A stretch of DNA of 36,802 nt from an uncultured Gammaproteobacteria bacterium (lineage in GTDB: Bacteria; Pseudomonadota; Gammaproteobacteria; Pseudomonadales; Litorivicinaceae): contig CAJXNQ010000017.1 in NCBI GenBank assembly GCA_913057215.1, positions 1 through 36,802 on the forward strand. The letters are read 5' to 3'. A program made the translations under genes and the position numbers. Below, piece after piece: positions 1 through 36,802 of this stretch (its first letter is position 1; each line of letters starts with the position of its first letter). Under the pieces are notes generated by a model. The model was not told the DNA's origin and ran no database searches. It saw nothing but the letters and a program-made list of their open reading frames with translations.

Positions 1-678
1 TATTCGATTCTGCCATCGGCAAGAGAGCAGTGGGAGGCCATTGAAGAGTTTCCTCCATACGAGCTCTCTATCGAGGCAGGTGAAGAGATTTACCACCGTG
101 AATTTGCGAACGGAAAGTCCATGGCAGATTGCTTTGGACCTGAGGGCGCTGTCAGAGATCAGTATCCGTACTGGGATTCAGATCGTGGCATGGTCGTCAC
201 CATGGAGCTCGCAATCAATGAGTGTCTTGAGGCCAACGGTGAAGAGCCACTGAAGTACAAGAAAGGGCCAATGGCGGATGTATCGGCATATATGTCGTAT
301 AACTCACGCGGCCAAAAGCTCAACGTGGTTATTCCAGACGATCCACGGGCACTTGCTGCCTACGAGCAAGGCAAAGAGCACTTTTACACCAAGCGTGGTC
401 AGCTGAACTTCGCATGTGCAGATTGCCATATGCTCACAGCCGGTGCGTTGTATCGCGCGGAGACAACATCGCCCGCATTTGGTCACGCAACAAGTTGGCC
501 TGTGTATCGTTCAAAATGGCAGGAAATGGGTACGTTACAGCGTCGTTTTGCCGGTTGTCACACAAATATCCGTGCAAAGCCATATGCCGCCCAGGGTGAG
601 GAATATCGGAATCTCGAGTATTTCGTGTCCTACATGTCGAATGGACTTGAGTTCAATGGCCCAGCAGCACGGAAGTAA
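1..678 (+). CDS. soxA: SoxA, thiosulfate-oxidising cytochrome c subunit (5' truncated by window edge)
   Basis: This is the C-terminal part of SoxA, the haem subunit of SoxXA, which joins thiosulfate oxidatively to the carrier protein SoxYZ in the periplasm. The reading frame is open from base 1, so the start codon and signal peptide lie outside the window. Seen in the fragment: a haem-binding CADCH motif (about bases 418-432); a downstream single cysteine in RFAGCHTNIRAKP, at the place of the active-site cysteine-persulfide haem ligand; and two further cysteines (ADCFGPEGA and INECLEANGE) that match the disulfide pair of mono-haem-type SoxA proteins. The family assignment is firm. The mono-haem class is inferred because the N-terminus is missing. 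soxK follows after 9 bases. Confidence 0.93.
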   Translation, partial: YSILPSAREQWEAIEEFPPYELSIEAGEEIYHREFANGKSMADCFGPEGAVRDQYPYWDSDRGMVVTMELAINECLEANGEEPLKYKKGPMADVSAYMSYNSRGQKLNVVIPDDPRALAAYEQGKEHFYTKRGQLNFACADCHMLTAGALYRAETTSPAFGHATSWPVYRSKWQEMGTLQRRFAGCHTNIRAKPYAAQGEEYRNLEYFVSYMSNGLEFNGPAARK

Positions 679-687
679 GGAGCTGAG

Positions 688-993
688 ATGACTGTATTTA
701 AATCAACGCTCGCGACAGTACTGTGCTGTGCAGCACCTTGGGTATTGGCCGGTAATGGAACGACCGCTGAGCATATTCAGGAGGCTGAAGCAGCTTTCAA
801 GCAAGTTGCTTCTGAAACTGGATATCAGTGGACGACCGCCGAGAACGCAATCAAGGCAGCAAAAAAGGCGTTGGATGCGGGTAACGACGCTGAGGCGAGA
901 GCACAAGCCCATCGGGCCATGGATCTCGTAGAAGCGACCAAAATTCAGGCAAACATCGAAGCTGAAACCTGGAAGTTGCGAGTGCCTCAATAG
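688..993 (+). CDS. soxK: SoxK-like SoxXA-binding protein
   Basis: A small exported protein of 101 residues with an N-terminal signal peptide (hydrophobic to about residue 21, ending VLAG). The mature part is short, helical, and rich in Ala, Lys and Glu (for example AIKAAKKALDAGNDAEARAQA). This size, composition and position directly after soxA match the SoxXA-binding proteins (SoxK/SAXB) that hold SoxX and SoxA together in some sulfur oxidisers. No haem motif is present. The ATG has a GGAG ribosome-binding site within the soxA-soxK gap, so the two genes are co-transcribed. A strong terminator follows. The role rests on family resemblance and neighbourhood; low-complexity helical proteins are easily misassigned. 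Confidence 0.65.
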   Translation: MTVFKSTLATVLCCAAPWVLAGNGTTAEHIQEAEAAFKQVASETGYQWTTAENAIKAAKKALDAGNDAEARAQAHRAMDLVEATKIQANIEAETWKLRVPQ

Positions 994-1014
994 GGAACGA
1001 GTATCTTGAATAAG

Positions 1015-1043
1015 AAACGCGAACCTCGGTTCGCGTTTTTTTT
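1015..1043 (+). terminator. Intrinsic terminator of soxA-soxK
   Basis: A 10-bp perfect stem (1015-1024 with 1029-1038) closes a four-base loop and runs into a T tract that ends at 1043. It lies 22 bases after the soxK stop. Confidence 0.88.
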
Positions 1044-1176
1044 GACCGCTCGATTGCCTGGGTCGACTGAGCGATCGACCACCTACAGTGTATTGCAATG
1101 TGCTGAGCTGTGCAGTGTAGCTTTTGCTCAGGTTGACGTCCTGATATTGGTCGATGACAACGTCATTTTGTAGATC

Positions 1177-1206
1177 AAAAAAAAGCCGCGCATGTGCGCG
1201 GCTTTT
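1177..1206 (-). terminator. Intrinsic terminator of soxB
   Basis: A GC-rich stem of 11 bp or more (1181-1191 with 1196-1206, AAAGCCGCGC type) closes a four-base loop. Read on the minus strand it follows the soxB stop by 13 bases and runs into eight T's (the A run at 1177-1184). The A/T symmetry could also stop plus-strand readthrough from soxAK. Confidence 0.85.
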
Positions 1207-1219
1207 CTCCAATGATGGC

Positions 1220-3133
1220 TTAGGCTGTCTCACCTGGATAATCAGCCATCCCTGGATTGTCGTTCATGCCCACGACCTTGGGGTGGTTGATTTTTGGAAT
1301 CCGGAGCACGTCATCGCTGCCTTTATTGGCCAACAGATAATCACGGATGATTTCCCAGATAAGACGTCCCTCTGGTGTCCGGTTGACGGTCGCCCAGCCG
1401 GTGACGCGGTAGGTTTTGTCGGCTTCAATTGCATCACCATTATCGAGCCGCGCATCAGAAATCCGCTGACCCAAGGTTTGCGTCGGAGCAATGGTGTAAT
1501 CAAGTCCACCCACACGGACCATGTCGCCACCTGACTGAAGGTAAGGGTCTGGATCAAAGAGGTTGTCTGCGACGCCTTCGAGCATGTCGAGAATTTGTTG
1601 CCCGGTCATGTCCATGACGTATGTTTCAGAGTAGGTCGTGGCCACCTGAGACATCACGTCATCCATGGTGATCCAATCCCCTTCAAGAGTCGAAGGTCCC
1701 CAGCGCACACCGGCTGAAAGTGCGATATCTGCATCATACTCCCAGCGAAGCGCATTACAGATGACCTGATCCCAAGTCCCCATAAAATTGCCTCGTCGGT
1801 ACAGAACCCTGTCAGCCTTTGCAAGCTTCTCTGTCAGAATCTCATCGAAGGTTTTGCCAACCCACTTGGGATTAAAGCGTGCATCTTTGCGGCGTGATTC
1901 GACAATGTCTTCGCCGTAGGTTGTTTGTCGCATTTGCGCGATGTAAGCGGCCATTTCGGGATCTTCATCGAGCCAATTAGTGATGACTGGGAACATTTTG
2001 TAATGCATGTTTTCGATTCCGCTCCCACCGAGGGCGAAATCCATGCAGCCAACAAATTTAGCGTTCGAGCCCGCATTGGTGACCCAGCATTCGCGTCCAG
2101 ATGGATTTTTCACGCGGATTGGTACCGGTATGCCGTCATGCGTATGACCGCCGAATACGGCGTCGAGGCCAGGAACGCGCTCAGCCATCTTGATATCAAC
2201 ATCCATGCCGTTATGAGAGAGGAGGACAACGGCGTCGGGTTGCTCGTCACCACGGATCTGTTCAACAAGCTCTGCCATGTCAGGCTCGCGGAGCCCGAAT
2301 GACCAATCCGGGAAGAATTCAGGCGGGTTGGCGTTTGCGGTGCGAGGGAAGGCTTGTCCAACCACGGCAATGCGCGCGCCGTTAATTTCTTTGATGACGT
2401 AGGGCTGGAATGCGTGGCCTGAATCCTCGTCATAAAGCCCGCGACCATCGAAGCGCTCAACCATTTCGAAATAGGCATCATCGAAGAGTGAATCTTCAAG
2501 GATGCGGACGTTTTGCCCGATGAAGTCACCCTTAAAGAGCGCGACGTTTGACAGCACCTCTGCCTCGGCATAGGTGAACTCCCAATGCCCAACCATGACA
2601 TCCAATCCGAGAATGTTGGATGCTTCGACCATATCGACGCCACGTGTCCAAAGTGAAGTAGCGGAGCCTTGCCACAGATCCCCGCCATCAACGGTGAGTG
2701 TATTGCTCGCACCACCGGCTTGGTCACGCAGTTGATCAAGGAGGGTTTTAAGGTGAGCAAACCCGCCAGTCCGGCCATATTGTTGAGCTGCTTTCAAAAA
2801 ATTGAGATAGGTATACGCATAGGCCTCTGGCGAGTCTTGCTTAAGCCCAGCTTCTTCGAGTAACTGAGTGCCCACAGTATGTGGTGGCCTTCCGAAGGCT
2901 TCGCCAACACCTAAATTCACGTTAGGTTCCCGGAAATAGACAGGCAGCAACTGACCGTGAACGTCGGTGATGTGGAGAATTCGTGCATCACCTCGCATGG
3001 GTGCATCATAGAATCCATCGGGTGCAGACTGTTGAGAAAATGCGCGCGCGCTGTACATCGCGGGTACAGAGCCGGCAGCGGCTGCAGCAGCCATGAGTTT
3101 CATAAATTGGCGGCGATTGAGTGTTGTTGTCAT
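1220..3133 (-). CDS. soxB: SoxB thiosulfohydrolase
   Basis: A 637-residue periplasmic metallo-hydrolase that releases sulfate from the SoxY-bound S-sulfonate during thiosulfate oxidation. The N-terminus carries a twin-arginine export signal (NRRQFMKL, then an Ala-rich stretch), as expected for a cofactor-loaded Sox protein. Metallophosphatase motifs appear in order: DVHGQ (57-61), GGDLWQGS (150-157), GHWEF (182-186), SHNG (306-309) and GGHTHD (328-333). A 5'-nucleotidase-type C-terminal domain with RRGNFMGTWDQ follows. Length is near normal for the family (about 560-600 plus leader). The ATG has an AAGGA ribosome-binding site. The gene faces soxAK tail to tail instead of following it, and it diverges from a HupE/UreJ-like gene. 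The family is known to bind two manganese ions. Confidence 0.97.
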   Translation of the reverse strand: MTTTLNRRQFMKLMAAAAAAGSVPAMYSARAFSQQSAPDGFYDAPMRGDARILHITDVHGQLLPVYFREPNVNLGVGEAFGRPPHTVGTQLLEEAGLKQDSPEAYAYTYLNFLKAAQQYGRTGGFAHLKTLLDQLRDQAGGASNTLTVDGGDLWQGSATSLWTRGVDMVEASNILGLDVMVGHWEFTYAEAEVLSNVALFKGDFIGQNVRILEDSLFDDAYFEMVERFDGRGLYDEDSGHAFQPYVIKEINGARIAVVGQAFPRTANANPPEFFPDWSFGLREPDMAELVEQIRGDEQPDAVVLLSHNGMDVDIKMAERVPGLDAVFGGHTHDGIPVPIRVKNPSGRECWVTNAGSNAKFVGCMDFALGGSGIENMHYKMFPVITNWLDEDPEMAAYIAQMRQTTYGEDIVESRRKDARFNPKWVGKTFDEILTEKLAKADRVLYRRGNFMGTWDQVICNALRWEYDADIALSAGVRWGPSTLEGDWITMDDVMSQVATTYSETYVMDMTGQQILDMLEGVADNLFDPDPYLQSGGDMVRVGGLDYTIAPTQTLGQRISDARLDNGDAIEADKTYRVTGWATVNRTPEGRLIWEIIRDYLLANKGSDDVLRIPKINHPKVVGMNDNPGMADYPGETA

Positions 3134-3179
3134 GCGTGTCCTTGCAGTCTAGGTCGTGGCGCTTCAACGGAACCTTCAA

Positions 3180-4379
3180 ATGCTGTTAGCATCTCGCTCC
3201 TTTGAATCGGTGTGTGTAGATCGTTTGAAACAGATCCTTCGTCAATTGTCGTTATTCTTAACGGCTATAACCTTATATCTACCAGTTTCGGCAGATGTTG
3301 TGAAGCCTGCCTTGGTCGAAATCAGTGTCTATACCGACGAACGCGTGGAGATTGAGATTCGCACCAGTGTTGAGGCGCTTTTGACAGAGATTAATGGACG
3401 CTTTCGAAACACCACCGAATCGCCAAATGCAGAGGCATATGACCGGTTTCGTGAGATGTCTGCCGACGATCTCACGGTGGCATTTCGCTCCTTCCACGAT
3501 CGGTTACTCAACGGTGTTCAATTGGCAATTGATGGCAAAGCGGTTCCTTTACAGATCGCATCTGTCGACATTCCGCCGCCTGGGTATACCAAAGTTCCAC
3601 GCGCCAGCGTGATCTATCTCGAAGGCCACATTCCCCGTGATGCGCTCGCTTTGACATGGTACTACCCCTTGGCCTTTGGTGATCAAGCGGTTCGCGTCAG
3701 ACAGGTGAATGAGGAGACGAATCAATGGCACTGGTCAGCACATCAATGGATTCGAGAGGATCGACCCACGGATCCGTTTTCTCTTACGGAGATATTTGGT
3801 CAGCCAAGCCAGATCAAGGTGATGAATACCTACGTGGAGGCTGGATTTTTCCATATCGTGCCCCGGGGCTGGGATCACATGCTCTTCATCATGGGCATTT
3901 TTTTAATGACGCTGAAACTAAAACCTCTCATCTGGCAGGCCACGATGTTTACCTTGGCACACTCAATTACATTGACTGCAGGCGTGTTTGAGTGGATTCG
4001 TTTGCCGGTCGCGATTGTTGAGCCCTTAATTGCGCTGTCGATTGCCTATGTAGCAATTGAGAATCTCTTCTTAAAGCACATGAGTCGATTCAGGCTGCCA
4101 GTCGTATTTGCCTTTGGTCTTTTGCATGGTTTGGGCTTCGCCAGCATGTTGACGGATTTCGGCTTACCAGAGGGTGCCTACATTCAGGCACTGTTGTGGT
4201 TTAACGTCGGTGTTGAGTTTGGACAGCTGGCGGTTCTGTTTGCCGGTTATTTTGTTCTATCGATATGGTTCAGCCGGGAATCGACGTTTCGGCGGTGGGT
4301 CACACTGCCTGGCTCCGTCATCATCGGCTGGATTGGCGTGTCCTGGTGTTATGACAGAATCCTTTACTTTTGGACCTAA
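3180..4379 (+). CDS. HupE/UreJ-like membrane protein
   Basis: About 399 residues from the first ATG (3180, preceded by GGAA). An in-frame GTG at 3156 and another at 3210 are alternative starts. The N-terminus holds a signal peptide or membrane anchor (FLTAITLYLPVSA), followed by an extracytoplasmic domain of about 170 residues. A C-terminal block of roughly six membrane segments carries the HupE/UreJ family signatures WDHMLFIMGIF, TLAHSITLTAG and LLHGLGFASML. Classical HupE/UreJ proteins move nickel or cobalt. This long two-part form occurs in many proteobacteria and its substrate is not known. It starts next to the divergent soxB, whose enzyme needs a divalent metal, so metal supply to SoxB is a reasonable guess but not shown. 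Confidence 0.8.
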   Translation: MLLASRSFESVCVDRLKQILRQLSLFLTAITLYLPVSADVVKPALVEISVYTDERVEIEIRTSVEALLTEINGRFRNTTESPNAEAYDRFREMSADDLTVAFRSFHDRLLNGVQLAIDGKAVPLQIASVDIPPPGYTKVPRASVIYLEGHIPRDALALTWYYPLAFGDQAVRVRQVNEETNQWHWSAHQWIREDRPTDPFSLTEIFGQPSQIKVMNTYVEAGFFHIVPRGWDHMLFIMGIFLMTLKLKPLIWQATMFTLAHSITLTAGVFEWIRLPVAIVEPLIALSIAYVAIENLFLKHMSRFRLPVVFAFGLLHGLGFASMLTDFGLPEGAYIQALLWFNVGVEFGQLAVLFAGYFVLSIWFSRESTFRRWVTLPGSVIIGWIGVSWCYDRILYFWT

Positions 4380-4390
4380 GCAGCTCCGTG

Positions 4391-4822
4391 TCAGTGACTA
4401 TAGCTCTTGATTGTTTCTTCAATCTCATAGGCGAAGAAATCAATGGTGTCTGGGACACCGAACTTGGCTTCAGCAAACGCGTTTCCGTCAGGCGTTAAAA
4501 ATAAGAGGGTGGGCGTGCCGTAGGCGCCATAGCGTGATGCGAACTCGCTGGCGCGGATGGGTTGTCCGTTAAAGTCGGTAATCAGGCCATCGATACCGAT
4601 GTCGACTTCGGTAAATCTGACCTGTGACACATATAAGTTTGAGGCTCGAAGTGGTTGGAGCACCTCACGCTCGAGGCGCACGCAAAAACTACACCCGGGT
4701 TGAGTGACCATAACCACCCACCCACGTGTATCTGAATCGTTGAACTCGGGTGCCTCAGGAGCACTTGCAACGGCAATGCTTGCCTGTACCCAGAATAAAC
4801 ATCCAAGCGCGAATCGAATCAT
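4391..4822 (-). CDS. Periplasmic thioredoxin-like protein (SoxW-like)
   Basis: A 143-residue thioredoxin-fold protein. The first 19 or so residues form a signal peptide (to VASA), so it acts in the periplasm. The redox motif is QPGCSFC (cysteines 44 and 47), and the cis-proline loop is YGTPTLLF. This layout resembles SoxW and related thiol:disulfide proteins that reduce or protect Sox components, but an exact SoxW identity cannot be claimed. Its ATG overlaps the stop of the upstream hydrolase gene by four bases (ATGA), so the two are translated together. The stop lies 11 bases from the stop of the convergent HupE-like gene. Confidence 0.72.
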   Translation of the reverse strand: MIRFALGCLFWVQASIAVASAPEAPEFNDSDTRGWVVMVTQPGCSFCVRLEREVLQPLRASNLYVSQVRFTEVDIGIDGLITDFNGQPIRASEFASRYGAYGTPTLLFLTPDGNAFAEAKFGVPDTIDFFAYEIEETIKSYSH

Positions 4823-5694
4823 TCGAGTGCTTCAATCATGTCGACAATCACTAAAGACACATCATCTGCATAGAGATCTCTAAAGAAATGATCAGCGCCA
4901 TCAATCATTTCAAATCCGATGTTGTCGCCTAAACCATCGGTGGTCTCCATACGACCTGGTAAATCAGCGACTACATCATCTTCAGATCCGGCAACAACCA
5001 CGACTGGAATATTCGAGACCTGTGTCAGATTGGTCGGTGTATCACGACGTGGATCTGGCGTGTAGTAGTCTATAAAGCTTGCCGCGGATACCTTTGCTTG
5101 CTCGCAGTATACAAAGCCTGGAACCTCCATGATCTCATCGGGCGCCATCGTGTTGGCTTGTTCCATCAAGCCTGCCAATGAGCCGCCGAAGCGATCTTCA
5201 TAGTTTGGTCCTTGCGCATTTGCATCAAAGGTGGCCGGTGCAATCAAAACACCACCAACAATCGATGATGCCGGGTTGTCTGCGAGGTACGCCGACATTT
5301 GTCCGCCGCCGCGGCTGTGGGCACTGACAATGATCTGTTCAAACCCTTCCGTCTCTAAGTAGTCGACCCAGTGTGTAATTTCATTGAGCGCGTCAAAATG
5401 CTTATGCGTGTGGGTAATCCCGCAATCCAACATGCCTTCGCGTCCGGGCTGGTTATAGGATAAGTTCGGCGCAAGCACTGGATAGCCGTAATCCTCAGAG
5501 ACGAGTGTTGCAATTGTCTCGATGATTTCCATTCGGTTATGGGCCAGCGTACCGTGCAAGAGAAGGACCGCCGTGTTTCCATCTGCGGGGTAGAAGTCAG
5601 CATCAAGCCCTTGGTGAGAAACGGGATTTTGTGCCCAAGACACTGAGGCACTGAGTGCAGCGCTGAACATGATCGCAATGTGAGACGTTTTCAC
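4819..5694 (-). CDS. Secreted alpha/beta hydrolase
   Basis: A 291-residue alpha/beta-fold hydrolase of unknown substrate. I chose the GTG at 5694 over longer ATG starts because it has an AAGGA ribosome-binding site and opens directly into a signal peptide (VKTSHIAIMF to VSWA). Visible parts are the oxyanion strand LLLHGTLAH (H47-G48), the nucleophile S127 in SAHSRGG (A-x-S-x-G instead of G-x-S-x-G), acid D239 or D240 in GSEDDVV, and H269 in DGADHFF. Two cysteines (C91, C197) may form a disulfide. It is coupled to the thioredoxin-like gene by an ATGA overlap. Dienelactone-hydrolase- or esterase-like activity is possible; a sulfur role is suggested only by position. Confidence 0.78.
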   Translation of the reverse strand: MKTSHIAIMFSAALSASVSWAQNPVSHQGLDADFYPADGNTAVLLLHGTLAHNRMEIIETIATLVSEDYGYPVLAPNLSYNQPGREGMLDCGITHTHKHFDALNEITHWVDYLETEGFEQIIVSAHSRGGGQMSAYLADNPASSIVGGVLIAPATFDANAQGPNYEDRFGGSLAGLMEQANTMAPDEIMEVPGFVYCEQAKVSAASFIDYYTPDPRRDTPTNLTQVSNIPVVVVAGSEDDVVADLPGRMETTDGLGDNIGFEMIDGADHFFRDLYADDVSLVIVDMIEALE

Positions 5695-6086
5695 TATTAT
5701 TCCTTTTTGCAAGTTTGTTATAACCTTAAGTTTGGACGCGATGGTCAATGAGAGCAAGCGTGCCCTGCATCGTTGCGCAAATCATGAGGAACTATAAAAA
5801 TACGACGCGCAACTTCGGGGCCGAATACAACTAATTGGCTAGATCAATCCACCGATCGCAGTTTTCATTGCTCTTGATTTTTCAAAGGCTAGAACAATTG
5901 TGAAGAGGCCGGGAAGTGGTCGGGTCGTGAGACAACGAACGGTGCATCTCCGTAGTGAATGAGGAGTTACGAGTCACCTGGTGCGTCTTGGAACGAATTT
6001 GCGGTGGAGTCTGTGCAACTAAGCGATGAATTTCGCCGCTCTAAGCTCTCAACATGAAGAGATATTAAAATGAAGAGGAAATCAGT
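5695..6086. other. 392-bp gap between divergent transcription units
   Basis: This stretch separates the hydrolase/thioredoxin pair (leftward) from the cytochrome/rhodanese pair (rightward) and should hold both promoters. I found no convincing pair of -35/-10 boxes. On the minus strand TTGACC (5748-5743) and TATAAC (5722-5717) are spaced 20 bp, which is too long for a clear sigma-70 site. On the plus strand an AT-rich TATTAAAAT (6062-6070) lies just before the cytochrome ribosome-binding site. A 16-codon ORF (5784-5834) is present without a ribosome-binding site and is probably chance. No RNA gene or repeat was recognised. Confidence 0.5.
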
Positions 6087-6395
6087 ATGAAAATCGTAAT
6101 GGCTGCAGCGGTCGCTGCATTAATGAGCACAGGTGTGATGGCTGCTGGAGATCCGGCTGCAGGGAAAGCGAAGTCGGCAACTTGCGCCGGGTGTCATGGC
6201 GTGGACGGCAAAGCGATGGTGCCGACTTACCCAAATCTGGCGGGCCAGAATGCAGCGTACCTCGAAGGCGCTTTGAAAGCCTACAAGACCCAGGAGCGTA
6301 AGGGCTATCAAGCGGCATTGATGTATGGCATGTCTGCGAATCTTTCAGACCAAGACATTGCAGATCTTGCGGCGTATTACGCCAGCCTGAAGTGA
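6087..6395 (+). CDS. Small class I cytochrome c (c553/c4-like)
   Basis: A 102-residue mono-haem cytochrome for periplasmic electron transfer. A signal peptide ends near VMAA (19-20). The haem site is CAGCH (C33, C36, H37). The likely methionine ligand is in [12 protein letters not shown] (M79 or M82), the usual place in single-domain relatives of cytochrome c4. The ATG is preceded by an AGAGGAAA ribosome-binding site. It overlaps the next gene by four bases (GTGA). Given the neighbourhood, it may accept electrons from Sox or from the rhodanese-linked reaction, but partners cannot be read from the sequence. Confidence 0.85.
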
Positions 6396-6958
6396 TCTCT
6401 TTATGGACCAAAATGGCCGCCTGTGCGGCCGTTTTTTATTCGACCATTGCGCTTGCCGCAGATGATGCCTTTGACCCTGAGACGGGGCTCCGGATTCATC
6501 ATTACACCGATCCAGTCCCAACAACCGTTCCAGGTGGAGTCACTTTGGATACGGCAGGGGTCGTTGACTTACTTCAGTCCACGCCCGATCTCGTGTTGTT
6601 AGATGTCCTTTCGATTAACGATGTTCGTTATGATGAACTTGATGGCAGTTGGCCGGATGCACCGCTTCGAGACAATATTCCTGGAAGTCTGTGGTTGCCG
6701 AATGTGGGCTACGGACGACCTGCAGAGGATATGCGAACCTATTTGCTTGAAACCATGACAGAAGCCGTGTCAGGTGATTTAAGCAAACCAATATTAGTGT
6801 ATTGCATTGCCGATTGTTGGATGGGTTGGAATGCCGTTCAACATCTTGCCAATGCTGATTTTAAAACGGTGTATTGGTACCCAGACGGGACCGATGGCTG
6901 GGCAGCGGCCAATTTGCCGCTTGAGGTCTCAGAACCTGTCCCGGTGAATGTTGATTGA
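6392..6958 (+). CDS. Periplasmic rhodanese-like protein of the PQQ-associated CXXCW family
   Basis: A 188-residue exported protein. It begins with GTG overlapping the cytochrome stop (GTGA); an internal ATG at 6413 would still keep a signal peptide ([14 protein letters not shown]). The mature part has a rhodanese-like fold ending in [14 protein letters not shown] and then [11 protein letters not shown], matching the family annotated as PQQ-dependent catabolism-associated CXXCW motif proteins. Here the two cysteines (138 and 142) are separated by three residues. Relatives usually sit beside a cytochrome c and a quinoprotein dehydrogenase; the cytochrome is present but no quinoprotein is in the window. 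In this setting it may handle sulfane sulfur. A terminator-like hairpin lies within its first codons. Confidence 0.72.
6410..6437 (+). terminator. Terminator-like hairpin inside the start of the rhodanese gene
   Basis: An 11-bp stem with one G-T pair (6410-6420 with 6425-6435) closes the loop CTGT and continues into a T run to 6437. It lies 15 bases after the cytochrome stop, the normal place for an intrinsic terminator, yet it encodes part of the rhodanese signal peptide ([10 protein letters not shown]). It would lower expression of the second gene relative to the cytochrome unless translation suppresses it. Confidence 0.7.
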
Positions 6959-6965
6959 GGTGATG

Positions 6966-8213
6966 ATGCGTCAATTCATTTCGATGGAAGAGGCTTTCGC
7001 GACAGTGGAGCGTGTTGCCCGTGAGCACGCAGTCAAATCAGAGCCCATGGCGTTGGCAGCGGCTGTGGGATCGATTTTAGCGAAACCTTGTGTGGCTCAA
7101 CTTTCGATTCCTCCATTTGATAATTCAGCACGTGACGGCTTTGTCGTGTCCGATGCTGGTCTCGACATGGCGCGAGCTGGTGACGCGATTCCAGTTCATG
7201 GTGAGTTGGCTGCGGGCAGTACACTGGAAGACGCGGCTAAACTCGAAGGACCCTGTGCTCGCATCATGACAGGAGCACCGGTACCACCTTGGGCCTCTGC
7301 AGTCGTCATGCTTGAGGATGTCGATTTTGATCAAGGAATGGCAACGTTGAAATCCATTCCGCCAGCTGGGGCTTGGATTCGTGCGGCGGGTTCTGACATT
7401 GCAAAGGATCGTGTCATTCTGAATGCAGGGCGGCGTTTGATCGGGGAGCATGTCCAAGCTCTGGCATCGGCTGGGGTCGCATCAGTGGAAGTCAGTCAAC
7501 GGCCGCGTGTCGGTGTCTGTTCGACCGGTGAAGAATTGGCGGATCTCACAGTGGGGTCTCTTGGCTCAGGCCAGATATATGACTCCAACCGTCCAAGTCT
7601 TGGAGCCATGCTTCAGAGCTACGGGTGCGATCTGGTCCTGAGTGAGCACGTCGGCGATCGTTTGGAAGCGATGGTCGATTTTCTCAATCGTGCCATGGCG
7701 CTCGATCTGAATGTCTTGGTGTCATCCGGTGCTGTGTCGATGGGTCAATATGATTTTGTCAAACCTGCGCTTGAGGCAATCGGTGCTGAGATTGTGTTCC
7801 ACAAGGTGACTCAAAAACCCGGAAAACCGCTGTTATTTGCTGTGTTGCCCAATGGTACTTTGTATTTTGGGTTGCCTGGAAATCCTGTCTCAAGTACGGC
7901 GAATTGTCGCTTTTATGTGCAGGCGGCATTGGCTGCAATACAGGGGCAGCCGCGACAACAACCGATGAAGCTTCCAGCGGCTGATGCGATTGAAACGCCT
8001 GACGGCTTGGCAGTCTTTTTAAAAGCACGCTGTGAACAGGCGCCAAACGGGATGCAAGCACGCGCTCTTGAGGGACAGGAGTCGTTCCAAACAGAACCGT
8101 TATTGCAGATGAATGGTTGGATTGTGTTGAGTGAATCGACGTCCGCGGTCAAGGCGGGCGATCTCGTTTCGTTTTACCCTGCTGATCCTGAGGGTGTACC
8201 CGATATATTTTGA
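6966..8213 (+). CDS. moeA: Molybdopterin molybdenumtransferase MoeA
   Basis: A 415-residue MoeA, which inserts molybdate into adenylylated molybdopterin in the last step of Moco synthesis in the cytoplasm. Visible signatures are PPFDNSARDGF near residue 50, GAPVPPWASAVVMLED, the MPT-binding core VGVCSTGEEL, GQIYDSNRP, LVSSGAVSMGQYDFV and YFGLPGNPVSS. Several in-frame starts exist (6948, 6963, 6966); the ATG at 6966 is best placed behind GAGG at 6957-6960. It begins eight bases after the rhodanese stop, so it could be read through from the cytochrome operon. It is the first of five Moco genes. Confidence 0.95.
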   Translation: MRQFISMEEAFATVERVAREHAVKSEPMALAAAVGSILAKPCVAQLSIPPFDNSARDGFVVSDAGLDMARAGDAIPVHGELAAGSTLEDAAKLEGPCARIMTGAPVPPWASAVVMLEDVDFDQGMATLKSIPPAGAWIRAAGSDIAKDRVILNAGRRLIGEHVQALASAGVASVEVSQRPRVGVCSTGEELADLTVGSLGSGQIYDSNRPSLGAMLQSYGCDLVLSEHVGDRLEAMVDFLNRAMALDLNVLVSSGAVSMGQYDFVKPALEAIGAEIVFHKVTQKPGKPLLFAVLPNGTLYFGLPGNPVSSTANCRFYVQAALAAIQGQPRQQPMKLPAADAIETPDGLAVFLKARCEQAPNGMQARALEGQESFQTEPLLQMNGWIVLSESTSAVKAGDLVSFYPADPEGVPDIF

Positions 8214-8271
8214 CGAATATAACGGTCTATGCGATGCTTCACGAAAATAACTGAGAATGGCTGTGGGGCAT

Positions 8272-9252
8272 ATGACACACGAAATCTTGACTGATCGGTT
8301 TGGTCGATCGTTCCCGTATTTGCGGTTATCAGTCACGGATGTCTGCAACTTCAAATGTTCGTATTGTTTACCTGATGGCTATGAGGGTGATCCAGACGGG
8401 TTCCTCGCAGTCGATGAGATTCGGAGATTGGTCGCAGGGTTTGCAGAGCTCGGTACGCGTAAAATTCGTTTGACCGGGGGAGAGCCGACACTTCGTAAAG
8501 ATTTCATCGATATTGCGCGGGTTGTGTCTTCAACACCTGGGATCGAAACGGTGGCAATGACCACCAATGGATATAAGTTACCTCAGCGTGCGCAGCAGTT
8601 TTTCGATGCCGGCGTGTCTGCGATCAATGTCTCGATTGATGGCTTGACTCCACAGAAATTTGAATTAATCACTGGCAAGAACCGGTTTGAAGAAGTGATG
8701 GAAGGCCTCGCACTGTGCCATGAAATCGGTTTTTCGCCCGTCAAAGTCAATGCGGTGTTACTGAAAGACCTCAATCACACTGAACTGGACGACTTCATCC
8801 GTTGGGCCGGTGAAGGTATCAATTTGCGATTCATCGAATTGATGGAAACCGGTGACAACACTGCATATTTCGAAAAGCATCATCTCTCGGGTGAGATTCT
8901 TGTGAAGAAACTTGAGTCTGAGGGCTGGATTGAGGCGCCACGTGAGGCTATGGCCGGGCCCGCTCGGGTTTGGAAACATCCAGATCGGCCGGGAAGTGTT
9001 GGATTGATTGCGCCCTATTCAAAAGATTTTTGCACCACCTGCAACCGATTGCGCGTGTCCGCCAGAGGTGGTCTGCACCTGTGTTTGTTTGGTGATGGGG
9101 GGCATGATCTTCGCCCCTATCTGCAGCGCGACTGCGACAAAGACGCGCTCAAAGAAACGATCTGTCAGTTACTGGATCTGAAAGTTGCCGGCCATGGACT
9201 GCATGAACACGACACAGGCGCAACTCCACACTTTGCATCCATTGGGGGCTAG
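8272..9252 (+). CDS. moaA: GTP 3',8-cyclase MoaA
   Basis: A 326-residue radical-SAM enzyme that, with MoaC, converts GTP to cyclic pyranopterin monophosphate. The N-terminal SAM cluster is CNFKCSYC (C25, C29, C32). The C-terminal substrate-binding cluster uses C254 and C257 in CTTCNRLR plus C271. The protein ends in the conserved GG tail needed by MoaA. I chose the ATG at 8272 over 8257 because it has a GGGG ribosome-binding site and gives the usual short lead before FPYLRLSVTD. The 58-base gap after moeA shows no Moco riboswitch or terminator. Confidence 0.97.
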   Translation: MTHEILTDRFGRSFPYLRLSVTDVCNFKCSYCLPDGYEGDPDGFLAVDEIRRLVAGFAELGTRKIRLTGGEPTLRKDFIDIARVVSSTPGIETVAMTTNGYKLPQRAQQFFDAGVSAINVSIDGLTPQKFELITGKNRFEEVMEGLALCHEIGFSPVKVNAVLLKDLNHTELDDFIRWAGEGINLRFIELMETGDNTAYFEKHHLSGEILVKKLESEGWIEAPREAMAGPARVWKHPDRPGSVGLIAPYSKDFCTTCNRLRVSARGGLHLCLFGDGGHDLRPYLQRDCDKDALKETICQLLDLKVAGHGLHEHDTGATPHFASIGG

Positions 9253-9255
9253 GTC

Positions 9256-10263
9256 TTGAGCCGTGAATTAATCTCAAACTTTTCAATGATCGATGTGGGC
9301 GGCAAGCGCCACACCGATCGCCGTGCAGTGGCTGCCGGATCCATCGACTTGGGCCCCAACGCATTTGTCAAAGTCCGCGATAAAACATTGCCGAAAGGGG
9401 ATTGTTTCCCAATGGCAGAAATTGCCGGCGTCAATGGCGCGAAACAATGTGCAGCGATGCTGCCCATGTGCCATCCCTTGCCTCTGGATCAGGTGCTGGT
9501 CACCTTCGAGCTTGATCATGACGCACAGGCGGTTCGTGTCTTTTGTGAAGCTGCGGCCCATGCCAAAACAGGGGTTGAAATGGAGGCTTTGGCGGGCGTC
9601 AATGCTGCCTTACTGTGCATTTGGGATTTGTGTAAGGGCACCGATCCAGTGCTTCGGTTACGTGATGTTGAGTTGTTGACCAAAACCGGTGGCAAGTCCG
9701 GTGTCTGGATTAATGCAGATGCGCAGATCCCGGATTGGGTGATGGAGCGACTGCCGACTCAGACACCGCTTGAAGGTCGAAGCATCGCCGTAGTTGTCAT
9801 GAGTGATCGAGCCAGTGATGGGACCTATGCTGATGAGAGCGGTCAGTATCTGGTCGATTCGTTGGCCGAGATGGGCGCGACGGTCTGCCAATACACCGTG
9901 ATTCCGGATGATGCAGAGGCGATCGAATCGACGGTCCTCGGAATCTCTGAAGCGCATGACCCGCATGTCATTCTGTGTACGGGAGGAACAGGGCCTGGGC
10001 CTCGTGATCTGACGCCGGTGGTTCTCAAATCACATCTGAATCCGGAACTTCCTGGGCTGGGTGAGTGGCTCCGCGGTGAAAGTGCGGTTTACACGAAAAC
10101 CGCATGGCTGTCTCGGATGGGTGGCGGCTTGATCGGCCGTTCTCTGATCATTACATTGCCGGGCAGCCTCCAGGCTGTGAAAGAGTGTTTTGGAATATTC
10201 ATGGAAGGCCTCCCCAAGGCCATCGTGATGATCGAGAAACAAGGCCGTAAAGGACGACTATGA
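9256..10263 (+). CDS. Fused MoaC - MoaB/MogA molybdopterin protein
   Basis: A 335-residue two-domain protein. Residues 1 to about 158 are MoaC (cyclic pyranopterin monophosphate synthase): TLPKGDCFPMAEIAG, MLPMCHPLPLDQ and AAHAKTGVEMEALAGV are visible. Residues from about 172 are a MoaB/MogA domain (molybdopterin adenylyltransferase): VVVMSDRASDGTYADESG, ILCTGGTGPGPRDLTP and LPGSLQAV. One chain therefore holds an early and a late step of the pathway. The start is TTG, four bases after the moaA stop with an AGG upstream. Such moaC-moaB fusions are known in other proteobacteria. The adenylyltransferase activity is inferred from the MogA-like motifs; MoaB domains are not always active. Confidence 0.93.
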   Translation: MSRELISNFSMIDVGGKRHTDRRAVAAGSIDLGPNAFVKVRDKTLPKGDCFPMAEIAGVNGAKQCAAMLPMCHPLPLDQVLVTFELDHDAQAVRVFCEAAAHAKTGVEMEALAGVNAALLCIWDLCKGTDPVLRLRDVELLTKTGGKSGVWINADAQIPDWVMERLPTQTPLEGRSIAVVVMSDRASDGTYADESGQYLVDSLAEMGATVCQYTVIPDDAEAIESTVLGISEAHDPHVILCTGGTGPGPRDLTPVVLKSHLNPELPGLGEWLRGESAVYTKTAWLSRMGGGLIGRSLIITLPGSLQAVKECFGIFMEGLPKAIVMIEKQGRKGRL

Positions 10264-10511
10264 GGCGCGTTCAGATTGAATGCCTGGGTGTGTTTCGTGA
10301 ACTCGGTGACAGCATCGAAGTGGATGTGGCGGGTGAAACAATCGGTGATGTGCGCGCGGCGCTGTCAAAGCATCTGGAGCAAGCGAGTCAATCCGAGTTG
10401 ACAAGTACATTGGCGCGTTCTGTGTTCGCCTCCGGTGATCAAATGTGTCGAGACGGTGACCCATGTCCCGATACGGTGATTGCTGTGCTCCCGCCTGTCG
10501 CTGGGGGCTAG
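10260..10511 (+). CDS. moaD: Molybdopterin synthase small subunit MoaD
   Basis: An 83-residue ubiquitin-like sulfur carrier that ends in the required Gly-Gly (VLPPVAGG). When thiocarboxylated it donates sulfur to cyclic pyranopterin monophosphate in the MoaD-MoaE complex. It overlaps the preceding gene by four bases (ATGA), and the moaE GTG begins one base after its stop, so all three are translationally coupled. The body is slightly unusual in carrying two cysteines (CRDGDPC) near the C-terminus. Confidence 0.92.
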   Translation: MRRVQIECLGVFRELGDSIEVDVAGETIGDVRAALSKHLEQASQSELTSTLARSVFASGDQMCRDGDPCPDTVIAVLPPVAGG

Positions 10512-10512
10512 T

Positions 10513-10974
10513 GTGGAGCTATTTGAGCGCACTGACGGTGAGCATTTTAGTTGTGGCCTCATTGACGGGCCCTGTCCACAAACCGGTTGGGACGTCCGGG
10601 TGGCCGATCCAACACACGGAGCAACGTCGATCTTTCTCGGGGTTGTTCGAAATCACAACGCAGGCGAGTCGGCGGTCGCTGTGGATTATGATGTGCATCC
10701 AGGACTCGCTCAGAAAGCCCTCACTGAACTCTGTATTGAGTTAACGGCGCGATTTCCGGTCAAGCTCTGGATGATCCATTCACGTGGGCTTGTGCAGGTC
10801 GGAGAGGCCAGTGTTGTGATCGCAGCCAGTAGTGCCCATCGTCAAGACGCGATAACCTGTGTCTCCGATGCGATTGATGCCCTCAAGGTCCGCGTGCCTA
10901 TTTGGAAGCGAGAAATCGCACCCGATGCCTCGCATCGGTGGCTTGATGGGCACTCTTTGCGAGACGACACCTAG
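10513..10974 (+). CDS. moaE: Molybdopterin synthase large subunit MoaE
   Basis: A 153-residue catalytic subunit of molybdopterin synthase. Conserved blocks are GATSIFLGVVRNHNAG (R46), IHSRGLVQVGEASVVIAA, SAHRQDA and the catalytic lysines in LKVRVPIWKRE (K125, K132). The GTG at 10513 is chosen over an upstream ATG at 10480 that lies inside moaD; its GGGGG ribosome-binding site falls in the moaD diglycine codons. This is the last Moco gene of the operon, and the next gene has its own GGAGG site 4-8 bases after the stop. Confidence 0.95.
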   Translation: MELFERTDGEHFSCGLIDGPCPQTGWDVRVADPTHGATSIFLGVVRNHNAGESAVAVDYDVHPGLAQKALTELCIELTARFPVKLWMIHSRGLVQVGEASVVIAASSAHRQDAITCVSDAIDALKVRVPIWKREIAPDASHRWLDGHSLRDDT

Positions 10975-10990
10975 ATTTGGAGGCAACCGC

Positions 10991-11404
10991 ATGGATGCGG
11001 CGACGTTTTTTATTGACTCTCAACTAACGCAAACAAGCTATCCAGTGGTCTCGCTGGAGGTCTCAGAGGTGCGTCTTGTCGATGACATGCGCTGGCCGTG
11101 GCTTTTGGTCATTCCGAGGGTTCCACATGCTGTCGAGCTGATTGACGTATCACCTGAGATTCGGTCACAAATTTGGCTCGAAATCGATCACGTATCACGC
11201 GTACTACGCGACCAGTTGTCACCCGATAAATTAAATGTGGCTGCCCTGGGTAATCAGGTCAAGCAACTCCACATACACGTTATTGGGCGCTATCGCGACG
11301 ATCCGGCCTGGCCAAATCCTGTGTGGGGCGTTGGTGAGGCGGAGCCCTACGGGGCTGAGGCATTGAATACACGTTTGTCTGCGCTGGCCCAAGCGTTGCT
11401 CTGA
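10991..11404 (+). CDS. HIT-domain hydrolase/transferase
   Basis: A 137-residue single-domain histidine-triad protein. The ATG at 10991 follows a clear GGAGG; longer in-frame starts lie inside moaE. The triad is QLHIHVIGRY: the catalytic middle histidine (H94) and the last one (H96) are kept, and the first is replaced by glutamine. IPRVPHAVEL and DDPAWPNPVWG fit a proteobacterial HIT branch. HIT proteins split nucleotide phosphoramidates or dinucleoside polyphosphates; the substrate here is unknown. The last 125 bases overlap the LysR-type gene on the other strand. Confidence 0.85.
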   Translation: MDAATFFIDSQLTQTSYPVVSLEVSEVRLVDDMRWPWLLVIPRVPHAVELIDVSPEIRSQIWLEIDHVSRVLRDQLSPDKLNVAALGNQVKQLHIHVIGRYRDDPAWPNPVWGVGEAEPYGAEALNTRLSALAQALL

Positions 11405-12182
11405 GTAATGCCGCGATGCGCTGGGTGAGATGTCGGATGTCTGCATTGTGCCCACAACTGAGGCCGAAATGGCTGATCCAGTGTTCGTTTTCTGCATGTA
11501 CTTCGACACAGTCACTTTCGTGATTTGAATACGTCTTTGGCAGCAATCCAAGGCCAGCTCCTGTCTCCACTGCGTTTGCGACCATGTCCAGTGACCCGAG
11601 GGTGATGCATTGCCCGTATTCAGCAAGCGCGAGGTGTTCGATGGACGGACTCTCCAGCGTTCTAAAAAGTGGCTGTTTACAGATGTCGTAGCGCAATGTT
11701 CGGTGGGCATAGATACCCCAAGGAAGCGAACCGACTGCGAAATGAAAAGCATCGATTGATCGTAACTGACCCTCGTAGACGAAGCCAATATCAGCCTCGA
11801 GCGGGTGAGCTGGAATCACCTGGTGGCGTGAACCGGCAAGCTGAGTAAGGCTCGAGGTCAGAGCTGGCAAAATCTGATACGCAGTGGATGCCAGCGTCAC
11901 CCATTGAGTGTCGCATGTAAGCGAAAGCTCATTGACCGCGCGTTCAATGCGGTTGAGATGAATTTCAATGTCTTTAAATAGAGCCAATGCTTTGTCAGTT
12001 GCCATGACGCGGTGCCCACGGCGGTCAAACAAATCAACGCCCATTTTCCTTTCGAGGTCGGTAATTTGGCGTGACACTGTGGCATGGTGCATACCAAGTT
12101 CGGCAGCGGCTTTTCTGAACGACCCACATACATGGGCGCGTAATGCGATATAGCTCGCATGAAAGGTTGTTTTGTCTTGCAT
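11280..12182 (-). CDS. LysR-type transcriptional regulator
   Basis: About 300 residues with an N-terminal winged helix-turn-helix (GSFRKAAAELGMHHATVSRQ, then LERKMGVDLFDRRGHRVMAT) and a LysR effector domain with GAGLGLLPKTYSNH. The ATG at 12182 is preferred over 12188 because AAGG is spaced correctly only for it. The last 35 or so residues (Pro- and Arg-rich) are antisense to the conserved end of the HIT gene and look like a non-conserved extension. The target is unknown. It lies downstream of gltA on the same strand, and no divergent partner gene is present, unlike many LysR loci. Confidence 0.88.
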   Translation of the reverse strand: MQDKTTFHASYIALRAHVCGSFRKAAAELGMHHATVSRQITDLERKMGVDLFDRRGHRVMATDKALALFKDIEIHLNRIERAVNELSLTCDTQWVTLASTAYQILPALTSSLTQLAGSRHQVIPAHPLEADIGFVYEGQLRSIDAFHFAVGSLPWGIYAHRTLRYDICKQPLFRTLESPSIEHLALAEYGQCITLGSLDMVANAVETGAGLGLLPKTYSNHESDCVEVHAENEHWISHFGLSCGHNADIRHLTQRIAALLRATLGPAQTNVYSMPQPRRAPPHQRPTQDLARPDRRDSAQ

Positions 12183-12208
12183 ATTCATCCTTGAATAAAC
12201 ACTACAAA

Positions 12209-12235
12209 TGCCGCGGGCTGGTCAGCCGCGCGGCA
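12209..12235 (-). terminator. Probable gltA terminator hairpin
   Basis: A GC-rich stem (12209-12219 with 12224-12235, one bulged base) closes a four-base loop in the gap between the gltA stop and the LysR-type gene. On the minus strand it is followed by only a short T run, so termination may be partial. Confidence 0.5.
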
Positions 12236-12255
12236 ACCTTGATTTTAAATGCCCG

Positions 12256-13530
12256 TTACGCCCCTGGATAAGGCCGTTGCGGCTCCCCTGAATACAGTTG
12301 GCGTGGCCGACCGATTTTATAGGGGCTCGAAATCATTTCGTGCCAATGTGAGATCCATCCAATGGTCCGAGACACCGCAAAGATCACAGTGAACATACTG
12401 GTTGGAATCCCGATCGCACTCAGAATGATACCTGAGTAAAAGTCCACGTTCGGGAACAGTTTCCGTTCTGCGAAATACGGATCTGACAGCGCAATCCGCT
12501 CAAGCTCCATGGCAACTGCCAGTCGAGGGTCTGTAACACCGAGCTCGGCGAGTACCTCATCGCAAGACAGTTTCATGACCTTGGCGCGCGGATCAAAGTT
12601 TTTATACACCCGATGCCCAAAGCCCATCAGTTTGAATGGATCATCCGGATCCTTGGCTTTTTCGATAAAGGCTGGAATGTTCTCAACAGTTCCGATTTCG
12701 TCGAGCATTTTCAGCACGGCTTCGTTTGCACCCCCATGTGCAGGTCCCCAGAGGGCCGCGATGCCAGCTGAGACGCATGCAAACGGATTTGCGCCCGTGG
12801 ATCCGGCAAGGCGCACAGTTGATGTGGATGCATTTTGCTCATGATCGGCGTGCAGTAAGAAAATACGATCCATCGCGCGCTCAATTGCGGGGCTGACCTG
12901 ATATTCCTCGCAAGGTGTGCCAAACATCATGTAAATAAAATTAGCCGCATAGGACAGGTCGTTTCGTGGGTACATAAACGGTTGGCCGATTGAGTGCTTG
13001 TAGCACATGGCGGCGAGGGTTGGCATTTTTGCAACCAAGCGATGCGCCGCAATCTCTCGATCGCGCTCTGAGCGGATGTCCATGACGTCGTGATAGAAGG
13101 CAGACAGTGCGCCCACGGCACCGCACATCATGGCCATGGGGTGCGCATTGTGATGGAATCCATCAAAAAAATGTGCCAACGATTCATGCAACATGGTGTG
13201 GCGCGTGATTTGACTGACAAATTGCGCTTTTTCGTCGGCCGTTGGTAACTGGCCGTACCACAACAGATAACAGGTCTCGAGATAATCTGAATTTTCTGCA
13301 AGATCTTCGATCGAGAAGCCCCGATGCAGAAGAATGCCTTGGTCCCCATCGATGTAGGTGATCTTCGATTCAGTGGCTGCTGTCGACATAAACCCAGGGT
13401 CATACGTGAAATAACCAGACTTTAAGAGCCCGGACACATCAACCACATCGGGTCCAGTCGTACCTTGATAGACGGGTAATTCAAGTACCTCGCCTGACGG
13501 AAGGGTCAATTTGGCGTGTTCTTCAGCCAT
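12256..13530 (-). CDS. gltA: Citrate synthase (type II)
   Basis: A 424-residue citrate synthase that condenses oxaloacetate and acetyl-CoA at the entry of the TCA cycle. The length fits the hexameric, NADH-sensitive type of Gram-negative bacteria. Catalytic residues are H265 (GPAHGGANE), H306 ([12 protein letters not shown]) and D363 (NVDFYSG). The start is ATG 13530, or the GTG three bases earlier, behind AGGAG. It is transcribed away from sdhC from its own strong promoter. Confidence 0.97.
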
Positions 13531-13620
13531 CACAGTCGGCTCCTTTCTTTGAAAATCCGCGAGTTAGCTATGCTTCATAACGCGTTTGTGCGGCGCACAT
13601 AAAATACGGAAGCGTCGCCC

Positions 13621-13648
13621 ACTATAATTCCGGGTCTGCCGGTGTCAA
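13621..13648 (-). promoter_or_regulatory. gltA sigma-70-like promoter
   Basis: On the minus strand a perfect TTGACA (13648-13643) is spaced 16 bp from TATAGT (13626-13621). This implies a leader of about 85 bases before the gltA start. Confidence 0.78.
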
Positions 13649-13691
13649 TTCGCCATAGTTGATTTAGTCATAAAGACGAATGCGTTACCCT

Positions 13692-13720
13692 TTGTAACGT
13701 TATAAGGTCCGTCTTATACT
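13692..13720 (+). promoter_or_regulatory. sdhC sigma-70-like promoter with dyad elements
   Basis: TTGTAA (13692-13697) is spaced 17 bp from TATACT (13715-13720). An inverted repeat GTTAC-N5-GTAAC (13684-13698) covers the -35 box and could be an operator. A second one (CTAGA/TCTAG, 13726-13739) lies at the expected transcript start and could form a 5' hairpin. Confidence 0.75.
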
Positions 13721-13761
13721 ACGCACTAGATTTTTCTAGCGAACTGAAAGGTATCCGCGAC

Positions 13762-14142
13762 ATGGCACTGTCTACTGATCGTCCGGTCAATCTTGATCTC
13801 GGAACATTCCGATTCCCGATTACCGCAATTGCATCCATCATGCACCGTATCAGCGGTGTGATCTTATTTTTCGGAAGTTTCATCTTATTGGCGTTGCTTG
13901 GCATGTCGCTGGAAAGCGAGGCCGGTTTTTCTGACACCCTGGCTTTATTGGATCATTGGTTGATGGCGTTTGTGGTGTGGGGCGTGTTGGCAGCGCTTGC
14001 CTATCATTTCGTCGCGGGTGTGAAACACCTTCTGATGGATATGGGCTATGGAGAGACGCTTGAAAGCGGTCAGGTGTTCGCCAAGGTTTCGCTTGCAATT
14101 GCAGCTGTATTGATCGTGTTTGCGGGGGTTTGGGTATGGTAA
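13762..14142 (+). CDS. sdhC: Succinate dehydrogenase cytochrome b556 subunit
   Basis: A 126-residue inner-membrane subunit with three helices that anchors the dehydrogenase, binds haem b and helps form the quinone site. RPVNLDLGTFRFPITAIAS and MHRISGVILF are typical SdhC signatures. The haem histidine is in HFVAGVKHLLMDMGYGE. It opens the sdhCDAB operon with an AAAGG ribosome-binding site and overlaps sdhD by seven bases. Confidence 0.95.
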   Translation: MALSTDRPVNLDLGTFRFPITAIASIMHRISGVILFFGSFILLALLGMSLESEAGFSDTLALLDHWLMAFVVWGVLAALAYHFVAGVKHLLMDMGYGETLESGQVFAKVSLAIAAVLIVFAGVWVW

Positions 14143-14486
14143 CAAACGTTCTGAATTACGGTCGAAGTGGCGTCCATGACTGGGTCATGCAGCGCTTTTC
14201 AGCCTTGGTGCTGGCGGCATATACCCTCGTGATGGTTGGTTGGTTAGTGCTGAACGGCAGTGATCTGACATTTTCCCAGTGGCAGGGCTTTATGTCACAG
14301 ACTTGGGTCCGCATCTTTACCTTGCTGGCGATTCTCTCGCTAGCCGGGCATGCATGGATAGGCTTGTGGACTGTTGCGACGGATTATTTGAAAAAAGGCG
14401 CTGTGCGCGTCGCATTCCTTGGCGCAGTTGCGATCAGCTTGTTCGTGTATGTCGTCTGGGGAATCAGTATTTTGTGGGGGTTTTAA
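14136..14486 (+). CDS. sdhD: Succinate dehydrogenase membrane anchor subunit
   Basis: A 116-residue membrane protein with three predicted helices. GVHDWVMQRFSALVLAAY is the conserved N-terminal quinone-site segment, and GHAWIGLWTVATDYLK holds the SdhD haem-side histidine. The ATG at 14136 overlaps the sdhC stop and has GGGGG upstream; a TTG six bases earlier is a less likely start. It pairs with SdhC to hold SdhAB on the cytoplasmic side of the membrane. Confidence 0.93.
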   Translation: MVTNVLNYGRSGVHDWVMQRFSALVLAAYTLVMVGWLVLNGSDLTFSQWQGFMSQTWVRIFTLLAILSLAGHAWIGLWTVATDYLKKGAVRVAFLGAVAISLFVYVVWGISILWGF

Positions 14487-14489
14487 GGT

Positions 14490-16259
14490 ATGACAGCGTT
14501 ACGCAAGTTATCGTTTGATGCAGTCGTGATTGGCGGCGGTGGTGCGGGTATGCGCGCATCCCTGCAAATGGCGCAGTCTGGGTTTAAGACGGCCTGCTTG
14601 ACGAAGGTATTCCCGACACGTTCACACACCGTATCGGCGCAGGGTGGAATTACCTGTGCAATTGCCAGTGCTGATCCAAATGATGACTGGCGTTGGCACA
14701 TGTACGACACGGTCAAAGGGTCTGATTACATCGGTGATCAGGACGCCATTGAATACATGTGCTCAGTCGGGCCGGAAGCGGTGTTTGAACTTGAACACAT
14801 GGGACTGCCATTTTCTCGATTCGAAAACGGACGGATTTATCAACGTCCTTTTGGTGGTCAATCAAAAGACTTCGGCCATGGTGGTCAGGCAGCACGTACC
14901 TGTGCCGCTGCTGACCGGACTGGTCACGCCCTGCTACATACGTTGTTCCAGAATAACGTCAAACACGACACGACATTCCTAAACGAATGGTTTGCCGTCG
15001 ATCTGGTCAGAAACCAAGACGGTGTTGTCGTTGGTGTCATTGCTATTGAGATCGAGACCGGTGAAGTGGTCTTTGTCGAATCGAAAGCAACGGTGCTTGC
15101 CACCGGTGGAGCGGGTCGGATTTATGCATCCACGACCAACGCTCATATCAATACCGGTGATGGCATCGGTATGGCATTGCGCGCTGGGTATCCCATGCAG
15201 GACATGGAAATGTGGCAGTTCCATCCAACCGGCATCTACGGAGCGGGTACCTTGGTCACTGAAGGCTGCCGAGGCGAGGGTGGATATCTCATCAATAAAG
15301 ATGGTGAGCGGTTTATGGAGCGGTATGCCCCCAACGCCAAGGATTTGGCCGGTCGCGACGTGGTTGCACGGTCGATGATGACCGAGATCCTTGAAGGGCG
15401 CGGTTGTGGCGAGCAGGGTGATCATGTCTTCCTGAAGCTTGATCATTTGGGCAAAGACATCTTGCACTCGCGTCTACCCGGAATTACCGAGTTGTCGAAA
15501 ACCTTTGCGCACGTCGACCCAGTCAGTGCGCCGATCCCTGTCGTGCCGACCTGTCATTACATGATGGGTGGCCTTCCAACCAACATTCACGGGCAAGCCA
15601 TTATGCAGGTTGATGGTGAGGACCAAGTGATTCCTGGGCTGTATGCCTGTGGTGAGGCGGCCTGTGTGTCTGTGCATGGTGCCAACCGCCTTGGTGGAAA
15701 TTCATTGTTGGATTTGGTGGTCTTTGGTCGTGCGGCTGGGCTCTTTATCGAGGAGCAACTTCAGCAAGGGATTGAATACCGTGCTGCGTCTGAGGACGAT
15801 GTCGATCGTGCGATGGGTCGGCTGAATGCGCTTGACACCAATGAAAACGGCGAAGATACAGCCACGCTGAAACGTGAGCTCCAAAACTGTATGCAGAACT
15901 ATTTCGGGGTGTTCCGTGATGGCGAATTCATGAAGAAAGGGCGTGATGAGCTGACCGGTCTCGGTGAGCGGATTGCCAATCTGTCGATTACAGACAAGTC
16001 TAAAGCCTTCAATACGGCTCGAATGGAAGCGTTGGAGCTGCAAAATCTATTTGAGGTTGCTGAATCGACTGCGATTTCTGCAGATGAGCGTACAGAGAGC
16101 CGTGGCGCGCATTCACGTCGTGACTTCCCTGTGCGTGATGATGCGACCTGGTTGTGTCACTCGCTGTATGATCCAACGACGAAGTCCCTGTCGAAGCGTG
16201 GTGTGAATTTCACACCGAAGACAGTTGAAACCTTTGAACCGAAAGAACGTACGTATTAA
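14490..16259 (+). CDS. sdhA: Succinate dehydrogenase flavoprotein subunit
   Basis: A 589-residue flavoprotein that oxidises succinate to fumarate. Visible features are the dinucleotide-binding [12 protein letters not shown] (about 12-23), the covalent-FAD histidine H46 in [10 protein letters not shown], the substrate region [18 protein letters not shown], the catalytic arginine region near GRDVVARSM, and [19 protein letters not shown]. The length matches E. coli SdhA (588). It starts three bases after the sdhD stop. Confidence 0.98.
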
Positions 16260-16272
16260 GGGAGACGTCACT

Positions 16273-16977
16273 ATGTTAGTCAGTGTGTATCGCTATAACC
16301 CTGAAACGGACCGTGAGCCCTATATGCAAAACGTCGATGTATCACTTCCTGAGGGAAAGGATCTGATGGTTTTGGATGTGCTCAACCTGATCAAGGAAAA
16401 GGATCAATCACTTTCATATCGTCGTTCATGTCGTGAGGGCGTTTGTGGCTCTGACGGTATGAACATGAATGGTAAAAATGGACTGGCCTGTATTACGCCT
16501 GTCAGTGAGGTTGTCAAAAACGGGAAGTTGGTGGTTCGCCCCTTGCCAGGATTGCCTGTGGTGCGTGATCTTGTCGTTGATATGGCTATCTTTTACAAGC
16601 AATATCAGCGAGTTAAGCCATATTTACAGAATTCGAGTCCGGCCAGTGGTCGCGAGCGTCTTCAATCACCTGAAGAACGTGCAAAGTTGGATGGGTTGTA
16701 TGAGTGCATTCTGTGCGCATGCTGCTCAACCAGTTGTCCATCGTTTTGGTGGAATCCTGAAAAGTTTGTTGGCCCTGCCGGCTTGTTGCAGGCCTATCGG
16801 TTCTTGGCGGACAGTCGTGACGAAGCGACCGATGAGCGCTTGAGTGAACTGGACGATCCGTTCAGTGTGTTTCGTTGCCGCGGGATCATGAATTGCGTAT
16901 CGGTGTGTCCGAAAGGGTTAAACCCGACAAAGGCGATTGGCCATATCCGGGATATGTTGTTATCGAGGGCAACCTAA
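16273..16977 (+). CDS. sdhB: Succinate dehydrogenase iron-sulfur subunit
   Basis: A 234-residue subunit that passes electrons from FAD to quinone through three clusters. The [2Fe-2S] ligands are C53, C58, D61 and C73 (CREGVCGSDG, then GLAC), the Asp-containing pattern seen in E. coli. The [4Fe-4S] and [3Fe-4S] sites are CILCACCSTSCP and CRGIMNCVSVCPKGLNP. The ATG at 16273 has GGGAG upstream; a longer ATG at 16225 lies inside sdhA. Two hairpins follow. Confidence 0.97.
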   Translation: MLVSVYRYNPETDREPYMQNVDVSLPEGKDLMVLDVLNLIKEKDQSLSYRRSCREGVCGSDGMNMNGKNGLACITPVSEVVKNGKLVVRPLPGLPVVRDLVVDMAIFYKQYQRVKPYLQNSSPASGRERLQSPEERAKLDGLYECILCACCSTSCPSFWWNPEKFVGPAGLLQAYRFLADSRDEATDERLSELDDPFSVFRCRGIMNCVSVCPKGLNPTKAIGHIRDMLLSRAT

Positions 16978-16993
16978 AGTTGTGGTTGTGCTC

Positions 16994-17051
16994 GTGAGGG
17001 GGCACCCCTCACAATCACGGCATTTCTTGTGATCCAGGAAATGCCGTTTTT
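16994..17051 (+). terminator. Tandem hairpins ending sdhCDAB
   Basis: A perfect 8-bp hairpin (16994-17001 with 17005-17012) is followed by a 9-bp stem (17018-17026 with 17038-17046) that ends in five T's. The second is a standard intrinsic terminator. The 147 bases from here to sucA show no strong promoter. Confidence 0.8.
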
Positions 17052-17198
17052 ACAGGCTGATGTGTGACTCACGCAGCCATAGGTAAGTAAAGGTCGAAAT
17101 GACACTGGCCAGGGCGTATGCCGACATGAATATTTTCGGGTCTCACCACCCGCACAGGCACCATGTTGATGACAGCCCTCGCCTGAGGGAGAACATCA

Positions 17199-20030
17199 AT
17201 GTCTGAAGGCTCAATGGAGCAAAGCCTGAAATCCTCGCATCTTGCTGGAGGAAATCTCACCTATCTCGACGAACTGTTTGAACAGTATCTCGCCGATCCC
17301 AACAGTATCCCAAATCAATGGCGCGACTACTTTGACACCTTGCCGAGGGTTGAAGGTGCTGTAGCGGGGGATCTGTCGCATCAGACCGTGCAAGCGCAAT
17401 TTCTTCTCATGGCTAAAGATCGAAATCGCGCAGTGTCAGCAGGCAGTGCGTCGGTGTCGGCAGATTTCGACCGCAAACAAGTCCAGGTTCAGCGTTTAAT
17501 CAATGCGTACCGAATTCGAGGCCATCAACGAGCCACTCTCGATCCGCTTGGGCTGATGACCCGCAGTCATGTGCCCGATCTTGAGCTACGCTTTCACGAT
17601 CTGAACGAAGCGGACTTAGATACCTCGTTTCAAGTGGGCATGCAGAACTTCAACATGCCAGAAGCCAAGCTGAAGGATATTATCCAGGCACTTGAAAAGA
17701 CCTATTGCGGCAGTATCGGTGCAGAGTACATGCACATTGTTGATACCGAAGAGCGTCTCTGGATACAGAACCGACTCGAGGCAGTGCAGGGCAAACCTAC
17801 ATTCCCAGATGACATTAAAACCCATCTGTTAGAGCGACTCACGGCGGCTGAAGGGCTTGAGAAATATCTTCAGTCACGCTACCCAGGGACGAAGCGGTTT
17901 GGACTCGAGGGTGGTGAGTCTTTAGTGCCCTGTGTGGACGAGTTGATTCAACGGGCGGGCTCACACGGTGCCAAAGAGGTGGTCATCGGCATGGCACACC
18001 GCGGGCGCTTGAATCTTTTGGTGAACACCTTCGGCAAAAACCCGCAAGATTTGTTTGATGAGTTTGATGGGAAAGCGACCTTTGATCACCACGGTGACGT
18101 GAAATATCACCAGGGATTCAGTTCAAATGTCTCAACGCCCGGTGGCGAAGTGCATCTTGCGATGGCGTTCAATCCGTCGCACCTAGAGATCGTTTCACCA
18201 GTGGTCGAAGGCAGTGTCCGTGCGCGACAGGATCGTCGCAGTGATCCATCCGGTGACCGTGTGGTGCCGATCTCGATTCACGGGGATGCTGCATTTGCAG
18301 GCCAGGGTGTGGTGATGGAAACGTTCCAGATGTCACAGACTCGGGCCTACCGCACGGGCGGTACCATTCATCTCATTGTCAACAATCAGGTCGGCTTTAC
18401 CACATCGCGCCAAGAGGATGCGCGCTCGACTGAGTATTGCACAGACGTCGCAAAGATGGTGCAAGCACCGATTTTCCATGTCAATGCGGATGACATCGAG
18501 GCGGTGCATTTCGTGACGCAATTGGCCATGGATTATCGATATGAGTTCAAGAAAGATATCGTCATTGATCTGATCTGTTATCGACGTCGTGGTCATAATG
18601 AGGCCGATGAGCCGAGTGCGACTCAGCCGCTGATGTATGCACAGATCAAGCAGCAAAAGACCACGCGCGCACTCTACGCAGATGCCTTAGTCAGCGCAGG
18701 CATCCTCGATGCCGAAGGCTTGAAAGTCATGGAGAGCCAATACCGCGATGCGCTCGAGGCCGGTGAGCCGGTCGTCAAAACATTGGTGCGCGAACCCGAT
18801 TCGAAACTGTTTGTGGATTGGAATCCCTACCTCGGTCATGAGTGGACTGCCAATGCAGAGACCAGTTTTCCACTGGAGCGTCTCAAGGAGTTGGGGCAGC
18901 AGATCAACACTGCGCCCGAAGGCTTTGTTATGCAAAAACAGGTTGAAAAAACCTATGACGATCGTCGAAAAATGGCGGCCGGCACCCTGCCGTGTAATTG
19001 GGGTTTTGCTGAAACACTGGCCTATGCAACGCTCATCGATCAACAGATTGGGGTCCGATTTACAGGTCAAGATGTGGGTCGCGGGACCTTTTCACACCGC
19101 CAGGCCACGCTGCACGATCAAAAGACAGGCGAAGCCTACACACCCTTACAGCACATTTCTGAAGAGCAACCGCGCTTTGAACTCTTTGATTCGTTGTTAT
19201 CAGAGGAGGCGGTGCTGGCCTTTGAATACGGCTATGCGACCACGGAACCCAGAAAACTGGTGATTTGGGAGGCGCAATTCGGTGATTTTGCCAACGGTGC
19301 GCAGGTTGTAATTGATCAGTTCATTACCTCCGGTGAATTAAAGTGGGGTCGTTTGTGTGGTTTGACGATGTTGCTGCCACATGGGTATGAAGGACAAGGC
19401 CCCGAACACAGTTCAGCACGCCTCGAGCGATTCTTGCAGTTGTGCGCAGAGCACAACGTTCAGGTCTGTGTTCCGTCAACGCCGGCTCAGGTCTTCCACA
19501 TGCTGCGTCGGCAAATCATTCGTCCGCTGCGTAAGCCACTCATTGTGATGAGCCCGAAGTCTTTGCTTCGTAAAAAAGAGGCCGTTTCAACACTTGAAGA
19601 ATTGGCACATGGCAAGTTCCAGACTGTGATTCAGGACACCAGCGACTTGGATCCGAAGGCGGTTAAAAAAGTCGTGCTGTGTTCAGGGAAGGTGTATTAC
19701 GACCTCGAGCAACATCGCCGGGACAGTGGCATCAATGATCGTGCAATTCTTCGCATCGAGCAATTGTACCCCTTCCCAGAAGATGATCTGGTTGAGGCGC
19801 TGAAGCCCTATGAAAATATGGAAGAAATGGTGTGGTGTCAGGAAGAACCCATGAATCAGGGTGCTTGGTTCCAAAGCCAGCATCACATGCTCAATGCCAT
19901 GTGGCGCCATCTCCCGAATAAATTTTTGCGTTATGCAGGTCGGCCGGCTGCAGCCACGCCGGCTGCAGGATATATGGCACTGCATGTGTCACAACAACAG
20001 GCATTGATACAGGATGCATTGGAAGGGTAA
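17199..20030 (+). CDS. sucA: 2-oxoglutarate dehydrogenase E1 component
   Basis: A 943-residue thiamine-diphosphate enzyme that decarboxylates 2-oxoglutarate. The N-terminal E2-docking segment (LTYLDELFEQYLADPNSIP) is present. The ThDP core shows GMAHRGRLNLLVN, HGDAAFAGQGVVMET and IVNNQVGFTT. ThDP/Mg binding and active-site histidines are in the C-terminal half (GQDVGRGTFSHRQATLHDQ, then GYEGQGPEHSSARLERFLQ). Length matches E. coli SucA (933). The ATG has GAGGGAG upstream. It is the first gene of sucAB-lpdA. Confidence 0.98.
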   Translation: MSEGSMEQSLKSSHLAGGNLTYLDELFEQYLADPNSIPNQWRDYFDTLPRVEGAVAGDLSHQTVQAQFLLMAKDRNRAVSAGSASVSADFDRKQVQVQRLINAYRIRGHQRATLDPLGLMTRSHVPDLELRFHDLNEADLDTSFQVGMQNFNMPEAKLKDIIQALEKTYCGSIGAEYMHIVDTEERLWIQNRLEAVQGKPTFPDDIKTHLLERLTAAEGLEKYLQSRYPGTKRFGLEGGESLVPCVDELIQRAGSHGAKEVVIGMAHRGRLNLLVNTFGKNPQDLFDEFDGKATFDHHGDVKYHQGFSSNVSTPGGEVHLAMAFNPSHLEIVSPVVEGSVRARQDRRSDPSGDRVVPISIHGDAAFAGQGVVMETFQMSQTRAYRTGGTIHLIVNNQVGFTTSRQEDARSTEYCTDVAKMVQAPIFHVNADDIEAVHFVTQLAMDYRYEFKKDIVIDLICYRRRGHNEADEPSATQPLMYAQIKQQKTTRALYADALVSAGILDAEGLKVMESQYRDALEAGEPVVKTLVREPDSKLFVDWNPYLGHEWTANAETSFPLERLKELGQQINTAPEGFVMQKQVEKTYDDRRKMAAGTLPCNWGFAETLAYATLIDQQIGVRFTGQDVGRGTFSHRQATLHDQKTGEAYTPLQHISEEQPRFELFDSLLSEEAVLAFEYGYATTEPRKLVIWEAQFGDFANGAQVVIDQFITSGELKWGRLCGLTMLLPHGYEGQGPEHSSARLERFLQLCAEHNVQVCVPSTPAQVFHMLRRQIIRPLRKPLIVMSPKSLLRKKEAVSTLEELAHGKFQTVIQDTSDLDPKAVKKVVLCSGKVYYDLEQHRRDSGINDRAILRIEQLYPFPEDDLVEALKPYENMEEMVWCQEEPMNQGAWFQSQHHMLNAMWRHLPNKFLRYAGRPAAATPAAGYMALHVSQQQALIQDALEG

Positions 20031-20062
20031 CCCTCGCCGTCAGCGAGTATTAAGGAAAGAGA

Positions 20063-21268
20063 ATGGCCATAGAAATTAAAGCTCCGCAGTTTCCAGAATC
20101 TGTTGAAGAAGGGTCTGTCGCGACCTGGCATAAGCAGGTCGGTGATGCGGTCAGTCGGGATGATTTAATCGTTGATATCGAGACCGACAAGACCGTCTTG
20201 GAAGTGGTCGCAACAGAAGACGGTGTTCTGACTGAGATTTTAAAGGCCGAGGGCGATACCGTGCTGTCTCAGGAGCTTGTGGGTCGGATTGAGGCGGGGG
20301 CACAGGCAAGCACAACGCCAGCGAGTCCATCAAAAACGGCCGTGAGCGAATCGACATCAGATGCCTCAATGGCAGCCGCGGTGAATCCGGCCGCGAAAAA
20401 GCTCGCAGACGAGGCAGGCATTGAATTGGCGTCTGTCACCGGCACCGGTAAAGACGGACGCATATTGAAAGAGGATGTGCAGGCAGCGATTGCCAACCGT
20501 GGATCTACACCCAAAGCAGCCAGCCCGAGCACGCCTGCGCCAACACAACCTGCGCTGACTGGTGAGCGCGTTGAAAAGCGGGTCCCCATGACCCGGCTCC
20601 GTGCCACCATTGCGAAACGCCTGCTGGACGCTCAACACAATGCAGCCATGTTGACTACCTTCAATGAGGTCAACATGAAACCGCTGATGGAGCTTCGTAA
20701 ACAGTATAAAGATCTATTTGAAAAGACTCATGGTGGGACTCGTCTTGGCTTTATGGGCTTCTTTGTCAAAGCCGCCGCTGAAGCATTGAAGCGATTCCCT
20801 GCGGTCAATGCGTCCATTGATGGAAACGACATTGTCTACCACGGGTATTACGACATCGGTGTGGCCGTTTCGACCGAGCGCGGACTGGTTGTTCCGGTGC
20901 TCCGCGATTGTGACCGCATGTCGATTGCTGAAGTCGAAGGCGGGATCCGGGACTATGCGGTGGCTGCGAAAGACGGCAAGTTGGCTATCGAAGACATGAC
21001 CGGCGGGACATTCACGATCACCAACGGTGGCGTGTTCGGATCATTGTTGTCGACGCCCATTTTGAATCCGCCGCAAACCGCAATTCTTGGCATGCACAAA
21101 ATTCAGGAGCGGCCCATGGCTGTCAATGGAGAGGTGTGCGTGTTGCCGATGATGTATCTCGCGCTGTCATATGACCATCGTATGATCGATGGAAAAGATG
21201 CCGTTCAGTTCTTAGTTACGATGAAGGACATGCTGGAAGATCCAGCACGGATGTTACTGGATGTATAA
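20063..21268 (+). CDS. sucB: Dihydrolipoyl succinyltransferase (E2 of 2-oxoglutarate dehydrogenase)
   Basis: A 401-residue E2. A single lipoyl domain occupies about residues 1-80 with K43 as the lipoylation site ([11 protein letters not shown]). A Ala/Pro/Thr-rich linker leads to the E1/E3-binding domain (about 108-145, [12 protein letters not shown] to DGRILKEDV). A second linker leads to the catalytic domain, which ends with H372 and D376 (SYDHRMIDG). The start has AAGGAAAG upstream. Confidence 0.97.
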
Positions 21269-22717
<1,449 letters not shown>

Positions 22718-22758
22718 TGACTCGGGCGCTCCGAATCAGGGGCGTCTGCTACTCCGTG

Positions 22759-22780
22759 GCCGGCCACAAGCCGGCTTTTT
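22759..22780 (+). terminator. Intrinsic terminator after lpdA
   Basis: A GCCGGC/GCCGGC stem (22759-22764 with 22770-22775) closes a five-base loop and is followed by five T's. It lies 28 bases before sucC, so sucCD expression depends on readthrough or a promoter too close to recognise. Confidence 0.7.
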
Positions 22781-22808
22781 ACTGACCTGACAACAAAGTG
22801 ACATTGAT

Positions 22809-23978
22809 ATGAATCTTCATGAATACCAGGGAAAGGCACTGTTCCGCGAATATGGCCTACCCGTTTCACAGGGTATCGCGTGTGATACCACCGAAGAGGT
22901 ACTGGCTGCTGCCAAGCAAATTGGCGGCGATATGTGGGTGGTGAAAGCCCAAGTGCATGCCGGTGGGCGAGGCAAAGCTGGCGGCGTTCAGTTGGTGAAA
23001 ACAGAGGCAGAGATCCGTGAATTTTGTGATCGACTCATCGGGACACGTCTGGTGACCTACCAAACAGACGCCGATGGACAACCGGTCTCAAAGATTCTCA
23101 TTGAGTCTTGCACAGACATCGCCAGTGAGCTTTACCTCGGTGCCGTGGTTGACCGCTCAAGCCGACGCATCGTGTTTATGGCGTCAACCGAAGGCGGTGT
23201 TGAGATCGAGAAGGTCGCGCATGAAACGCCTGAGAAGATTTTGAAGGCCGCTGTGGATCCATTGGTCGGCGCGCAGCCCTATCAAGCGCGAGAGATCGGT
23301 TTCAAGCTCGGTCTAAACCCAACGCAGCTGAAACAGTTCACACAGATTTTCCTCGGTTTAGCGAAGCTCTTTGAAGAAAAAGATGTCGCCTTGATTGAGG
23401 TGAACCCGCTCGTGATCACCGATGAGGGCAATCTCCATTGCCTGGATGCGAAGGTTGTGATCGATTCAAACGCCATGTATCGACACGCAGACCTGGCGGC
23501 CATGCATGATCCATCACAGGACGATGCGCGCGAAGCCAAAGCCGCGAAATGGGACCTCAACTATGTCGCATTGGATGGCAATATCGGTTGCATGGTCAAT
23601 GGCGCAGGCCTCGCGATGGGGACGATGGACACAGTCAAGATCCATGGTGGGGCGCCTGCAAACTTTTTAGATGTCGGTGGTGGGGCGACCAAAGAGCGTG
23701 TTGCTGAGGCGTTCAAAATCATCCTGTCAGACACTAACGTCAAAGCTGTGTTTGTGAATATCTTCGGTGGAATTGTCCGCTGCGACATGATTGCTGAAGG
23801 CATTATTGGCGCCGTTGAAGAGGTTGGCGTGACGGTGCCGGTGGTGGTTCGATTGGAAGGAAACAACGCCGAAAAAGGCGCTGAAATCTTGAGTCAATCT
23901 GATCTCAATATTATCGCGGGTGAGAGTTTGACTGATGCCGCGCAAAAAGTAGTTGCAGCTGCTGGAGGTGCCGCATGA
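22809..23978 (+). CDS. sucC: Succinate-CoA ligase beta subunit
   Basis: A 389-residue ATP-grasp subunit that binds nucleotide and succinate for the substrate-level phosphorylation step. Signatures include [35 protein letters not shown] (nucleotide-binding loop), [23 protein letters not shown] and [18 protein letters not shown], ending with the [10 protein letters not shown] switch region. Length matches E. coli (388). Its stop overlaps the sucD start (ATGA). Confidence 0.97.
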
Positions 23979-24847
23979 GTATCCTGATCAATCGTGAGAC
24001 GAAAGTCATCTGCCAAGGTTTCACGGGCAAAAATGGAACTTTCCACTCAGAGCAAGCCATTGCGTACGGCACTCAGATGGTCGGTGGTGTGACTCCAGGT
24101 AAGGGTGGAAGTGAGCACCTCGGTCTTCCTGTTTTTAACACGGTCTCTGATGCGGTATCACAAACTGGAGCTGATGCGTCTGTGATCTATGTTCCCGCAC
24201 CCTTCGTCTTGGATTCCATCATGGAAGCTGTCGACGCCGGTATACAAATCATTGTGTGTATCACCGAGGGCGTGCCAACGCTTGATATGCTGAAAGCAAA
24301 GGTTGCGTGCGATCACGCTGGGATTGTTTTGATCGGCCCGAACTGTCCCGGTGTCATTACTCCTGATGAGTGCAAGATCGGCATCATGCCGGGCCACATT
24401 CATCAAAAAGGAAAGGTTGGGATTGTGTCGCGTTCGGGGACCTTAACCTATGAAGCGGTGAAACAGACCACGGACATGGGATATGGACAGTCGACCTGCG
24501 TTGGTATTGGCGGTGACCCCATTCCAGGCTCTAACTTCATCGACATTTTGGGACGCTTTGAAAAAGACCCAGAAACTGAGGCGATCGTCATGATCGGCGA
24601 GATCGGTGGCACCGCCGAAGAGGAGGCTGCAGACTTTATCAAGGCAGAGGTGTCCAAGCCGGTGGTGAGCTATATCGCGGGCGTGACCGCGCCTGCAGGG
24701 AAGCGAATGGGGCATGCCGGTGCGATTATTTCCGGTGGTAAGGGGACGGCTGCTGAGAAATTTGCGGCACTCGAGGCCGCCGGCGTCACGGTGACTCGAA
24801 ATCTCGCAGAGATCGGTCAGACCCTCAAAAGAGCGACGGGCTGGTAA
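23975..24847 (+). CDS. sucD: Succinate-CoA ligase alpha subunit
   Basis: A 290-residue CoA-binding subunit. CoA-binding [19 protein letters not shown] is near the N-terminus, and the phosphorylated active-site histidine is H247 ([15 protein letters not shown]). [20 protein letters not shown] and [11 protein letters not shown] are also conserved. It is translationally coupled to sucC by a four-base overlap. A double hairpin ends the operon. Confidence 0.98.
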
Positions 24848-24861
24848 GATCTCCCGTGCCC

Positions 24862-24923
24862 TCTGTATGAACTCATACAGAACGCCACGAAGCGCCTTGC
24901 CATCGCTGGTAAGGCGCTTTTTT
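24862..24923 (+). terminator. Double hairpin ending sucCD
   Basis: A small stem (CTGTATG/CATACAG, loop AACT, about 24863-24880) precedes a 13-bp stem with one G-T pair (24890-24902 with 24907-24919) that ends in six T's (24918-24923). The second hairpin is a strong intrinsic terminator. Confidence 0.87.
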
Positions 24924-24926
24924 ATG

Positions 24927-24954
24927 CTTGGAATTGATGCGCTTGACCCCACAT
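24927..24954 (+). promoter_or_regulatory. Heat-shock (sigma-32-like) promoter of htpG
   Basis: CTTGGAA (24927-24933; consensus CTTGAAA) is spaced 13 bp from CCCCACAT (24947-24954; consensus CCCCATNT). Spacing and both boxes fit RpoH promoters, and the downstream gene is a classical RpoH target. The predicted leader is about 38 bases. Confidence 0.72.
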
Positions 24955-24999
24955 AGGCCAACACAATGATCCACTGCAAGGGACTGTGATTAAAGAACT

Positions 25000-26892
25000 A
25001 TGAGCACAAACGAACAAACGCTCGGTTTCCAAACCGAAGTCAAACAACTGCTGCACCTGATGGTGCATTCTCTCTATTCCAATCGAGAAATCTTTTTAAG
25101 GGAACTGACCTCAAACGCAAACGATGCGTGCGACAAACTGCGTTTCCTCGCACTCGACGCTCCAGATCTCATGGAGGGCGATACTGACCTTCAAGTGCGG
25201 ATCTGGATTGATCCAGACACCAAAGAGTTGGTGATTGCCGATAACGGGATTGGGATGACGCGTGATGATGTCATTGAGAATCTGGGCACCATTGCGAAGT
25301 CTGGAACCGCTGAGTTCATCAAGAACCTCTCCGGTGACTCCAAGGCAGATGCCAATTTGATTGGCCAGTTTGGTGTTGGGTTTTACTCAGCCTTTATTGT
25401 CGCAGACAAGGTGTGTGTTCAGACACGTCGTGCTGGAGTGGAGACCAGTGAAGGTGTGGAGTGGGTGTCTGAGGGAGATGGCCAGTACACTATCAAGACC
25501 ATCGAGCGAGCCGAGCGCGGCACTGAGATTCGATTGACCCTCAAAGAGGATGCATCTGAATTCGGCGAAAGTTATCGAATCCGTCATTTGGTCACGAAGT
25601 ATTCAGACCACGTGTCGATCCCTGTGTATCTTAAAAATGATGTTGAAAAAGATGATGATGCGGAGAATACCTCGGAATGGGATCAGGTAAACCAGGCCAC
25701 TGCACTGTGGACGCGGCCTCGGTCTGAAATCACCGATGAGGAATACACCGAATTTTATAAGCATGTCGCACATGACTTTGAAGATCCGATGACCTGGAGT
25801 CATCATAAAGTTGAGGGCAAAACGGACTACACCGGTCTTTTATATCTTCCAAAGCGGGCGCCCTTTGATCTTTGGAATCGCGAAGCACCCCGCGGATTGA
25901 AATTGTACGTGCAACGCGTGTTCATCCTCGACCGTGCCGAAGAGTTTTTGCCGCTGTATTTGCGGTTTATTCGAGGCGTCGTGGACTCGCAAGATCTGAG
26001 TTTGAACGTGTCACGGGAAATTCTGCAGAAAGATGCTCGTGTTGAGGCTATGAAATCCGCGGTTACACGCCGTGCCCTCGACATGCTCGCAAAGCTCGCA
26101 AAGGATGATGCTGACAAGTATCAGTCGTTTTGGGACACCTTTGGCGAGTGTCTGAAAGAGGGCCCTGCCGAGGATCATCAGAATAAAGAGCGCATCATCA
26201 AGCTGTTGCGGTTCGCATCGACACACTCAAGTGACACCAAGCAAACCGTCGGTGTTGAAGACTACATCGGTCGAATGATTGAAGACCAATCGGATATCTA
26301 TTATCTGGTCAGTGAGTCGCATAATAATGCGCTTGGATCACCCTATCTTGAAGCGCTCAAAAAGCGGGGAATCGAGGTGTTGTTGCTGTCTGATCGGATC
26401 GATGAGTGGCTGATGGGGCACTTGGATTCGTACAAAGACCATAAATTTGTGGACATCACCCGCGATGGTCTCGAATTGCCCGGTGAAAGCAAAGACGAAG
26501 AGAAAGAGCAGAAAAAAGAGGCGAAAGCACATAAGGCGTTGTTGAAACGCCTGAAGGATACGCTTGAAGCGCAGGTGGCGGACGTGAAGCCATCGGTGCG
26601 TCTCACGGATTCAGCTGCAGTGTTGGTTCTTGGTGATACGGATCTTGGACCTCAAATGCGCCAGATCATGGAAGCGGCTGGACAGGCCATGCCTGAGACA
26701 AAACCAATTCTTGAAATCAACACCGGTCATGGTTTGGTCAAGCGTTTGGAGAGTGAAGAGGACGACTCTCGATTTGCTGAATTGGCGCGGTTGGTGTTCG
26801 ACCATGCGCAGCTCGGCGCTGAGGGTAAGCTTGACGATGCACCAGGCTATTTACGCCGCGTGAATGCGCTGTTGACCGAGCTTGCCGATTGA
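25000..26892 (+). CDS. htpG: Hsp90-family chaperone HtpG
   Basis: A 630-residue ATP-dependent chaperone of the cytoplasm. The N-terminal GHKL ATPase domain shows FLRELTSNANDACDKLRF, VIADNGIGMTRDDV, GTIAKSGTAEF and GQFGVGFYSAF. The middle domain holds the catalytic arginine in LNVSREILQ, and the C-terminal dimerisation domain ends near LTELAD. Length matches E. coli HtpG (624). The ribosome-binding site is weak (AAAGAA). Its stop overlaps the start of the next gene. Confidence 0.98.
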   Translation: MSTNEQTLGFQTEVKQLLHLMVHSLYSNREIFLRELTSNANDACDKLRFLALDAPDLMEGDTDLQVRIWIDPDTKELVIADNGIGMTRDDVIENLGTIAKSGTAEFIKNLSGDSKADANLIGQFGVGFYSAFIVADKVCVQTRRAGVETSEGVEWVSEGDGQYTIKTIERAERGTEIRLTLKEDASEFGESYRIRHLVTKYSDHVSIPVYLKNDVEKDDDAENTSEWDQVNQATALWTRPRSEITDEEYTEFYKHVAHDFEDPMTWSHHKVEGKTDYTGLLYLPKRAPFDLWNREAPRGLKLYVQRVFILDRAEEFLPLYLRFIRGVVDSQDLSLNVSREILQKDARVEAMKSAVTRRALDMLAKLAKDDADKYQSFWDTFGECLKEGPAEDHQNKERIIKLLRFASTHSSDTKQTVGVEDYIGRMIEDQSDIYYLVSESHNNALGSPYLEALKKRGIEVLLLSDRIDEWLMGHLDSYKDHKFVDITRDGLELPGESKDEEKEQKKEAKAHKALLKRLKDTLEAQVADVKPSVRLTDSAAVLVLGDTDLGPQMRQIMEAAGQAMPETKPILEINTGHGLVKRLESEEDDSRFAELARLVFDHAQLGAEGKLDDAPGYLRRVNALLTELAD

Positions 26893-27572
26893 TGGGGCGC
26901 TATCTGGCAGGGATCGCGTGTGTCATTGTCTTAAGTGGCTGCGCAATCCCTGTCAAGGCGCCTGAAGAAGTTCGAAATCTCGCAAAAAGTGACACGGCCT
27001 TTTTTGTCGAAGCGGCGCGCGAGGAGCTTGATGGCGGCTTGCGCGAGCTTTTGGTGAAGCTGTACAAGAGAAATCCGGTTCAATTGCCAGACGGCATGCA
27101 GGTTGCAACACGGGTTGAGCAGCTCAAAGCACCGCGACTCAATCTCCAGGAATTTGGGAATCCACAGCCCGATGCGCTGATTCGGTTGGCCTTTGATGAT
27201 CAATTTTCAGGGGACCGTGTCTATGCCTTTGTCGCGGGCCTTCAATCGATGGTCAATCATGCCTTCGATCATCGCCGCGAATTTTTACTCTTGGATGATT
27301 TGCCAACGGCCCAGTTTATCTACAATTCAGCGCGCAATGTCGAAACTGCAGCCTATCTCTTACGAACGCGCGTGACGGATACCGGACAGCCGGTAATTTA
27401 TGCAGACGGAATCAGTGGTGATGTGCTGAACGCCAGTTACTCTCAGTTGTTAGGCCAACTCATTGGTGTGCAGGATACACTGGCCATCACATTGGCCAAG
27501 AAAGATCAGCGCACACTGAACGCAGTCGCGCGTGGCGTCGCTTCGACGCTCTTTCTACCGGTTGGATTCTAA
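26892..27572 (+). CDS. Unrecognised outer- or inner-membrane lipoprotein
   Basis: A 226-residue protein I do not recognise. The N-terminus is a lipoprotein signal with lipobox LSGC (cysteine 17), followed by AIPVKAPEEV. The mature part is mixed alpha/beta without repeats or obvious catalytic motifs; clusters include VYAFVAGLQSMVNHAFDHRR, a region LLLDDLPTAQFIYNSARNVE, and a hydrophobic C-terminus LFLPVGF. No cysteine remains in the mature chain besides the lipidated one. It begins within the htpG stop (TGATG), so it is likely co-expressed with the chaperone. Its stop overlaps the stop of the convergent phosphatase gene by three bases. Real gene: likely; function: unknown. Confidence 0.75.
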   Translation: MGRYLAGIACVIVLSGCAIPVKAPEEVRNLAKSDTAFFVEAAREELDGGLRELLVKLYKRNPVQLPDGMQVATRVEQLKAPRLNLQEFGNPQPDALIRLAFDDQFSGDRVYAFVAGLQSMVNHAFDHRREFLLLDDLPTAQFIYNSARNVETAAYLLRTRVTDTGQPVIYADGISGDVLNASYSQLLGQLIGVQDTLAITLAKKDQRTLNAVARGVASTLFLPVGF

Positions 27573-28354
27573 AGCACGGGCACAGCTTGAATCTCAGGCC
27601 ACAACATCCGTGCTTCCTGATAAATGTCTGGGCCTGCGGCCATCGTGACCTGCGGTGTGGTGCGCCAATCTGGGGCATGAAGATAATCGCTGACAATCGC
27701 ACCTGCTTCATGTGCGATCAGTAAGCCTGCGACTGAATCCCAGGGTTTGAGGTGTTGATCGTAGAGAATATCCAAACGGCCCGATGCCAGATCACAAAGC
27801 ATCAGCGCAGCAGCGCCTGGCTGTCTTAGAATTGCGCCGCGACTCAAAGCCCCGGTAATACGTCCTGCGAGCGCCTCGGCTGTAAGCTGTGAGCTGTGGC
27901 AAATACCGACCAGACCGGTCGCAAATGAGCTCCGCCACTGTGGTTTGAGCGGCTGGCCATTGGCGAACGCGCCAGCACCGCGCTCGGCGGCGTACAGCAC
28001 ATCGTGAATCGGATCATAAATCCAACCACCAAGGACGCGCTCGTTTTCAACCAGCGCCAGCGTGGTACAAAAATAAGGGATCCCACGAGTGAAATTGGTC
28101 GTGCCATCGATGGGATCAATCACCCATTGCCGGGCACCGGGCGTAATCCCAGACTCTTCGCCGACAAAGCCATCATCGGGGAACGCGGTCTGTATGGTGG
28201 TGATGATGGCATGTTCGACGTCGCGGTCGGCTTGACTGACATAATCTTGTGGACCCTTGAGTTCAATCGTGAGCGCGTCACGTGCATGAAAGTACTCAAG
28301 CGCTTTTTGACCACCGTGGCGCACAGCGTGTGCAGCCAGCTCAGACGTATGCAT
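27569..28354 (-). CDS. Inositol-monophosphatase-family phosphatase (SuhB-like)
   Basis: A 261-residue Mg-dependent sugar phosphatase of the IMPase family. Metal and catalytic residues are E66-E67 (GFVGEESG), D80 and D83 (WVIDPIDGTTNFTRG) and D206 (HLKPWDSVAGLLIAHEAGA). SuhB is the nearest well-known relative and also acts in rRNA antitermination in E. coli, but CysQ-like and histidinol-phosphate phosphatases share these motifs, so the substrate is open. The start has AGGGG upstream. It diverges from dinG across 45 bases. Confidence 0.88.
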   Translation of the reverse strand: MHTSELAAHAVRHGGQKALEYFHARDALTIELKGPQDYVSQADRDVEHAIITTIQTAFPDDGFVGEESGITPGARQWVIDPIDGTTNFTRGIPYFCTTLALVENERVLGGWIYDPIHDVLYAAERGAGAFANGQPLKPQWRSSFATGLVGICHSSQLTAEALAGRITGALSRGAILRQPGAAALMLCDLASGRLDILYDQHLKPWDSVAGLLIAHEAGAIVSDYLHAPDWRTTPQVTMAAGPDIYQEARMLWPEIQAVPVL

Positions 28355-28399
28355 AAAATTCCCCTACACTAGAGTCCCACAGTAACAGAACCCAATCCC

Positions 28400-30514
28400 G
28401 TGAGTGTGTTAACCGACGCCACCAAGCAAAGTATTCAGGCTTTGTATCGAGACTTTTTGACGGCCAAGGGTTTGAAACCCCGTTTGGGCCAGAAGCAAAT
28501 GATCGCTGAGGTGGCCCGAATCCTCAACCGGATGGGCGATGAATCCAGTCCGCCGATTGGGCTCATTGAAGCGGAAACCGGGACCGGTAAGACCTTGGCC
28601 TATCTCATTGGCGCGCTGCCGGTTGCGCTTGAGTTTAAAAAACCATTGGTCATTGCCACGGCAACGGTGGCATTACAGTCGCAGATCGTTGAAAAAGACT
28701 TGCCTGCGCTTCTTGATGCAACAGATCTCATGCTGACCTGGGCGCTCGCCAAGGGTCGCAGGCGTTATCTGTGTCCTCTCAGACTTGAAACGGCTTTGGA
28801 AACCGTCACTGGAGCGGATGCGCTGTACCCAGATGAGTTAACGCTGGTCTTGGATGCCGATGAACGAACCTTTGTGGAGCATCTGAGTCGTGCTTGGATT
28901 GATGGTACATGGGCAGGTGACATGGACCAGATCCCTGAGAGTATCCCAGACACGGTACGCCAAGCCGTAACAACAGATCATCGTCGCTGCCAGGGTCGCC
29001 AATGCCGCAGTTTTTCAGTCTGCCCTTATTTTAATGCGCGGGAAACCTGGCTTGAGACCGACGTCTTGGTCATCAATCATGATCTCCTCATGTCAGATTT
29101 GAAACTCGGCGGCGGGGTGATCTTGCCACCGCTTGAAGAGATCGTGCTGGTCATTGACGAAGCACATCAGTTGGCCAGTACAGCGGCGGATCAATTCACA
29201 GATCAGATTCGGATTGCACAATGCCTTGGTGCGATAAAAACGCTCGAACGTGTTGTCAATGCCATTCAGACGCAGATTCCAGGAGATCATCGATTGAGCA
29301 GTGATCTGCGCGCGCTGCCGCCTGACTTGGATCGACTGGGTCACCTGATTGCGCAATGGGGCAGAGATACACTGTCTGCGCTTGCGCATGCGGATGCCTC
29401 GCGGTTTGGCTTTCAAAATGGAGGCTCACGGTATCGATTGGCAATCTCTGAGAGTTTTGCACCGGCAGATGCTGACAGCGTGCAGATCGACCCAGTGTTC
29501 GCAAAAATTCGCAAAATTCAAGATTGGTTGAAAAGCCTCACGACCGAGGGCGAGGGTGTCTTATCTGAGACCGATGCAGAAACACTCAACGAACAATTGG
29601 GGTTGGCGATGGGGCGATTGGATGCGCTGCCTCGCGTGATCATGGGAATGTCGGATGCCAGTTCAGAACAATCCAATGCCCGTTGGATTCGAGTCGGTCA
29701 AGACGTACGGTATGCCACACCCGACGACCCCACAGATCTCGAGTACTGGGTCAGTCCGATGACCCCAGCAGACGCACTGGCTGAGCAACTGTGGGGGCGC
29801 ATTGGGGGTTGTATTCTCACATCTGCGACCCTTGCAAATCGGGGTCAATTTGATGTGGTTGCGCGGGCGCTTGGCATTGCCGAGTATTCGAGTCTGTGCG
29901 TTGAGGGTGCGTTTCACTATGCGAGCCAAGGTCGATTGGTAATCCCTGATGAGGCAGGGGATCCGCGCGATGAGACAGCGCACGCCGGTCGTATCGCCAA
30001 TTACTTGGATCAACGGTGTGACTCCAAGGCTGGCATTTTGGTCTTATTTACCAGCTGGCGGTTACTGTTTCAGGTCGAGGAGTTACTCAGCCGAGAGACA
30101 CGTGACACCGTCCTAGTGCAAGGAAGCCAGTCACTCAGCACGCTCCTTGAAAACCATGAAAACAAGAGAGTGAATGGACAAACATCCATGTTATTCGGAT
30201 TGCAGTCCATGTCAGAAGGTTTGGACTTGCCGGGCGACTTAGCCAACGAGGTCGTCATTACGCGCTTGCCATTTCAACCGCCGGATGATCCGCGCGAGGC
30301 AACTCTCGCTGAATCTTTAAAACTGCATGGAAAGGACCCGTTTACTGAATTATCGCTGCCTCAGGCAACGATTCGGCTCCGGCAGGCAGTGGGCCGCCTC
30401 ATCCGTTCTGAACACGACCGGGGTCAAGTCACGGTGCTTGATCGCCGTTTGGTGAATACCCGTTGGGGTCGAACCCTGATACAAGAGTTACCAGCATTTC
30501 AAATGGAAGGATGA
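28400..30514 (+). CDS. dinG: ATP-dependent DNA helicase DinG
   Basis: A 704-residue XPD-like superfamily 2 helicase with 5'-3' polarity that unwinds R-loops, D-loops and G4 structures. Walker A is ETGTGKT (59-65). The [4Fe-4S] cluster uses C125, C197, C202 and C208 (CPLRLE, then CQGRQCRSFSVC). DEAH is at 253-256. Motifs V and VI are visible in FGLQSMSEGLDLPGD and QAVGRLIRSEHDRG. It starts with GTG at 28400. In E. coli dinG is part of the SOS response, but I saw no clear LexA box in the short gap to the divergent phosphatase gene. Confidence 0.95.
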   Translation: MSVLTDATKQSIQALYRDFLTAKGLKPRLGQKQMIAEVARILNRMGDESSPPIGLIEAETGTGKTLAYLIGALPVALEFKKPLVIATATVALQSQIVEKDLPALLDATDLMLTWALAKGRRRYLCPLRLETALETVTGADALYPDELTLVLDADERTFVEHLSRAWIDGTWAGDMDQIPESIPDTVRQAVTTDHRRCQGRQCRSFSVCPYFNARETWLETDVLVINHDLLMSDLKLGGGVILPPLEEIVLVIDEAHQLASTAADQFTDQIRIAQCLGAIKTLERVVNAIQTQIPGDHRLSSDLRALPPDLDRLGHLIAQWGRDTLSALAHADASRFGFQNGGSRYRLAISESFAPADADSVQIDPVFAKIRKIQDWLKSLTTEGEGVLSETDAETLNEQLGLAMGRLDALPRVIMGMSDASSEQSNARWIRVGQDVRYATPDDPTDLEYWVSPMTPADALAEQLWGRIGGCILTSATLANRGQFDVVARALGIAEYSSLCVEGAFHYASQGRLVIPDEAGDPRDETAHAGRIANYLDQRCDSKAGILVLFTSWRLLFQVEELLSRETRDTVLVQGSQSLSTLLENHENKRVNGQTSMLFGLQSMSEGLDLPGDLANEVVITRLPFQPPDDPREATLAESLKLHGKDPFTELSLPQATIRLRQAVGRLIRSEHDRGQVTVLDRRLVNTRWGRTLIQELPAFQMEG

Positions 30515-30518
30515 CCCT

Positions 30519-31697
30519 ATGACTCAAATTGCGATTGTGGCAGCGAAACGGACCGCTGTTGGAAGTTTTGGTGGCGGACTTGCCTCGGTCTCGGCTGATG
30601 CGCTTGGTGCCACTGTGATCCGTCAATTACTTGCAGATACTCAGGTTTCAGGCGAAGACATCAGTGAAGTAATCATGGGTCAAGTGCTAACCGCTGGCCA
30701 GGGACAAAACCCGGCGCGGAAGGCAACAATAGACGCCGGTCTTCCAAACACCTGTCCCGCCATGACCATCAACAAGGTCTGTGGATCGGGTTTAAAGGCA
30801 GTCGCGCTGGGCGTTCAGTCGATTCTACTCGGCGACGCTGAAATCGTCATCGCAGGTGGGCAGGAAAACATGAGCCAGTCGGGGCATGTGCTCCTTGGAT
30901 CCCGTGATGGGTTTCGGATGGGCAATGCGTCGCTCGTGGATACCATGCTCAAAGATGGCTTGACTGACACCTTTGGTGGCTACCACATGGGTGTGACGGC
31001 TGAAAACGTCGCAAAGAAATATCAGATTTCCCGTGAAGAGCAGGATGCGTTCGCAGCCGCCTCACAACAAAAAGCCTCCAAGGCGCGTGCTGAAGGCCGC
31101 TTCGCTGATGAGATTGTGCCTGTCATGGTGCCGCAGCGTAAAAAGGACCCCATCGCATTTGAAATCGATGAGTTCATTCGTGACGACGTGACCGCAGAAG
31201 CGCTTGGGAAATTGCGCCCGGCGTTTGATAAAGAAGGGACCGTCACAGCAGGGAACGCTTCAGGGATCAATGATGGGGCAGCTGCCGTGATGCTGATGCG
31301 TGTTGAAAAAGCAGACGCGCTCGGCCTGCCCATTCTCGCGCGTGTTAAAGCCTACGCATCGGCAGGTGTGGATCCGGAAATCATGGGCACAGGACCAATC
31401 CCGGCCACAGAGCGTTGTCTAGAGCGCGCGGGTTGGACGCATGAAGACTTGGATTTGATCGAGGCCAATGAAGCCTTCGCGGCACAGGCAATGGGTGTGA
31501 ATAAAGGATTGGGTTGGGATACCAGTAAGGTCAACGTCAATGGCGGTGCAATCGCAATTGGTCATCCAATCGGCGCCTCTGGCTGTCGCGTGTTTGTGAC
31601 GTTGCTGCACGAAATGCAAAAGCGCGATGCAAAAAAAGGCTTGGCGACCTTATGCATCGGCGGCGGTCAGGGCGTTGCATTGGCGGTCGAACGTTAA
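30519..31697 (+). CDS. Acetyl-CoA C-acetyltransferase (thiolase)
   Basis: A 392-residue biosynthetic-type thiolase that joins two acetyl-CoA to acetoacetyl-CoA, or splits it. The acyl-enzyme cysteine is C88 (NKVCGSGLKAV); the catalytic H349 (IAIGHPIGASGCR) and C379 (CIGGGQGVA) complete the active site. The length is that of AtoB/PhaA-type enzymes. No phaB, phaC or fatty-acid gene is adjacent, so the pathway is open. It starts four bases after dinG with AAGGA, so the two may be co-transcribed. Confidence 0.95.
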   Translation: MTQIAIVAAKRTAVGSFGGGLASVSADALGATVIRQLLADTQVSGEDISEVIMGQVLTAGQGQNPARKATIDAGLPNTCPAMTINKVCGSGLKAVALGVQSILLGDAEIVIAGGQENMSQSGHVLLGSRDGFRMGNASLVDTMLKDGLTDTFGGYHMGVTAENVAKKYQISREEQDAFAAASQQKASKARAEGRFADEIVPVMVPQRKKDPIAFEIDEFIRDDVTAEALGKLRPAFDKEGTVTAGNASGINDGAAAVMLMRVEKADALGLPILARVKAYASAGVDPEIMGTGPIPATERCLERAGWTHEDLDLIEANEAFAAQAMGVNKGLGWDTSKVNVNGGAIAIGHPIGASGCRVFVTLLHEMQKRDAKKGLATLCIGGGQGVALAVER

Positions 31698-31708
31698 TTA
31701 GCGGCGCA

Positions 31709-31761
31709 CATGATCCCTCGTGTACACTCTCGCTTTCGATTAAGCGCTGCGAGGGATCATG
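31709..31761 (+). promoter_or_regulatory. 12-bp inverted repeat covering the rhlB ribosome-binding site and start
   Basis: CATGATCCCTCG (31709-31720) is the exact reverse complement of CGAGGGATCATG (31750-31761). The right arm contains the ribosome-binding site (GAGGG) and the complete ATG of rhlB. Inside the 29-base spacer a smaller stem CGCTT/AAGCG (31731-31735 with 31742-31746) can form. No T run follows, so it is not a terminator for the thiolase gene. Confidence 0.75.
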
Positions 31762-32997
31762 ACTGCATCGAACACCGACACCAACTGGACCATTGAATCG
31801 TTTGACGTGCCACCCGAAGAGGGAAAGGCACGGTTTCATGACTTTGATCTTCCCAAAGCCTTGATGCACGCGATTGAAGATCTTGGGTTTCGGTATGCCA
31901 GTCCAATCCAAGCGGAATCCTTGCCCATCGTGCTCGATGGCGAGGATATCGTTGCCAAAGCGCAAACAGGCACGGGTAAAACTGCTGCGTTTTTAATCGC
32001 CATGATTGATACCTTCTTGAGAGAACCGCTCGATGGGAAGCGACGGACGGGTACGCCACGTGCTTTGATTTTGGCTCCCACACGAGAATTGGTGGTACAG
32101 ATCGCCTCGGATGCTGAAAATCTTTGCAAATACACGCGCTTATCGGTTGTTTCGATTGTCGGTGGCATGGATTATCAGAAACAGCGCGACGATCTGCGGC
32201 AAGCGCCCTGCGACATCATGGTGGCGACTCCTGGGCGGTTGATCGACTTTCTCGGTCAAAACGAGATCAATCTCCGAAAAATTGAGGTTTTGGTTCTCGA
32301 TGAAGCTGATCGGATGTTAGATATGGGGTTTATGCCAGATGTCCGGCGGATCGTTCGGGCCTGTCCGCGCAAAGAGTTGCGTCAAACGCTTCTGTTCTCT
32401 GCCACTTTCACACCACAGATCATCGAGCTCTCCGAGCGATGGACGTTTGAACCGACGCGGATTGAGATCGAACCCGACAACGTTGCCACAGACACAGTTG
32501 AACAATTGGTCTACATCACAACGACCGAGTCTAAATACAGTTTATTGAAAAATCTCATCCTCACGCGTGACTTGAATAAGCTGATGGTGTTCGCAAATCG
32601 ACGTGACTTGTGTCGCAACCTGGTCGATAAACTCACCGCAGATGGCATCGATGCAGCTCTCCTCAGTGGCGAAGTGCCACAGCGCAAACGGATTCAGACC
32701 TTGGATCGGTTCAAAGAGGGTAAGACACGTGTCTTGGTAGCCACGGACGTCGCCGGACGTGGCATTCATATTGATGGCGTGGGACATGTGATCAATTACA
32801 CCCTGCCTGAGGATCCAGAGGATTATGTCCATCGGATTGGCCGCACCGGACGGGCAGGGACAGAGGGCACATCGATCAGTTTTGCCTGTGAAGATGATTC
32901 CTTTATGCTGCCCGACATTGAAGCGTTTATCGGACGCTCACTGCCTTGCCAACAGGCCCCTGAATCATTAATTGCCGAGACCAATGACGGCTCGTGA
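31759..32997 (+). CDS. rhlB: DEAD-box ATP-dependent RNA helicase, RhlB-like
   Basis: A 412-residue DEAD-box helicase. An [20 protein letters not shown]-motif region is followed by Walker A AQTGTGKT (68-75), [22 protein letters not shown] (181-184), SAT near 216, [15 protein letters not shown] and [10 protein letters not shown] near 360. The spacing and flanking residues resemble RhlB, which works with RNase E in the degradosome; a different DEAD-box family member cannot be excluded. It lacks a long basic C-terminal tail. The start lies in a strong inverted repeat that may control translation. selO overlaps its last 14 bases. Confidence 0.9.
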
Positions 32998-34411
32998 TGC
33001 AGTGTCATGGTCGGCTCCCTATCGGGCGCTGCCTGAAGACATATTTTGGAGTCCGGTCAGTCCAGAACCACTCACGGGCGCGTATTGGGTTGATAAAAAT
33101 GAGTCGCTCATCGAAGCGCTGCAACTCGAACCCTGGCTGTCTGATGATCTCATTGATGCGTACGCAGGCAGTACACCTTTAGCTGAGTGGTCGCCGCTTG
33201 CTCAGGTCTATTCGGGCCATCAGTTTGGTCAATGGGCCGGGCAACTCGGCGACGGCCGCGGTCTCTATCTCGGTGTCAGCCAATCTGGTGAACATGCCTT
33301 TGAGTGGCATTTAAAAGGGGCGGGCCAAACTCCGTATTCACGCTTTGGCGATGGCCGTGCAGTGCTCCGGAGTTCGATTCGAGAATACCTCGGCAGTGAG
33401 TACCTGGCTGCACTTGGAGTGCCAACCACGCGTGGGCTTTGTCTGGTTGGCAGTCAAACTCCCGTGCGACGTGAGACCATGGAAACAGGGGCGACACTTG
33501 TCCGCCTCTGTCAAAGCCATCTTCGAATTGGTCATTTTGAGCACTTTTATCACCGGCAAGAGCCTGACCATCTGCGAACGATGATTGAGTTTGCGATCGC
33601 GCAGCTCGATCCAGACCTGTCTGACGTTGCCGACCGGGATGCCTTATTTTTTGAACGTGTACTGAATCGATCCGCCCGCTTGGTCGCGGAATGGATGGCG
33701 ATTGGGTTCGTGCACGGGGTCATGAATACAGACAATACCGCCTTGTCGGGTGAAACATTGGATTACGGACCCTACGGGTTTTTAACGCATTACAATCCAG
33801 ATTTTGTGATCAATCACACGGATCAGACCGGCCGTTATGCGTATGGGCAGCAACCACGCGTGATGCAATGGAACCTCGCATGTCTCGCAGAGACGCTTGT
33901 TGGTTCAGTGTCTGTTGAGACCTTGCAGGGATTGCTAAAGGAATTCCCGGCACGTTACATGCAGGCCTATCAACATTCGATGGCGCGCCGGTTTGCATTT
34001 GCTGAAGATAATCCAGCACTGGCTGAACTGCTGAAGTTGCAGCAAACTGCGTTTGCAAAGCCGGGAACCTACTATCCCGAATCCTTTGCCTTAATCTCTG
34101 GATTTGAAGGGACCTATTTATCTCATGCGGCGGTTGATCGTGATGTGCTCGAGCAAGCGAAACGTCTGTGGGAGCGTGAACATGAGCCAGGATTACGTGG
34201 GATTCAAAACCAAATCACGCCGACGTGGATGCTCAGTCATTGGATGTTGGATCGCGTCATTCAGAGCGCCGAAGACGGTGACTGCGCTCCAATACGACGA
34301 TTACGCCAGGGCATGCATCAGGGTGTATCCCAACAATTACCTGAGGCTGTGCGACTCAACAGTCAACCACCGCCTGCCGATGGCGGGTTTCATTTAAGTT
34401 GCAGTTCATAG
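32984..34411 (+). CDS. selO: Protein adenylyltransferase SelO (YdiU)
   Basis: A 475-residue pseudokinase-fold enzyme that transfers AMP to protein hydroxyls and is linked to redox stress in E. coli. Conserved blocks are [50 protein letters not shown], and [26 protein letters not shown], which holds the metal-binding Asn/Asp. The C-terminus ends LSCSS, with cysteine at the place of the selenocysteine found in eukaryotic SelO. The ATG at 32984 is inside the rhlB end; the ribosome-binding site is weak (GAGA), suggesting coupling to rhlB. Confidence 0.95.
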
Positions 34412-34419
34412 GATCTCGC

Positions 34420-35442
34420 ATGCGTGTTGCTGTATTAGGTGCTGGAAGTTTTGGAACCGTGTTGGCGGATATTGCCGCACACAATGGATGTGATGTCCGT
34501 ATTTACGCCCGTCGTCCCGAATTGTGTTATGCGATCAACCAATTTCATCAAAACCCGCAATACCATCCCGATCTTGAGTTGCATTCAGACATTCAGGCCT
34601 TTGATCGAATACAAGAGACCGTGGCCGATGCAGATCTTATCTTGCTCTCAGTCCCCTCGAAGGCGATGCAAGCGGTCTGCGAGGAGTTGTCGAGTGCGAT
34701 TGACTCGCACGTCGCACTTCTGTCGACGACCAAGGGGCTTCAGGCGGACGGATTTAAATTGATGAGTCAGGTCATTGAAACCCATTGTCCACACAATCCA
34801 ATCGGGGTGTTATCCGGCCCAAATCTGGCGCATGAGATCGCCAAGAGACATCTCACGGCTTCAGTGGTTGCATCCAAGGAACCCGCTGTCAGAGAGCTTG
34901 CGCGGAATGCATTTGCAACCAAGTACTTTCGGCTATATAGCTCAGAGGACCTGATCAGCGTTGAGCTCGGCGGTGCGCTGAAGAACATTTACGCCATCGC
35001 GGCAGGCCTCGCCGATGGACTGGGGGTCGGTGAGAACACCAAAGCACTGTTGATTACCCGTGCCCTGGCAGAAATGTCTCGACTGTCTTCGCAAATGGGT
35101 GGCAACCCATTGAGTTTTTTGGGTTTGGCAGGGGTTGGGGATTTGTTTGTGACCAGTGTTTCACCATTGTCACGTAATTTTCGTGTTGGCCGTGCGCTTG
35201 CAGATGGTTTGGACTTAGAGGAGGCGCAATCTCGTCTTGGACAAGTTGCCGAAGGCGTGAATACGCTGCAACTCGTTCATCAACAGTGCGTGGAGGCCGG
35301 TATTGCCATGCCGATCCTCGATGCGCTCTACCAGGTCATTTTCGGTGGTCGCCCGGTACGACAGACCGCACTGCAGATGATGCAGGCGGCTCATACCTCG
35401 GATGTCGAGTTCCTCATGCCAGACAAACAGCCTGCGCCTTAG
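34420..35442 (+). CDS. gpsA: Glycerol-3-phosphate dehydrogenase [NAD(P)+]
   Basis: A 340-residue cytoplasmic enzyme that makes sn-glycerol 3-phosphate for phospholipids. The N-terminal NAD(P)-binding motif is VLGAGSFGTVLA. LSTTKGLQ and VLSGPNLAHEIAKRHLT are conserved, the catalytic lysine is in ELGGALKNIYAIAAGL, and substrate-binding NFRVGRAL and LGQVAEGVNT follow. The ATG at 34420 is preferred over 34399 because AGGA overlaps the selO stop at the right distance. It converges with the DAHP synthase gene, leaving three bases between stops. Confidence 0.96.
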   Translation: MRVAVLGAGSFGTVLADIAAHNGCDVRIYARRPELCYAINQFHQNPQYHPDLELHSDIQAFDRIQETVADADLILLSVPSKAMQAVCEELSSAIDSHVALLSTTKGLQADGFKLMSQVIETHCPHNPIGVLSGPNLAHEIAKRHLTASVVASKEPAVRELARNAFATKYFRLYSSEDLISVELGGALKNIYAIAAGLADGLGVGENTKALLITRALAEMSRLSSQMGGNPLSFLGLAGVGDLFVTSVSPLSRNFRVGRALADGLDLEEAQSRLGQVAEGVNTLQLVHQQCVEAGIAMPILDALYQVIFGGRPVRQTALQMMQAAHTSDVEFLMPDKQPAP

Positions 35443-35445
35443 GCA

Positions 35446-36510
35446 TTAACTGCGGCGTGACTGCAGGTGCCCCTTGAGTGTTTCTGCCATCTTGATCAAT
35501 GATTTTTCGGTGGTTTCCCAGTTAATACAGGCATCGGTGATCGATACACCGTATTTAAGATCAGCCAAAGACTCCGGAATGCTTTGATTACCTTCATTGA
35601 TGTTTGATTCGAGCATTACGCCACAGATGGACTGGTTGCCGTCTTTGATCTGATGCGCAATATCATCGAGCACTAACGGCTGCACATTGTGATCTTTGTT
35701 GGAATTGGCATGCGAGCAATCCACCACGATATTTTTAGAAAGCCCCGCTTTATCAAGCGCTTGCTCACACAATGCAATGCTCACTGAATCATAGTTTGGC
35801 TTGCCTCCGCCACCGCGAAGTACAACATGGCCGTATTGGTTTCCTTTGGTCTTCGTAATTGCAACCTGTCCATCTGGATTGATTCCCAAAAACGCATGGC
35901 CGTGAGTTACAGACTTCATGGCATTGACGGCAACATCTAACGAGCCATCGGTTCCGTTTTTAAAGCCAACGGGCGAGGACAGGCCAGAGCTCATTTCGCG
36001 GTGGGTCTGCGATTCAGTTGTCCGTGCGCCAATCGCGGTCCATGTAATGGTGTCCTGTAAATACTGCGGTGAGATTGGGTCCAGCGCTTCTGTTGCCAGT
36101 GGTAAGCCCATGGCCGTCAAGTCAATTAACAACTGACGGGCGGTGCGAAGGCCGGTTTCAATATCAAAGCTGCCATTGAGGTGCGGGTCGTTAATCAAAC
36201 CTTTCCAACCAACGGTCGTCCGCGGCTTTTCAAAATACACACGCATGATGACGAATATTTCGTCACGCACCGTATCAGCCAGTTGCTTTAACCGCTTGGC
36301 ATAGTCAAGTGCAAGCGCGGTGTCATGGATCGAACAGGGGCCAACCACCATGAATAAACGCTTGTCCGTACCGTCTAGAATATTTTTGACGGTTTGACGT
36401 GATTCAGTGATGAATTGTCGCGCGTCTTCTGGGAGCGGGAGCTCGGCTTTAAGAGCCGAGGGGGAGATGACGACTTGGTAATCCTCGATGTTCAAATCTG
36501 AAAGGCGCAT
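35446..36510 (-). CDS. 3-deoxy-7-phosphoheptulonate synthase (class I DAHP synthase)
   Basis: A 354-residue enzyme of the E. coli AroF/AroG/AroH type that starts the shikimate pathway from phosphoenolpyruvate and erythrose 4-phosphate. Signatures are VVGPCSIHDTALALDYA, RVYFEKPRTTVGWKG, GLPLATEALDP, GARTTESQTHREMSSGLSSPVGFKNGTDG and VDCSHANSNKDH. Start choice is uncertain: ATGs at 36528, 36522 and 36510 are in frame. The predicted promoter would start the transcript near 36537, and 36510 gives the family's usual length, so I favour it. Which of Phe, Tyr or Trp inhibits it cannot be read here. Confidence 0.94.
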   Translation of the reverse strand: MRLSDLNIEDYQVVISPSALKAELPLPEDARQFITESRQTVKNILDGTDKRLFMVVGPCSIHDTALALDYAKRLKQLADTVRDEIFVIMRVYFEKPRTTVGWKGLINDPHLNGSFDIETGLRTARQLLIDLTAMGLPLATEALDPISPQYLQDTITWTAIGARTTESQTHREMSSGLSSPVGFKNGTDGSLDVAVNAMKSVTHGHAFLGINPDGQVAITKTKGNQYGHVVLRGGGGKPNYDSVSIALCEQALDKAGLSKNIVVDCSHANSNKDHNVQPLVLDDIAHQIKDGNQSICGVMLESNINEGNQSIPESLADLKYGVSITDACINWETTEKSLIKMAETLKGHLQSRRS

Positions 36511-36543
36511 AGTGCTCAACATGGTCATGAATGAAGGGCGTCT

Positions 36544-36571
36544 ATTGTAGAGTCCGTGGCGGCTTTCGCAA
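36544..36571 (-). promoter_or_regulatory. DAHP synthase sigma-70-like promoter
   Basis: On the minus strand TTGCGA (36571-36566) is spaced 16 bp from TACAAT (36549-36544). Transcription would begin near 36537. Confidence 0.7.
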
Positions 36572-36580
36572 GAAAATCTG

Positions 36581-36608
36581 TTGACACATATTCTGGAGAC
36601 AGTATTAT
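36581..36608 (+). promoter_or_regulatory. tRNA operon promoter with GC-rich discriminator
   Basis: A perfect TTGACA (36581-36586) is spaced 16 bp from TATTAT (36603-36608). The bases after the -10 box (GCGCCCCC) form a GC-rich discriminator of the kind seen at stringently controlled stable-RNA promoters. Confidence 0.82.
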
Positions 36609-36628
36609 GCGCCCCCATCGTGCATTCG

Positions 36629-36704
36629 GGGTGGATAGCTCAGTTGGAAGAGCATCGCCCTTACAAGGCGAGGGTCGGGGGTTCGAGCCCCTCTCCACCC
36701 ACCA
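36629..36704 (+). tRNA. tRNA-Val (anticodon UAC)
   Basis: A complete cloverleaf. The acceptor stem GGGTGGA (36629-36635) pairs with TCCACCC (36694-36700). The anticodon stem TCGCC/GGCGA encloses CTTACAA with anticodon TAC at 36662-36664. The T loop is TTCGAGC, and the CCA end is encoded (36702-36704). It is the first gene of a tRNA operon. Confidence 0.96.
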
Positions 36705-36726
36705 TGTCCGATGCATTCGACCGTAT

Positions 36727-36802
36727 GGAGCGGTAGTTCAGTTGGTTAGAATACCGGCCTGTCACGCCGGGGGTCGCGGGTTCGAGTCCCGTCCGCTCCG
36801 CC
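36727..36802 (+). tRNA. tRNA-Asp (anticodon GUC), last base outside window
   Basis: The acceptor stem GGAGCGG (36727-36733) pairs with CCGCTCC (36793-36799). The anticodon stem CCGGC/GCCGG encloses CTGTCAC with GTC at 36761-36763. The T loop is TTCGAGT. The window ends after CC, so the terminal A of an encoded CCA is presumably the next base. It lies 22 bases after tRNA-Val and shares its promoter. Confidence 0.95.

Follow-up and report, generated by a model that had tools for sequence, protein, structure and literature searches.

A conserved hairpin over the rhlB start codon in Litoricola-type bacteria and its possible role as a fold-back insulator

RNA thermometers such as ROSE and fourU carry a hairpin over the Shine-Dalgarno sequence, with helices that are imperfect and of marginal stability. 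Transposase genes of the IS10/IS50 type are subject to fold-back inhibition on read-through transcripts. A precedent for fold-back is also found in the leader of the phage T4 gene e (lysozyme), together with those of soc, 49 and I-TevI (PMC3014915). In gene e, long upstream transcripts carry both strands of a helix that covers the start and silences them, and translation occurs from short transcripts of late promoters located just upstream, in which the left strand is missing (PMC3014915). This effect has been shown experimentally and is cited in the review as 100-fold (PMC3014915).

Here we analysed a window (the whole stretch of DNA, 36,802 nucleotides) that corresponds to contig C17 of the 1.58-Mb assembly G000, whose nearest named relatives include Litoricola sp., Litorivicinus sp. 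and Gammaproteobacteria bacterium LSUCC0096. The features of the locus are collected in Table 1. The open reading frame assigned to rhlB exceeded the NCBIfam cutoff for RhlB (569.8 vs. 564 bits) and is preceded on the same strand, after a gap of 61 nt, by a thiolase gene, which in turn follows a dinG-type gene of the same strand after only 4 nt; the latter two genes are likely to form one transcription unit. The thiolase was present in 24 of the 111 rhlB loci within the retrieved flank, all of them of the Litoricola type or from its sister genus. Regarding the neighbouring genes, the DinG-type protein showed 61-66% identity between species of the genus, an unusually rapid change compared with the 77-95% of three other proteins of the contig, and an open reading frame of the YdiU/SelO family (32972-34411), with a TTG start by mechanical call, shares the last 26 nt of rhlB.

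Table 1. Positions of the features around the rhlB start and of the terminators found in the sister genus
Feature	Positions	Strand	Remarks
dinG-type helicase gene	28400-30514	+	ORF and family match
Acetyl-CoA acyltransferase (thiolase) gene	30519-31697	+	ORF and family match; supposed source of read-through
Left arm CATGATCCCTCG	31709-31720	+	Upstream of the -10-like box
TACACT, putative -10 element	31723-31728	+	Conserved as TANACT, alignment columns 15-20
Small nested stem CGCTT/AAGCG	31731-31735 / 31742-31746	+	Predicted fold, within the loop
Right arm CGAGGGATCATG	31750-31761	+	Carries the GAGG Shine-Dalgarno sequence and the rhlB ATG
GAGG Shine-Dalgarno sequence	31751-31754	+	Within the right arm
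rhlB start codon (ATG)	31759-31761	+	Entirely within the right arm
rhlB, DEAD-box RNA helicase	31759-32997	+	ORF and NCBIfam
Sister terminator, L016	1019-1042		Stem of 9 pairs, then T-run
Sister terminator, L017	1405-1425		Stem of 9 pairs, then T-run

A preliminary description of this locus had noted a perfect 12-bp inverted repeat, with the ribosome-binding site and the ATG of rhlB in one arm and a second small stem nested in the loop, and we recovered each of these elements. The two 12-bp arms are 100% complementary and 29 nt apart, the left one begins 11 nt after the thiolase stop codon, and the small stem was present in the predicted fold of the window, most relatives being predicted to form other inner loop helices. 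The 101 nt around the hairpin had a computed folding energy of −33.5 kcal/mol (z of −3.68), a stability equalled by 1 of 200 shuffled sequences. The same description held that the folded hairpin would block translation, and the computed fold of the long transcript, where the Shine-Dalgarno sequence and the start codon lie inside a stable helix, supports an occlusion of the ribosome-binding site.

The reading that we prefer, tentatively and with a probability of about 0.42, is that the hairpin acts as a fold-back insulator which silences rhlB only on mRNA read through from dinG and the thiolase gene. According to this model, rhlB would have its own promoter, with the -10 element placed between the arms, and the mRNA initiated there, from about position 31735, would not contain the left arm and would have a more open ribosome-binding site. 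Polymerase running on from dinG and the thiolase gene would instead produce an RNA carrying both arms, so that the stem would close over the Shine-Dalgarno sequence and the ATG and leave rhlB untranslated; Rho could then end the untranslated stretch. The occluded start in the computed fold of the long transcript was counted in favour of this model.

The repeat exceeds what chance would give, since it was the only perfect one of at least 12 bp with a loop of 15-60 nt in the 36.8-kb window, and 20 windows simulated on base-pair steps contained 3 such repeats (mean of 0.15). Among perfect stems covering a chosen start codon, the longest measured 7 bp in the same genome (323 genes, 399 kb) and 10 bp in the relative G001 (327 genes, 400 kb), where it belonged to rhlB itself and was followed by one gene with a stem of 9 bp and one with 8 bp. 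When any start codon was allowed, stems of at least 9 bp were found in 4 of 323 genes of the first genome (longest, 11 bp) and in 4 of 327 genes of G001 (longest, 10 bp, rhlB included). The 12-bp stem of the window is thus longer than any over the chosen start of 650 control genes, whose starts were called mechanically and in some cases wrongly, and this rarity was counted for fold-back. As a separate observation, a minus-strand gene of G001 starting at position 8670 of locus L154 has its start codon in a perfect, AT-rich 9-bp stem whose arms are 30 nt apart, and it could represent another example of this arrangement.

In order to follow the hairpin across relatives, as the preliminary description had proposed for the gap between the thiolase gene and rhlB, we searched 22 genomes of the genus (E value of 1e-100); RhlB was found in full or in part in 16 of them and not at all in 6. 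The leader was complete in 14 of the 16; the contig of L005 begins within the leader, and L032 does not include the gene start. A named collection contributed 11 loci of the genus, all of them repeats of these leaders and none new. The 14 distinct Litoricola-type leaders aligned without gaps over 56 columns, and columns 6-20 (TCCCTCGTGTANACT) were, with the exception of column 17, invariant in 14 of 14 leaders, a conservation that was counted for fold-back. The seven core pairs, from 6-48 to 12-42, were all standard in 13 of the 14 leaders, L013 being the exception, and the outer stem pairs varied and were often broken. The loop had a mean identity of 66%, with 1 of its 21 columns invariant. 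When both arms were searched as an exact pattern, only 7 of 23 genomes gave a match, because several leaders differ by one base or are incomplete. Collectively, these results establish a genuine hairpin that is linked to rhlB and shows conservation within the genus, and the loss of conserved arms among relatives, which would have spoken against the preliminary description, was not seen in either arm.

For comparison, we aligned the regions upstream of three other genes of the contig (14-16 sequences each), drawn from three of the four proteins searched, dinG being left out. Their best 15-column windows contained 9, 8 and 12 invariant columns and ran on into the start codon or into coding sequence, compared with 14 of 15 in the rhlB leader, and this contrast was counted for fold-back. 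The left arm is thus under much tighter constraint than ordinary spacer in these genomes. The pattern of changes nevertheless falls short of proving that pairing is what holds it, and the compensatory changes that the preliminary description had proposed to look for were absent: none of the 13 pairs of the main stem showed a two-sided change in the 14 leaders. In columns 4-12 about five events on the tree break a pair (G4A in L009 and L012 and again in L013, T49C in L008 and L010, T49G in L011, and G46T in L013), whereas about three leave a G-U pair in its place (A5G in L006 and in L015, and C42T in L014 and L015). This excess of breaking changes was counted against fold-back.

The same pattern would be expected if the complementarity were a coincidence, the left arm being a constrained part of the promoter, the right arm consisting of the Shine-Dalgarno sequence and the start, and their pairing being idle, since two separately constrained strings would remain complementary without selection on pairing. 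We consider this doubtful, because a stem of such length over a start is rare and because the three control regions had no comparable invariant block, which suggests that promoters here do not usually fix such a spacer. Moreover, the sister genus keeps GTACACT before rhlB but has no arms, an observation that speaks against coincidence and that was also counted for fold-back.

Another explanation is that the repeat works as DNA: the arms, about 41 bp apart, would be the half-sites bound by a regulator that represses or activates the promoter between them. The conservation of both arms, at a spacing that is the same in 14 of 14 leaders, agrees with such a dyad, as does the fact that the left change A5G (L006 and L015) and the right change T49C (L008 and L010) are the same change of the half-site, one that a protein could tolerate and that on the right side breaks the RNA pairing. 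We nonetheless judge it unlikely. The exact 15-base site occurred once, at rhlB, in each of the 14 genomes having it, and within one mismatch there were only three further matches in 25 genomes of the family, read as lying inside coding sequence; by eye, two are presumably antisense of a secB-like start and one of a parA-like gene. A 13-base version with two mismatches had 35 matches in the own genome, fewer than the 76 of the reversed control. Further sites of the kind expected for an operator were therefore not found in the genome, although a single-gene regulator or a degenerate site would be compatible with this result. In addition, half of the dyad would lie on the Shine-Dalgarno sequence, and a gap of 29 nt is long for a simple dimer.

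Fold-back insulation depends on a promoter located between the arms. In 14 of 14 leaders the TANACT box lies exactly 36 nt ahead of the ATG, and if it is a -10 element, the transcript of rhlB may be assumed to start near position 31735, in which case the left arm would be present only in read-through RNA. In 144 more strictly called upstream regions from two genomes, rhlB excluded, 12 occurrences of TANACT lay 25-64 nt before the start and 4 lay at a greater distance (p = 0.008), the corresponding numbers for TGnTAnnnT being 15 and 2 (p = 0.0001); both p values are uncorrected for the 19 patterns tried. The clustering of TANACT was counted for fold-back. A looser count in 271 loosely called regions gave no excess of TANACT with N other than T (26 vs. 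33.2). Upstream of genes, GTANACT was found 10 times vs. 12.1 in shuffles in the looser set, and in the stricter set none lay near the start and one far from it, and a simple scan of the window revealed no consensus promoter; these two results were counted against fold-back. A transcript start between the arms had been named in the preliminary description as evidence against its own proposal of an RNA switch. The TANACT box predicts such a start, which, if confirmed, would refute a switch on the own mRNA of rhlB, and the hairpin could still act on read-through mRNA.

We also calculated how much energy is needed at 37°C to open the start region. For the window this cost amounted to 16.3 kcal/mol on the read-through RNA and to 7.5 kcal/mol on the RNA from the assumed start. 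Across the 14 leaders the values ranged from 8.1 to 17.2 kcal/mol and from 1.6 to 7.5 kcal/mol, respectively, and the read-through cost was the higher one in 14 of 14, which was counted for fold-back, bearing in mind that a longer RNA has more pairing partners anyway and that this contrast is known from rhlB leaders alone. The read-through cost lay above the 95th percentile of the controls (11.6 and 11.1 kcal/mol) in nine leaders and below it in five. By itself it was not unique, given that 1 of 323 genes of G000 exceeded 16.3 kcal/mol and rhlB of G001 ranked 4th of 326. At 15°C the cost was higher in 14 of 14 leaders, reaching 21.0 kcal/mol in the window.

These calculations bear on the functions proposed in the preliminary description, temperature control or autoregulation by the helicase, and on the wider rival of an RNA switch on the main rhlB mRNA, whose start would lie upstream, with both arms always present and the hairpin opened by heat, RhlB or the degradosome. 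Autoregulated expression of an RNA helicase is reported for crhR of Synechocystis (PMC3485376), which agrees with such a switch. The inner loop helix, as drawn from L003, gave 8 cells changed on both sides vs. 4.3 in shuffles, 22 of 500 of which reached 8. The number of its pairs with two-sided change was 3 vs. 2.6 in shuffles (258 of 500), and versions of the structure slid along the alignment reached up to 4 pairs and 10 cells; since these score as high or higher, covariation of the inner helix is not clear. When loop columns 21-41 were replaced by shuffles, the mean z was −1.0 over the 14 leaders, positive in 3 of 14, which is a weak sign of selection on the loop to pair. A thermosensor is unlikely because the stem is stable by calculation and becomes costlier to open at 15°C, so that no melting within the growth range was computed, and no Rfam family matched positions 31400-32100 at E values up to 1. 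A switch opened by the helicase found no support in the main stem, and the conserved -10-like box lies within the loop. The rhlB gene of the sister genus lies behind a terminator, which means that a promoter must follow the terminator there. Given the stability of the stem, a main stem free of two-sided changes and a -10-like box within the loop, we rejected both the thermosensor and the helicase-opened switch, and a switch on the main mRNA in general seems to us quite improbable.

With regard to fold-back insulation, the sister genus offers the most direct comparison. The same thiolase precedes rhlB in it and the hairpin is absent, and an intrinsic terminator was found in the gap between both genes in the two readable cases (L016 and L017), a third genome, G024, being without the gene start. 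No terminator-like site was detected in this gap in the window or in G001, the two of the 14 leaders that were scanned; the only match, in the window and likewise in G001, was a weak one of 5 pairs inside the thiolase gene. Both the sister terminators and the absence of such a site here were counted for fold-back. The terminator occupies the same position between the same two genes and has the same presumed purpose as the hairpin of the window, which would do its job in this genus. The former stops transcription, whereas the latter, with no T-run after the stem, would stop translation. We also considered the hairpin itself as a thiolase terminator and rejected it on the missing T-run and the loop of 29 nt. 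The opening costs in the sister genus were 8.0 (L016, hairpin-free) and 3.8 kcal/mol, and the value of L016 was counted against fold-back.

A thiolase-less relative, G014, adds a further comparison. Its leader L013, which is the same as L043 of Litorivicinus sp. AH-657-M20, is the only one of 14 with a broken core pair, and its thiolase has been lost from the interval between dinG and rhlB except for a remnant of the last 39 residues adjacent to rhlB (46% identity; L043, 1320-1436). No thiolase homolog was found elsewhere in G014 at an E value of 1e-60 (genome 87% complete). The broken core pair was counted for fold-back; its coincidence with the loss of the thiolase is no more than suggestive, being a single event with a chance of 1 in 14. 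L013 is predicted to fold in another register, with the ATG still paired. Its opening cost (8.2 kcal/mol) is close to that of L010 (8.1 kcal/mol), which has kept the thiolase, and this was counted against fold-back. In G014 the left arm and the TANACT box are unchanged despite the broken stem, in keeping with coincidental complementarity, so that something besides pairing may hold the left arm. The openness of L010, equal to that of G014, and the count of events slightly weakened fold-back insulation and slightly strengthened coincidence.

If fold-back insulation is true, a bacterial housekeeping gene would rely on a fold-back like that of the phage instead of a terminator, a small genome would separate two transcription units at the level of translation, and operon maps based on co-transcription would overstate co-expression. 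A ready comparison is provided by the sister genus with its terminator, this genus of marine bacteria with its hairpin and the one thiolase-less relative with a damaged hairpin. A far more speculative extension, to which we give very little credence, is that the RhlB/RNase E degradosome acts on the folded read-through rhlB mRNA as its substrate, so that fold-back would silence outside transcription and also give RhlB feedback on the dinG-thiolase mRNA. The insulator, which stands where the sister genus has a terminator, would then be coupled to the activity of RhlB itself.

Compared with the described systems, the rhlB leader shares with the ROSE and fourU thermometers a hairpin over the Shine-Dalgarno sequence and differs from them in its perfect 12-bp stem, which by calculation does not melt, and in the absence of an Rfam match. 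With transposase genes of the IS10/IS50 type it shares the pairing of the mRNA start site with upstream sequence upon outside transcription; those are, however, mobile elements protecting themselves, whereas the named neighbours of rhlB are dinG and a thiolase gene. Narrow searches of titles and abstracts revealed no such arrangement in a chromosomal gene or in the literature on rhlB regulation. The resemblance to T4 gene e lies in a start region enclosed in an RNA helix, with both strands on the long transcript. In gene e the effect is experimental and times infection, whereas in rhlB we infer it for a bacterial gene that it would apparently insulate against read-through.
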